Source: Prototheca cutis
Lineage: Eukaryota; Chlorophyta; Trebouxiophyceae; Chlorellales; Chlorellaceae
Reading direction: 5' to 3'
Length of the DNA: 64,000 nt
NCBI GenBank assembly: GCA_002897115.2
Contig: BCIH01000002.1
Location: 1,449,234 to 1,513,233, forward strand
The position numbers and the translations under genes are program-made. Of the stretch, positions 1 through 64,000 are shown piece by piece (the first letter of the stretch is position 1; every line of letters starts with the position of its first letter). The notes under the pieces are model-generated. The model was not told where the DNA came from. It did not search any database and saw nothing but the letters and a program-made list of their open reading frames with translations.

Positions 1-401
1 CGCGGCCAGGACCTCAAGCAAGGGCCCGCCGCCAAGCCCGCTACTGGTGGGGGCGGGGGGGCTGACGGCGGCATGCCGCCGGGGGACATGGAACTGGTCG
101 CCACTGCTTCTGCGACCGCAGGTGCCAATGCTGGCAGCCTGGCCCATGGGGCTTCGGCTGGAACGGGAACCACCTCGGCAATGCCGGGCATGTCTAGCCA
201 TGGCGGGATCCCGCAGGGATCTGCACAACCAATAATTGAAGACCGGGGACAACGCCTGCCGGGGACTGCCGGGCCATCGATTGCGGTGCTGGATGCGACC
301 GTCAGCGACGCCGAGACGGGCGCATTGCACAGCGCCCGTCGCTCCGCCAGCCACTCCCACTTCAGGACACGCAGCGAAGTGGGCGCCACGGCCGTCGTGA
401 G
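1..401 (+). CDS. Partial exon of an unidentified gene entering from the left
   Basis: The frame is open from base 1 and ends at a good splice donor (AG|GTGAGTG at 401/402, phase 2), so this looks like an internal exon of a gene that begins outside the window. The encoded stretch of about 133 residues is rich in Gly, Ala, Ser and Thr, begins RGQDLKQGPAAKPATG and ends with a Ser/Arg-rich segment (LHSARRSASHSHFRTRSE). It has no recognisable domain and is probably disordered. The exons at 1516-2582 lie on the same strand and could be the 3' end of the same gene, but I could not place a convincing connecting exon. The function is unknown. Confidence 0.45.
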
Positions 402-1515
402 GTGAGTGTCAGCTGACAAGCTGTGGGTGGGTGTACATGTAGGTATGTGTATGCATGGGCGGATGCATGTGGGTGTCGTGCACACGCACAAGCGCCACGG
501 AGACGTGCGTGTGCTTCATCATGCAAGCATGTCTCATGACCAGCAAACCCCATCACACCACCATGCGCAGGGACGAGAACGGACTGGCCGCTGCCTCCAA
601 CCTGGCCCCCCGACGGCCGCCGCCGACCGCCGGGTCCCCCCAGCAGCAGAGCTCTGTCTGCACCATCACATGACCGTGAGCCATGCATTGCAGTATGCCG
701 CACTCGCGTGCCGCGCTTGCGTCCGGCCAGGGGAAGACCGGTGGGAAGCAGCGCAAAGGGATGTGCTCGATGCTCATGACCAAACCCTTTCCCTCCCGCA
801 TGGCCGTCGCTTTGGTTGTCTTGCTCTCCATTGCCTGCTTGGCCTCCGTTTCGACCGTTACTCCCCGCTCGATTGCCCTTGCAATGAGTGATCGAACGGC
901 GTGATCCCGAGGACTTGAGATCTTCCTTACAATGAAGCCAAAAATACTCTTGAACCACTGCTGAGACTTGGCCGCAGATTCCCAGTCCTGGACCTCCTTT
1001 GCTTGGCCCACCCTGTGGCGGCGACAGCCTGGAACCCTCCACCGGCTTCTTGACGTGCCTTTTGGTGCCACCTGTAAATGGCCACTGTGGGAGTCCTGGG
1101 AGGGCTCTGGCTTCGGGAGCGTCCTGCTCTAGTGTGATGGTGAAGCCGAGCACCGCATTGACAGAGTGTCCCACACGAGGATTCCAAGGGAACTGTGGCA
1201 GTGCTTCATGGACTGCTGGGTCCGAGAAACGCCATTGGGCACATGGTGCTATATTCAATGGCCAGATGCAAATGAAAAGTGTTTAGATCACCCGGCCACA
1301 AGCACCCAGGATCCAGTGCCCCACGGACGATGTCGGCGATGTAGTGAAATGGGCGCCACGTATGCAAATCTCGCGATGACGGATCCCCCCGCCCCTCAGA
1401 TCAAGCGCACGTTCCCCGGCTTGATAACCATCGCCCGGCGCCATAGCGAGTGATCACCGGACAGGCCGTCTCCAGCTGCGATCGCGTTGACCGGGTGCAG
1501 CCGACATTCGCGAGG
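402..1515. other. Intron or intergenic stretch, no supported gene
   Basis: This probably holds intron sequence of the gene at the left edge and/or the upstream region of the gene that follows. Minus-strand open frames exist here (553-1071 and 362-1258), but they show no family signature and are not called. Confidence 0.4.
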
Positions 1516-2582
1516 ATGCTTCCCATGAGACTCCCCACCGGCACGGCCAGCGTGGCCGTGTGGCGGGCCCTTCGGGCTTACCATCCCGGCGCTGCTGGCG
1601 CGCGCCGCGTTGAGATGCCAGCAAAGGACAAGTCGGAAGACAAGGAGTCGTCGAAGCAGGCTTTCCCCGTGGACAAGACGGGCGATCGCCCAATGTCCCA
1701 GGATCCGAGGGTGAAGGTTTTCCGGGAGCTGGGATCCAGCCTGAACGAGCCCACCTACCTGGGCAACTCCATGTCCGGTACGCAATGCTGTGCGGGATGG
1801 AGGTCCTGTACTTTATGGAGTGCGCGGAAACCGCAGCAGACCTGACCTGCCATTGGATCCCGGGAGGTGGTCTCCCCCCAGAGCTAGGGTCTGCCGTAAG
1901 CAGTTGATGATCTGCAGCCTGCGCACTTGTCCACCGCCCAACCCACGCACCCTGCAGACGGAATGTACGAGCGGGCGAACCCGCGCTTCACGTACAGCTC
2001 GCTGTCAGACCCCATGGACGGCTTTCTGCAAGTATGATGTTTTGGGGTCTTGGGCGTGACGCATGCCATGGCTCCGGTGTGCTGCTCATGACTGTGGAGC
2101 CTATGCCTCCCAGCACGCCCGCTTCCGCCCCACACAAAAACATGCATGTGACGCTGCCACTGATGCAGAATTCCCTGTCGGGCGACTCCAACTACCAGCT
2201 GCCGGCGGCGCTCCAGAGCCGGCGTGGTCTCCGCGGACAGGTCTGGCGGTCGATACGGGGGTGATGGAGCCGCTCTGTCTTGTGATGCGATCGTTGCAAG
2301 CATCATGAAAGAGCATGTCTGTTTGACAAAGGAGAAGCACCATGTTTGCAACAATCTGTTTGTTGGGCCGTCGCTCGGTGGTGATGCCTCGTCCCCAGGC
2401 CGCCACAACACCTGCCTCACCCACCCACCCTCTTGTCTGATTAACAACACCCCATGCAGGGCATTCTGGCGGCGCGGTCCCGACCCACGATGCAGCGCAT
2501 CGTGGTAAGGACCTCCATCCACGATGTGGAGTACCTAGGCAACAGCTACAGCGACGCCGAGTACACGCCACAGCGGCGCTGA
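1516..2582 (+). CDS. Unidentified short Ser-rich protein, four exons
   Basis: The proposed exons are 1516-1777, 1958-2031, 2169-2240 and 2460-2582. All junctions are GT-AG and keep phase (1, 0, 0), and the stop is TGA. Starting at ATG 1516 gives 176 residues; the in-frame ATG at 1615 gives 143. The 1516 start adds a basic Ala/Arg-rich leader that could be an organelle transit peptide. Tyr-Leu-Gly-Asn-Ser occurs twice, once at the end of exon 1 (NEPTYLGNSMS) and once near the C-terminus (VEYLGNSYSDAEY), which suggests a short duplicated motif, perhaps a docking or phosphorylation site. The middle is polar and Ser-rich (FTYSSLSDPMDGF). I do not recognise a family. It may be the 3' part of the gene whose exon occupies 1-401. 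Confidence 0.55.
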
Positions 2583-2954
2583 TGCGCCTGGCAGCCCTGA
2601 CGTCTGGGGGGCGACGACGCGGGCCTGACCAGGCGGGTATGCCGGCCTCCGTCCATGCCTGCCGCTGGAATGCCAGGCGGACGGGGACGATCCCCGAAAG
2701 CACCAATCAACCAAAATACAAAGTCATGCATGCCCCGGGTCGCAGCCCAGTTTTTGGTAGCGGAACGTGGCGGCAGTGGCCGTCTGCGCCGTGTATTGGG
2801 GTGATGTTGACCATGGGCAGGGCTGTCCCCCGGAACCCGAACGGCTCCAGACCACTGGCTCATCAATCAATTTCTAGGACGACACGGAACGCTCTCCTGA
2901 GCTCATTGGATGCCTTTCATTGTTAAAGAGTAGCAAGTGGCGCGAAGAGGCATA

Positions 2955-3317
2955 CCATGCAGGGCAAAAATAATGCAACCAGCTCAGCCAGCAACAGCGC
3001 CACATCACCCCGGGGGTTGCTGGGCATCACTGATGGCCGAAAATTTTCACACTCTGCAGGGCAATAGGAAGGTGGACCACCTCAATGATGGACCACCGAG
3101 TTGCAACAAGTGTCGTGCCAGGCTCAATTCCCAGGACCTTCTAAAACCTCTTTGCACGACCTGCGCCTTGGTGCCAAGAAGGAACCCAACCCATCCTCTG
3201 AGCGACGCGGCCAGGGAATGCGGTCCAACAGGCATTTTGTTTGGAACCCATGCCCTTGCTGTGCAGGTGGGGAGTGGACGAATCTCGAGAAGGTTTCATC
3301 ATTTTTGCCCTGCACGG
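2955..3317. mobile_element. Non-autonomous TIR element, copy 1 (363 bp, TA-flanked)
   Basis: The element is bounded by 21-bp terminal inverted repeats at 2955-2975 and 3297-3317. The shared core is TGCAGGGCAAAAATRATG, read inward from both ends. TA dinucleotides flank it at 2953-2954 and 3318-3319, as expected for Tc1/mariner-type insertion. A second copy lies at 15765-16358: both arms align almost base for base (the 2958-3096 arm with 15768-15903, and the 3177-3300 arm with 16213-16341). Copy 1 has no intact ORF, and the centre is much shorter than in copy 2, so it is an internally deleted, MITE-like derivative. Confidence 0.85.
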
Positions 3318-3493
3318 TACAGGTCAAGTGGGAGGGGAAGCAAGCAAGGCTAATACAGATGAATGAGCACGAGCAGGCAGCCAAGCAGGGTGGCCTGATA
3401 GGCCGGAGTCGCACGGCCGCAGTGCGATAAACACTGCTCACACAGCAGCAGTCTCAGGCACGGCGTGGCATTCATTCATTCCACTGCAGTGTT

Positions 3494-4827
3494 TCAGCAG
3501 TGAATAACGGCAGTGGCGGCGCTGCGGGCCACGACGCGGGCGGCGGCCATGAGCAGGCCCGCCAGCTGGAGTTGGTGGGCCACCAGGAAGCCATAGGCGT
3601 CGGCGTGGCCCTGCTGCAGGGCGGCCAGGGCCCGCTCGGCGTCTGCGGAGCTCATGGCGCCCAACCGAGCGCCGCCAAGGGCACCATCCCCGGCGCCGCA
3701 AGGCTCGGCAGGGTCAGCGCATCCCAGTCCAGTGTAGGCGCTGGAGACTGCATCGTCGTCATCGAGCTCATCGACCAGTCCAGCTGGGTGGCCGTCCAAT
3801 CGGCAGCTGGCAATGCGTCCGGACAGAACCAGTCCGGTGGGAGCAGCTTCCGCGTGGCTTCTTCCAGCCATGTCTCTGTCGCCGCCTCCTCCCAGGCACT
3901 GGGAGCCGGAGCTACAGCACTCGGGCTCGCCACAGGCTGCGGCACGCGGACAAACCCCCTCGTCGCCTGCGCCGGCCGACGCGACGAACGATGCACCCGA
4001 GCCCGTCGAGGAGGCGGGCCCGTCCAGCCGCGTCGGCAGCTCCTCCAGCAGCGCCGGGTCAAGCAACGGCGGTGGTGCGTCGAGCGTCCAGCCCGAGACC
4101 GAGCCGGATACAGCCGGCGTCGCCCCGCGTGCCGTGGCCGCCAACCGCCGTCGCCGAGCGTTATGCCGGTCGAGCTGCCGCCGGCACGACCGCCGCGTGC
4201 CATCAAAATCGGTCAGAGGGTGCGCCAGGCCGCAGCGCTGGCAGTACCGCACCACGGCACCCTGCATGGTGGTGACAGGCAGGGGGAGTTTGGTTTTGGC
4301 GAACAGGCTCTGGCCATCGCCCCCAGCATCCAGCCTGCAACGACCAACCACCACCACCATTCAGATACCCACATTGCGATGGAATGTCTGGCACTTGCTG
4401 TGCTCCATGCAGATGTGGTTGCGCTGGTAGTAGAACGGCAGGGCGGTCAGGTCGGCACCGCAGGCATCGGCCTGGCACTTGCCCTTGCCAAAGAGCCTGG
4501 GCCGGGGACCCCTGCTGCCGCGTGCGCCGCGCGACCGGCATTCGGAGGCCTGGGAATGGGCCTGGGAATCCCGAGAGGATATCTGAGGAGAGGGCCGGGG
4601 CGGGGGTTGGAGGTCGGCATTACAGCGTCAGGGGTCCACGCGCCGCGTACGGACACAGCTACCCCCACTCTGCACCGGGGCCATCGCGACCATCGTCTGG
4701 GGGTTTGTCGACCCTAAAACGCCTCACCCCCACTTACATGGTCCGAAACATGCTGGTGAATGGAGCTGGTGCAGCTGTCCATGCTCAAGTTGGCCCAGTC
4801 GGGCAGGGGTGCTTGCAGGGAGGACAT
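3494..4827 (-). CDS. SBP-box (SQUAMOSA promoter-binding) transcription factor
   Basis: The exons, in transcript order, are 4827-4738, 4582-4373 and 4261-3494. All junctions are GT-AG and phase 0, giving 355 residues. The SBP zinc-finger domain spans about residues 67-140 and crosses the second intron. It starts KGKCQADACGADL, continues through YYQRNHICMEHSKCQ and RYCQRCGLAHPLTDFDGTRR, and ends in a basic segment SCRRQLDRHNARRRR that doubles as nuclear localisation signal. This supplies the two Cys/His zinc sites typical of the family, which binds GTAC-core DNA in green plants and algae. The 40 N-terminal residues and the long C-terminal region are low complexity (Ala, Gly, Ser, and an acidic VDELDDDDAV patch), a plausible activation region. 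The target genes are unknown. It is divergent from the diacylglycerol kinase gene. Confidence 0.9.
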
Positions 4828-5772
4828 GGTCCGAGGAATGCGGGGGGGCTCACAGTGCCTCCGCGATGATGACTCTGCTACTGCAGCAGAATGGTACAGA
4901 TGCGTGATGCCCAAATCAGGCAAAAATGATGGTGGGCAGTCCGCGCAGAGGCGCTTTGAGGAGTGCCAGAACCGCGGTAGAATCGCGTCTGGAACGACTT
5001 GCTGGTGCTCGGAATCCTTGGATTGGGGGTTGCCGTCAGACGCGGTGCTCCAAACCCTCCAGTTCACCCCTTGCATAGCGTACGCAGAAGCAGATCTGTG
5101 ATGGCTTGAAAAGGCATTTCATGGATGAGCATGCGCCTGACACATGACGCAGAGAGACTTCCAACCACCTTCAGCGCGAGCCGCTGGCGGGTGCACCAAC
5201 CATCACCCCGTTGCAGCTGGTAAGGAGAACGGCAGCAACCCACGTCGCAGAACTGAACTTGATTCCACTGCATCGTTCCCCGGGCTCTTTCCAGACTGTT
5301 CCATGTTGGCTTTTCCAAATGTTTGACTTGGTGTGTTGCATGGCATCTTCGATATTGTCAATGCATCCACTGGAGATGGGCATGCATTGCTCATAAGCAA
5401 GCTCATCACATTATGGATGGATATGTGGAGTTGAAATCAATGCATGCGATGGTGCACGCGCACAGGGGTGGTAATCTGTGGAGGCCCTGTGCGGTTCAGT
5501 TTTGAGCAGGCGGAGTTCGTGTTTTGAAGCCCGCCAGGCACGAAGGCATAATACTCCAGCAAGCAGCCATGGCAAGCGCTCGTCTAATTCTGCATGGCCC
5601 ATTTCGAGGTTTTACAGTCCATCATGCCATCGGCATGGAGGGAGAACGGGCCTGACCGATTGCATATCAGTTTCGTAATGAGCACGCCGGCAGCATAGTG
5701 AAACCCTGCCCAGGGGACGGGACCCCCTGCATCCTCCTCGTCGCCATCGCGGCAAGGCGCCCTGCTCCCCCC
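4828..5772. promoter_or_regulatory. Divergent upstream region between SBP factor and DGK
   Basis: These 945 bases separate two head-to-head genes and must hold both 5' UTRs and promoters. I see no convincing ORF and no clear TATA box or repeat in it. Confidence 0.4.
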
Positions 5773-8700
5773 ATGTCCAATCTGGGTATTTGCGTGCCTC
5801 CATGGGTGTGTCAATCGTGGTTGGTGTCGCTGCTGGCCGCCCCGATCGCCCGAATGGCGACACGGCTGTGCATGGCCCTGGGGCTGCCCGGCTGCAGCGC
5901 AGTGGCGGGCCAGGTGGCCGGGTGCCGGGGTCCCTGGGGCACCGCCTTCTTCCCCGCGGCCGTGCTCTGCCTCTCCGCCCTCACCCTGGCCGTGCTGGGC
6001 ATGGCAGCCTGGGAACTGGTCCACATCCTGCGCAGCGAGCGGGGCCGCAGCGCCGCATGGACCGCAGGCGCTGCGTTGGCTGTTGCACGTCGAAAACGAC
6101 TTGCTGATGCCCCCGGCACTCGTGATGCCGACGTGGCATGCAGATCTATTACACCAGACAGCGATCCAGGTGCCGCCGCAGCGCCTGTCCCCGCCGCCCC
6201 TGATACACCCCTACCCCTGCCGCCCCCACATGCCTGGCGGCGGCTGGAGCTCCCCCACCGGCACGACCAGGTCCTGTACTGCTGCGGCTGCTTGGACGCG
6301 CTGGGCGCGCCGAGGCTCGTTCGAGGCGCGGCGTGCTGCGCGCTGTGCGGCGCCGTGGCGCACGACGCCTGTGCCCGGGCTGGGACGCCGGGACCCTGCC
6401 GGCCACTGTGCCGAGGGCACAAGGGTCACTGGTGGCGCGTCCCCGGAACCATCCTCCGCACTGATGTCCTGGTGCGGTAACTGGTTGTAATGGTGGTTTG
6501 TGTGCGTGCGTGCGTGTTTTAGGGCGGGGGGAAACGCAAATCATCACGCCACGTATCATTCTTTCTTTCCAATCGACGACCGCTTTGGTAGGACGAGGGC
6601 CTGGATGGTCCCCGTTCCTGCTCTCTGTGTGGTGATGCCTGCGTGCTGGCACCCGTCGCTCCCGAGCCCAGTTGGCAGTGTGGGCTATGCGGGGCCGCTG
6701 TGCACGTGGGGTGCTGGGCCCAGGCTGCAAGGAGAGACACGCCCGAGTTGGCCGGTGAAATTGAACAACTCCTACAGGACCAAGCCGGCGAGTGTTGTGG
6801 AGGTGTTGCCTCTGTGTGTGTGGGAGGGGGTGGGGGGGGGGGGGGGGGTTGCCGCCAGAGTCTGTAAACCAGCATTGATCGTTGTGGCGTGTATGCACTG
6901 CATGTATTCTGCAGCGAGGGGGTTAAGAGGCAGATCTGGATGCAAAGCGCGCATGCATGCCACCCCGCTCCATGCGTGCAGAGATGCCGGACGTTGAAGC
7001 TCAGGAGAATGACGGCCCAGTGCCTTCTGGTGCGCGTGTGTGGGTGCAATTTGGTGGACACTCGTGGACGGCAGTTTTGGTGCCGCCCGTAAAGGTGGTC
7101 CAGTCTTTGATGGAGGCAATCGTGGCAGTGCAGTCGGGTCGCACATGCAGCATGTTGGGGCCCATGCTTCCTCACCCGGGATACTCCAATACAGACTCAA
7201 GCCTTCCTTGTGAGCCCTGGTTTCGAAGCGTATCCATGCGCATCATCCTCCGAACCCCCTGCTACCAATGTACAACCCCTGCTCGACCGATGCACGCCGC
7301 AGACACCGAGTCTGAGCAGGAGGAGTTGGTGGACGAAGCGCAACTGCGCGCGTGGCAGCTGCTCCGGCGCCGGCACCGCGTGGCGCTGGCAGCAGCCAAT
7401 TTGGTCGATGGCTGCGTCCCTGGCGGCCCTGGGTCAGCGGCAGTGCTGCCCCACGAGGCCGTCACCTGGTTCGGCGGTGGGGTGGATGCAGTACCCGAGA
7501 AGAAAGCGCGGCGGGGTAGGCATTGGTGGGAGCACCGCGGCGCACGGCGCGGCAGCAGCTCTTCTAGTGCCACACTGCGCCGGGAGGCTTTTGTGATAGA
7601 TGGCGACGCAGTCCCGCTGGGCTGCCGACCCGTGCTGGTGTTCGTCAACGCGCGGTCGGGCGCGCAGGCTGGTACTGCACTGCAGAATCGGCTCCTCCGA
7701 AAACTGCACCCGCTGCAGGTCGTGGCTCTGCCCGAGGAAGACCCCGTCGCCGCGTTCCGCGCTTTCCTCCACGTGCCCCGCATGCGCGTGCTCGTGGTCG
7801 GCGGTGACGGCACGGTCTCCTGGATCCTGTCCGCGCTCGATGCCACGCGGGGGACTGGTGGTGCAAATGGCACTCAATATGGTGGTGGTGGAGCTCGTGG
7901 GGAGGGTTTGCCGAGTGCGAGCGCCGGGCACGCCGCGCAACCACCGACCGCGACCCGGGGCCGGTCGCCGTCGCCCGGGGCCACCGGAGGCCCAGACGAC
8001 GGCGCGTGGCAGGCGCCACCCGTGGCGGTCGTCCCGCTGGGCACGGGCAACGACCTGGCCAGAGTGTTGGGCTGGGGCGGGGGCTCGGCGGCCTGGGCTG
8101 CCGCGCCAGCGGGCACGCTGCTGCAGGAGGTCGAGGACGCCGCCCCTGTGTTCATGGACCGCTGGAGCCTTTGCCATGTTGTGGGGGAGGATCAGGAGCA
8201 GGTGGAGGATGCGAAGGACAAGATCTGTTCTGAACAGGGCCCGACCGCCGGCGACCGGACGCCTGCTCCTGCTTCCAACCAACCTCCGGGCCCCGTTCCC
8301 ATGTTGCCCCACAAAGCAATGACGAATTATTTGGGTGTGGGGACGGACGCTGGCGTGGCGCTGCAGTTTCATCGCCTGCGTGAGTGGTGGCCGTCCCTGT
8401 TTGGCAGCCAGGTGGGCAACAAGGCGCTGTACGCGGGGTTGGCTGCCCGGCACCTGCTGCAGGCCCGGCCGCACGACGTTGCGCGGGACGTGGTTGTGGT
8501 AGCCGACGGCCGGCGGCTGGAGCTGCCAGCGGGGGTGCAGGGTCTGGTCGCGCTCAACATCAACTCCTTCATGGGTGGCGTTGATCTCTGGTCGGGCGGG
8601 CGCAGGTTCCCGGGGGGAAGTGCGGATGATCCCCAGCCCCAGCGCCTCTGGGACGGCCGACTCGAGGTGTGTGGGCGAGGTGTTGGGTGGTGTGTGCAGT

Positions 8701-9361
8701 GGAATGAAGCACAGTGGGGTGACGAGGATGGGCTTTTGAGCGCAGTCCCAATCAATAATTGCACAGCTGGCGGCGGTCTTTGGCATCTGGCACCTGGGCA
8801 GGCTGCAAATTGGACTGGACTCGGCGGTGCAACTGGGACAGTTCTCCACGCTGACCGTCACCCTGCTCAGGCCAATGCCCATCCAGGTGTGTGGGTGGAG
8901 TTGAACTGCTTTGGCATTCTTCAGAAGAAATTCCCATCCTGTGACCAACGCGGAAATCGCCGTCACTACATCTATCAAAAGGTCGACGGCGAGGCCTCGA
9001 ACCACCCGGCGGGCACGTTTGTGGTGCGGGCGGCAGCACAGGTCCTCATGCTGCGTCGTATTCACCCGGCCCTGGCCTCGGTCGTCAAGGTAAGCGACGT
9101 GCTGAAGATCTGCGATGCGTAATGCCGCCTGGGGATCCCTGACGATTGCCTCATCCAGCTCCAGGGAGTGCGAGGACTGCCAGGGACTGCCAGTGCATCC
9201 CAAACCCCACTTCCACGTTCACACCTTACCAAAAGGCGGCGGAGAATGTGCTGGATGCGAGCCTGGCCAAGGGCGTCATCACGCGACGCCAGCACAGCCG
9301 GCTCCGCGCTGCCATGTTCACCGAGCTCCAAGACAAGCTCACGCCGGGGGAGGAGGAGTAG
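5773..9361 (+). CDS. Diacylglycerol kinase, membrane-anchored, two C1 domains
   Basis: The exons are 5773-6471, 6592-6754, 6982-8666, 8767-8886, 8982-9089 and 9236-9361 (about 966 residues, phases consistent). It phosphorylates diacylglycerol to phosphatidic acid. The order is: N-terminal hydrophobic segment (about residues 60-90, FFPAAVLCLSALTLAVLG), C1a (starting HAWRRLELPH), C1b (split by intron 1, CSLCGDACV then QCGLCGAAVHVGC), the catalytic domain with VVGGDGTVSWIL and VVPLGTGNDLARVL, and the DAGK accessory domain (TNYLGVGTDAGVAL; WHLGRLQIGLDSA; VDGEASNHPAG). A TM-C1-C1-catalytic layout matches the plant DGK1/2 cluster. Oddities are a roughly 70-residue Gly/Pro/Ser insertion between the GGDGT and GTGND motifs, and another low-complexity loop after the catalytic half. 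An intron near 7092-7300 inside the long third exon cannot be excluded. The start at ATG 5773 is the first Met of the frame. Confidence 0.9.
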
Positions 9362-10582
9362 CCCCCTCTGCTGTGGTGGCCCTGATTCAACATTCTGCCA
9401 ATCTCCAATGCCATCCCTGGACTATACACACACCCTCCCTCTGTGAAAGTCCTTTCTTACTCTGTTCTCTCGAACAACCAGGGGTTGCCGTGTGCTTGTT
9501 CTTGCTCCGCTGGCTTGGCCACCGACGGGCCCTGTTCAATCCTTGTAAACGATGATCTGAAAACTGTTGCACCTGCGGGCAACTCTCTGTATCATTTGTA
9601 CCTGTTTCTTCTGTGCAGATACTCTCCCGGAACAGTGCTTGTGGTAAAGCTGCGTACTGAAATCAGGCTGGATGACGGACCCGTCAGTATGCTTGGTGAT
9701 GGACCCCGCGCCACCTGTTCTTTTGGGCGGCGCTCCAGCGGCAGTCTGGCCTGCTTTGTGGTCGTATTGGGACGGACCTGGCAGGAACACCGTTTTCCGG
9801 GTCTGGTGAACACTCAAATGCGCACATTATACATCGATGAATCAATATCACAAGCAACACTCTCCAGTCGCCTACTGGCGGGAGCCGGATCATCGCGTGG
9901 TGGGACTCGCACTTGTTGTCGGAATCGTACTGCTGGGATTGTCCGCATTGCGGCAGAACCAACAGCGTTCAAGGTCCTAACCTGCATCAAGAGTTCTTTC
10001 GAACTTTGGCATGCGCACCCTTCAGACATCGAGCGGGCCATCCTGCCGTTTTCGAACTAGCCACGATCGTATGTGGCGACGGGCCGTGTGGTAGCGACTG
10101 CTGGACGTGCACGCAGCTCGGACAGATCCGACTCCCAAATCGGGACCACCCACAAGTATTTGTGAGATTCGCAGTGTAGGTCGCACCTGATCACTGGATC
10201 GCATTGTACGGTGCGCCCCTGACACTGAGGCCAGCCGCCAGGTTGAGAAGCCCAACGAAATCGGAACATGCGTGCGAGTTCATGGTACCTGTGGGACTGA
10301 TCCATCTGCCGTAGGTTTGATCCATAAATCAAGCAACTGAAACTCCAATCGATGATCTCCAGTTTTCTGTGCATAGGTGCGACCGAGTTCGGGTTGGCGG
10401 CGCACCCGAGGAAGCAGTTCGGGTTCAGGCAGCCACATCCCCAGCCCTTTTCCGTCCACAGCTCTTCGCGCAGAAGATATCAAGCAACCTATTGGGATTC
10501 ACAATCAAATGAAATGATGGGACAATAAACAAAGTGTGCAATGCCTGCAGGAAACCACACCCTTGAAAGGGCGGCCAGCCCC
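9362..10582. other. Intergenic region between convergent DGK and SirB genes
   Basis: About 1.2 kb between two convergent 3' ends. An open frame at 9443-10060 (+) has no recognisable motif, and the base composition is less GC-rich than in the genes. I call nothing here. Confidence 0.4.
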
Positions 10583-11318
10583 TCACTCTTCCTCATCCTC
10601 CTGGGCTTCCTGGAACCGCTGTGCCAGCACGCTGACCACGAGTGGGTGTGACCCCAAGGGGTCTGCAAGGCTCCATACGATGTCAGGGTATGCATACGCG
10701 GCCTTGCGCACCAGGTAAGGAATGTCCTTGGACATGTGGCGTCCGGGCCCAAGAAAGTAAGGGACGATCACAATTCTCCATGCGCCCTGCTCCACGCACC
10801 GCGCCACAGCATCCTCAAACGTTGGCTTGGCCAGCTCCATGTGCGCCACCTCGACGATGTTACAGCCTGTCTCACTCCTGCGAGCCATCGGGTCCCATTG
10901 GAAAGGGTCGCAAGAGCTGCCCATACATTGCGGGGTGACCGACCCTGCCAACCTACCACTCACAAGCATCCTCCTGTAGCATACACAGTGCCCACCGTGA
11001 TGCACACCTAAAGGAGTCGGCGACCTCCTCGAGCAGCTCGTTGGCGGCCCATAGTCTGGACCCGTGGTCGATCAGGATGGCTGCCCAGCCTTCCTCATAC
11101 TCCGGAGCCGGCTCCCAGGTCTCCTCTGTCCCAACGTCCTGCCGTGAGGANCCCAGGGATGAGCTGTTTGGAGACCTCCGCCGCACGCATGTGTGCCGCG
11201 TAGGCGCTTCCAGAGACCGCGATCGGGGGCCCGGGGTGTACGCCACAAAGGTCGGGTTCTGCTGCACGGGAACGGGTAGACGAGACGGCGGACGCAACCA
11301 GCAGTGCACTCCTTTCAT
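10583..11318 (-). CDS. SIRB: Sirohydrochlorin ferrochelatase, plastid
   Basis: The exons are 11318-11008 and 10877-10583 (GT-AG, phase 2), giving 201 residues. It inserts iron into sirohydrochlorin to make siroheme, the cofactor of nitrite and sulfite reductases. The single-CbiX-domain short form, as in plants, is visible: WAAILIDHGSR, then SETGCNIVEVAHMELAKP, VIVPYFLGPGRHMSKDIP and LADPLGSHPL. The His of DHGSR, of AHMELA and of PGRH are the conserved metal/substrate positions. About 70 basic, Ser/Pro-rich N-terminal residues before the domain fit a chloroplast transit peptide. The start is ATG 11318, since the frame upstream offers only TTG. One N at 11151 falls in the transit region. The C-terminus is acidic (AQEDEEE). 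No neighbour is in the same pathway, although an APS kinase of sulfate activation lies 12 kb away. Confidence 0.92.
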
Positions 11319-11603
11319 TGCTAAATGCAAAAAGATTATTCCATGAACATCAATTCACTCGCCTGCGTGCGAGTTGGTTTTGGCGCTGCGAGATCGGTCG
11401 AGCTCAGTGGAATTGCAATTTTGTAATCATACGGTGGGGCCAGGTTACGATTCCAGGGCGCACCCCACAGCAGCGCCCGCTCTACACCGGGGAGAGGAGG
11501 CGCCACACGAGGATACCGAGCAACAAAGGACCTTGGTATTGCCTCACAGCACGCGTTCAATGGTACTGTTCCGCTGATCAGGGCCAGCGGAGTATCTTGG
11601 TGA
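11319..11603. other. Short gap between SirB and the Fanzor-type remnant
   Basis: Under 300 bases, with no ORF of interest and no terminal repeat that would mark the right end of the neighbouring mobile remnant. Confidence 0.4.
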
Positions 11604-11921
11604 TCAGGTCATATCAGATGGAGCGCCTGAGAGGGGGGCGTGCGAGGGGGGGGAGCTTGGTTTTGCGATCAAAAGGCGGCGGCCTTTTGCCGGGCAGGAC
11701 CAGTCTCTCCCCAGGTGGCAGATGTTCCATGCCATGTTGACGTCGCAGTTCCACACCACGCCACATCTCTGGCATTCGAGGATGGCGCACTTGTTCCGGG
11801 CGGTGTTGCTGTTTGGGTTGCGCGCAGTGCTGCAGGACGGGCCACTNTCAATCGCAGGGCGCCACACCTGCCAGCCTCGTCCCGGCCTAGAGCACCTGTT
11901 GCACTTGATGTCGGCGTACCA
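11604..11921 (-). pseudogene. Fanzor/TnpB-type nuclease remnant: zinc ribbon plus RuvC-III end
   Basis: This minus-strand frame is open for about 105 codons to a TGA at 11604-11606. It reads WYADIKCNRCSR, a 40-residue spacer, then CAILECQRCGVVWNCDVN and MAWNICHLG. Two CXXC pairs (KCNRC and ECQRC) followed directly by V-W-N-x-D-V-N-x-A-x-N-I is the hallmark C-terminus of IS605/IS607 OrfB (TnpB) and its eukaryotic homologue Fanzor: a zinc ribbon inside the RuvC domain followed by the third catalytic Asp. The usual WNRD is WNCD here, with the Asp kept. Upstream the frame breaks up; neighbouring frames hold only short fragments, so N-terminal and RuvC-I/II parts are lost or scrambled. There is one N at 11847. 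I see no terminal repeats around it. It is unrelated in detail to the remnant at 16000-16209. Confidence 0.72.
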
Positions 11922-12326
11922 TCTGGGTGGGTGTCTTCTCTTCTGACCCCTGCCGCATCGTGAAGGTGTGCCTCTTGCGCGTGCTCGCCAACCTCAACGC
12001 CACCCCTGGCGTGCATGTCCCAGGACAGCCGCCAGTGCAGTCCTCCCTTCGAGGTTGTGCTCACGCAGCAGCAATGCGTCGTGCGGGGCGGCCCGGTGCC
12101 GACCGGGGAGCTGTCCCCGGCCCTGTGACAGCTGGCGCATCGACCAGACAGATGCAGTGGCTGCACTACCCATTCCCGTGGTCCGGCTTCAACGCAGGAT
12201 GAGGAGAAGGCGTTTTGACTGCGGACATCAACCGGCACCAGCCACCACAGCTCTTCAGCCCGACGATGAAGCCTAGCACATAGAGGACTGGCATGATCCA
12301 AACCAGCAGGCCAACAGCCGCCGGCA

Positions 12327-12722
12327 GTGCCAGCCCAATCCCCGCTATGCGGAGCAGAATTCATCATGAGATATCCATGCTACCAGATCCCAGCAGGCTG
12401 CTGTGGACAGCCAGCTGGTCTTGCTGACACCGAGCGGGGAACCCCAACGTGGGGACGATGCTGGACCTTTAACCCCTGCCCCTCACCACCCCTGGGAGAC
12501 TTTGTCATCAACGGCATCGTACAGTGCCACATGCTAAAGAACCCACGTGCACAGAAGGATGACCTTCTTCGATTCGCTCGCAAAGTGCTGAGCACCCGCT
12601 CCCCGGAATGCATCGACAAGTGGGTGGCAGAGCTGGAAGGAGAAGGGCTCTGGGCTGAAATGCCTCCCAACTCAGGCTCTGGATCCAAGAAGCGGAAGAT
12701 CGGATGGCAGACAGAACCGTAG
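12327..12722 (+). CDS. Unidentified open frame with basic C-terminus
   Basis: The 3' half of this frame looks coding: GDFVINGIVQCHMLKNP, then a charged helix (KDDLLRFARKVLSTRS, ECIDKWVAELEGEG) and an NLS-like SKKRKIG just before the stop. The 5' half does not, and a CAG-less acceptor candidate at 12498/12499 suggests that only about 12499-12722 is an exon. I found no upstream exon. It lies next to the Fanzor-type remnant on the opposite strand, so it may be a terminal exon of a real gene or a piece of another mobile element. No family is recognised. Confidence 0.3.
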   Translation: MPAQSPLCGAEFIMRYPCYQIPAGCCGQPAGLADTERGTPTWGRCWTFNPCPSPPLGDFVINGIVQCHMLKNPRAQKDDLLRFARKVLSTRSPECIDKWVAELEGEGLWAEMPPNSGSGSKKRKIGWQTEP

Positions 12723-14472
12723 CTGCCAGAAGTACAGGCGGAGGACCACAGCGAGGCCAGATGCAGGTGCAGAGGCCCAGAAAACGGTGGCCACGACATT
12801 GCCTGTTGCTGGACGTGAATCTGATCCCTAGATAGATTGACCTGCCTTTGTCTGCACAGTACTCCCCTTGATTCGACAAAACAATGGGCAATTGAATCAT
12901 GATATGGAGGTGTAAGACGAGATTTTCTTGTGGAATCAGCCCACACAGCACCTGCTCTGGGGCCCAAACAGGTGTAAGACTCTTTGGTTCTTGCCAATCC
13001 CGATCGCGCTTGCTGGCGGCGCGTTTGAAGAATGCCAAGGGCCGCCGAACGAGAAACCGCAGAGACACAACTCCCATCTGCACCCTCAATCCTTTCATTA
13101 TCTTGATTTCCGGAGTTAGCAGGCGTTGCAGGGGACCTACACGCGCGGCTTGGTGGCCCCGCCCCCCCGCAGTTGCGCAGGCCCCGAACGTCGAAGGCCG
13201 ATTGCCCACGAGCGCGCTCCTTCCTGACCCCGCCCTGTTATCAAACCGTGCTTTGGGTGCGGGATAAACATCATCGTGCAGTCACACAAGGGGATGCTGC
13301 ATGGGAGGGCCTGAAAGGGATTGTTGGCGATCGTGACATTCACCATCACCATCACCATTTCGCAGTCCAGAAGCCGCCCCGGGCTCCAGCTGGGAGGCCA
13401 AAAACTCGCGGCGTTACGGCTCGAGCCAAAGGTGTGCCAGGGGGTTCTGCCAGTTTTACAGATAGGGGATTCGGAGCTTGCCCAGAGAGTCTGCTCTGGG
13501 TTGAAAGTCCAATTGTTAACAGTATTGTCGCTATTCCAGGCAATCCCACAGAAATATCAGTACCAGGTCGACGATGCACAAGCCTTGCCTGGATGTCAGC
13601 CCCAAGAAGAGTGCCAGGGCAACAGTCCAGGCAAACCTCAGTGGTGCCATGTGCTTCACGCTCCTCACAGCACGAGTTCACAGGCAGGCTGAAGTGCCTT
13701 CAACCCCCTGACCAACTGTGTCCTGCTTTGGACTGTCAATACCCCAATGTGATAATCATGCAGAAGGAGTGCCACGAGCTCCTTGGGGGGAATAGCCCAG
13801 ATGGAGGTTGTCCAGAGGGCTCCAAATAGGGGGCATAGCAGGCTCCTGTCAGGCACCCCTCCCGCAGTCGTGCTTAATGGCCCGTAGGCGTGTTTGGGAA
13901 ACCACTTCAATCGCTAATAGAAGATGCTCTCCCTCATTCCAGATTTTCTACAATCGTTTTTTAATATACATACTTTTGAGAGGGAAGGGTGTTTCAAAGG
14001 CACTTCTCCGCTGTTCAGAGGTCCCGATCCCTGGTACGGCTCTGTGGGGTGCTTCGGAGGAAAATTGCATGCAAGCACAGCCAGCTCCTTCCAAGGGGTA
14101 CTCGCCCATTGCGTCAGTGCTTTGAAATAAAGGTTGTCGTGCAGCAGGCGAGGTTGATGGGTGTAAAGAGGGGCCCAAAGACCATTTGTCCAAAAGGTGC
14201 GCCTCCATTCACCCCCCTCGAAATGTGTCCAGAGTGACGCAATGAGCGCATCCCACCCGGGGACGGCTATCACTCACCACTCCCCTTCCAAAAAGCAGTT
14301 GAAGTGCGGTGTTCATCATTATATACAGCACAGATTTTACCGTTGCACATTTTTGATACGGGGACTCCACACCGCGAGCGGACCAATGCACCCTCTGCAC
14401 GGCGGTGGTGTGGCTCCCGTGTCGTAAGCGTCCGTGAAGCTTGGGACCCGTCCAGGGTTTCCCGTGACCGTT
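12723..14472. other. Gene-poor stretch, no supported gene
   Basis: About 1.75 kb with lower GC and only short open frames on both strands. It includes a minus frame at 13665-13910, interrupted by stops when extended, and a (CAC CAT)n-like microsatellite at 13337-13359. It adjoins a mobile remnant and may be degenerate element sequence. I see no family signature. Confidence 0.4.
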
Positions 14473-15390
14473 ATGAATGCGGAAGGGGATGCAGTGGCCC
14501 CAAGAGTGAACCCCAAGGAGGCAGAAGCCGTCGCCACAGATCCCAAGCCTGAGAAGGTTACGGAGCGGACCCCGAGGGAGGAGACTGGGGGCGAGGACAA
14601 TGACTTCTTCAGCTGCAACATCTGTTATGAGGTGGGTTTATGGATAGAAAAGGGACACATGCATGGGCCTTCGGGCCGGCCGTGCCCGTGTCAGGGTTGA
14701 TGCGCCGGAACGCCATTGAGCCTGTTCCCTCCAGGGGGGTTGCGACGGCGGACTAGTCCACTGGCATGAACGGCGGCCCTGGCATACCCGACACACCCAA
14801 CTGCTCTCTGAGGAATTCATGTGGCATGCTTGGCCGTTGCAGCATCAGCCCCATTGCCCGGCCCACGGCCTGCGAGGTCTCCAACCCATTCCCCCGTTGT
14901 TGCGCCCCTCCCAAACAAACCGCAGACTGCCATCGACCCCGTGGTGTCGCTGTGCGGCCACATGTATTGCTGGCCCTGCCTGTACCGCTGGATCCAGGTG
15001 TCGAGCCATTCGGGGACGTGCCCCGTGTGCAAGGCAGGCGTTGACGCATCGACAGTGATCCCTATTTTCGGCCGCGGCGGCGACGGGGTCGACCCCCGCA
15101 CCGAGAGCCGGGCCGTCGATGGCGGCGAGCGCATTCCCGACAGGCCTCCGCCCCGGCGGCCCCCCGTGCGCCCTGGGCCAGTGTCGGTCTCCCCGCTGGG
15201 CGCCGCCGGCGTGGGTGGGCCCGGCCTGGACGCGCAGGGGCCTGGGCTCGTGCCTGTGCTCTTGGGTATGCGGGCCGGGGGCATCGGTCTACAGGAGCAG
15301 CTCACACAGGAGCAGCAGCACCAGGCCTTTCTTTCCCGCCTGCTCCTCATGCTCGGCTCCTTTGTCATCCTGTGCCTCCTCCTGTTCTAG
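14473..15390 (+). CDS. RMA/RNF5-like membrane-anchored RING E3 ubiquitin ligase
   Basis: The exons are 14473-14631 and 14926-15390 (GT-AG, phase 0), giving 207 residues. The RING finger is split by the intron: DNDFFSCNICYE at the end of exon 1, then TAIDPVVSLCGHMYCWPCLY and HSGTCPVCKAGV. This is the C3HC4 pattern with the DPVV.LCGH.YCWPCLY signature of RNF5/RNF185 and plant RMA proteins. A Pro/Arg- and Gly-rich middle is followed by a C-terminal hydrophobic anchor (LLLMLGSFVILCLLLF) that reaches the stop codon, so the ligase should be tail-anchored with the RING facing the cytosol, most likely in the ER membrane and ER-associated degradation. The N-terminal 45 residues are acidic and disordered. 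The start ATG 14473 is the first in a suitable context. Confidence 0.92.
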
Positions 15391-15764
15391 AGAACGCACG
15401 CGCCCTTGCACGAGCGCTCAAACAGCATACGTGCACGAATTTTGGCGGGGGGTCAGTGGACCGCCGCCACACATTGCTGTCTTGCTTCACAGACCCCCGG
15501 AAAGACTGACATAAGAATGTGTACTATGCCCTCGCGCGCTTTGATCAGAAGATACTTGGAATAAATGCGCGCTCCGTGCACCTGGTCCAGCAGCCACCCG
15601 TCCCTCTGTAGCGCTGGCCTGCTCTGATAAAAGCCGTTGGCGTGCTGCGGGCGGCTTCAGGCCCCACTGTGCTGCGCACGCCCACCCACCACCGCCATGA
15701 TGATCGCTGCGGTATTGCCCTTGTCGGTTTAAAAAAGGTGAGAACAGAACAAGATGCAATACTA
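15391..15764. other. 3' flank of the RMA gene up to the TIR element
   Basis: 374 bases that should hold the 3' UTR. I see no gene and no clear element boundary before the TA at 15763-15764. Confidence 0.4.
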
Positions 15765-15904
15765 CCGTGCAGGGCAAAAATAATGCAACCAGCTCAGCCA
15801 GCAACACCGTCACATCACCCTGGGCGTTACTGGGCATCACTGATGACTGTGAATTGTCACCCCCCACAGGGCAATAGGAAGGTGGACCACCTCAATGATG
15901 GACC

Positions 15905-15934
15905 ACCTCCTTTCCCTTCCCGGGGAAGGGAAGG
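15905..15934. repeat. Strong GC-rich inverted repeat just downstream of the Fanzor-type stop
   Basis: Near-perfect palindrome of about 30 bases (a CTCCTTTCCCTTCCC arm facing GGGGAAGGGAAGGAG). On the minus strand it lies about 65 bases beyond the Fanzor-type stop codon, towards the left TIR. A second hairpin, GGTGGACCACC, adjoins it at 15890-15903 and is conserved in copy 1. In Fanzor and TnpB elements the guide RNA comes from this side of the gene, so folding here is worth noting. Confidence 0.5.
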
Positions 15935-15999
15935 AGCCCCGGGGTTCCCACCCCAGTTGGCAAGGCTATAACCCCCCAGGATGGATGGATGGATGTTCA

Positions 16000-16209
16000 T
16001 CAGCACCGCGGCGCTGGGCGCTGGAAGTGCTCCAGCCGCTTGCCGGTCTTCTGCAGGTGCTGCACAATGTGCCTCATGTTCGGACACGCCATCAAGTCTC
16101 TGTTCCAGAGACGATGCTCGCTGTTTGGGGGGCGGCACTCCTTGTTGGTGCAGCGCAGCAGCCCGTGGCACACCACCGTGGGCGTCTGCTCCCTGCCCGA
16201 CCTGCCCTG
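16000..16209 (-). pseudogene. Fanzor-type nuclease C-terminus inside the TIR element
   Basis: The frame runs from an in-frame TAG near the right arm to the TGA at 16000-16002, about 69 residues. It reads TPTVVCHGLLRCTNKECR, then SEHRLWNRDLMACPNMRHIV, and ends with QKTGKRLEHFQR. The order (a Cys pair of the zinc ribbon, R-L-W-N-R-D-x-x-A-x-x-N-M-R-H-I, then TGKRxExFxR) matches the conserved end of Fanzor proteins, the eukaryotic TnpB-like RNA-guided nucleases; the Asp of NRD is the third RuvC catalytic residue. The first Cys pair and everything upstream are missing, apparently deleted together with the rest of the gene at the junction with the right arm. It is not functional alone. Confidence 0.75.
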
Positions 16210-16400
16210 CTATCAGAAGGAACCCAACCCATCCTCTTAGCGATGCGCCCAGGGAATGCGGTCCAACAGGCATTTTGTTTGGGAGGCATGCCCCTGCTGT
16301 GCAGGTGGGAGTCTTCTGACGAATCCCGAGAAGGTTTCATCATTTTCTGCCGTTACTGTAGACACACTTCTATCAGAATGTAGCGACAGACGCTGCGTGT

Positions 16401-17351
16401 TCAGGGACTTGCAGCAATGAAATGAGTCTGCAGCCAGAGCTGGAATCGCAGCGTCCCGGGAAGCGACGTCGAGCGTATCGGCACGAGCCTGGCAACAGTT
16501 GTGGTTCCGGAGCTGACTTTACCGTGTGCTGAGCTGGCAGCCTCAGTCGCACTACCGCTCGGACCGCCAGCCTCTGCCCCCACACCAACCCCCTCATCCT
16601 GGACCCAGGCACCGGGCCGAATGCCGGGGCGACCGAAGAGGGTCGCCTGCAGCCTCCACTGCAAATCCGACCCCGGCAGTGGTGCCAGCGAGCCGGCCGT
16701 GAGCTGCAGTTTCAGCAATGCATCCCGCAACATAGCCTCGATATCAGCGACGGCCGTGAAGCCATCCTCCGATGCAACCTGTGCTAAGCGCGGGGTTTGG
16801 GAGGAAAGCTGTCTTGGGGCCTAAGACCTTGGCACACAACTAATTGCGCTGCCAACAAGCTGGCCGGCTGCAGGGGCTCCCCCCAAAAAGGAGGCAACAG
16901 TGACAATGGATGCATGCGAGCGGACCTGAGGCTGGAACGCATATTTCTCAGCTTCAGGATCGGTTGGAGTGGAGATGGTGAGGGTCAGCTGCTGCAGCGT
17001 GCTGTCGGTCAGTGCCTCCTGCAGCGAGGGGTTGTGGGACCAGAGCTCTCTTAATATGCTGCCTTGACCAGCATGCAGGTAAAGTGCTGCATGACTGGCA
17101 CATCCCATGATGCGTGCGATCCCTGAGAACAAGTGCAGCACCTTCAAGTCCGCTAGGGCATTGGCGATGTAGCTGATCAACGCCGGGTGGCGTGCCCTGT
17201 GCACGGCAAGGCGGAAGAGCCGCTCCCGGACGAAAAGCTCGGGTCTGTACAGGCCCCGTGCGTACAGTATGGTGTGCACGGCAGCCTCCCAGAACTGCAG
17301 CAGCAGCTGACACAGCTGGAGGCGCGTGAGGGAGGGGGCGGTCCCCTGCAT
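16401..17351 (-). CDS. REV7: REV7/MAD2B, HORMA-domain subunit of DNA polymerase zeta
   Basis: The exons are 17351-17142, 17045-16926 and 16778-16401 (GT-AG, phase 0), giving 235 residues. REV7 joins REV3 in translesion synthesis and binds partners through a HORMA safety belt. Recognisable blocks are LQLCQLLLQFWEAAVHTILY, GLYRPELFVRERLFRLAVHR followed by ARHPALISYI (the plant-type VHRARHP motif), STPTDPEAEKYAF, IEAMLRDALLKL and the C-terminal LVPIRSTSLPG...FQLWLQTHF, the seat-belt strand. A roughly 30-residue Gly/Ser insertion before the last block is unusual. The exon 2 acceptor was chosen to keep phase. An upstream coding exon ending at the AG before GGGACC (17347/17348) is possible, but ATG 17351 gives a complete domain. 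Confidence 0.85.
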
Positions 17352-17959
17352 CGGCCGGGGATTGCGAGATCACATGGCGCGGACGGTGCAGCCCGCTGGC
17401 ACGAGCGAGGCCTCACCGCTTCCGGCCCTGTGCCAACATCTGCATTCCCTGTGCATTTCAACAACGCTCCACAGGTGCGAGAACGACGGTTTCAATGCAT
17501 CAGGCGGAACCGAGCCAGCGATCGCGCGGGACATTTGATGGGCCTCGCGACCCAATGGCTTGGACCCTGGAATGGTCCTGCTCGCACGACTCTGGAGCCC
17601 GCGGGATGTGGGTCTGTTCAACAGCGACGCTTCGGCACCCCTGATTTAAGGAAATAGACGCAAACCATCATCAGGCATGTTGCCATGTTCAAACGACACA
17701 AATAATACGTTCAACGCGCCGTTGGGCGACCAGGGCGATGCCCTCAGCTAGCGAGCGTCGGAAATGAAAGGGATTGGGCAATTTTTCTTNCTGTGGCCAG
17801 GCAGTAGATGGGTCCTGGAGTAGTACCAAATATACAGGATGCCGCCAATCCCCTGCAGCCACCGAGCAGCTCGCCGGCACGCCATGCATCACGCCATGCA
17901 TCACGCTCTCTTAGGCATTTGCACCCGCGTGCATACAGCCCAGGCATCCGATACGTGGC
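17352..17959. other. Gap between REV7 and ABHD17-like genes
   Basis: 608 bases holding the REV7 5' flank and the 3' UTR of the neighbouring minus-strand gene, with one N at 17790. I see no further gene. Confidence 0.4.
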
Positions 17960-19186
17960 TCATTTGTGCGCCACAGCCGATGTGCACCGTTTGGGTTCTT
18001 CGCCCGCCCAGCACGCGTCGACAAAGGCGCGGACTCGGGGTGCATAGGCCTGGCTCCCCGTGATGTCGTCGTGGGTGGCGCCCTCGATCCACAGGGGTTC
18101 GGCCGCGTGGGGGCACAGTTTGCAGAGCGCGCGGCCCTGCTCCCAGGGCACCACCTCGTCCCTCGTGCCGTGCACGACGAGCACGGGGCACGGGATGCGA
18201 CGTGCCCGTGTGTGGTTGGGAAAGGCGTCGGCCCACGACGGCCACGCGCTCCACCCGGGCTGCAGCACGCGCATGCCGGAAAGAAAGGGTGACACGAGCA
18301 CCACGCCCGCCACGCCCGCGCCCGCCGTGCAGGCGGCCAGCGCGCAGGCGGGGCCTGAACCGATGGACTGGCCCAGCAGGACGACATCCGGCGGCGTCAA
18401 GCCGTGCGTCGAGCACACGGCCTCAAACACCGCACCAATGTCCTTGCACAGCGTGCTCGGCAGCGGCCGCCCCGTGCTGCATCCGTACCTGCGTTTCATA
18501 GCATACATAGCTGCGTGTGCGTGTGTGCGTGCGCGCGCACATGATGGCTGCCACTCCGCCACTCAGTGCAGGACATTCTCAGCACATTGCCCGCAACAGC
18601 CCCCCTCCACTGCCCGTTTCGCACCCGCGATAGTCCCATCCTATGACGTTGCAGTCAAAGGCACGGGTCATGCCGGCGTACTCGGGCAGCATGAGCCCCA
18701 TGTCAACGGCGTTGCCGTGGCAGTGCAGGATGGTGCGGCGCGTGGGCTTGGGACCGGGGACAAACACCACCGCCAGCCGGTCCTCCCCACCCTTGCGCTC
18801 GCCCGGCACCATCACCCAGCTGGCGTGGGCACGTGACACACGCGGTATGCCCCTGCATGCGTGCATGCAGGTGTTTGTCAGGGTGGGGGATGATGATGTA
18901 AGTACGGTGGTTGGGCGAGCAACGAGTCCTGGCTGAACAGGGTAGTGCAAGGCGGCACAGCGTCATGCAGGCCGTCTCCACGGTGATCATGAAAGAATGA
19001 GAGTAACAGCCCAACATGGGGGGTCGAGGAACGCCTCCCTCCCCAGAAACCCTCAACGCACTTCCTGGTGGGCTCGCAAAACAGGTCGCCGTCGCCCTCG
19101 CAGTGGGCCCGGATGTGATACGTGGGCTCAGGAGGAAAGAATGCCAATTTACTACTTATAGAGTCAACCAATTTTGTCAGCACCAT
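17960..19186 (-). CDS. ABHD17-like alpha/beta hydrolase (putative protein depalmitoylase)
   Basis: The exons are 19186-19062, 18819-18625 and 18488-17960 (GT-AG, phases 2 and 2), giving 282 residues. The family fold is complete: N-terminal KLAFFPPEPTYHI typical of ABHD17/FAM108, oxyanion strand TILHCHGNAVDMG, DYRGYGCSTGRP, nucleophile elbow VLLGQSIGSGPA, the Asp in VVHGTRDEVVP and the His in EGATHDDI. ABHD17 proteins remove palmitate from membrane proteins in animals. A Cys-rich palmitoylated N-terminus like the animal one is not evident here, so the depalmitoylase role is inference. The start ATG 19186 is the first Met after an in-frame stop. The gene is divergent from the membrane glycosyltransferase-like gene. 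Confidence 0.88.
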
Positions 19187-19767
19187 CCTGGCCACGGCCC
19201 CGAGACGGGGGGTGGCAAGAGGCAGCCTGTTGCTCAAGGAGCAGCCCCACCACCTTGGAAGCAAAAAGCGTCACATGATTCGCATGCGTTCTGTCATGTA
19301 CAGTGCAGCATCACTCGCGAATAATCAATTACATAGATTTGTTCGTTTGGTATGCATGTCGAATATCGGTTTGGATACCGGATCCGGCGACATGAGGCCA
19401 GTTGTCCACCAGAGCCAAATTGCTGCCGGGTCGTTCAAAATGGCGCGGAAGTCATCGCTCCGCCATGGTGGCACCGGGGCGCCCCTAAATGCATCATAGC
19501 GGAGGTTGAGTTGCGCCTGGGCGAACATCACATGCGCCAAGATAATTGAGTGATTGGACGCCCCCCGCTTGTCAGCCTTCGTGGCACCATTTTGTCACGC
19601 CCGAACGGCCGTTGTGCCGAGAGTCTGGTGCGACGAAAGCGCGCAATCCTCGCCCCATTCTGGCCCTCGGCGCGCATCGGCGCGTGAAAGTTCGTCCTGT
19701 GGAATAGGATTCATGGCTTTGGCACGGGAGGGATGACGAGGTGGACCTGAACCGCACGGGAGAAGCA
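19187..19767. promoter_or_regulatory. Divergent upstream region
   Basis: 581 bases between two head-to-head genes, with no ORF signature and no obvious core promoter element. The stretch is more AT-rich than its surroundings. Confidence 0.4.
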
Positions 19768-21058
19768 ATGGACGGTGGAGGCGACCTCCGGCCCTCGTCC
19801 CCCATGATGATCTACACTCGCAAGAAGCGGATCCATGCCCCCGGGGGCAACCTCAGACCGGAGAGTCCCATGTACCGTCCATTCCAAAAGTATGCCGTTC
19901 TCCGGCGGGGGGGGGGATGCTGTTTTTTTCCGTGGGGGGCCCCCTGGCCTGTGGTGGGGCGTGGGCCATTGACTAAAGGATTGGAGTTGGTGGTTGGCCG
20001 TAGAGGATGCATGCAGGGTACTCTGAGACACCAATGAGCACCCTGCTTCCTGTGATGTGAGACACACACGCTCTCACCCCATGCCCCCACAGGAAGCGGG
20101 CCGGTTCGCGACTGTGGCAGTTCTTGGGCGTGGCGGCCCTGCTGGTCTTTGTTCGGTTTTATCTCTACGGTCTTATCGTCAAGTCACCATCCACGCTGGT
20201 CATCTATGTGGCAGGCTATGAGGACCCTGAAAACCTGGTCAACGTCAACTTTTTCCTGACACAAGGCATCAAGTGAGCGAGGGCCAGGGTGGGGCAGGAC
20301 AAGGATCAGGTCGTGGTTCTATTCCATGGGTTCCTTCGCCGGGTTCTCAAACCCCCTCTGGGCCCCAAACCCCCTTTCAACCCACCAAACTCAAACCACC
20401 CAACAAACGCGCAACCACCGGGGCGGCAGGGAGGGCGACGGCGCGCATTACGTAATCGCGATCGAGCCTGACTACTACTTGGAGATCATGGAGCTCTTCC
20501 CCAAGCAGCTGCCACGCAACGTGCAGCTGCTGCGTGTGGGCATCCGTTGCTACAACGCCGGCACGGTTGGATGGGTGCTGCAGAATGCGGGCCTGGACCT
20601 GTCGCGGTTCCAGTACTTTGTCTGGCTCGACTCCTCCGTGCGTGGTCCTTTCCTCGCCGCCTACGCCGCGGACCGGCCCTGGCACGAGCACCTCACCTCG
20701 CTCATCACACAAGACACCAAGCTCGTCGGGGCCACCATCTCCTGCGCCGGGGTCAAACTCAACAAGGAACACCCCACCATCCACGTGCCCCATGTCCAGG
20801 AAAGCAATGTTCAAGAGAGAGTGGAGATTGGTGGTGGGACTTGTTTCCTTTGGGGGGTTTCCTTCTGCCGCCTGGCATGCGCTTTCGCGTCTNNCTTCCT
20901 GCCTTGGATCCCATGAAATGATCACCACATTGCCACCCATAATCCGGATGTGTGCGCTTTGTGCCCTGTCATGTGTGCTCTGCCATACGTGGCATTGCCC
21001 GGGTCTTGGCTCCCGAACATATGTTCCATGCTTCTCCTCGGTCACCTCGGCCCCATTC

Positions 21059-21102
<44 letters not shown>

Positions 21103-21915
21103 CCGCCTCCTCAAAATAGAATGCAGCAAACAAACTACCACGCTCGCCACCAACAATCTGCAGGGCTACCTCCAGGCGACAGATCATGTGGGCTTGCGGA
21201 TCCTGTTGGGCACGCCCGTCACGTCTGGCNTGTTTGGGTGCCACCAAAACTGGTTGGCGGCGGTGCGGTGGTCGGAGGTGGGTGCCAGCGAGGCCGTGCT
21301 GGCTGCCGGGTTCAACATCGGCAGCCTGATGCTTCGATACGCTGGCGTGGACTGGCGGCTTCCCCGCACCACACCGTGCAACGCCGGGATCAACCCGCTG
21401 CTGGACCGGGCGTACGACGGCGGCGACGCGCACCCGCTGGAGGTGATGTTCGTCAAGACGCAGCACGCGGCCGTGACGACGCGTGTGGGCTCGGCCACCG
21501 TCGCCGCGCGCTACCACGGCTGGCTGCTGGAGGACCGGGGCCCCGCGTCGGGGGACCTCGGGCGGAACGCGTTCAAAAACATGGCAGATGTCTGGCTGCC
21601 CGCGCAGCTCAAGCGTGGGCAGGCCTGCTTCGACGCCGAGATGTACATCGCTGCCGCCCCCGTCGAGTTTGCCGGGTGCGGCTTTTCCTTTTGGGGGGAA
21701 ACAAGGGGTGGGCGAATTTCCACGCCGGTGTGTGTGACAGAGCCCGGGGGAAGGGGGCCCCATGGGGCTCAGCCAACCAACTTCCGCAACCCCACAACTG
21801 TTCCCACCAGTTCACCGACACCCGAACACGCGGCAGGTACACAGAGGCGCAGGCATGGGAACACTTTGTAATGTTTGGTTACCGGGAAGGCCGGCCCCAT
21901 CGCTTCATCTGCTGA
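19768..21915 (+). CDS. Type II membrane glycosyltransferase-like protein
   Basis: The proposed exons are 19768-19889, 20093-20272, 20430 to about 20799, 21164-21727 and 21811-21915, about 446 residues. A short basic cytosolic tail is followed by one TM segment (LWQFLGVAALLVFVRFYLY, about residues 46-64) and a lumenal domain with VIYVAGYEDPENLVNVNFFL, RFQYFVWLDSSVRGPFLAAY, LVGATISCAGV, DHVGLRILLGTPV and a C-terminal EHFVMFGYREGRPHRFIC. The VWLxSSVRGP...LVG.TI.C... and CN..NP...HPLEVMFVK blocks recall a family of algal and bacterial glycosyltransferase-like proteins; donor and acceptor are unknown. The intron after exon 3 lacks an obvious GT at the expected place (reading HVPHVQ then GYLQATD), and that intron has two Ns and a 42-C tract. 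An N at 21230 lies in exon 4. Confidence 0.65.
21060..21101 (+). repeat. Poly-C tract of 42 bases in an intron
   Basis: An uninterrupted C homopolymer lies 62 bases before the acceptor of the fourth exon of the glycosyltransferase-like gene. Its exact length is unreliable in any assembly. Confidence 0.9.
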
Positions 21916-22094
21916 GGAGAGAGGAGGGGCCGGTGGGGCACCACACTTTCGTTGTCAGGCACTGCCAAGAAAGAAGTCAGAGTCTTCGTCGCCATGTCTT
22001 CCTACCTGGCTGTCATAGGGCTGTCAGCCTCACCTGTGCTCGTATCCTAGCCTTTGACCCTGCTCTGTCCCCGGTCACCACCCCCTCTGGCCAG

Positions 22095-22169
<75 letters not shown>

Positions 22170-22194
22170 CCCCCCCCCCCCCCCCCCCCCCCCC
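22095..22194 (+). repeat. Poly-C tract of 100 bases with one G
   Basis: 74 C, one G at 22169, then 25 C. It lies in the convergent 3' region between the glycosyltransferase-like gene and the small membrane protein gene. Such a tract can form i-motif or, on the other strand, quadruplex structure, but collapse or expansion in sequencing is likely. Confidence 0.9.
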
Positions 22195-22495
22195 AAATCC
22201 AGGCGGGGAGCCCGCCCTGAACCCTGTCCAGTGCCTTGCAGGCAAATTCATTCCTCAACAGCACATGTCAAAACATGCCATACATCTTTGCTGCATCCGC
22301 TGGTTCAAACTGCCGCCCCCGCTGCTCTCGGACTGCCCTTGCTACGTGTCGCCGTATCCGCTTGATCCTGTCATGGTGCAGATGTAAAAACCGAGTCTGC
22401 TGAGCGGGGCTGGCTGGAGAGAGGCGAAGCGCACAGAATCATGCGCGGGTGACGCAGGCCCTTGATCCTCTGCCCATGCGGACAAGGGTGTCCCC

Positions 22496-22886
22496 TCACC
22501 CCAATGTACACGTCCACGAGCACGACACACAGACGCACTGGGCATGTGATCGCCACATGACGTAGAGCGCGCCAAAGCCGATGGCGACCAGGACGTAAAA
22601 GATGAGAAGCTGCAGTGCGCGGGGGGATAAAAACAGGTTAGCGGTCCAGTCAAGCTTCAGAGGTGTGGCGCCCTGCCTCATCATTGAAGATGGTCCATGC
22701 CTGGCCCCTCCCAGCCAAGGGAGACACGGAGGTCCCACACCAGACAGTTCACAGACATACTTCTTGTAGGACCCTGTTTGTCGCCTTGGCGGCGGTGCTA
22801 TCGCCATAGAAGAGGCTCGTGAACCATTCTAGGATGAAGGCGCTGCCGCCCCTGCTGATCTCCGCTGCCTCGTCGTCCAGGCCCAT
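22496..22886 (-). CDS. Small single-pass membrane protein, unidentified
   Basis: The exons are 22886-22761 and 22609-22496 (GT-AG, phase 0), giving 79 residues. It starts MGLDDEAAEISRGGS, has an amphipathic stretch AFILEWFTSLFYGD, a charged linker (AAKATNRVLQE) and one TM helix (LLIFYVLVAIGFGALYVMW) ending in R/H residues. The last 15 residues are Cys-rich (AQCVCVSCSW) and could be intron read-through, because a donor-like GTGCGTCTG follows SHA(Q); a further 3' exon is possible. The two-exon junction and hydropathy look genuine. I do not recognise the family. Confidence 0.5.
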
Positions 22887-23510
22887 CCCGGCACGCCCAC
22901 GGCCCACCCGTCACCAGGGCACCGCGGATCTGTCACACCCTGTCGCCGCTTCTGGGGACCTGCAGTCGTCAACAACATCGGATGAGATGTATTGGAAGAT
23001 CGGCATGAACTGAGGGCAAGGGCGACAACGATCTGGTTCCACTGTCGAATGAATGGGCACACCTCCTTCCGGTGCCTACGAGTTCCGTCAGTCTCCACCG
23101 CCTCTGCCCTGGGACCTACGGCTGTCAGCAAGCTAAAGACACAATCAGATGTGGATCTATTCTCTTTTGTACGGATTTCCTTGCCCGCCACGAGCACAGG
23201 CTGCCCCAATGATTTTTTTTTGGATCTGGTGGTGGGGTGGTGGGCAGAGTCCGTCGGGAAGCCTCGGTCCGCCGAGGAGGGCCCGCCATGTGGGATGTCG
23301 AGTGCTCCAAGAAAGGTGGGCCCTCGGCCAGTCGACGGTGGTAGGTGCTTGTTTTTGTTTTCTGGATATCTTGGATCCACGCCATGAGTTGAGCGCGCGC
23401 ATTTGTTTGCTCGGTTATTGGAACGGCTTTCGTTTTTGCTCGTGGTGGCGCTGTGCGACCGTGCCGCGCATCGTCCTCCCTCCCGTCGCCGCACAACCCC
23501 AGGTCGGGTC
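22887..23510. promoter_or_regulatory. Divergent region upstream of the small membrane protein and APS kinase genes
   Basis: 624 bases between head-to-head starts. Minus frames run through it without family signature, and a minus segment near 22945-22995 flanked by splice-like sites (FMPIFQYISSDVVDDC) could be an upstream exon of the membrane protein gene. Confidence 0.35.
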
Positions 23511-25015
23511 ATGTCGTGTCGTGTAAACGCGTTAATGCAAGGCAACACCGCGCGGCACCCTTACAGTGCCGTGGTGGGGCCAGCCCCTCTGGCCAAGCCG
23601 CTGTCAACGCGGACGGTGGGCAAGTCGACGAATGTGCGATGGCACGACGCGCAAGTGCTCCGGCAGGACAAGGAGCGCCTGCTGGGGCAGCGTGGATGCG
23701 TCCTGTGGTTTACAGGTATGCATGCGGCGCGAACAGGGTGTGCCGAGAGTCCTTTTTGGCGGGGCAGTTGTCGAGTTGTTTCGGTGGGAGCGTTCTGTAC
23801 GGGCTCAACAGGGCAGCTCCTTTCCCTTCACCTGGCGCCAGGTCTGAGCGCGAGTGGCAAGAGCACGGTGGCTTCCAGACTGGAGGCAATGCTGCACAGC
23901 CAGGGCCACCACACCATGCTGCTTGACGGCGACAACGTCAGGCACGGCCTGAACAACAACCTAGGGTTCAGGTACGTGTGCACGAGTTCNCTGTTTGGCA
24001 TGGATTTCGAGTGATGGGTGAGCGACCATGGTCGGATGGAGCGTCTCCACCCACTCCGTGCTGCCGCTTCCGGGTGTTTCGGCGGCGTCTTCTCCAACCC
24101 CATCCAAACACCCCCCGTTCCCGCTTGCAGCGCGGAGGACCGAGCAGAAAACATTCGCCGTGTGGGTGAGGTGGCCAAGCTAGCCGCCGAGTCTGGCATC
24201 CTGACCATCACCTCCTTCATCTCGCCCTACCGAACGGACAGGGATGCTGTCCGGCGGCGCCTCGGCGCAGGTCGGTGGGATCTTTCGGCCATGTGGAGCG
24301 TCCGGGATGGGATGCCTGCATGGGTTGTTTGGGGGACGAGGGTGAAACGTGTGAAGGGGCCCATGACCGTGATTGCTACAATCCATGCTTGCCGTTTTTG
24401 GTGCTGGTTGGAACAACCGGGCCTCCATGTGCAATGCACCACAGGGGATTTCCTGGAGATTTACCTCCACATGCCGTTGGCGCTCTGCGAGCAGCGTGAC
24501 CCCAAGGGCCTGTACCGCAAGGCCCGGGCCGGCAAGATTGCAAACTTCACTGGTGCGCGAGAGTGTGCTGGCAATGGGTCAGCTGGGTGAGGGTGTTGAT
24601 TTCAGACGTTTGGGCCAGTCTGTGGCGAGGGTGGCCTTGTGCAAGCCGTTTTCAGAGCTGTGCCTCCACCCCTTCTCCACCTACACCATCATCCCCCCAC
24701 GCCCCGAAACCGCAGGCATCTCGGACCCTTATGAAGAACCACTCAACCCTGAAATTGTGCTCGAGCCCTATGGCAAAGGTGCTTGGCTGGCAGTGGGTGT
24801 GTTTGGTTTTAGAGATGGACCGCGGTGGTGTTCTGCAGGGCAGCTGGGGCTTGCGTTTTCTCATGCAGGCGACGGACTGCACCAACCACCTGCTGAACCC
24901 AACCTTCACTCCAACAGACGGACACATGCACACTCCCGAGGAGCTGGCAGCCGTCGTGTACGACCACCTGGCCGTGAAAGACTACCTGACCGGCCCGTTC
25001 GTGACCGCGCCCTGA
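23511..25015 (+). CDS. APK: Adenylylsulfate (APS) kinase, plastid-targeted
   Basis: The exons are 23511-23715, 23842-23971, 24131-24270, 24445-24552, 24716-24778 and 24918-25015 (all GT-AG, phases 1, 2, 1, 1, 1), giving 247 residues. It phosphorylates APS to PAPS, the sulfate donor for sulfation, using ATP. Motifs are the P-loop GLSASGKST (intron 1 splits the first Gly codon), DGDNVRHGLNNNLGFSAEDR, ENIRRVGEVAKLAAESG, SFISPYRTDRD, PLALCEQRDPKGLYRKARAG and FTGISDPYEEPLNPEIV. About 40 N-terminal residues are basic and Ser/Thr-rich, consistent with a transit peptide. The last junction was set to give EPYGK|DGHMHTPEEL in phase; the sequence between 24779 and 24917 is open in other frames but reads worse. 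One N at 23990 lies in intron 2. Confidence 0.93.
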
Positions 25016-25614
25016 GCCCTTGAGAGTTTGCGCGGGTGGGGTGGGGGCCCGTTGTCGACAGGCAGGGAGCGGCACCGGCCCCTGCCGGGCACACCCCCGC
25101 CAACCGCTGACCACTCCTTGATGCTGCGCGCTTGCACAGTTTGCGAGTTGAGAGAGATTGCTGGAGTTGTTTTTTCTCGCATTACAATTCTTGATATCTA
25201 CCGTTTTCTGCACGCCATTGCTGCTGCCACCGGAGGTACCGCCGACCTTCGACCACTCTACTGTTGCCCAGAGTTGGCATCGAGCCTGTAAGTCCCTTGG
25301 CATGGTCGATTAGGACGTGGCTTTTTGTGTAGAGTGACTTTGCTCTTTTATTGGGTGGGATGCCCATCATGATGGGGGTAGTTGGGGACGCCTGGGGGTG
25401 GACATCCACACCCCCAAATTGTCGGCTAAGGGGCCGTCGCGCATGGGTTCACCCAAATGAATGCGCAACTGGGGAACCATTTCCGCATGCATGCAGGTTG
25501 ACGGTACTGCCGCACGACCCGTCATTGTATTCTGCAATTTTATTGTAAACTTCCCTGGGAGGAAACCCATTCGGCTTGCTCGCGCCGGCACACCCCCCAC
25601 CACCTGCGGTCACG
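25016..25614. other. Gap between APS kinase and mS33
   Basis: 599 bases of 3' UTR and upstream sequence; no gene seen. Confidence 0.4.
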
Positions 25615-26466
25615 ATGGCTCTCCGGCTGGTCGCCATGGAGTGCGCGGCGGCCTGCAGCGCCGTGTCTCGGAGAGCGATGCACTCTGCTGCCAGCACATC
25701 GTCCCTGACCGCGGCGTTGCACGGGGCCAGCCCTGCGCGGGCGGCGAGGAAGGTGCAGGGCAGCCTCGCGCAGCTGGGGGGCCGCAGCTTCGCCACGGAC
25801 GGGCCCAGCATGCAGACGTACAAGGACTACAGCGACGATCAGATTCGGGAGATTGAGGCCCGCGTTTTCGGCATGCACCTTGGTGAGGCGATCAAGTGGT
25901 CGTGGGTGTCCAGTGTGGGGGTGGCTTGCTGGCTTGGCTCAGGAGCAGGCTCCGCGTCCTGTTGTTTAGAGGGCATTGCAGGGAGACATCCCGACATCCC
26001 CCGTCCTTTTTCTATACACAGGTAATGGCTTGCCTTCCGGGCGCAAGATCCTCAGGGAGAAGCTCGTCGGCGAAAAGATTGTGGACTGGTACCCCGAGGA
26101 CCTCACTCGGAACGACCCCTACATGCTAAACATCAAGGCAGAGAAGTGAGCATTTACTTCGGGACTCTGGGCTGTTGGGCTGCATGTCTGCAATGCAGTG
26201 CTTGCATGTCGTCGGTCTTATCCAGGGGTGGGCGGGAGAGGGAGTTGGGGTTAAGGTGGGGTAAGCTCGCCGCTGGCAAGGAAAGGGCCCNTGCCTCTGT
26301 GGAAGCCTGTGCGCCAGATCCTGCAAACAAAAGATGGATGAGTCACCATACCCATGCTTGATCGCCGTGTCCTGTGTGCAGGGCCAAGCTGAAGCTGGAC
26401 CGCCTGAGGCGCCGTGGCAAGGCGCCGCCCAAGAAGGGCGCGGGCAAGCGCTCTTCCAAGCGATGA
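25615..26466 (+). CDS. MRPS33: Mitochondrial small-subunit ribosomal protein mS33
   Basis: The exons are 25615-25882, 26022-26145 and 26382-26466 (GT-AG, phases 1 and 2), giving 158 residues. The family core is residues 75-158: DDQIREIEARVFG, GRKILREKLVGEKIVDWYP, DPYMLNIKAEKAKLKLDRLR, and the very basic tail RRRGKAPPKKGAGKRSSKR that is diagnostic of mS33 (compare the KPKKGEGKRAAK ending of animal proteins). About 70 Ala/Arg/Ser-rich N-terminal residues with no acidic residues except the fourth codon region fit a mitochondrial targeting peptide. One N at 26291 is intronic. Confidence 0.9.
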
Positions 26467-27058
26467 TCCCCCTTCACACTGCTGGCTATTGGGCAATGTG
26501 GGCTTTTGTCACCTGCACCGCAGTCAAGCGTTTTCTGAGCCCTGCCTGCCTGTAATCAGCGGGTGCTCTTGAGGGGGCGGCCCTCTCTCTGGTCCAGGGC
26601 ACCAAGACAAGAGCTGGGACTCTCTTGTGGCTTGTGCTGCAGGCGGCAGCCGCACACGAGGCCGGGAAAGCCTGCTGGAAGGCTCAGGAAGGATGTGAAC
26701 GCCAAAATCATGAGGATTTTCATGCAGCGCAAGGTGTTTACTGCGGCCGAATCTTCATGGTCCACGAACAGCCAACGGCCCACCGTGGCCTTTGTCAAGC
26801 TTGTGTGTCATGTTCCGGATGCCCCCGCCCCATCCTCCACGCCGGCCCACAGATGGGACGCCTGGAAGATGAGGGCCGGGCTGGCATGGGGCAAGTCCGC
26901 GTACTCCAGGTCATGTCGGTTCATATATTCCAATTTACATGCATTTACTCATCTCCCAGCTTGCCAAACCACCGACGCTGCGCATCGCCCTTCGGCACGG
27001 TTGGAGTTGCCCACCGCGGACCGGACCTGCCCACCTCCCCCCGCGGTCCCACCACGCG
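26467..27058. other. Gap between mS33 and the dipeptidase gene
   Basis: 592 bases. Open frames at 26563-27072 run into the next gene in the wrong frame and carry no motif. Promoter and 5' UTR of the dipeptidase must lie here. Confidence 0.4.
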
Positions 27059-27822
27059 ATGGCCACCTTTGAAGTGAGCAAGACGCTGCCGCAAGCCCTT
27101 GAGGGCCTGGAGCCCGCCAAGCTCTGGGGTTTCTTTGGCCAGCTGGCCTCCATCCCCCGTCCCAGCTACCAGGAGCAGAGGTGAGCTGCAGAACGGGGGG
27201 TTGGCTGGGGGCCCGGGCCCCGGCGCACATGGATGGACGCCGCAATGCGCATTCTTTGCGATGTAATGCTGATATATTTTCTGGGCTGGATCGGCTGGGT
27301 CACGACGCCTGCGATGAGAGTGGTGGTCTGGATGCAGTGCCAGAGATGGGGAACAGTCCAAGCTCTTTGTGGGGTCTGGAGCACACGAGCAATCCGGCAC
27401 TGGGTTCCAATCATATCTCCTGTCCATGATGATACACAGTCCCCGTCACACACCGTCCATCCCCACCAATCACCACAGGGTGTGCGAGTGGCTCAAGGCC
27501 TTTGCCGAGGAGCGGTTCCTGCGCTGGCGGCAGGACGCCGCGGGCAACATGGTGATCTACCGCCCCGGCAGCGCCGGCGGCGAGTCTGCGGTGCCCGTCA
27601 TCGTGCAGGGCCACGTGGACATGGTGACGGAAAAAGATGCTGCCAGCGACCACGACTTCTCCCACGACCCCATCAACCTGTTGCGTGAGGGCGCCTGGGT
27701 CAAAGCCGACCGCACAACTCTGGGAGCCGACAACGGTATGTGTCTGCAGGCTTGGGCTTTGATCTGTTTGTCAAGTGGATTTGGAACAAGGAATGCATTG
27801 CGTGTGCCTCCCCCGCTTCCCA

Positions 27823-27857
<35 letters not shown>

Positions 27858-29310
27858 TAACAGGCATCGGCGTGTGCGCTGCGCTGGCATTGCTGGACGA
27901 GCCTACCTCCACCCCTCTCCCCCCACTGGAGGCGCTGTTTACGGTGGACGAGGAGACGGGGATGACGGGGGCATCTGCACTGGACGGCAGCCTGCTTTCA
28001 GGCCGCCTGTTGCTCAATCTGGACACCGAGGAATGGGGGGAGGTCTATGTGGGCTGTGCAGGCGGCGGTGACACGAGGCTGACCCTGTCAATGGACCGAG
28101 AATCTCTGCCCAAGGACTCGGTAACCCTGGGCTTTGCCCTGGACGGGATGCGCGGCGGCCACTCGGGCATCGACATCCACGAGGACCGGGCCAACGCGGT
28201 GCGCCTGGCTGCCCGGGCCGCAGTTGCCACGCTGGCGGCCGTGCCGGGGTCCGTGCTGGTGGACATCCAGGGCGGCGACAAGCGCAACGCCATCCCCCGC
28301 TCCGCGCGCTTTGCCGTTGCAGTGACGAAAGGCCGGGAAGAGGCCGTGCGCGACGCCGTTCACGCCGCGTTTGCCGATTTCCAGGCCGAGTACGGCAAGG
28401 TTGAGACGGGCCTGGTGCTGGAGAGCTACGGCGCGGCCGGGGCGACGTCTGCATTCACGCCGCAAGCCGTCGACCACCTCATGCTCCTGCTCCTTGGTCT
28501 TCCCCACGGCGTCGTCAAGTTTAGCCACGCCGTCCCCGGTAAGGGCATGGGTGGTTTTCCTGGGAGTGGCTGGAGTGTTCGCCGCCTGGACAGAGAGCGC
28601 GCCATTTGTTTGTGGCCCCAGAAGCTCTCCCTTCAAAGAGAGACCCACCTGCCAACAAACTCTCCCAAAACAACAACAAAAACCCAAAACAGGCCTGGTG
28701 GAGACGAGCAGCAACCTGGCGTCGGTCAAGGCGCTGGACGCACCGGGGTCAGCCCCGCAGCACCTGCAGGTGGTGACGTGCACGCGCAGCAGCATCGACA
28801 GCGCGCTGCACGCCGTGCGCGAGAGCATTCGGCGGATTGGTGAAGCCGCAGGCGCCGAGATCGTACAGGTGTGTGTTTTTGGGGTGGGCGTGGCGGGGGC
28901 CTGATGTTTGGTTGGTGAGCGGTGGTTGGCGGATGCCGCTTGGTCGGGCGTCTGCTGCAGTCGCATATACCCGCCTGCCAGCACCTCTCAGCCAAAATCC
29001 CCCCCCCCCCCCAAAACAGGAGCCCGCATACCCTGGGTGGGCGGCGGAACCCGACGCGAAGATCGTGACGGTCACGCGCGCGGCGATCGAGCGGGTCACG
29101 GGCCGCCCCGCGGCGGTCAAGGCGCTGCACGCCGGGCTGGAGTGCGGCATCCTGAAGACGGCACTTCCCGGGTGCCAGTGCGTGTCGTTCGGGCCGACGA
29201 TCACGGGAGCGCACTCGCCCGACGAGCGCGTGGAAATCGCCACGGTCGCGCCCTTCTACACTGCCACCCGCGACTTGCTCCGTGATCTCGCTCTCGGAGC
29301 CGAGCAGTGA
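27059..29310 (+). CDS. M20-family Xaa-His/cytosolic nonspecific dipeptidase (PepD-like)
   Basis: The exons are 27059-27180, 27479-27735, 27864-28538, 28693-28868 and 29020-29310 (GT-AG, phases 2, 1, 1, 0), giving 506 residues, close to bacterial PepD. The metal centre is intact: VIVQGHVDMV (His and Asp), TTLGADNGIG (bridging Asp), TVDEETGMTGA (catalytic Glu and metal Glu), LLNLDTEEWGEV, and the C-terminal His in FGPTITGAHSPDE. The lid/dimer region carries RGGHSGIDIH and HAGLECGILK. It hydrolyses dipeptides in a di-zinc-dependent way. There is no targeting peptide at the N-terminus, so a cytosolic location is likely. Intron 2 ends in an (AC)n microsatellite and intron 4 in a C tract. A bacterial-type enzyme with several introns, so an old acquisition if it was transferred. 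Confidence 0.93.
27825..27855 (+). repeat. (AC)n microsatellite next to a 3' splice site
   Basis: About 15 AC units in the second intron of the dipeptidase gene, eight bases before the CAG acceptor. Confidence 0.9.
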
Positions 29311-29768
29311 ACAATGTGCCTGGTACACTGCGTTGTTGGCAGTATAGAGTCTATTATGCTGTTGGTGCTGGCGTGCAGCAGCACGCCGTGGGACCCGCTG
29401 CTGCTGCGCTTGACAGCCGACGACAGCGGCGGCCTCGTTGCACGAAGAGACATGGTTGCCCTTCATTTTTCCTCAGGCCATTTCCGCTGTTCTGGCACAC
29501 ATCATGACATCGTTATTCTTATCGTGCTATGTACAATGGCGCATCAGCAGGTGTTCCAAGTTTGTGGAAGTGCCAGAGGTTGTTGGAGTGCGCCTGTCTG
29601 AAGCAAGGCCACGGGCCTAACGCGAACAACAGATTCAGGCAAGCGAAAACGCAGCACGGCGAGATCATGGCGACCGCCCGAAACCACACTCGGGGCGGGT
29701 CGACAGGCCAAAGCAAAACTCCACCATGTCATTTGTTCATACAGCATGCATTGCCAGCATGCAGGAGG
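29311..29768. other. Gap between dipeptidase and the following gene
   Basis: 458 bases; no gene or repeat recognised. Confidence 0.4.
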
Positions 29769-31486
29769 ATGGATGGGGAGGAGGACCTGCTGGCGGCCTG
29801 CCAGGCCGCCCCCCGGTTTGGAGAGAACGCCAAGGCTCTGATCCTCAAGGCACTGGCCAATGCCGACGATGAGGAGGGCGAGGAGGGAGTTACGCTCGCG
29901 TCCCGGAATGGTATGCAACTGTTGGTTTCATCAAGTTGGATTTCCTGGCTGATTGGTCAGAGGGACTGCGTGGGTGCTGGCACACACCCTCACCACAGGC
30001 TGGTCGATTCTCACCCGGGCTGCATCCTTCAGGCGTACCGGAGGAGCCGGCGCCCGAGGAGGTGTCTCTGGCGCGGGCAAGGGAGTTCCTAGAGGCAGTC
30101 CCCCCGACCCAGCGGCCTATGGTGGCGTACCTGGCCAGAGCTAAAATACCGCGAGTCGCCCGGTGAGGCCCATGGTTGTGAAGATGCATGAAGTGGCGAT
30201 GGCCTGATGAAGGGGTCGTCGACTGCCACGAGCTTGGCGGGGGGGAGCCATAGCGCACCCAGAACCCACGCCGGCCTGTGCCGATCTCACGTGCCCGGAA
30301 AGTGCAGGCAGGCAGTGCTGACGCGGCTGGCGGGGCAGCACCTCGCGCTGTGCGCGCTGTGGGCTTGCGGGCTCGAGCCGGCAGCCGCTTCCGTGGACAA
30401 CGCCGTCAGGTGGGTGGGTCCGCGACAGTGGTCCGTGCCCATTGTTACCACATGCTGTCAATTCTTGCCGTCAACCATGCTGCCCGTTGCTATCACACGA
30501 CCCCATGGTCGTCGTTAACAACCGTCGATCCACGCAGGCAGCGCGCTGCTGAGTGGGCGCTGGCTCAGGAGCTGGATCTGTACCGGCGCTGCGGGTCGGC
30601 CGCGGTGTATCAGAGTCGTGGCGCGCAGCTCAACGCGCTCAATTGGCCTCCAGCTGCCGAGGCGGCGGCCGCGGCTGCAGCTGCACGAGCGGCGGCGGCG
30701 CCGCAGCCAGGCCCCAGGGCCCGGCCGCCCGCCAAGCGCCGGAAGCGGCTGCTGGAGGCTGACCTGGACTGGACGTCTGCCGTGCCCGAGGGCGATAATT
30801 CACAGGATGGCCACCGGATGGAGGAGGATGGACGCGAGCTTGAAGAGACGGATGACATGATAGGGGACCGGTGCTGCAAGGCAGGCAAGGGACAAGCGCA
30901 GCCGGACCACCTCATCAAGTCACAGGATGACTGTGCGGCTGCGGGCCAGCGACCCGCTGAGCCAGAGTCTCTGAGGCCAGTGCCGTCCACTGCGTCGACG
31001 ACTGCGCCTATTGACGAGCAGTCACCTGAACTGGGAAATGAGAGCGCTAGCTACCCTGCTGCTGCTGCAACTGCCTCGGAGCCTCCAGCCCCCAAAGAGC
31101 AGGTGACGCTGCTGGCGACAGATGGGGAGGGCGACCTGGCGCTGACCCCCGAGGAAGCTGCACGGCAGGCGGTGCGGCGCGTGGTGGAGGCCCACCTGGA
31201 CCGGCTGCGTGACGCCGGCTGGGAGACCCGGGTGGACATTCGCGACACCATCGCGGCACGGTGCGTGGCCAAGATTCTGCGGGGGCGCGAGCGCGCTGAC
31301 ACGGCGGCGCTGGTGGCCGCCGAGACCGCCAAGATCCGGGTGCTGGTGTGCAAAGAGGCGGCCGCGGCGCTCGCACGCACGTTGCGGGACCTGGGGGCGG
31401 AGCCTTGTGTGGGCGATTGCGTGGCTGCCGGGGTGCCGGCGACAGCTGTGCCACCGCCGGCGTTCGGTGATCCGGCGGCGCTATGA
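29769..31486 (+). CDS. Unidentified, probably nuclear protein
   Basis: The exons are 29769-29910, 30033-30162, 30308-30409 and 30538-31486 (GT-AG, phases 1, 2, 2), giving 440 residues. The N-terminal part is helical: MDGEEDLLAACQAAPRFGE, AREFLEAVPPTQRPMVAYLA, RLAGQHLALCALWACGLEP. A poly-Ala run (EAAAAAAAARAAAA) is followed by a strong basic cluster PPAKRRKRLLEADLDW, then a disordered acidic region, and finally a helical C-terminal domain (TPEEAARQAVRRVVEAHLDR; DIRDTIAARCVAKIL; AAETAKIRVLVCKEAAAALA). The basic cluster suggests nuclear localisation. I cannot assign a family; the helix-rich ends with a disordered middle resemble scaffold or transcription-complex subunits, which is only an impression. 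Exon phases support the model. Confidence 0.7.
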
Positions 31487-31982
31487 GCGTGCCAACCCTC
31501 CTCGTGATGCATGCGAACCGTGCTATTTCATTCCTTTACTTCACAACAAAAAGCTGTATGACTGCGGAAGAGTTGGACCTTCAGAGGCTGGCCAGCCCCA
31601 CGCTGAGCCAAGGGATCGACCGAATTTGTTCCAAGACTGTCCCTGCCAACACATGAATCATCCCCATCATGTCATAAAACGCTGATAGACACCACGTGAC
31701 TCGCCACAGTCACTGCTTTGCTGGTCATCGTGTGCGGGCAGTTTGAGCAGGTGATGACATCGCCGCAGCCACCATCGCGCACTGCAATCAGGACTTTCCT
31801 CAGACGCATTATTACTTAAATATACAACTGTCGCGTTTGGGGGTCATGCATGGCGATGAGAATTGCAGCATGCGCCAGGGCAGAGCTCTCGTTCCATCGG
31901 GTGCCTGCTACGCACCCATACTTTCCGTCCTCCGCTCATATGACTTTCGGGTCTTATAACCCAATTTGCGGCCGGGTCCATC
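31487..31982. promoter_or_regulatory. 3' flank of the preceding gene and U2 snRNA upstream region
   Basis: About 500 bases, lower in GC. A TATA-like CTTATAACC sits at 31952-31960, about 25-30 bases before the U2 start, which suits the TATA-bearing snRNA promoters of the green lineage. No plant-type upstream sequence element could be matched with certainty. Confidence 0.45.
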
Positions 31983-32171
31983 ATACCTTTCTCGGCCTTT
32001 TGGCTAAGATCAAGTGTAGTATCTGTTCTTACTAGTCTAACAGCTAGTATCTCGTCCATCGGACGAGACTTTGTTAGATATATTTTTCGTGGCGTGACGC
32101 CATCAGCCTAGTTTACTAGGCCGGTGTCACACGCATCGCCTCGGCCTTTCACTCCCGCCCTGGTGGTGCAG
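31983..32171 (+). ncRNA. U2: U2 spliceosomal snRNA
   Basis: The 5' portion CTCGGCCTTTTGGCTAAGAT is the universally conserved U2 stem I region, followed by CAAGTGTAGTATCTGTTCTT, which contains the branch-point recognition sequence GTAGTA. Stem IIa (CTAGT...ACTAG type) and stem IIb (CTCGTCC ATC GGACGAG) follow, then the Sm site ATATTTTTCG at about 32080-32090. A 3' stem IV can be drawn as GCATCGCC (32133-32140) with GGTGGTGC (32162-32169). The ends are inferred: an ATACC start, and 189 nt in all, close to the usual 187-191 nt. U2 pairs with the intron branch point in the major spliceosome. Confidence 0.95.
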
Positions 32172-32525
32172 CCTTACCCCCCCTCCTCCACCACCACATC
32201 CAAACCCACAAACCATCAACCAACCACACCAAGATCCACAACCCCAAACTCCCCCAGCGATCACCACCTCCTACTCTGCATGCATTGATGGCCCTTCTGG
32301 GCCTGCTTGCGCACTGGGTGAAAGGGATATTGTCGCATGCCAAAGAAAAAATTCTGAAGAAAGACTGCATGCACAAGGACTAGGGATACATGTATGGGCG
32401 CACTGTGAGAAAGCAATCGCGGCGGCGGCAGATGTTGGCCAGTCGGCACTCAGTGATAGTTATGCATGCAACCGCGTCGTACAACAAGCAAAATTCTGGA
32501 GCAGACAGACTCCCCCGCTGCCTGT
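32172..32525. other. Region between U2 and the glutaredoxin gene
   Basis: 354 bases with a CCACCACA-rich stretch just after U2 and nothing else recognisable; the glutaredoxin 3' UTR should be here. Confidence 0.4.
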
Positions 32526-34045
32526 TCACTCGAGCATCTCATCAATGGTCTCCTTGAGGCTGCCCTCCTGCGCCATTTCTAAGACGATATCGCAGCCGCC
32601 CAGCAGCTCGCCCTTGACGTACAGCTGTGGGTACGTGGGCCAGTTGGAATACTCCTGCGGAGACGGGTGATGGTGGCGGTAGCAGTGGTGGTGGAGGGTT
32701 GTGGAACCTGCTGCGCGTGAATTACGAGGGGGCTGGCCAAGCACAGAAACTGGTACCAGGCGCACCTTGAGGCCCTGCCGGACCGCTTGATCGCTGAGGA
32801 TGTCGAACGAACCAAAGGGCACGCCCACGGCGCGAAGTGCCGTGGCCACCTTTCTGCTAAACCCGCACTGCGGCGCATCGGGCGTGCCTGCAGGATTGGA
32901 TTGATTATTCGGCTGATGGATGCACGGGGGAATGCAGGTTCGACGACAAGCGAGGGTGTCTCTGCTGCGAGGGTGCATGCAAATGGATTTTGGTCCATCC
33001 AGTCAAATACAATTTCTGCTCAGAATTCGATGGCATACATCCACATGCGTGTCTGAAGCCCATTCATTCATGGGCCCCTCCCGGGGCGGCGCGTGTCAGA
33101 GCAAGGATGACTAAGTTTGTTGCTAGAGTATCATCACCAGGCCCAGACGTGGGCTCAGGAGGTGGAAGACGCAACGACTCATCATGCACGTGCCGTCCCA
33201 TACCGGGCAAAGGACTGGTGCCACTGCCGCCAGTGAAGTGTGCAATCCACCGCCATTCTTGCGATGAAACAGCCAATCCCCCCCTCCCAACCCCACACAT
33301 ACCCTTCATGAAGAGCATGACGGGCTGGCTCCTGACGAGGGCCGCCAGGCGCTCGGGGTCTCCCGGGGCCAAGATCTCGCTGCCCACCGCGCCTGCTCCA
33401 AGGTAGAAACAGAGATGCTTACCTCGGGCGAGTGATCGCGTCAGGGCACTGTCGCCCCCCCGCCTCCCGCCCCGTGCATGCACACCTGTAGTGGAGGGAG
33501 TCTTCCCATCGGCCGGCCCAGGAGCCACCGCCAGGCTGGCGCCCGTGCGCCCCGCCAGGCTGAAGGCCTTGGCCGACAGCTTTGGAATGGAGGCACCCTC
33601 CAACGTGTCGATCACCTTGCCGGCACGGAAGAAAAGAAAGTGCGGCACGACCGTCACGGCATGCCGCTCGCAGATGTGGGGAAACTCCTCCGCCTCCACG
33701 CGAGCCACGGCGACGCTGGGCTCTTCGGCTTGCACTGCTTCCAGCACCTTGTCCATGAAGGTGCATGGCTCGCACCACTGCGCCCAAAAGTGCACCACAA
33801 CCTGTGCGTGCGGCATGGCGTTTTGAAAAGGTGTTCTTGGCGCCAAATGGCAGGTTCAGGGACATGGCGGCAGGATCATCAGGACGCACGCCCCACCCAT
33901 GCCCAAAGCGTGGACAGACCCATCAGCTTGGACACTGGCCTCTCCGCCTCGCAGGGAACGTCCGTACCTTGTCATGGTCCTTCACAAACGCATCGAGTTG
34001 CTCTGTCGACGCAATGTCAACCTTCATGCTCGTTGGCGGACTCAT
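32526..34045 (-). CDS. Thioredoxin-monothiol glutaredoxin (GLRX3/PICOT/GrxS17-like)
   Basis: The exons are 34045-33968, 33801-33486, 33392-33303, 32887-32766 and 32654-32526 (GT-AG, phases 0, 1, 1, 0), giving 244 residues. The N-terminal thioredoxin-like domain has [20 protein letters not shown] (active site WCEPC), [20 protein letters not shown] (cis-Pro) and [15 protein letters not shown]. After a linker, one monothiol glutaredoxin domain follows: [20 protein letters not shown] (CGFS), [20 protein letters not shown] and a C-terminal helix. Such Trx-Grx proteins bind glutathione-coordinated [2Fe-2S] clusters and work in cytosolic iron-sulfur trafficking. With a single Grx module it is the short form, as in yeast Grx3/4, rather than the two- or three-module animal and plant forms. 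The start is ATG 34045; ATG 34027 is an alternative. Confidence 0.92.
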
Positions 34046-34583
34046 TGCCCGGCCGGCAGGGGACCCGCTGGCCGGCTCCTTGTCGAACGATGGGGGGCGC
34101 CCTCCTCTCGGCTGCACACACGGTCGCAAGAGCGGTGCAAATTGCTAGAATTTTGGGTGGATGCGTTATTGATTTGTTGAGTGTGTTCAAGGGAAATTTA
34201 ATGCGCACCCTGGCCCGTGGATGCGCGTAGGGTAAATTTGATTCCTTCAAAGCCGTCACGTTGGGGGGGCGCGGCTTGCCCTGGGCCGGGGTGAGGCAAC
34301 GCCCGGAAGCGAGGACTCTCGGAGGGTTCTGGTCACGATGTGCCTGGATCATTGACGCACCGACACAACGACCAGGGTCGCGGACATCGGATGCATTGCT
34401 TGCACTGAGAACATCATTATTTATTTCTGCGCCATGTTTTGAGCACGGTCCTTGCATTCTGTCCGGGCCAATTGGTTGCGCGAGGCAGCTGCTTTGGTTG
34501 TTGGAGAGTCAACCCGGCTCGGGCGCCGAGTTGGGGCCCGACACAACCTCGGCAGGTGGATGATGATACCAGAGGAAGGTGTA
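34046..34583. promoter_or_regulatory. Divergent upstream region
   Basis: 538 bases between head-to-head glutaredoxin and dehydratase genes. No ORF with a signature. Confidence 0.4.
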
Positions 34584-36285
34584 ATGGACAATCACGCTCC
34601 TAGGAACATCCTGATCACTGGAGGGGCGGGCTTCATAGGCAGCCATGTCGCCGTCCGGCTGGCCAAGAGGTATCCCCACTACCGGGTGCGTGGCGCTGGG
34701 CAGCATTGGTGGGTCTACGGTCGACGTGCCGGGATGATATCCAACTATCATGTCATTACAAAGCCATGGGTGGCGCGCAACATGGGTCTCCACTCCCTTC
34801 CTACGGCAGATTGTAGTGTTCGACTGTCTCGACTACTGCGCTACGCTGAGCAACTTGGAGGCGGTGCGAGGATTGCCCAACTTCAAGGCACGGAGTCGTG
34901 GAGATGGGATTACACATATGGTGGGGTGTGCATATTTAGGAGAAAACAGCTGTGCAGTGCATGGCGGTGGTGTGGACGATTGATCCCTAACGTCTTGCCA
35001 ACACACACACACACACACACATGCAGTTCATCAAGGGCGACATAAAGAGCGGCGACCTGGTGTACTATGTACTGGAAACAGAGCGCATCGACACCATCAT
35101 GCACTTTGCGGCACGGACCCACGTCGACCACTCCTTTGGCAACAGCGTCAGCTTCACCATGAACAACGTGTGAGTGCCCGAGTGGGCGGGTGGGGGCCTG
35201 GGCACGTACCCAGAACAAGCCTCCGCCCCCGAGACAAGCTGCCCCACTTACACAGTGCTCCCACCTACAAATGATCTGCCCAAAACACTACCCGAGGGCA
35301 GGTATGGCACGCACATGCTGCTGGAGGCCGCACGGAGCTATGGGAAGATTGAAAAGTTCGTCAACGTGTCGACCGACGAGGTGTACGGCGAGACGTCGTT
35401 TGGCCTGCTGTCGGGTCTGGGGGAGAACAGCCGGCTGGAGCCCACTAATCCCTACGCTGCAGCCAAGGCGGGGGCGGAGATGATGGCCCTGGCGTACTAC
35501 AGTTCCTACAACCTCCCCGTCCTCATCACCCGAGGGAACAACGTCTACGGTCCCGGCCAGTTCCCAGAGAAACTCAGTGCGTATTATTATTATTTAGTTA
35601 GTTAATTTTGTTGGTGCTGTTGTTGTTTCCTGAACTAGATACACACGACACAACACATGTTTGCAGTCCCGAAGTTTGTGCTGCTGGGCGCGGCGGGGCG
35701 GCCACTGACGGTGTATGGCGACGGCCGGGCGGTGCGCAGCTATCTGTACATCGACGACGTGGCGGCCGCGTACGACGCCATCCTGCACCGCGGCGAGCCC
35801 GGGCAGACATACAACGTCGGCAGCGTCAAGGAGCGCTCGGTGCTGCAGGTCGCGCGGGACATTGCCGTGGCACTTGGCCGGCCCGAGTCCGAGGTCGTGC
35901 ACGTGCGTGACCGCGCGTTCAATGACCGCCGCTATTTCATCTGCAACAACAAGCTCGCGGCGCTCGGCTGGACCGAACGCACGTCCTGGGAGGAGGGCCT
36001 GCGCAAGACCGTCGAATGGTACACCTCCCTCAAAGAACCCCAGGCCTACTGGTACGATGGATGGAGAAGAAGGATGTTTGCTTGGTTTCTCTTGGCCACA
36101 GGACTGGGTGTCGCAGGAGTTGTGCGTATCCATGAAGAGCCTCAGGGCCCTGGCTGCTCCAACTCTCTCCTTGCAGGAACAATGGAAACATAACCGCGGC
36201 GCTCCAGCCGCACGCCAGCCTGGCACGGCAGATGGACCAGGTGGCCCTGGAGGCCCCGCTGCCAACCGAAACCGAGGCTGAGTAA
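34584..36285 (+). CDS. UDP-glucose 4,6-dehydratase (N-terminal half of plant RHM)
   Basis: The exons are 34584-34685, 34810-34887, 35027-35169, 35302-35576, 35667-36051 and 36177-36285, giving 363 residues (an in-frame ATG at 34560 would add eight). It is an extended short-chain dehydrogenase: ILITGGAGFIGSHV (NAD binding), FIKGDIKSGD, MHFAARTHVDHSFGNS, VSTDEVYGETS, YAAAKAGAEM (Tyr and Lys of YxxxK), TRGNNVYGPGQFPEK and RSYLYIDDVAAAYD. The NAPRNILITG-type start, DYC..L.NL and FNDRRYF blocks are those of plant RHM/UER enzymes making UDP-4-keto-6-deoxy-glucose for UDP-rhamnose. The plant C-terminal epimerase/reductase half is absent, replaced by 40 unrelated residues, so a separate ER enzyme would be needed. 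The second intron uses a GC donor (AAG|GCACGG). No signal peptide; cytosolic. Confidence 0.9.
35001..35020 (+). repeat. (AC)10 microsatellite at an acceptor
   Basis: Ten AC units followed by ATGCAG, the acceptor of exon 3 of the UDP-glucose 4,6-dehydratase gene. Confidence 0.9.
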
Positions 36286-36543
36286 GGAAAGGACGGCACA
36301 GTGAGGTGTTGACCATGGCGTTTGCAAACTGTGCGACAAGCCTGCCACCCTGGCTGATTTGCTCCATCCCATTGAAATGATGTGTGCAAAGAAAACGGAC
36401 CATACTGTTTTGATTGCGGTGCTGTACCAATATCGATACCCATCATCATTGTTGTTGCTGTTCCACCACCCAACCGGGGTCTGATTGTGATGTGCTTCCA
36501 GACGGTACTGCCTGTATTTCACAGGACAAAGGCAAGAAAATAC

Positions 36544-37971
36544 TCAGTCTGAAAAATCAGAGTCTTCGTCAGAGTCGGTCCGTCGAGCCCCGCGGCCGCT
36601 GCCCTGCCGCAGCGCCCTCGCCGCGAGCTCCAGTCGCTCCGCCTCGTCGTCGCTGTTTTCTGGGGGCTGCTGCAGCACACCAGATGGAAGCAGTCTTGCC
36701 TCCAACTGTGGGAGGATGGTGGCATCATGGTTTGGTTTGGTTGCTTGCGAGATACTGATGGGTCCAGAGTGGGTAGATGTGTGTCTCTCCCCATCGAGCT
36801 GCCTGATGCACCCTTCACCTCCACACACACCCCCACACACCCCACAACCCCCCTCCCCCTCCCCCCACACACGAGCACACATGCACACGCACACACATGC
36901 ACACGATCCCCAAGATCAGCCTCACCGCGGCTGTTTTAAAGTCGGTGCCGGCACCGGCAATCCCCTCAAAGCCAACCAGACGGTCGACAGCGACACCGTT
37001 CTCAAAGGCAATGACGCACGGCAGCGTCCGAATCTGGAGTTTTGCAGTGAAAAAGGTTGCATCCTGTGTGTGGAGTCGTGGGGGTGGGTGTTAGAGTGGT
37101 TGCCAATGTGCCAAGTCTGAGCAGGCCTTTCGAATGAGCAAGGCAGCACCGGGCTAGATCGCTCACACACACACACACACACACACACATAAACACACTC
37201 ACCGGCGCAGACAGACAGACAAAGCGTGTCAGCGAGAACTTGGTGGCTAGGATTGCCAGGTGGCGGTCCATCGCGGCACAACGGGCAAACCCAGCGTGGA
37301 AAAAGTGACAGATCACGTGCTCCGTCTTGGTCACCGCGGTCAAAAACTCCTGCTCCGAAATCTCCGTCAGCGTACCTGGTTTATGAAAGAGAAGGGAGGT
37401 GTGGTGTGGAGCTGCCATCAGGCAAGAGCAATCCCTCCCCCCAAAAAACATGCACAAGGCCGGCTGACTGCCGGCACAAGCAAGCCACTGAACAAGTCCC
37501 CACACAGACATGCACGCACCGTATGACGTTTGTGCCTTTTTCGCAGCCCGGCGCTCCGTCATGGCCTTGAGTTCCTCCAGCCGCTCCTCATGTAACCGAG
37601 CCAGCTCTGGGTCCTCCAGGGCCTCTGCCGCGCTAAAGGCAGGGACACCTGTCCCACCGCCCGCCGCCCTCGCAGCCATCATCTCCTGCATTCGGCCCGG
37701 GCGTGTGGCATGGGAGGTCAGTGACATGCCTCCGTCACGGATGTGGTGTGTGCACACTGGCCGTCGGCTTGGTGCCGCTGGATCACCTGGGCCCACCACC
37801 CTGGCCCAGCCAGCTAACCACCACAACACATGCGCAACGGCGACAGTGCGTGAACCAGCGCATGCCGTGTCAACCCACTTTTTGGTAGTCTCTGGCTGCT
37901 TGTGCCATGGCGTCTCCCATGGCAAAGCTGTGCATCTGGCCCTTAACTTTCTGGAGGCTTGCCGCGTCCAT
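36544..37971 (-). CDS. TXNDC9: TXNDC9-like (phosducin-like 3) thioredoxin-fold protein
   Basis: The exons are 37971-37879, 37685-37520, 37375-37203, 37063-36926 and 36705-36544 (GT-AG, phases 0, 1, 0, 0), giving 243 residues. The N-terminus has MHSFAMGDAMAQAARDYQK and a charged helix with DPELARLHEERLEELKAM. The thioredoxin-like domain follows: LTEISEQEFLTAVTKTEHVI, CHFFHAGFARCAAMDRHLAI, then LQIRTLPCVIAFENGVAVDR with FEGIAG. The C-terminus is acidic and Ser-rich (SDEDSDFSD), like the SDSDDD tail of animal TXNDC9. The family assists CCT-chaperonin folding of tubulin and actin. The redox CXXC is absent (the site reads AGFARC), as is usual in this family. The gene is convergent with the dehydratase gene. 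Confidence 0.9.
37167..37188 (+). repeat. (AC)n microsatellite near a donor
   Basis: A run of AC units in the third intron of the TXNDC9-like gene; on the coding strand it is a GT repeat just downstream of the donor at 37202. Confidence 0.85.
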
Positions 37972-38291
37972 CTTTGCGAGCGGCTCCTGCCCCGGCTGCT
38001 CCCACGATCACAGTGCGCACGTTATACCCGATGAAAACAAATCAGACGAACCAAACGAATGCGTGTACACGATCCCGTTCAATGCGCTCGCATGATCACG
38101 TTCAGTCCTGTCGATGGCCTGGCTCGGAGGAAAGTCAAATCGATGCCGCTCGGGTTCCGGCACCCCCAATTCGGGAGATCATCCTTGACGTTAAGCGTGT
38201 AGTCCGACCCCGCTTAAAACCGCAGGTAGTCGCACACCACAGGCATTCTCAAAATACATATTTGCTGGTATTTGTGTGATCAAAGGAAAGA
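37972..38291. promoter_or_regulatory. Upstream region between divergent TXNDC9 and small Cys-rich genes
   Basis: 320 bases; AT-richer, no further feature. Confidence 0.4.
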
Positions 38292-38468
38292 ATGTGTCAT
38301 AAGACGACGTGCAGCAAGTGCCGCAAGCCTTCATGGTTTGGGTGCGGGCGCCACATCGACAGTGCGCTGGAGGGGGTTCCCGTGGACGAGCGCTGCCACT
38401 GCAAGGCTGCTACTCAGGCCGAGTACGATGCCGACCCCTCTGCAAGACCCAGCTGCACAGTGAGCTGA
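38292..38468 (+). CDS. Conserved small Cys-rich protein, 58 residues
   Basis: A single-exon frame from ATG 38292 to TGA 38466-38468. It begins MCHKTTCSKCRKPSWFGCGR, continues HIDSALEGVPVDERCHCK and ends in a short polar tail. C-X3-T-C-S-K-C-x-K-x-[ST]-W-x-G-C-G-x-H-[IV] with a later C-x-C is a pattern I know from small uncharacterised proteins of fungi, plants and bacteria, probably a zinc-binding knuckle; the function is not established. It is intronless, unlike almost every other gene here. ATG is preceded by a purine-rich context (GAAAGA). Because it is so short, a chance frame was considered, but the spacing of Cys, His and Trp makes that unlikely. Confidence 0.75.
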   Translation: MCHKTTCSKCRKPSWFGCGRHIDSALEGVPVDERCHCKAATQAEYDADPSARPSCTVS

Positions 38469-39111
38469 GGCTGGACTGACATTGGCTGCGAAGCGGACCC
38501 TGAGGAGAAGGAAGCAGCTCTCGCACCGTATCTTTTAATTTTGGACTGCTGACTCACCCCCAAAACGCATGCTGGGGAAACCGACCCGTTTGAACCCCCC
38601 TGTCTATCTTCAAACCGTCCCCCGGCTTGTTCCATTTACTTCTTCACACGGTCTGCAGAATCGAACCAGGCGCCCAGCGGCGCCTGGGCAGAGAAATGCT
38701 CGGTGCATGGGGGCATGCAGGTGCCGGCTGCGAGCCAGTTTGATGACTTCACAGGATCTTGCAAAATTCGTTGTACCCAGACACAGCAATGTATGCAAAA
38801 ATATTTTGGATGGTCAGACCCGTGTCGAGAATGCGGGGCAGTAGCCTTGTCAGGTATGGGCCCCGGCAGCAGAAAATTGGGTGTCGCATTGGCTGGCAGC
38901 CCCTCCTGCTAGGTCCGTCCCACAGCAATGTGCTCATGCTGGGAAAGGACTCAGAGGTGATGACAGGGGAAAATATCAACCAGATAAGTGTGGAAACCCT
39001 CGCCACCGCCAATATAGGGAGCTCATTGCACACGTGGAAAACCCGGATTCAGTTGATGCCTTGCTGGACGAGCACCAGGCCCTTTGTCCCGCCCTTTATT
39101 CCTTGCTCTCC
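38469..39111. other. Gap between the small Cys-rich gene and RidA-like gene
   Basis: 643 bases at a convergent junction. Open plus frames here are opposite to or beyond the RidA-like gene and carry no signature. Confidence 0.4.
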
Positions 39112-39993
39112 TCACACTACGATGGCATCGACCTCGATGAGGACCATGATGTCATCGTGCACGAGGCGCTGCACCTCCACCATGGTGGAGGCGGGCCGAA
39201 TCGCGCCAAACACCTCGCCGTGCGCGCGGCTGATGGCCGCAGAGTCCCGCGCCATGTTGCGCACGAAGATCCGTGTCCGGACCTGCGGTGGTCAGCCAAA
39301 TATGGGGGAGCGCTCGGCTGTTTGCAAGCCTTTTTGATGACTAGGAACAACCCCCCTCCCCCCCCCCCACCCCCCCCCCCCCACACACACACACTACGTA
39401 CCACATCCTGCAGACTTGCTCCTAAGGCCTGGAGGGCATGGGCGACAATCTCCAGCGCGGTCCTCGTCTGCGAGTAGGCATCGCCCTTGTGCAGCACATT
39501 GCCGCTGGCCTGCTCAACGGCCGAAGTGCCTGGGTGTTGGGTTTGGGGAAAGGGGAGCCGGTTGCGTTGCCGTGCAGTGTGGGAGGAGGGGGCACGATGG
39601 CTGGGCCAAGAGGTCTCTGAGGACGGCTAGACCGAACCCATGGGGCCCGCGCACCCACGGCCAGTCTACAAAACAGACCTGAAACGGAGATGAATGGTCC
39701 GCGACGGCAGGCCCTGGAGTAGCCCACCTCCTTCTCCCAGCGGGCGCCTGTGGGTCGGGGCGAACGGACGCATCGGGGTGAAATGTGTCCAATCGAAGCC
39801 CGAGCAGAACAAGGCTCGGCCCGGCCGATCTCTACCCCATTCCGGCATTGCCCGAGCCGTGCCGTACCGAGACAAGCCTGCAAGCCAGCGCACCTGTGGA
39901 AACCACCTGCAGCTTTCCGTCTGAGCTCGCGTGCACCTGGGGAACTATCTTGGGAAGCATCCCGTTGCCAGCGTCGTACGTCTTGGACTGCAT
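39112..39993 (-). CDS. RidA/YjgF-YER057c-like protein
   Basis: The exons are 39993-39894, 39747-39679, 39529-39402 and 39282-39112 (GT-AG, phases 1, 1, 0), giving 155 residues. The order ARWEKEVGYSRACRRGPFIS, VSGTSAV, DAYSQTRTALEIVAHALQAL, GASLQDVVRTRIFVRNM, AHGEVFGAIRPASTMVEVQR and LIEVDAIVV spells a complete trimeric chorismate-mutase-like RidA fold. The catalytic Arg of true enamine/imine deaminases is the one in VRTRI(F/Y); it is present. The WEPVVGYSRAV-like start and AHGEVFG.IRPA.T block indicate the subgroup common in bacteria and plants rather than classical mitochondrial RidA. It has a short N-terminus without an obvious targeting peptide. Confidence 0.9.
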
Positions 39994-40488
39994 GACAAGT
40001 AAAGCCGGCGGGCGGTGAGAAAATAAAAATTGGGGATGTTCGAGCTGACAAATCCTAACAATCAGCACATGGAAGTGCTGGACCCTTTATACGCGACGAA
40101 TGGGCGTGCAAATCCTAGCCTTATGTGAGCCCCAAACGCATCAACGTTATCAACGTCTGTCGGTGTCACGCTCACCTCCCGGTCCCCCTGGGTCTGCATG
40201 TGTGCCGTTGCCGCTGCCATGTTCTCTTGAGTGCTGGCACGAATAATGCCTTCGTCTTCCATTACAATTTACGGAGTCGTTGATCTGAGATGAAGGTCAC
40301 GGCAGCAGCTGACGTCTTCATTTCCGGGGACGGCCGTTGAGTCATCTCCCGGGTCTCGTCCCCCGTGGTTCTTTCCAGCTTCCGAGAATGTGCCGGCGGG
40401 ACCACGCGCGGAACCCGCCTCGCACGCTGCGCCTGGCCCCGAGACTTTACAAACTACACGCGCACCGCGTGCCATTCTACCCCATACC
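39994..40488. other. Gap upstream of the RidA-like gene
   Basis: 495 bases; no gene recognised. Confidence 0.4.
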
Positions 40489-41499
40489 TCACGCGAGTCC
40501 AAGGCTGGGTCCAGAGGAGCCCAGGCTTAGGCTGAGTATCAACTGCCCGGCGGCCACTTCCCGCCCACCCGGGGCGGATCTCCCGGTGGCAGGGCATCCT
40601 CCGCGGGCAGAGCCTGTGTTTGGGCTCGCCCAGCCACCTGCAGACGTGGCGCGGCCCGACGGACCGAGCGCCACAGCCGCAGCCACGCTGCGCGCGCTGC
40701 GCCGCGAAACCGCCGGTGAGGCCAGCACGCCGGGCGCGTGGTCCCGCAGAGCGGCGGCCACACCGAGCCCGGGACAAACGTCATCTGCCCCCAGCACCAC
40801 ATCTGCCACCGTGGCGGACAGTGCGCGGCCAAAGGCGAGCCGTGCAGTGGCCGGCGCACCCCGCAGCCAGGTCCCAAGTTGCCTGGTCTCATCGGGCTCG
40901 GACTTGACCGCATCTTGGGCACCATGCCGAGCTGGTGTCATTTTTGGGCTCGCCACTTCAGTGCTGCATGTCCGGCTGCCCGAGAAAGAGTCCCGGCCGG
41001 GGCGCACTCCACGCAGCAGTCGAGTCAGTGCCGTCTGGGCCCGTGCTGCCTTGGACAGTTGTACCGCCAGCGCCTCGCGTTCCCGGCCCTGTGCGTTTGG
41101 ATAAGAGGGTCGCGCGTGGTTTGAGGCCGAGTGCTGTTTTATTTCCCTATGGCATGGCCGTTCATTGGGATCCAGCATCAGTGGTCTTGCGCTGCACACC
41201 ACCTCTTTCTCAGCCAGGCAGGTGCTGCACCCAGCGTCGCTTGGAGTACATCCACACCACCTGACTCGAGCCATGCATACCTCAGCTTCTTTGACCTGGC
41301 GCAGGGCGTCGGTCTGTTGCTGAAGCAGCACCTCTTCTGCATCAGCCTCCTGGAAAATTGCGGCCGTCGCTGTTGTCTCACACTCCGCTCCCGCCCGAGC
41401 CTCCTGCAGCAGGAGTATTGGGACCCGGTCGTGCTCACGGCTTGATGTGATGGCATGACAGGTTGTCAGTGCTCCTCGTTCGAGGGACAGCTCAGCCAT
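40489..41499 (-). CDS. Unidentified protein with N-terminal coiled coil
   Basis: The proposed exons are 41499-41281 and 41088-40489 (GT-AG, phase 0), giving 272 residues. The first 100 residues are mostly helical and charged (LLQEARAGAECETTATAAIF, LLQQQTDALRQVKEAE, then EREALAVQLSKAARAQTALT across the splice), a likely coiled coil. The rest is Ala/Gly/Ser-rich, low complexity (SATVADVVLGADDVCPGLG). The frame is also open through the intron, so the junction rests on splice sites and coiled-coil continuity. It starts 196 bases beyond the end of the long coiled-coil gene on the same strand and might be a separate small gene or an alternative 3' region. No family assigned. Confidence 0.4.
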   Translation of the reverse strand: MAELSLERGALTTCHAITSSREHDRVPILLLQEARAGAECETTATAAIFQEADAEEVLLQQQTDALRQVKEAEVCMARVRWCGCTPSDAGCSTCLAEKEVVCSARPLMLDPNERPCHREIKQHSASNHARPSYPNAQGREREALAVQLSKAARAQTALTRLLRGVRPGRDSFSGSRTCSTEVASPKMTPARHGAQDAVKSEPDETRQLGTWLRGAPATARLAFGRALSATVADVVLGADDVCPGLGVAAALRDHAPGVLASPAVSRRSARSVAAAVALGPSGRATSAGGWASPNTGSARGGCPATGRSAPGGREVAAGQLILSLSLGSSGPSLGLA

Positions 41500-41694
41500 T
41501 GTGTTGGCTACCCATGCTCAAGTTGTTTGGTCGGCAATTCCGGAGCAAGAAAGCGGTCCCCCTTTACCAGCGCAGTTGCAGTCTCTGGTTCTACTATGTT
41601 CCAGTCTCTATTTCAGCTCCGTCACCAAGCCCGATGTCCAAAAGGGATCATGCATTCAAATGCAATACTACCACGACATACAAAACCTCCCAAA

Positions 41695-42189
41695 TCAATC
41701 AATCACCCTGAGACGTTGGAATTGGGCGGCGAGCTCGGCCTTCTTCCGAGCGACCTTATCTGCCAGATGCTCGTTGGACGCCAGCCTGAACAGGGATTGT
41801 TTGTACAGGAAGAATTGCGGTGAAGATTGACCTGGCTTTTGCTCAGGGTTTGACTGGTTGGTCAGCACGTGTGTGTTGGGCCGGCAGACAACCAAATTCT
41901 GGGACAGCAAGGCACAATATGCCGCATCCCACACCGCAACAGCCCATATATCAATTGTGCAACGCATTCTATGGCAGCCGATCGGTTACCACTGCCTCCA
42001 GTGCTAGACCTGGCGGCACGGAGGTTGAGGGTGTTGGCTGACCGGGCATCGTTGACGGCTTGCTTGAGGGTGGTTGTTCTGACCTTGAGCAATGACAGCT
42101 CGGTCTCAAGCCTGGCATTGGAGTTTTCCAGCACTTTCCGCTCGACCTCGGCCCTTGCAGCATAGGCCTCCTCACTGTCAGGCACCGTT

Positions 42190-42231
<42 letters not shown>

Positions 42232-45200
42232 GGGGGTAAACGGCTGACTCGATGTTTATGGGGCACAGCGTCGCCATCCAGCAGCAGCAGCAACCCCCCC
42301 AACACACACACACACCCTTTTGTTTAATCACCTGCTAGGTCTTGGGCCTTGAACTTATGAACATGCATCCTCAAATTGAGGGCCGTCAGTTCCGCCTGGC
42401 GGGCGCCCAGCAGGCGCAGGGCCGCCCGGCACATCCGCTGCTCCCTCAGCTGAGCAGCCTGCGGAATGCGCAAGGTGGTGGGTGTAGTGGGTCTGCTCCC
42501 AAATGCAGCAGGCATCGAGCTCTCCGGCTTGATGTGGATGATCTGTCGAACGATCACCGACATGACCCAGTTCACAGCATCCCCTGAATTGGGCATTGAG
42601 TGTACGACAGCACCTTGAGCTGTTCGATCTCCGCAGCCAGGCGGTTCTGCGACTCCTTGGCATTCTGGCGCAGCTCCGCGGCATCTGTTTCGGCCTTTCG
42701 CAGCAGCTCAGAGCTCCTGCACGGTGCATGGAGGATGAGGGCTTCGGGAACACCCCTTTGAACTACACATTCACAGGCTGCACAGCTGCCAATGATGCTG
42801 CTATTTGATGTCGTGTTTGACCATGGGCAACACACCAGGCACTGTCCACTTCCCCGGCGCACTGCAGCGTGTCCTGCAACCAGGGCAGGAGCTCGTGTTC
42901 ACCACCCACAACTCTCATCACTCCACGTAATCGCTGATAGATCACACCTATCAGCCTTGCCGGCGGTCGCCGCCATTTCCAGCCGAAAGAGATCTAGTTT
43001 GACCGTGGACGCCAGCCGCTCCCCCTCCGCCCGCTCGACCTGCCTGCACGCATCCGTGGCAGCAATAGAACAGGGACTTGATATTTCGGGTAAAAGGTCA
43101 GAACGGTACATGGCGCATGGGGTGGCAAGCCCGTAGAGGGCTCTTGACAAAAAAAGACTGGTGCCGGTCCCAATCCAGCAGAAATCCTGGGCTCCCAGTC
43201 AACACCTGCCCCGCCGCGCACTCTGCGAGTTTGTCGGACTCTGCGAGGCCCAACCTCGTGTTCTCCTTGTCCTGATCCAATGAGGACTTTTCCTTTGCAG
43301 CAGTTGCCTCCATTGCCTCTGTGGTGGGAGGGGACAGAGATCATGCAGGTTAAGGAAGGGATGGCAATTGCAGAGGGCCCTGTTGAATGTTGTGCAAGCG
43401 TCGGATCACTGGTACCCATGGAAAGCATCATGCATCCCAAACCTTCCTCCCTCGCACCGAGCTGGGACTGAGCTTCGGAAAGGCCCTGTCGTGCCTGCAG
43501 CTCACGCTGCCGTGCTTTCGCCAGCATCTGCAAGAGCTTTGAGTAGTTGTTGAGTGGCTTTGTATCGACGCCAAGATGAACTCTGTCCTGCCAGCCAGCG
43601 GAGCACCAATCAGTTTGCAGTGATCGTCATTCTCTGATGCTTGCATTGCTGCTGCAAACGGACAGACATCCGTACACTCGAAGACTCTGCGCACCTCACG
43701 CGCTGCGACACACGCTGTGCCAAGCCGGTCCCGCTCGTCCTGGGTGCCCTGGATTCCCTCCAGCTCCTGCTCCAGCTGCAGCCTCCGCAGCTCTGCCCTG
43801 TACTCCAACTCCTGTGATGAGTGGTGTGAGAAAGGAAGGGGGTTGCTTGTGGGTTCGGAAGTCTGACGTGCTTGTCTCCATTGGGTTCGGGTGCAGGTCG
43901 TCTTAGGAAAGTATGCGCAGCCTCTATAGAGACCCACCTGCTGGCGAAGGAGATCCCGTTCCAGCCCCGCGACCCGCGTCCCCAGGCTTGCCAGGCAGCC
44001 GGCACTGGCCTGGAGATCCGATTCCTTGTTTCGAAGATCCCGTTCGGCGATCACAGCCAGCGCCTCTGTCGCAGACAGCGCTGCTGCCGCCGCTTCGGCC
44101 GTTCTTTCCAGCTCCGTGCCTTGCGCCTGAGCCCTTGCCAGGTCCTCTTCCAGTGCATGGACTGTGCTTGCCGTCTCCCTGCTGTCAGAACGACACGCAT
44201 CAACCCTGGCCTGGAGCGCCAGTGCCTCTTGCTCAACGTCGACGGCCTCCTGCTGCGCACGCTGTGCTCCTGACCTGAGCACCTCCAGCTGTCGGCGGGT
44301 GGCATCCAGCCCCTCCTTGGTCTGCGGACAGTGTGGTGGCGGGGGGACCAAGGTGCAGCGTGACGGACGGCTGCCTGCTCCTATTGACTTGCTTGTGGGC
44401 AGTTTCATCAAGCACGAGGGGAGGAAAGCAAGGAATCATTACCATTGGTCGCACCCGGGAATGGAATTGTGCTTGAGTAGATGCTTCAAACCTTGCCACT
44501 GCCTCCAAACACCCACACCCACCCACCTTGCTGACAGTCAATGACAGCACGTGGAGTTCCGCCTCTGCAGACTGGTTTCTCACCACCGCAGCCTGGTGGG
44601 CAAGCTCGCGCCCCTCCCTGCACCGCTCCACAGCATTCAGCTCTTTGTCAAGCTCTGCTCCTTGTTTCTGCAGCGATTCAAGCTCATGCTGTGCCCTGGC
44701 GATGCTGTGGGCCCCGGCTGTGCTCTGGGACCGAGCTTTCACCAGCTGATCCCTCCATGCCTGAAGTTCTGCCGTCGCCACTGCTGCCTCGGACTGGGTA
44801 TCCCCGAGCAAGCTCACCAGGCTGCCCCGGCTGTCCTGAAGGGACTTGAGCGTGCTTGTCGCATGTCGCAGGTCCAGTAGTGCATGCTGCATGAGGGTTT
44901 AGATGCTGGGTGAGGTTGATGTGTCAAGCGGCATTTTTCCTGCAGTGGCAGTCTGGTTCCGTGTCCCTCCGTGCACACTGCTGGTGTGGTGATCCATCTG
45001 ATGCCTGGACTCTGAAAAAAATGCCAAGTGCTGTCCCATGGCCTGGCATCACCCTGTACCTCTGTCTCCGCCGTCTCGGCCTCAGCCCTTTCCTCCAGCT
45101 CCGTCGCCCTGCTCTGTGCCTGCTGTACCTGCAGCATAATTGCAAATGCCGCCAAGGGCTAAGTCAGTTGCGTAGGTGTACGACAGTGGCAGACCAGCAG

Positions 45201-46366
45201 CGTATCAAGAAAGCCCGTATGCGCAGTTGCCCCGCCGCCACCTGCCTGTGCCCTGAGCTCCGTGCTCTCTTCCTCCTTCCTGCGGAGCTCTTCCAGCGCC
45301 ACTGTGGCTTCCTTCTCCGCCGCCGTTAGTGTGTGCAGGTTAGACTCTGCAGCTGCCTGAGCGAGAGAGAATATGAGAGTATGTGTTGATAATACACAAG
45401 AGTGAGTTGAGTTGAGTGAGATAGATCATGATGGCTTGTCGTTGCTTGGCCAGGCGATGTGTGACATCAAGCACTTGCAGGCCACAAGGCGCATGGTTAA
45501 TCGTCGTAGGGGGCCCAACGAGCACTGTCATCAGGCGCCGACCGACCGCAGACAAATAACCCTTCCCTTCCACATCCCGTCTGAAAATACCTGGGCATCA
45601 TGCAGTCGCTCTTGCGCGGCGTGCGTGGCTTCGGTGGCGGTGCGGCGCTCGAGTTGCAGGCTGGACAGCAGTCGTCGTGCCAGCGTGGTGGCCGACCCTG
45701 TGCGCTTGATTTCAGCCTCTGTTCGGCTGACAGAGAACAGAGAGATGTCTGCCAGTGTTTTGTCACTCTCGATCTGCTCCCTCCTTTCCGTGATCTGCCG
45801 GGTGAAGATGAGCATGCCTGGGAACTGTGCTGTGGAACGACAATCGTCCTGGGCAGCACCACCCAGTGTGGCCACCTTTGGACATGCGCCCACCACCTCG
45901 GCCATAGCAATATCGCCCGCTCACCATGCGTTGTGTGTCCTGTATGGACCGATCGCAGGCCTTCATGGCTGCGGTGAGCGTCCGATGGGCCTCCCTATCC
46001 TCTTCCGCCGCCAGCCGCGCCGCCTCGAGCTGGGCCTCCAGCTCCTGCGCGATTCCGTGAGGGCCAGTTTTGAGTAAGACATGCCGAACTGTAATATCGA
46101 TGAAAGGCAACAATAATATACCATCGTAATATGCAATATATAACATTCGATCAAGCCTGCGATTCAATGGGGAAACCCTCGAAACAACAAGCCCACATCA
46201 CCTGGATCTGCCGAGCCAGCCTGAGGTTCTCATCGTCGGCGAATGCCGGCAGCGCCGCCCCCGCTTTGCGGAAGCCAATGGACCTGTCATGGACCGAACC
46301 ACGACTCGACTCGACGTGCAGTGTGACAGTGCCATCCCCTTGTTCGGGGTGGGAGGGTTCCGCCAT
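41695..46366 (-). CDS. Long coiled-coil protein, 15 exons, possibly CCDC39/FAP59-like
   Basis: The exons are 46366-46202, 46044-45925, 45794-45591, 45356-45246, 45128-45060, 44886-44527, 44321-43938, 43811-43695, 43527-43458, 43318-43206, 43039-42948, 42716-42614, 42458-42332, 42190-41990 and 41831-41695. All phases agree and the sum is 790 residues. From about residue 45 to 760 it is heptad-type helix (for example TEAEIKRTGSATTLARRLLS, LEALALQ-like EQEALALQARVDACR, QSRATELEERAEAETAETE). The head is globular-looking: SIGFRKAGAALPAFADDENL followed by RLARQIQ. That ALP-x-A-x-x-x-E-N-x-x-L pattern before the first coil resembles the start of CCDC39, the 96-nm axonemal ruler, and the length is near 900, but coiled coils match easily and I hold this loosely. 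The tail SPQFFLYKQSLFRLA ends in a short basic helix. The intron after exon 4 uses a GC donor. Confidence 0.75.
42192..42230 (+). repeat. (GT)n/(GC)n microsatellite at an acceptor
   Basis: About 15 GT units plus GCGCGCGC. On the coding (minus) strand this is a CA repeat ending in the AG acceptor of exon 14 of the coiled-coil gene. Confidence 0.9.
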
Positions 46367-46866
46367 GCCTCCCGAAATAGCCCCTCTCCCCTTTCGAGAA
46401 AATGGCGGTTGAACGGGGGCTTCACATGGAGGGGATGGATACCGTTGATTCAGAATTTTTCATTGTTTTTGGAGCTACAATATATTGTTCCACATGCTTT
46501 GACTGCATATGCCGCGCCAAGCCGGCGTTCGGCATTGTTGGAAGGGCAGGCAACCCGATCGCGTTCGCATGTTCTCGGGCCACCATTTGAGGGTTTGACC
46601 AGCGATGATGCCTTCAAGGGTCCGACGACGACTGCGTCACAGCAAGACTGGTGGGAGGCTATCATCACGCGGATGTTCATGGTACAACAAAAGGTTTATC
46701 TACAAGTACAAGTCGGGGGACAGCCAAGTGGATGGTTTTCCGCGTTGGCTGCGACCGGATTTGACCGAGGCAGCCCTAGCGGTCGGCTGTGCTCGGCTGT
46801 GCTCGGCAACACAAAGGGTCATGCACTGCCAAGTCCAGCGTCCAGTCGACCCACATGGCCAATCAA
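46367..46866. other. Gap between coiled-coil gene and RsmH
   Basis: 500 bases on the 5' side of the coiled-coil gene and the 3' side of RsmH; no gene seen. Confidence 0.4.
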
Positions 46867-48396
46867 TCAGAGCTTCTCGACAATGCGCAGACGGGCGCTG
46901 CGGGCCCTCGGATTGACCTCCATCTCTTCGGCAGATGGCACCAGCGCCTTACGGCTGATCAACCGGACCAACGCTGGTTGTGCATCGAGATTGCCATCAC
47001 CGAGGTTATTGTCTTCATCATCGTCACCGTCGTTGAGAACACCAGAATCGCGCATGCGACGCCAGCGCAGCGCACGTCGCTGGTCCAGCAGCCAGGCAGG
47101 GAGCCCCGACTCTTCGCCCCCGGGGGCCAAGCCCGCGGCCCGCCGGAACTCGCGCTTGACGATGCGGTCCTCCAACGAATGGAATGTCAGGACCGCCAGC
47201 CGCCCACCCGGCCTCAGCGCGCCCAGCAGCACCGGCAGCGCTGCGCGCAGACGGCTCAATTCATCGTTGACTGCGATGCGCAGTGCCTGGAACGTCCGTG
47301 TCGCAGGGTGGCGTGCCGGCCGCGCCTTCTTCCCCCGGCCGCCACTGCCAGCAGGTCGCCCTCCGGCCACGGCCGCGACAATCTCGGCCAACTGGCGCGT
47401 GGTGCGGATCCCCGCTGCGCTTTCCTCCCGCGCCGCGACGATCTTTGCCGCCACGGCGCGCCAGCGAGGCTCCTCACCCAGCTCCCTCAGAATCCGGCCC
47501 AGGTCGTCCTGGGACCAGCCGTTGACGATGTCGGCCGCGGTCGGACCCGCGGCGTTGTCCATGCGCATGTCCAGTGGTCCATCAGACCGGAAAGAAAACC
47601 CCCGGTCGCCCCGGTCCAGCTGAAGCGACGACACGCCCAGGTCCAACAGCGCGCCACCCAAGGCCCCCGGGCCCACTGCTGTGCTCACGAGCTCCGCGCC
47701 CCGCGCAAAATTGCAGTGCAAGATGTGCACTCTCTGGAACGGGGAAATCGCCGGGTTGATTGCACTGGCGACGGATTGCCCCGGCGATCCTTGCCCGGCC
47801 CGTGCACCCGGGCCCGATCCGGTAGCAGTCAACGCACCACCGTTGACCCCACTCGCATCAGGTCGCACCGCATTGCACACCGATACACCGGGGCATCGCT
47901 TGGCCAACCAAGCAGCTGCAGCCGCATGCGCTTCGGCGTCAAGGTCCGTGGCAAAATAGTCTCTAATCTCGGGGTGTGCGGTTAGAACCTCGGCGGCATG
48001 GCCGCCGGCACCGAGCGTTCCGTCGAAAAAGCTGGAGAGGGTACAGCCCTCGAAGGCCGCCAACACCTCTACCAGCATGACTGGCAGGTGGGGGCGGGTG
48101 CTTGCAAGGTCGTCGGCCTCAGCAGTACGCTTTGTTTCCTCTGGCAGCGGGTTCACCACTGTCGACAGGCGCCGGGCGTGCACAGCAAGGTCTGTGCTCC
48201 TACGAGTCAAAAGGCATTGGAATGCAGCGCTGTGCATCGTGGTGCCCAGGCTGCGGCAAGGGAGGGCCTGCGATGATGGACCCGACGATGGCTGGCCCAG
48301 GCACGGTCGGGGCCACGCCCAGCCGGTGCCCCGGCTGCTGCCGCAGAGCAGCACATGCATCCTTCTTGCCGTGTGGTGAACCGACGGGGATCTCAT
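46867..48396 (-). CDS. RsmH-type 16S rRNA (cytosine-N4) methyltransferase, organellar
   Basis: An uninterrupted frame of 509 residues. It transfers methyl from S-adenosylmethionine to N4 of the cytosine equivalent to C1402 in the decoding centre of bacterial-type small rRNA. Signatures: RPHLPVMLVEVLAAFEG, FFDGTLGAGGHAAEVL (SAM loop), GALLDLGVSSLQLDRGDRGF with SFRSDGPLDMRMD, FQALRIAVNDELSRLRAALP and LAVLTFHSLEDRIVKREFRR. About 95 basic, Ser/Arg-rich residues precede the domain, so plastid or mitochondrial targeting is expected; plant homologues act in plastids and animal METTL15 in mitochondria. The start is ATG 48396, and ATG 48235 is an in-frame alternative. A 55-residue Gly/Ala insertion lies between the SAM loop and GALLDLG. 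It is intronless among multi-exon neighbours. Confidence 0.95.
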   Translation of the reverse strand: MRSPSVHHTARRMHVLLCGSSRGTGWAWPRPCLGQPSSGPSSQALPCRSLGTTMHSAAFQCLLTRRSTDLAVHARRLSTVVNPLPEETKRTAEADDLASTRPHLPVMLVEVLAAFEGCTLSSFFDGTLGAGGHAAEVLTAHPEIRDYFATDLDAEAHAAAAAWLAKRCPGVSVCNAVRPDASGVNGGALTATGSGPGARAGQGSPGQSVASAINPAISPFQRVHILHCNFARGAELVSTAVGPGALGGALLDLGVSSLQLDRGDRGFSFRSDGPLDMRMDNAAGPTAADIVNGWSQDDLGRILRELGEEPRWRAVAAKIVAAREESAAGIRTTRQLAEIVAAVAGGRPAGSGGRGKKARPARHPATRTFQALRIAVNDELSRLRAALPVLLGALRPGGRLAVLTFHSLEDRIVKREFRRAAGLAPGGEESGLPAWLLDQRRALRWRRMRDSGVLNDGDDDEDNNLGDGNLDAQPALVRLISRKALVPSAEEMEVNPRARSARLRIVEKL

Positions 48397-48438
48397 GCCA
48401 CTCCACTGGACTGCCCCGTTCTGCTGCGCGCCGGCCTC

Positions 48439-48575
48439 CTAATGCTGCTTGAGGGAGGACTTTTTGGGCCCACCCCTGGGCCCGCTGGTCCTGATCAGGG
48501 CCACGATCCAGAACAGGAGGGCAGCGATGTGAAGAAGAATGAGGCCAAAGACGACAGGCCCTAGACCAAACCAAC
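48439..48575 (-). CDS. Terminal exon of a small membrane protein, 5' end unresolved
   Basis: After a CAG acceptor the exon reads (G)WFGLGPVVFGLILLHIAALL with FWIVALIRTS, a single TM helix, then a basic tail GPRGGPKKSSLKQH and a TAG. The phase requires one base from an upstream exon ending in phase 1, which I could not place with confidence between 48576 and 49190. Possibly the whole protein is only 50-60 residues, with the initiator Met in a tiny exon. No family is recognised. Confidence 0.45.
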
Positions 48576-49187
48576 CTGCACAATCGGGAGTGGGGTTTAA
48601 GGGGTGGGGCGGGTCTGCATGGGCTGTGGACCTCGATGCCACGCCAGGGCCCTCGGCGCAAACCCAGCACTCCTCCGTACCGCTCTCGTCGTGCTTGCGC
48701 GGTACCCTCATTTCTACGCCTGTAAATTCACCTCGTCGATTGCCCTCCAAGGCCCGTAGATCTTGCTCAAGTGGCCATAGGGAGAGTGGCATATGGCCCA
48801 TGGGTCCACGACGACCCACTTTTTTAAGATGTGTTCCTTCCGCCCTCCCGATCACTTCCGGCATCTGGAGGGAATGCAGCATCCCGAGACGGCGACTCCA
48901 TCCAATCGCCCCCCCTTCGCCCCATGCATTTTTATGCATGAAGAGTATTTCTGACAAATATAGCAATGATCCTGTCCAATGGGCTTCCTCGTGCCGGGTG
49001 TGGCCACGTGCGCAGCGCTGGTGCCGGTGCCCCTGGACATGGTGCACAGCTCCGGGCTGCAGGCCGATTGGCGCAGGGATGCAGGAGCGCGGCATGCCGC
49101 CGTCGCGAATATCAGAGATGTGGGAGCATAGACAACGGCACAGGCCAAGCTGTGGAGGGACATGCGGTTCCAGATGTCTTTAGCCAG

Positions 49188-51041
49188 GCTGCTGAGCCGC
49201 CGGCACGACCGGCCAGCAGTGCTGCAACAGCTGTTGAGCCCGAGAAGCATCACAGCCTGCGCCCTTCCAATGCCGCCTTGCTCAGCTGGGACGACACTGA
49301 AGATGTTGGGCAAGACGAGGTCATGGCATCCTGGAAGTCCAGACCCCATCAGCGACACAAGTGGCAGGCAAAGCGTGCTGTCAAGGACCTCATCGGTGAG
49401 TGAGCAGGCTGATGTTGTCTTGTGTGTAGTAGTTTCGCGATAGTGTACTCAGTGTGGCCCTATTCTTGTCCTCAACTGCAGGGAGACTGGTCTATCTGGT
49501 GCTGCTGTCTGTCACAGCGGGCGCATCGACGGCGGTGTTCATGAAGCTTCGTGAGTTTTTTGGTGTGTGCAAGAGAAGGGGCGGCATTGACCGTGCATGG
49601 AAGTTGCTGGATTGGGTGTTTTGTGGGCACCCATGCTGGCGCCAGTCACGCTTGGCCGGCCTCCCCCCTGCAGGGAGCATGGCGGTGCCTTCAGTGCCCG
49701 CAGTTCCGAGCGTAGCACAAGTCAGCAAGGAGACCAGGTCTGGACCCCCACCAGCTGTCGGCACACCAAAGATGGCACCGCCCCCGCAGCAAAAGGCCCA
49801 GGAGCCAGTCAGAGCCGGGAAGACTTCTGCCAGGACGGGCGGGCCAGCCACGTTGCCAGCGCAACAAACACCTCAGTCCCAGGCGGCTGCGCTGTCAGCC
49901 GGACTCCAGGAGATGACTGCAAGCCAGGCAGAGCCGGCGCTCAAGGCAACGGGGCCACTGGCATCCCGACAGGCTGCTTCCACCGCACGCCCCGGTGCTG
50001 CCAATCCCCTTCCTCTTCCATCATCCGCTGAGTCTGCTGCTTCAGCAGGAACGGAACGAATGCCAGGAACGGCAGGGCCTGCTCTAGATGCTGCAGTTCG
50101 CAGGTCCAACGAGGCAGCCACACAAACCCCGCCTCATCCGGGCATTGATGCAGCTGGCGATGCAGTGCACGCGCTTGAAAAGGCGCTGGACAAGGTCGCT
50201 GCGGCTTCAGCACACGCCGACGACTCTGTATCACGGCTCGAGAAGGCCGTCCTCGCGGCACAGGAAACCGTGGCACGGTGCGTGTGGTTTGGTTTGTCCC
50301 CGGAGGAAAGCGGATTGATGGTGGGGATTTGCATGGTTCAAGGGGTAGGAGCGGGCAATGCATGCGGGCATGTGGGAAAGCTGCTCATCCCCTTGGCCAC
50401 TTTCAGCATCCAACACTGCTGAACGAATAAATCCGCGGGATGCGCGATGGTTTGTCTAAAGAAGGAGCATCCATGTACTTCATTCTTGTCCTTGCAGGCT
50501 GGAGGCAGCAGCCCTGGCACTGACCCAGGGACAACTGTCCAAGCAGGCGTCAAAGGGCGCAGGGGACACAGCGCCCGCTTCGGGCCTGGCAGCAACCGGC
50601 AAGCCGCAGGCCCCCATCACGGAAGCAACCGCTCAGCGGGAGGCCGATTCCGCAGCAGTCCGGCGGTCTGGGACGGATGCCGGCCCGACAGCAGTTAAGC
50701 AGGCGTTCCACCCGCCGGCCGCCACCAGAGCCTCAACATGGAAATCTAGCGCCGTGGAACGCTGCGGGAAGGTAGGGGTGGCTGTCATGAACACGGTCCG
50801 CTACATTTTCGCCACCGCGCTCTCGCTCCTCCACAGCCTCTGCACGGCCATTGTGGATTTTTGGCACGGTTTCAGGCGTGGTCTGCAGGAGAGTCGTGGA
50901 GGCAGTGCCGGCGGCAGTGGGGTGGCTTCGCCCAACGGTGGCGCCGCTGGAGAGCAGGCGACCAGCGGAACAGCTGCAACTGCATCAGCTCCGAGCGGTG
51001 ATGCTGCCAAGGCCCAGAACGGTCACAGCCCCAAGCGATGA
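49188..51041 (+). CDS. Low-complexity protein with two hydrophobic segments, 5' end unresolved
   Basis: The exons are 49188-49395, 49482-49550, 49674-50277 and 50498-51041 (GT-AG, phases 1, 1, 2), about 474 residues without the start. The first exon carries LLSWDDTEDVGQDEVMASWK and a basic KWQAKRAVKDLIG. Exon 2 is a TM helix (RLVYLVLLSVTAGASTAVFM). A long Pro/Ala/Thr/Ser-rich region follows, ending in a short coiled coil (HALEKALDKVAAASAHADDS). A second hydrophobic stretch is near the C-terminus (VRYIFATALSLLHSLCTAIV), followed by a Gly/Ser tail. No domain is recognised. Upstream, ATG 49081 starts a short in-frame-looking peptide, but the connection is uncertain. Phase agreement across three introns supports a real gene. 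Confidence 0.6.
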
Positions 51042-51171
51042 GGATCATCAAGGTTCTCGCATCGGTAGGAGCCCTCGAGTCTGGAGGCCTCATTGGCAGC
51101 ACTGCATGAGTCATCCTCATGGGGAGCACGTCTGACACAGCGCTCATTCCCCTCCCCATCGTCAGCGTTGC

Positions 51172-53578
51172 CTAGCAGGCAAAGTCGGCTCCCGGCAGGG
51201 AGTTGATCTTGAACAGGCAGCCCTGGATGAGCACGCCGGTGGCATCGGCACAGGCGATGCCCAGCGAGTCTGCCACTGAGGCTGCGGCCAACGAGAACTC
51301 ACGCTGCGCTGCCGGCACGCGGGAGGAAAGCAGGGCAAAGGCGTTGACATACACTGCGCCACCCAGTAGCCCTGCACGACATGGTAAGTTTGGGTGTGTG
51401 GGGGGAGGCGCTGTTTTGACCGACCCCCGTAGTTTCACAGGTGGATGTGGCAGAGGCTGGGAATGCCGGTCCTGGGGTTGGGTGGGTGTACAAGGGGGGC
51501 CCTGCCATGCCCCAACCGAGCATTGCGAGAAATCCTCCTCGTTTGTCAGTGTTCGACGACAGCATGCCATGGACAAACCGTTCCCAGGCCCATCCACAAA
51601 AAGGTGCTTATCGCATGCACACATCCACACCCACAGAAGGCCAGGAATCGCACCCGTGACGAAGCAGGGGAGCAGCAAGGTCCAGCTGTACCACCAGTGC
51701 CAGATGGCGTCGTGGAGGAAGAAAGCGAGGAGCATCATCTGGAGTGCCGGCATGACCCACAGCACGCCCATCCCCGGCTGCCAGTGCATGCCGGACGACC
51801 GGCTCACAAACACGCCGGCTTGGTAGCACCAGTTGGCATAGATGTAAAACCGGTGCCTTGCGCTGGGGTCTTGGACAGGGAAACCTGTGCGTGTGCATGG
51901 GGGTGGCGGAGTGGGGGGGTGGGGATGAGGGGTGAGGGGGCGCCGGAATCAAATGGATGTTGAGAGGAACGCCAAAGTCGCCAGACAAAACAAACATCCC
52001 CACCACTATCCCTTAAATACACCACATACAACCCCACCACACCGATGGCTGTCCAGGTGCCGCTCTGCATGGCGTACTCGGCAAAATACACCGTGAATAG
52101 GGGCAGTGTGTAGGGCCACAGCGCGAGCGTGCGCCGCAGCCGGTCCCAGCCATCGCCGCCCAGGGCGCTTCCCCGTCGGACGCCGGATCTGGCTCTTTGC
52201 GGGGAGGCCCGCGTCCCCCGAGCTTGGCCTTGGATGCCCATGGCAGCGTCCAGCCTGCCCCGAGGAGGAGGCAGTGACGGCCCCGCAGCGCCCTGCGCCG
52301 TCGTGCTCACCACACCGCCGGTCTTGCCCAGCGCCGCCGGTGCATCTGTTGCTGTGGATGCGAGCACCACACCACTGCGGCTGGGGCGCAGTCGCTGCTG
52401 CGAGGCGAGGTCAAGGGAGGATGATGACACCGAGGCGACGCCTGACGACGACTGCTGCAGCAGCGGGACATCCTCAATTGCCTGTTGTTCCTCATGAGAT
52501 GCAACCCATTCCGTGCCCAGCCCCAGCCTGGTCTCGGCCGGTGACAACCCACCCCTGCCGGGGTCTACGCCACACAAGACTCCTTCTTCGTCATCGTCGT
52601 CGCTGAGGGGTACCGGGATCGGGGCTGGGTGCTGCGGTGGGAGGAGAAGAAAGTACGTCCCCAGCCAGCCGGCTGCAAGCACATTTGCCAGGAGCAGGGT
52701 CGTCCGGAAACTGAGACCAGCCCAGACATGTAACATCGCGACCCAGGCATAGCCGGCCACGCCGGCGAAACCCGTCCCGCTGCTCCACAGGGTCAGCGGG
52801 CCTCTGTGCGGGCCGTACCGCGCAGTCAGCGCCAGGCACGATGCCTCGCCCAGACCGCCCTGCTTGTTGTTTGTGTGCCGGGAATGCGGAGTAGTAGGAA
52901 CGGGCAGTAGCAAGAATGGGTTGTGGGATTCCCGGGGACATCGCAGCGTGCATGTATCTGTCTCGTACTGTCACTGGTTGAGAATAAACACATGATCTCT
53001 CACCAAACCCCAGCACTGGGCACCGGGCACCTCAAGAAACAAACAAAGCTTCACACTGACTTGGAGCGATGCGAGCGCCACGCCTGCGAGCTGGACTGGC
53101 CTGGAGCTGGACACGGCCACCAAACAGAAAGATCCCACCATGCAGGCCGCCGCAGCCACAACCCGGCAGCCGTAACCAACCAGGTGAAACCAGTAGGGCG
53201 CAGAAGCCTTTGTGATAATGGCGGGGCCCACTGCCGCCAGGTACACCAGTCCCACCGCAGCCGCAGAGATGCTGTTGGCCCCGGCCAGCATGATGACATA
53301 ACCTACAGTAACATAGGAAGGGATGATTAATGGAAATCGACGTGGCATGGGCGTGATGATCACCCTGACACATGACACCATGAACCAGCCCCGGCAGACA
53401 CTGGAACAAATGATGTGCATCACAAACGAAAGTGCGTCCCCATGATCAGACACAGACAAGCCCCATATCCACACAATCGCGTACCGATGTTATTAAACAA
53501 CCCCAAAAGGGCAAACGCGAGGAGGACGCGCGTGGAGGGTGCATGGGGCCCCTGCCCACCAACTCCCAGCGCGGCCAT
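51172..53578 (-). CDS. CLN3: CLN3/battenin-family endolysosomal membrane protein
   Basis: The exons are 53578-53485, 53302-53061, 52859-52043, 51884-51654 and 51371-51172 (GT-AG, phases 1, 0, 1, 1), giving 527 residues. MFS-like membrane protein; battenin acts in lysosomes and vacuoles (glycerophosphodiester and pH homeostasis). Family blocks: LLGLFNNIGYVIMLAGANSI, TKASAPYWFHL..YGCRVVAA, GGLGEASCLALTARYG with LTLWSSGTGFAGVAGY, LPLFTVYFAEYAMQSGTWTA, YANWCYQAGVFVSRSSG and GLLGGAVYVNAF..SSRVP.. followed by REFSLAAASVADSLGIACAD. The cytosolic loop between the two halves is expanded to about 190 residues (acidic DDDDEE, then Ser/Ala-rich), longer than in the human protein as I remember it. All conserved TM blocks are intact, so it is probably functional. 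Confidence 0.93.
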
Positions 53579-54178
53579 GCCGCCCCGTCTCCCTGGAGAG
53601 CTCGTCAGCCCATTACTCTTCGCCACAAGTTTTTATGTCACGTCTAGTGACGTTGAAAAACCCGAAATGCTTCTCAGCAGGGCCGATCGCGGTGCCGGGT
53701 CCGGTCAGTGCTTAATGAAACCCTCCTGGCAGCTGGCAGCTGACAGCCTCCACTCTGTAGCGACCTCCCGAACAAAAACAGCACGATCTGAGTCGTGTTG
53801 TGACAATAGATCAGTAGGACAAAGAGGTTATGCCACACGCCTTGTGCATTTGAAAGCCCAGCGTTCTTGCGCCCTGTCGATGTCTCGGGCACGACCACCC
53901 CCCCCCCCCCCCCACACACACTCTCTCTGTGGACCCGTCTGGGCAACTCCGGTTCATGTCCCACCCCAAGTCCCGAACAAAGCGCTCCACCAACAAACTC
54001 CAGCTGCATATCATTACAGCTCTGGAAAGTATAGGACAAACGGCACAAAATATCAGGCATTGTGGGACGAGCAAAAAACCAAGCCAGGATCGCGGGAAGC
54101 GGCTGGCGCCAGGGGGCCAAAGGCGACAGTGGATGCATTCAGTCTGGACGCACAACGGAGCGCAGGTTCGGTTTGTTC
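53579..54178. other. Gap between CLN3 and TRIC genes
   Basis: 600 bases: CLN3 upstream region and TRIC 3' UTR. It contains a 17-base C tract at 53897-53913; no gene. Confidence 0.4.
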
Positions 54179-55800
54179 TCAGTCACGCTTGCCGTTGACC
54201 ACCGACTTGCGCTGGCGGGGCTTGGCGCTGGACACCGGGGTCGAAGGCTCCGTCTCCTCGTGGCTGGAACCGTTGCCCCCAGCGACGGCGGCAGCACTGC
54301 GTGTCACAGGCCGAGAGACCTTGGGCTTGGGCACTGGGCGCTTGGGCTCCGGGACCATCGTCACCTGTTGTTGCATGGATAGTGTAAGGGGGGTGGAAGT
54401 GTGGGTTTGGGTTGTACTGGTGGGGAGCAACCACCCACGGACCTTGTCCAGAGTCCCTTGTCACAGGGTGAGCACAGCGGAAATGCACAGCAAGTTTTCA
54501 TGGTGCACATATGCGCATGCGCCGTCCCCATCCCCGCGCCCTCCAAACACACACATACACACACACACCTTGTGCAGAAGTTTTGTCGGGGGCAGCGTGA
54601 AGTCCCAGGTCCAGCCCAGGAGCACGGCCGCAGTGTTGTGTGCTGTGAGGAGGGTGGTGATCACTCCCAGGGATGCTTTGCTGCTCAGCAGGCCAAAGGT
54701 GTGGACTGTCAGCAGGTGGAACAGGGCCATGAAGAAGCCCGATCGAAGCACAAAGCCGGGCACGCCGATCTCCGTGGGGCCTGAAGAAAGCATTTCTTCT
54801 TATTGCAGCATTAGATTTCGGTTTGGGTCCTGATTTGCTTTTCGGAGGGAGAGGCAGGCGCAGGGAGCACGGCGACCCGGGGGATCCAACAGCCTGCATC
54901 TCAGTACGTCAGATCACACTCCACGCCCCTGCCATTCAACTCCCCCCACCCNCCNCCCCNCCCCACGCACATCGACCCCCCCAAAAAGTTTCAACATGCA
55001 CACGAGGCGACTGGCGCACCCTTGCTGTATCCGCCGGCGAGATTGAAGATGTCCACGACGATGCCGCCGCCACAGGAGCCAATGACAGAGTAGATGATGG
55101 CCGCGATTGTATGGCCAGGGTGCGTGGACAGCACATAATCGACACGTTGCACCATGATCCCCGCTCGCAGAATGGTCAGACCCATCTGGGACAGAGAAGG
55201 AGGGTGGGGAGGGGCGCATGTGCAGCTCAGTGATCACGACTTGCATACAGAACAATAATTGAACATGGATGCAGCCATCCCCCTGCCCCACCCCACCACC
55301 ACCCCACACAGACACGAGCACCACCAACCTGGGCGAGCGCGGCGATGGGCCTGATCTTCCACAGCCGACGCACGACGTTGAAAGGGGAGTAGTTGAAGGC
55401 CCACCAGCACAGGCCCCAAGTCAGGAGGATGACGTTGCCAGACAAGAAGATGACGGGTACTCGCGCGGGGTCCTGGGGGTTGGGCATTGGTGCATGGCGT
55501 GTGGTGCAGTTGGATGACCCGGGCGGGGCGTGCCGGGCACGGGCCCGGGCGGGCAACCCGAGGTGGTTGACCGGAGGCCGCCCCGAGGCTCACCTGGAGT
55601 AGAAGAGCAGACAGCGTGCCGCCCCCAAACGCGATGGTAAAGCCGGCCAGATTGTTGAGCAACCACTTGTCTCCATAGCGGCTGTCAACAAAGCTGGCAC
55701 AGGAAAGGCAGTGGCCCACCAGGAGCAGCAGGAGGGGGATGGAGTTGAAGGAGTCGGCCACGCGAACCAGCGCCGCTTCCAAACCGGGCAGAAGACTCAT
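54179..55800 (-). CDS. TRIC-type intracellular cation channel (TMEM38-like)
   Basis: The exons are 55800-55594, 55472-55329, 55185-55020, 54780-54569 and 54364-54179 (GT-AG, phases 0, 0, 1, 0), giving 304 residues. Seven hydrophobic segments can be drawn. Motifs: LLVGHCLSCASFVDSRYG, LAGFTIAFGGGTLSALLLQ, VILLTWGLCWWAFNYSPFN followed by the charged VVRRLWKIRPIAAL, SVIGSCGGGIVVDI (Gly-rich kinked helix) and LGVITTLLTAHNTAAVLLGW. Gly-rich bends after helices 2 and 5, the NYSPFD-like segment and a Lys/Arg-rich tail (PKRPVPKPKVSRPV, PRQRKSVVNGKRD) are typical of TRIC channels, which pass K+ to balance ER Ca2+ release in animals. Ns at 54952-54960 are intronic. The role in an alga is inference. Confidence 0.82.
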
Positions 55801-56013
55801 GGTCTCGCCGTGTTGGATCCTGCACGCCGGCAAGCGATCGCCTCCTGGCACACCCCGGGACAAGAATTTCACTTTCAAGGCGTGCTCCCACCCCCCCCTC
55901 CGACATGGCTGTCGGATTTTATCAGTCGCTGATGGGGACACAGTGCTGGCGTGTTCCTCTCCGGGATTTGCATCGTGCTGCGCCTGCTGCGCCCCTGCCC
56001 GCCGTTCGAATCA
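55801..56013. promoter_or_regulatory. Upstream region of the TRIC gene
   Basis: 213 bases before a possible divergent plus-strand frame; no clear element. Confidence 0.3.
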
Positions 56014-56400
56014 ATGACGACAGCCCGAAGCAGCCCGAGGCTTGCTCATCCCTTTCGGAAGAAATGCCCCAGCCAGAGGACACTTTCGCATCGATGTGTC
56101 TATATTTGCGTTACATGCTCATGTTTCTCTCTCTCTCAGATCACAGGGTCTCTCAATCTCAGGATTCAGTTCTTCGCCGGGGTGCGGGTGAGCCCGCCGT
56201 CGACACGGAGGGGCGAGGACATCGGCGACAGTCGAAGCAACGATTCGAGCGGTCCAAGGTCAAAGGGCCTCGGCGACAGTGTCGCCAGCGACAACGGTGT
56301 CAGCGTGCCCAACTGGTGGGATGTGACGGCCGGGTTGGCAGGCCGGCCGCCCCCTGGTGTGCATGCCGCCGGAGGGTCGAGCTTTGCGTTGCTCCTCTGA
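56014..56400 (+). CDS. Possible small gene, unidentified
   Basis: A plus-strand frame from ATG 56014 to TGA 56398-56400, 128 residues. The C-terminal half has balanced composition: RRGEDIGDSRSNDSSGPRSK, then DSVASDNGVSVPNWWDVTAG and a hydrophobic end. The N-terminal half is Arg/Ser/Cys-rich and crosses a (TC)n-AG stretch at 56130-56139 that looks like an acceptor, so the real gene may start elsewhere. No family; weak support. Confidence 0.25.
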   Translation: MTTARSSPRLAHPFRKKCPSQRTLSHRCVYICVTCSCFSLSQITGSLNLRIQFFAGVRVSPPSTRRGEDIGDSRSNDSSGPRSKGLGDSVASDNGVSVPNWWDVTAGLAGRPPPGVHAAGGSSFALLL

Positions 56401-56719
56401 TCCGTGGGCCCTGTCGATTGGTTGCGTGGGTGGTGGGCTGGGCTGGTAGAAGGAAAGAATGACATGAGGCCAGGACAGAACGAAATGCACCCTGCTACTA
56501 CGCATGTTAGGTGCAAGACAAGGTGAATGTGGGGCTTGGTGGTGTGCACGTAGGCCTTGAGTCCCAGAACGCCAGATCCCAAGTCACTAATCAGCTGCCC
56601 CAAGATGCAGCACCCCATCTGTGCACATTTCTCATCAGAATGAAACTTCAATACCCCTATTGCTACGCCATGACGTCCCTTTTGCGAAATCGTTCGCGGA
56701 CGGAGCGGACTCCACAACC

Positions 56720-57577
56720 TCATCTGGTGCTCCCCACCTCCGCCCAGCCCCTCATGACCAGCTTGCCTTCGGTGTCTGGCGTCGCCTCCTCTGCGTCCGA
56801 GGACTCCCTCTGGCTTGCATCTTGCTCTGGTGCAGCAACAGCAGCAGGTAATTCTGTCGTGGTGTCCTCTTGGAACACCCGCAGACAGAACGCGTCGGCC
56901 CCTTCCCGGCCGTCCAGCGCGGGGGACGGGGGCCCAGCGGCTGCGAGCCGGGGCAAGATGTTCAATGCCTTGGCCCTCTGCATATACGGAGATTGAGCGG
57001 TTTCTTATTGCACATGGCAATCAACAGACATTTTCCAACTCACACATTTGCATCCGACCAGAAGGCGAGGATGCCTGGCATTCGGGGATTGCGCTCCGAA
57101 CAAACGTCTCGCCGCCGCCGGACCAACGCCGGACCTCGACCGCAACTGCATAACCAAATGCAGTACCTTGAACTCGCGCTGCTCTTCTGAGGCCAGCCAA
57201 GCGCATCGCCGGCGCAGCTGCTGCGCCACCTCCTCCATCAGGAATCGAGGGCAGGAGCTCAGGATCTGCACGGAGTGGGTTTGGACGATCGGCCAGAACT
57301 CAGGTTGGCTTGGAGACATTTGAATCTGGAGAGCACGTCCCCAGGCCGCTTGATGGACGCGGGGATCCCCGCTCACCTTATAATACATCTGAAAACAGTT
57401 CCTATCGTCGCACTGTCTGAGATACTGCTGCAGCTCGGGGATGCGTGAGAGGGAGGTGCCCCGAAGTGGGGGCGGCCGGTTCTCCAGGGGGTGCAGGACC
57501 GGCAGCGACAGGGGAGGGTGGAGGTCGTCGCGAAGCTGCAAGAGCTCCATGGGTGGACCCACACCCGTCATGGACAT
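56720..57577 (-). CDS. Unidentified protein, three or more exons
   Basis: The exons are 57577-57377, 57325-57167 and 56977-56720 (GT-AG, phase 0), giving 205 residues. It begins MSMTGVGPPMELLQLRDDLH, then PPPLRGTSLSRIPELQQYLR and QCDDRNCFQMYYK. The second exon reads QPEFWPIVQTHSVQILSSCP with FLMEEVAQQLRRRCAWLASE, and the C-terminal part is acidic and disordered (QRESSDAEEATPDTEGK). A further upstream exon joining through AHEGGPVISNTGT (57577-57616) is possible, with a start at ATG 57743. Splice sites and phases agree, so I consider it a gene, but I cannot name the family. Confidence 0.6.
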
Positions 57578-57616
57578 TGTGCCTGTGTTGGAAATGACGG
57601 GGCCACCCTCGTGAGC

Positions 57617-58143
57617 CTGCACATCGCGAGCGCCCTTGGCCCCATGGACGCCTCTCGGGCTCCCCGAACGCACGGCACTGGGCACGACCGACCCACTCAC
57701 TCATGTCACCCTCAAGCGGTGCGCCGCAGATCCTCCCAGACAATGCCTCGGGGCTTGGGCTTGTGCGCGGCAGGCGATCTTCAGATCGGCGTCGCGCACG
57801 GGTGCGGGATCCGGCGCTGCGGACCCACCCCGGTCAAGGCCTCCGTCCTCCCCGCCGACTCAGTATCCAGACTTCATTTGCCAGCGTTTTCGAACCAATG
57901 GCCCAAAGAATAAACGGTCTTCACTACTGACGCGGCTTTGGGGAAGGGCCGGATCGTTTGAAGTTCCGAAATTCAACTCAACACACCCCGTGGGGGCCCC
58001 CGGGGACTTGCGTTCAATTTTGTTCAAAACGTCCGTCCAGCCTTCCGACCCCATTTCGCGCACCACCTTGTGTCCAGCCCCTCTGGCATGTCACAGCTGT
58101 CAGTATATGCTACATGAAAGGATGGATACATACAGTACATGGG
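57617..58143. other. Gap between unidentified gene and cyclophilin
   Basis: About 530 bases with a long plus open frame lacking any signature; it must contain the upstream region of one minus gene and the 3' UTR of the next. Confidence 0.4.
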
Positions 58144-58973
58144 CTACCGCGCCAGTGGGTTGGCATGGATGGTGACGCTGTTCAGTTTAATCTCCGTCAG
58201 AGGACGGTCGGCCGCGCCCACGGGCACTCGCTCCATCCTGTCCAGCGTGTCCGTCCCGTCAATCACCTGTCCAAACACGGTGTACTTGCCTGTGCATAGA
58301 TGGCCGTGAAGAGGTTGTAAACGGAGGGGGGTCGTTTCCAAGCCATGGCAATGGCAGCGAAGCAAGCTTGCCCATACAGACGGCACTCGGCTGCCTGGCG
58401 AACAACCTAAAGCCCCCTGCAGCCCGACCCACACTGAGCAAAATGCCCCATGTACCTCCATTCTCACCATTCAGGTGTGGGTGGGCCTTGTAGGTGATGA
58501 AAAACTGCGAGCCGTTTGTGTTCGGCCCCGAGTTTGCCATGGACACAATGCCGCGCTTGGAGTGCTTGAGCGTGTCCACCAGCTCATCGGGGAACTTGCC
58601 ATTAGGCGTGCTGTAGATGCTCTTGCCGCCCTTTCCCGTGCCCGTGGGATCGCCTCCCTGCATTGCGTGCATGAGGGGGAGATTTCAACCTGGGAGCGGG
58701 GATGCCAAGTGTACGCCGCCCGTTGTCCCGATGCCACCTTCACTCCTCTGCAGGCCCCAACAGCCAAGGACGTTCCTCAAAAATCCAACACCACACACCC
58801 TTCCCACCCACTTGGATCATAAAGCCCCTGATGTTGCGGTGGAAGATGGTGCCGTCATAGTACCCACTGGCAGCCAGGGCCAGAAAGTTCTCGCACGTCC
58901 TGGGACAATCCCCGCAGGCCAGCTCCAGCTTCACATCCCCAAGGCTGGTGTGCAGAGTCAGTGCCTGCAACAT
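58144..58973 (-). CDS. PPIL3: PPIL3-type cyclophilin (peptidyl-prolyl isomerase)
   Basis: The exons are 58973-58812, 58657-58456 and 58289-58144 (GT-AG, phases 0 and 1), giving 169 residues, a single cyclophilin domain. It isomerises Xaa-Pro bonds; PPIL3 is found with spliceosomes. Blocks: [74 protein letters not shown] and the PPIL3-specific ending [15 protein letters not shown]. Active-site residues visible are Arg-Asn (FHRN), Phe-Met-x-Gln (FMIQGG), Asn (SMANSG), Gln (GSQFF) and His (PHLNG); the Trp of classical cyclophilin A is absent, as usual here. The N-terminus [10 protein letters not shown] could alternatively begin in an upstream micro-exon, since TGCAG precedes GCACTG. The intergenic side has a 12-G run. 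Confidence 0.95.
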
Positions 58974-59503
58974 GGGGGGGGGGGGTGCACCAAGGCACGA
59001 GGGGCCCCGGATGCTCACGGCGCGTGGCCAGGTGCTGCGTGGAAATGTACGGGTGGAGTGCCACAATCGTACCATGAGGCTGAAGGGACCCCGCCGTGCG
59101 TCGTAAGCGGCTCCACTGGCCCCTACATGGACCCCTGTTCAAGCACGGAACGAGTGCATGTGAATGTCGCAGCGCCATGTGTGACGACAGGGATCCCCAC
59201 ATCATGGCCATTCCGCCGGGAGACGGGCCCTGCTGAGAGATCGGGCAGCTGTCGAACCCTACGGTACCGGTACTGCAAGCATGGCGCGGAGGTGCCGAGC
59301 ATTCCGCGGGGGGCACAAAAAGCAAGAGTCTGCGGGTGATCCCATTCATTTTTAGGCCTTTCCCCGTTCACGACTCCCAGCGACGTTCCGATTATACCTA
59401 ACAAACAATAGTTTAGCGAGCGCACGGGCTGATCTGCCCCCGCTTTGTCACTGGACGTTGAACTGCTCTCGGACCAGGGTTCTCTGTCACCAACCGCATC
59501 AGG
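58974..59503. promoter_or_regulatory. Divergent upstream region, cyclophilin / ornithine aminotransferase
   Basis: 530 bases between head-to-head starts; no gene signature. Confidence 0.4.
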
Positions 59504-61519
59504 ATGCTGAGCTCCACTGCCCCTCGTGCCGCGGTTCGCATTGCGAGCCGTCAGCCGGTTGGATTCCTGGCTGCGGTTGGCCAGACCCGCGGCATGGCTG
59601 GGGCGACCAGCGACCTGGACCCCGCCCCGACCGCGGCCCAGCAGAAGGTTCGTGCGCTGGAGGAATCTTGGGCACGGGGGGTGCCTGTCCCGCTTGAAGT
59701 TGTTTCTAATGGCATGAATGGGTTATTGATTTGTCAACCGCCTGGGGCATTGGCTTGCCAGGGGGATTGCCGGTTGTTTGTCTCTGCAGGGTTTCGGATT
59801 CGCATGGGCGGTATCCGGAATGGTCCCGGACCCCGCGGGGACGGGGGGCCCTTGGGTTCCATTGGGTCCCGTGTTTTTTCCCGTGGACCAGGCAGAGCTG
59901 CGATCCTGTTCCCAGATGGGGGAGATCCCACCACAGCGTCGCGCACCGCTTGGACATTGCACTGGGGAATGCGTTCGTTTGCGCCCCCAGGGAAAAGGTC
60001 GGCTGGAATGCACACTCCCAACACATGACACACCCCTCGCCGCTGTTTCCATTCCATTCAGATCCTGGACCTGGAGGACAAGTATGGCGCTCACAACTAC
60101 CACCCCATCCCCGTGGTGCTCAAGGAGGGCAAGGGCGTGTTCATGTGGGATCTGGAGGGCAAGCGCTACTACGATTTCCTGTCGGGCTACTCTGCCCTCA
60201 ACCAGGGCCATTGCCACCCGCGCATCATCAAGGCACTGTGCGACCAGGCGCAGAAGCTGACCCTCACGTCCCGCGCTTTCTTCAACGATGTGCTGGGCGA
60301 GTACGAGGAGTACATCACCAAGCTCCTCGGCTTTGACAAGGTCCTGCCCATGAACACGGGCGTCGAAGGTGGCGAGACCGCCTTCAAGCTCGCCAGGTGG
60401 GTTCAGAGTCCGCATCTTGAGGCGTCGGGTGCTGATAGACACAGGGACACGCAAATGCATGAACAAGAAAAATGCATAAACACATGCGTAACCAGACGGC
60501 ATCACAAGGACAACCACCAACAAGCAATGATACCAACAGGCGGTGGGGCTACACTGTCAAGGGCGTGCCGAAGAACCAGGCCAAGATTCTGTTTGCCAAG
60601 GAGAACTTCTGGGGCCGCACGACCACGGCCATTTCTGCTTCCACGGACCCCGAGTCGTACGAGGGCTTTGGGCCCTACATGCCCGGCATCGAGCTGATCC
60701 CGTACAACGACATTCCGGCGCTGCAGGCAGCGCTGGAGGCTGACCCCAACGTCGTCGCCTTCATGGTCGAGCCCATCCAGGGCGAGGCTGGGGTTGTGGT
60801 CCCCGCGGACGACTACCTCGTGCGTGCCAAGGAGCTGCTGCGCAAGCACAACGCGCTGCTGATCGCGGACGAGGTGCAGACGGGGCTGTGCCGCACGGGA
60901 CGCATGCTGGCCATCGAGCACTCGGGCGTGCGCCCCGACATGCTCATCCTGGGCAAGGCCCTGTCTGGTGGCACCATGCCCGTCTCTGCGGTGCTGGCCA
61001 ACGATGATGTCATGCTGACCATCGGGCGCGGGCAGCACGGGTCCACCTTTGGCGGCAACCCGCTGGCCTCCCGCGTGGCCCTCGAGTCCCTCAAGGTCCT
61101 GGTCGACGAGAACCTCGCCGACAAGGCTGACAAGATGGGTGAGGTCTTCCGCGCCGAGCTCCGCGCCATCGACTCCCCCCTGATCGCCGAGGTCCGCGGC
61201 AAGGGCATGCTCAACGCCATTGTCATCGACGAGTCCAAGGGAACCAATGCCTGGGACCTGTGCCTCGACCTCGCCAAGGTATCGACTACCCCTACGGATT
61301 TTGGGGGGATGGTGGTTTTGAGGACTTACCCTTTTGCAAAAGCAACGCGCACACACTGCTCGTGACCCTAACACCTCTTACCTGCAGCGTGGCTTCCTGA
61401 CCAAGCCCACGCACGGCAACATCATCCGCCTGGCGCCGCCGCTGGTCATCACCGAGGAGGAGCTCAAGGAGGCCACGGGCATCCTGCGTGACGCTATTCT
61501 CGCCGGCACCAAGGCTTGA
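59504..61519 (+). CDS. OAT: Ornithine aminotransferase, mitochondrial
   Basis: The exons are 59504-59680, 60062-60396, 60540-61278 and 61388-61519 (GT-AG, phases 0, 2, 0), giving 460 residues. A PLP enzyme that converts ornithine and 2-oxoglutarate to glutamate semialdehyde and glutamate. Blocks: [91 protein letters not shown] (PLP Asp), [20 protein letters not shown] (Schiff-base Lys) and [17 protein letters not shown]. About 35 N-terminal residues ([20 protein letters not shown]) are Arg/Ala/Ser-rich without acids: a mitochondrial presequence. The first donor could instead be 15 bases downstream (CCGCTTGAA|GTTGTT), which also keeps phase. Confidence 0.95.
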
Positions 61520-62086
61520 GCTTGAGACTTTTAGCATGGATGTGTTGGGGGGGGGGGGGCGGGGGCGGACGTGACCTACAGCTTTCGCTAGCCAGGCAGG
61601 AAGGCTGTCAGCGGCCCTGCACCCCAACCCCCTCCGCCTCCCAACGATACACACAAGAGTATACAATCGAAAGCATTTCTCACGTCCACCGCGGCACTGT
61701 TGCCATGCAGTGACCGCCGAGCGTTTTCGCATGAGACCACGTACTCCATCCATTGAGGGCTTTGGTTTTGTGTGACACTTCCCCCAGTTGCGTGCCTGCT
61801 ACCCCGGCCGCAGGCACCCTGCCACCGCAGCCGTTCCCGTGGCGGTGGCCTTTTCCTTTCCCCGCTTCCCACCCGGCGCTGCGAGACTGGCCCCTGCCTT
61901 GTTCATGCACGTGTGACCGAGAAATGAAGAGTTATGAGGGAGTATGGAAGCATGGTGATGTGTGGGCACACCCACGGAAAAGGCCTTCTCTTGTTGGGTT
62001 AAGGACACTGATCCTGGGCATTCACAGCCAGCGTCCCAAGAAGAAAGGAGGCAACGAATGCCCTAGGATTTCCGCATGCACTCAAA
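61520..62086. other. Convergent 3' region between OAT and cysteinyl-tRNA synthetase
   Basis: 567 bases of 3' UTRs, with a G tract near 61547-61558; no gene. Confidence 0.45.
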
Positions 62087-63929
62087 TCAATCTTGCTCGG
62101 CTGCGTGTCGTGGCAAGGGGCGCCAAGCCGTGGCACTGCCTGACCCGTCCATGAGCGCGATGCCCCTGGCTGCCAGCTCCGTTCTGACGGCATCGGCGCC
62201 AGCATAGTCGCCCGCAGCCCTGAGCGCAGCACGCCGAGCAACCGCCTCGGATACGCTCTCTTTGCTCAGCCCCGCGGCCTTGAGTGCAGCGGCCCGCAGC
62301 TCCTCTAGCACCTGACCTGGCGCCCCGAGGTCCAGGCCCAGCAGGCTCAGCGTCGCGGCGGTGTCGGCGCGCAGCCTGCGCAGCGTGACCCCGCGATCGG
62401 GCCGCCGTCGGCCTGCCCGCGTCCCCACCAGGTCGTTCATCTCACGCAGACCAGCCTGCAGTGCTGCGAGGGCCGTCGCGGTGTTGAGGTCCTCACACAG
62501 CGCTGCTCGCACGGCCTGGATTAGCGCCGGTTTTGGCGGCGGTGATTTGGAGGTCCTGGAGCGGGCATTTTTCGTGGGTTCAGGGTACCCCTTGTGAGCC
62601 AAGTCAGCTGCTTCGATGTCCTTCAGTGCGGCGTCGGCATCTTCCAGTGTCTGAAACAGGTAGTACACCCGGTCCATGGCCTGTTGGTGGGTGTAAGAAG
62701 GGGAGACACGGTGATTGATTCTGGGGTCATCCCTGCTCTGTCGCCGGCCCAACCCACCAACAAGAAAATTACAATCCAAAAAGAGGACAAGCCAATGATC
62801 TCATCACCTGGTCGAGTGCTCGCGCTGAAAAGTTGAGCCCCGTTCGGTAATGGGTGGAGAGCAGGAACCATCGCAACGCTGCAGGGTGGGCCGTCCTCAA
62901 CACGTCCCGAATTGTGAAAAAATTGCCCAGGGACTTGCTCATTTTCTCGCTTTCCACATTCACAAATCCTGTTGGCGGTTGAGTTTGATGATTTTGAGAG
63001 TTGGGGCGGGGAGATGTGCACGAGACACTGCACTGCAGTGCATCACAGACATCTCAGAATCCTGCACTATGGATAACAAGCCACCCCTCCCTCCAAATGA
63101 ACCGCACCGTTGTGCACCCAGAAGCGGGCGAGGTCCTGGTGCTTGCCATCCTTGCAACATGTGCATGACGCGGCTATGCTTTGAGCCCGCTCATTCTCGT
63201 GGTGCGGAAAAATCAAGTCCCTAAGAAAGGGGGGGGGAGGGGGGGGACCACCGGCATTCATGAGTTCCGAATGCCCTGGCAGGCGCTGATGTACTCTGAC
63301 TCGTCGCCGTAAGCCACATGGAAAGAAAGAAAGAATGCACCGCAAGCAGAATTACAAACCGTTACCTGCCGCCACCGTGGATGTCGACGCCTGCTGGGCC
63401 GCAGGTCTTGGCAATCATGGCGCTGCACTCGATGTGCCAGCCGGGCCGGCCGGGACCCCAGGGCGAGTCCCAGAATGGCTCGCCTGGCTTGGAAGCCTTC
63501 CACAGCGCAAAGTCAGCGGGGCTGCGCTTGCGGTCGTCCACTGCCACTCGCTCTCCCGGGCGGTTGTCCTCCTAGGTAAGGATTGGGGCGAGATCGAGTT
63601 GGCGCATGGCACGTGTGCGTTGTGTGTGGGAGGGAGACAGTGAATGTCGACTTTGTTTGCTTCTTGGGGCAACACAGCTTCCAGCCAGCTTCCAGCGGAG
63701 GTAAAAGGCTAAGAGATTACTATCCCTCCCCCCAAACCAAGAGCATGCTNACATGGCGGCGACCTGAGAGTGCGCCGTATTCGGGCAGACTCGCGATGTC
63801 AAAGTAGACGTCGCCCTCCAGCTCATAACCGTGTCCATTGCCGATGATGCGTTCGATCATGGTGATCATCTCAGCGATGTGGTCTGTTGCCCGCGGCTCG
63901 ATGGTGGGGGCCAGGCACCCAAGCGCTGC
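62087..63929 (-). CDS. CARS: Cysteinyl-tRNA synthetase, 3' part (5' end beyond window)
   Basis: The visible exons are 63929-63753, 63571-63366, 63220-63108, 62968-62808 and 62680-62087 (GT-AG, phases 0, 2, 1, 0), about 416 residues. It charges tRNA-Cys. Recognisable in order: [59 protein letters not shown] (with the zinc-site Cys and His), [18 protein letters not shown] (zinc His), [20 protein letters not shown] (KMSKS), [17 protein letters not shown], and a C-terminal helical domain ending [13 protein letters not shown]. The HIGH motif must be upstream beyond base 63929. The donor after 63753 reads GTNAGC, with an N at 63750. The tail of about 30 residues after ALMDG is short and lacks the large C-terminal extension of animal enzymes. 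Confidence 0.93.
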
Positions 63930-63954
63930 CTGCAGGCATAAATCATCACAGCCA

Positions 63955-63978
63955 TGTGTGTGTGTGTGTGTGTGTGTT
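63955..63978 (+). repeat. (TG)n microsatellite
   Basis: About 12 TG units in an intron of the cysteinyl-tRNA synthetase gene; CA on the coding strand, about 26 bases upstream of the CAG acceptor at 63930-63932. Confidence 0.85.
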
Positions 63979-64000
63979 TGTTGTGGTGGTGGTGTGGTGG

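What the first reader, a model, noticed from the sequence alone, without database searches (positions are those of the whole stretch)
15765..16358. A TA-targeting TIR element that carries the end of a Fanzor-type RNA-guided nuclease
Seen: 594 bp bounded by inverted repeats, TA on both sides, with a minus-strand frame ending RLWNRDLMACPNMRHIV and TGKRLEHFQR after a zinc-ribbon Cys pair. Known: that string order is the conserved C-terminus of Fanzor proteins, eukaryotic homologues of TnpB that cut DNA under guide-RNA direction and travel on diverse transposons. Inference: this family of elements once had a full Fanzor gene between these same arms, and this genome or its relatives should still hold intact copies. 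A green-algal TIR family paired with a Fanzor gene would be a good source of a new RNA-guided nuclease.
Basis: partly seen in the sequence, partly recalled or inferred. Interest (0 to 1): 0.88.

Follow-up and report, generated by a model that had tools for sequence, protein, structure and literature searches.

The report
Deletion relic of an algal Fanzor transposon
This 594-base stretch is a shrunken, non-coding copy of a mobile element whose full-length relatives in the same genome carry a gene for Fanzor, an RNA-guided DNA-cutting enzyme; such "ghost" copies are already known in a fungus, but hundreds of them here show the element's ends and a likely recognition motif of the enzyme.

Summary
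15765-16358 is a 594-bp element with imperfect terminal inverted repeats and TA on both sides. Its minus-strand remnant matches the C-terminus of solved Fanzor1 proteins. The family is large: 339 left-end matches, 0 in the control. 44 paired ends fall into ~360-bp, ~600-bp and 2-4-kb classes, with three deletion-junction types. The Fanzor remnant is decaying: its frame is shifted in 10 of 16 fetched mid-size copies. Insertion sites are asymmetric. The side upstream of the Fanzor gene carries T[GC]TA in 66 of 100 listed sites, the other side in 36 of 100, as a Fanzor recognition motif (TAM) would. A guide-RNA role for the conserved left arm is plausible but unproven. No transposase was found. 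"Ghost" Fanzor elements are published for Spizellomyces, and a Fanzor-encoding repeat is the commonest in Auxenochlorella: a new member of a known kind.

The parts
15765..16358 (.). 594-bp non-autonomous element (mid-size deletion derivative of a Fanzor1 TIR element)
15763..15764 (.). TA target-site duplication, left side
16359..16360 (.). TA target-site duplication, right side
15765..15790 (+). left terminal inverted repeat (26 bp, imperfect)
16333..16358 (-). right terminal inverted repeat (26 bp, imperfect)
15765..15907 (-). left arm, 3' of the Fanzor remnant; better conserved of the two arms; candidate guide-RNA (omega-RNA) scaffold lies in its last ~75-100 nt, read on the minus strand (inferred)
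   Evidence: folding inconclusive
15907..16196 (-). stretch homologous to the 3' end of the Fanzor gene and its downstream region in long copies
16000..16209 (-). open frame holding the Fanzor1 C-terminal remnant (69 aa; first Met is that of NRDLM; keeps only the third catalytic Asp)
16189..16196 (.). internal-deletion junction (left and right homologies overlap by 8 bp)
16189..16358 (.). right arm (5' end of the parent element, upstream of the Fanzor gene)
16359..16362 (-). TCTA, TAM-like motif at the junction upstream of the Fanzor-gene 5' end (includes the TA)
15748..15762 (-). flank just beyond the left end; would be the guide if an omega-RNA is made as in SpuFz1 (inference only)
   Evidence: position; analogy with PMC10432273
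2955..3317 (.). second copy in this window, small class (363 bp, arms only, no Fanzor sequence), TA at 2953-2954 and 3318-3319

Best explanation
A non-autonomous, internally deleted copy (a MITE or 'ghost') of a 3.4-kb TA-inserting TIR element that carries a Fanzor1 gene. SHOWN: shared arms with Fanzor-encoding copies, TA target sites, size classes, three deletion-junction types, frameshift decay of the Fanzor remnant in the short copies, and an asymmetric T[GC]TA flank on the side upstream of the Fanzor gene. INFERRED: a transposase acting in trans on the two ends moved it. The left arm (downstream of the Fanzor stop) encodes or once encoded the scaffold of a Fanzor guide RNA whose guide would come from the flanking DNA. 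Intact Fanzor made by long copies cuts emptied sites next to T[GC]TA, so that the element is copied back there. That would explain why retained copies, even those without a Fanzor gene, sit beside that motif mainly on one side. Identity of the element: about 0.95. The Fanzor-guided retention step: about 0.4.
For: Remnant matches solved Fanzor1. Long copies with the same arms encode Fanzor1, E 1.4e-56 for L040. L040 and L038 both hold IDPGR, IDEFRTSKRCPAC, CTNEKC and WNRD, which align with Fanzor1 (mapped by hand to SpuFz1 D383, E541 and D606 of PMC10432273). 339 left-end and 109 right-end matches genome-wide, 0 in the reversed controls. Size classes: 10, 24 and 10 of 44 paired ends. Three junction types. 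Frame shifted in 10 of 16 mid-size copies, while 11 of 12 long copies keep one frame over the same stretch. Codon-position differences are 164:57:197 in 10 long copies against 102:81:96 in 6 in-frame mid copies. Flank asymmetry: T at -4 in 82 of 100 sites upstream of the Fanzor 5' end and in 45 of 100 on the other side, Fisher p 8e-8; 25% at TA sites in the window. In 29 paired elements 23 against 12, discordant 14:3, p 0.013, same direction in all three size classes. The left arm is better conserved than the right in 12 long copies, 0.927 against 0.832.
Against: No RNA evidence: single folds are no more stable than shuffles (z -0.70, -0.56, 1.08, -1.18) and covariation is almost nil (1 of 23 pairs). 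No transposase found. The other side of the insertion sites also exceeds background (T[GC]TA 36 of 100 against 16.5% of TA sites), so part of the preference is two-sided and transposase-like; unequal ends could make it asymmetric. The two most complete long copies, L040 and L038, lack the TA at their left end (ATG and CTG). No empty site was seen for the 33 joined flank pairs tested against the sequence in hand. Constraint on the long Fanzor frames is modest: dN/dS 0.51 between L040 and L038, 0.67-0.69 to L050. Only 8 of 150 matched stretches hold a stop codon, so decay is mainly by frameshift and many remnants are still open.
Confidence: 0.8

Rival explanations
1. A passive MITE: all movement and all flank preference come from an unidentified transposase, and Fanzor has no part in keeping or copying the short elements.
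For: TA target sites and TIRs suffice for trans-mobilisation; asymmetric ends could orient insertion at TGTA-like sites; a weaker T and G preference also exists on the other side (T 45 of 100, G 51 of 100); no sign of a folded or covarying RNA.
Against: A transposase preference around a central TA should be nearly the same on both sides; T at -4 is 82 against 45 of 100. The conserved dinucleotide upstream of the 5' end has a close parallel in Spu-1 elements (CA, TAM CATA; PMC10432273).
Confidence: 0.4
2. The 69-residue frame is a domesticated small zinc-ribbon peptide gene kept by selection.
For: It is open in the window copy; 150 scored places in the genome match it and 142 of those stretches hold no stop (long copies included).
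Against: Frame shifted in 10 of 16 fetched mid copies; second codon positions are not spared in in-frame mid copies (102:81:96) but are in long copies (164:57:197); first Met lies after the remaining Cys pair and the first Cys pair is missing.
Confidence: 0.02
3. Chance: a Fanzor pseudogene fragment that happens to lie between two weak inverted repeats.
For: The inverted repeats are imperfect and the repeat finder does not list them.
Against: Many copies with the same ends, different flanks and TA on both sides; pattern controls 0 against 339 and 109.
Confidence: 0.005

Closest known systems
Spu-1 Fanzor1 elements and their 'ghost' derivatives, Spizellomyces punctatus (Saito et al. 2023, PMC10432273; section 7 read; passages)
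   Same: Fanzor1 gene between inverted repeats; many short copies (134 ghosts against 42 full or partial Fz loci there) that keep both ends and lack the gene; a conserved dinucleotide just upstream of the 5' repeat; the end downstream of the gene is shared by Fz and ghost loci.
   Different: Here the motif is T[GC] before TA, not CA; the ~600-bp class still holds the last ~60 codons of Fanzor; a third, ~360-bp class exists; the host is a green-algal-like genome; an omega-RNA was shown there and is only inferred here.
Fanzor-encoding most abundant repeat of Auxenochlorella UTEX 250-A (Plant Cell 2025, PMC12636532; passages and section 6 read)
   Same: Abundant Fanzor-encoding repeat in a compact trebouxiophyte genome; possibly the same family (not tested).
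   Different: The passages seen call it 'an uncharacterized element' (its supplementary notes were not seen); ends, target site, size classes and flank motif are described here for the window's genome.
Fanzor1-only TA-TSD elements such as PUl-4 of Pythium (Bao and Jurka 2013, PMC3627910; passages read)
   Same: TIRs, TA target site, Fanzor1 as the only gene.
   Different: PUl-4 has TIRs identical to confirmed Mariner elements; no transposase or matching mariner was found here.
Parasitella parasitica Fanzor1 (PDB 9cf0)
   Same: Closest solved protein by sequence; catalytic residues and zinc ribbon align.
   Different: Distant homologue, matched in three separate stretches; TAM reported for PpFz1 is ATN (passage), not T[GC]TA.

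Membership tests
Fanzor1 nuclease (the long parent copies) | RuvC D-E-D triad with DPG-type first motif, then C4 zinc ribbon and RD (motif of Bao and Jurka; D/E/D numbering of Saito et al.) | tested here: met
   L040 frame aligned with 9cf0 (E 1.4e-56) and 8gkh (E 1.3e-29); IDPGR, IDEFRTSKRCPAC, CTNEKC and WNRD in L040 and L038; residue mapping by hand. Pfam Cas12f1-like_TNB only below its cut-off (16.5 and 21.5 bits against 26.3)
Fanzor1 nuclease (the window's own fragment) | complete RuvC triad and C4 zinc ribbon | tested here: not met
   69 residues keep only the second Cys pair and the last Asp
Fanzor1 nuclease | guide RNA transcribed from the element end and RNA-guided cleavage | not testable with these tools
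   left arm conserved but folding and covariation inconclusive; no RNA data
Ghost Fanzor elements (Spu-1 type) | short copies sharing both ends with Fanzor-encoding copies but lacking the Fanzor gene | tested here: met
Ghost Fanzor elements (Spu-1 type) | conserved dinucleotide upstream of the 5' inverted repeat, in Fz and ghost loci alike | tested here: met
   T[GC]TA in 66 of 100 listed sites; in 6 of 9 long, 8 of 12 mid, 7 of 8 small copies
MITE | short, TIR, constant-length TSD, high copy, no coding capacity, derived from a longer element | tested here: met
Tc1/mariner | TA target-site duplication | tested here: met
   29 of 33 elements with TA within 3 bp of both ends
Tc1/mariner | mariner-type transposase in the element or a TIR-matched partner | tested here: inconclusive
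   DDE_3 0 matches with a control that rang; DDE_1 and Transposase_1 0 matches but no control rang; four frames of 374-595 codons overlapping the Fanzor frame in L040 and L038 have no Pfam match above cut-off. Not filed as mariner

The most novel reading that the evidence does not exclude
The short copies are a genome-wide array of hundreds of guide-RNA loci: each would give a Fanzor guide RNA made of the conserved left arm plus ~15 nt of its own flanking DNA, used in trans by Fanzor from about two dozen longer copies, so that one nuclease guards hundreds of elements against loss. The mainly one-sided T[GC]TA motif would be the footprint of that guarding and predicts the TAM.
Probability: 0.25. 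Interest if true: 0.75.

Novelty: new member of a known kind. Interest (0 to 1): 0.5.

Why it matters
It gives a kind of element, called uncharacterized in the passages seen of a relative's paper, defined ends, a TA target site, three deletion classes and a concrete TAM prediction (T[GC]TA). What Fanzor does for its transposon in eukaryotes is open. One-sided flank selection in gene-less copies is a sequence footprint of trans-acting, guide-directed retention that can be tested in other Fanzor families, and it is a cheap way to predict TAMs from genomes.

Tried and rejected
Giant open frames (up to 4597 codons) reported beside some Fanzor matches are N runs, not proteins.

Idea that mid and small classes share one right breakpoint: rejected. 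The small class has a longer right arm and two mid types differ by ~17-19 bp (by eye). One mid type may descend from the other, so three junction types need not be three independent events.

Guide-RNA structure: folding and covariation gave no support either way; Rfam gave only a chance-level match (20.4 bits, gathering score 160).

Transposase hunt: DDE_3 and DDE_Tnp_4, 0 matches with controls that rang; DDE_1, Transposase_1 and Plavaka, 0 matches but no control rang, so those three allow no conclusion. The search is six-frame and intron-blind.

Empty-site search: flanks of 33 elements were joined in a script and compared with the window and the loci then held; no hit spanned a junction. The window's small copy was joined 2 bp off, and some other ends may be 1-3 bp off. 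The whole genome was not searched for empty sites.

Protein relatives: the whole-length search scored 8000 candidates, none significant; residues 390-680 found 5 proteins, best 64% identical.

Ascertainment: copies were chosen by arm similarity (best 40 each). Arm conservation was therefore judged on the 12 long copies, 11 found through the protein and one (L053) through paired ends. One search lists 100 of 109 right ends and one search lists 100 of 339 left ends, best first; flank counts rest on those. One search had 134 right and 117 left ends from capped lists, so 90 right ends stayed unpaired. One search used 33 elements; L015, L053, both L055 copies and loci with one readable end were left out. 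Two of its 29 (L026, L046) have the TA 2-3 bp off. In one search the frameshifted L010 inflated the mid-copy dN; one search drops it. L046 and L053 were not among the 10 long copies.

Literature: statements on what is in print rest on searches (open-access PMC papers). The passage of PMC11423790 lists the TAMs of GtFz1 and SpuFz1 in the reverse order to PMC10432273; I used CATA for SpuFz1 from the latter.

Full report
WHAT IS THERE. The window lies in a 19.9-Mb genome of 23 contigs and holds a U2 spliceosomal RNA gene, so a eukaryote. The element runs from 15765 to 16358, with TA on each side. Its termini, CCGTGCAGGGCAAAAATAATGCAACC on the left and CAGTAACGGCAGAAAATGATGAAACC as the reverse complement of the right, are imperfect inverted repeats (21 of 28 positions with the TA, by eye). 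The repeat finder does not list them. They are nevertheless the true ends: in most other copies fetched the similarity stops at the same bases or within a few, next to different sequence, and 29 of 33 copies checked have a TA within 3 bp of both ends.

THE PEPTIDE. The minus-strand frame 16000-16209 matches Parasitella parasitica Fanzor1 (E 8.1e-9) and Spizellomyces punctatus Fanzor1 (E 1.7e-4) among solved structures; Pfam finds nothing above a cut-off. It keeps the second zinc-ribbon Cys pair and the last catalytic Asp (RLWNRD) and lacks the rest; its first Met follows that Asp. It cannot be a nuclease.

THE PARENTS. In the same genome, 150 scored places (of 296 candidates) match the peptide. 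Of 133 places matched by a 299-residue Fanzor query of a sister subfamily, 25 reach back into its first 101 residues; the other 108 start at residue 144 or later (places, not genes). Loci L040 (3573-6998) and L038 (2063-5490) are 3426- and 3428-bp elements with the same two arms, 92% identical. L040 has a 748-codon open frame that matches Parasitella Fanzor1 at E 1.4e-56 and Spizellomyces Fanzor1 at E 1.3e-29. The three RuvC acids align there (mapped by hand to SpuFz1 D383, E541 and D606 as given in PMC10432273), and both L040 and L038 hold IDPGR, IDEFRTSKRCPAC, CTNEKC and WNRD. The two frames hold 16 and 30 ambiguous bases, and most other long copies have N gaps. Two gap-free Fanzor frames were seen, L050 5069-7108 (680 codons) and L051 3852-6161 (770 codons); both belong to more distant subfamilies whose ends were not determined. 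Four other frames of 374-595 codons overlap the Fanzor frame in L040 and L038; none has a Pfam match above cut-off, so no second gene was recognised; shorter frames were not searched.

THE FAMILY. End patterns match 339 times (left) and 109 times (right) with up to 2 mismatches, against 0 in the reversed controls. Pairing 134 right with 117 left ends from the capped lists gave 44 pairs: 10 of 355-376 bp, 24 of 556-712 bp and 10 of 2.0-4.3 kb. One of the last ten, 2807 bp, is two elements with other DNA between them (L055), and some long lengths include N gaps. Three junction types are seen (by eye): the window type, joined within a CTCCYTGC match; a second mid type 17-19 bp longer (L018, L027, L051); and the small type, which joins position ~143 of the left arm to a longer right arm. 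The window holds one further copy, 2955-3317, of the small type.

DECAY OF THE REMNANT. Of 16 fetched mid copies, 6 keep the Fanzor frame and 10 have frameshifts (in L024 two that compensate); 11 of 12 long copies, 1.6-4.8 kb, keep one frame over the same stretch. Differences by codon position are 164:57:197 among 10 long copies and 102:81:96 among 6 in-frame mid copies (pairwise sums, not independent). Against this, only 8 of the 150 matched stretches hold a stop, and dN/dS between the frames of L040 and L038 is a modest 0.51 (0.67 and 0.69 to L050). The gene looks constrained in long copies; the remnant much less so.

INSERTION SITES. In 100 listed sites per side, the side upstream of the Fanzor 5' end has T at -4 in 82 and G or C at -3 in 90; the other side has 45 and 75; the exact tetramer T[GC]TA is seen 66 against 36 times. 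In the window's own TA sites T is at that position in 25%, and T[GC]TA makes up 16.5%. Fisher's test for T gives p 8e-8, for the tetramer 4e-5. Within 29 elements with a TA at both ends, T is found 23 against 12 times; discordant pairs 14:3, p 0.013; the difference goes the same way in long, mid and small copies. The other side, too, exceeds background, so some of the preference is two-sided. In Spu-1 elements a conserved CA precedes the 5' repeat in Fz and ghost loci and the TAM is CATA. By analogy T[GC]TA is predicted as the TAM here. A transposase with unequal ends is the main rival. L040 and L038 themselves have ATG and CTG, not TA, at the left end.

THE LEFT ARM. In 12 long copies (11 found through their protein, one through paired ends) the left arm is more alike than the right (mean pairwise identity 0.927 against 0.832; mid copies 0.886 against 0.854; small 0.935 against 0.847). 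In Fanzor1 the guide RNA comes from the end downstream of the gene and runs about 15 nt into the flank. The position fits. But single folds are not more stable than shuffles, only 1 of 23 consensus pairs shows a double change, and Rfam has no relevant match. The guide RNA is therefore an inference from position and conservation.

TRANSPOSASE. Pfam DDE_3 and DDE_Tnp_4 give no match where controls rang; DDE_1, Transposase_1 and Plavaka give none but no control rang. The superfamily stays open. TA alone does not make it a mariner.

WHAT IS KNOWN. Saito et al. 2023 (section 7 read) describe ghost Spu-1 elements: 134 loci with the repeats but no Fz gene, beside 42 with full or partial genes. Bao and Jurka 2013 (passages) describe Fanzor1-only elements with TA target sites and list one Fanzor family in Chlorella vulgaris NJ-7. 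[quoted passage not shown] The size and composition here (19.9 Mb, window about 61% GC) fit that species, but no tool named the genome, so this is a guess.

VERDICT. The thing is a new, well-populated member of a known kind. The new point of interest is the mainly one-sided T[GC]TA footprint shared by gene-bearing and gene-less copies.

Noticed in passing
window 2955-3317: A second, 363-bp copy of the family (small class) flanked by TA; its right flank reads CCTGTA, fitting the T[GC]TA motif.
   Followed up: yes
L050 (G000:C4:1441500-1451400), about 1.4-3.2 kb, 4.6-7.1 kb and 8.9-9.9 kb: Three copies of a second Fanzor1 subfamily (HGLLRCANCK type, about 63-65% identical to the first) within 8.5 kb, two direct and one inverted; the middle one has a gap-free 680-codon frame. 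Ends not determined.
   Followed up: partly
L007 3153-3156; L054 about 2202-2229: In L007 two copies sit head to head, right end to right end, sharing one TA: insertion next to another copy's right end, which itself supplies a TGTA. L054 shows the same arrangement, but its junction holds ambiguous bases.
   Followed up: no
window 31983-32176: U2 spliceosomal RNA gene, full length, 153.9 bits.
   Followed up: no
window 14812-15390 (+): RING-finger frame ending in a hydrophobic C-terminal tail, just upstream of the element (Pfam zf-RING_2 5e-7); it looks like a membrane-anchored RMA/RNF5-type ubiquitin ligase (this reading is by eye and recalled).
   Followed up: partly
window about 15866-15878 (element position ~102-114): An internal near-repeat of the terminal motif lies ~100 bp inside the left end (ACAGGGCAATAGG here, TGCAGGGCAATAGG in some copies), a possible second transposase-binding site.
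   Followed up: no
L035-L049: Most of these long loci have N runs (up to several kb) inside the Fanzor genes, as collapsed near-identical repeats would give; gap lengths may be estimates.
   Followed up: partly
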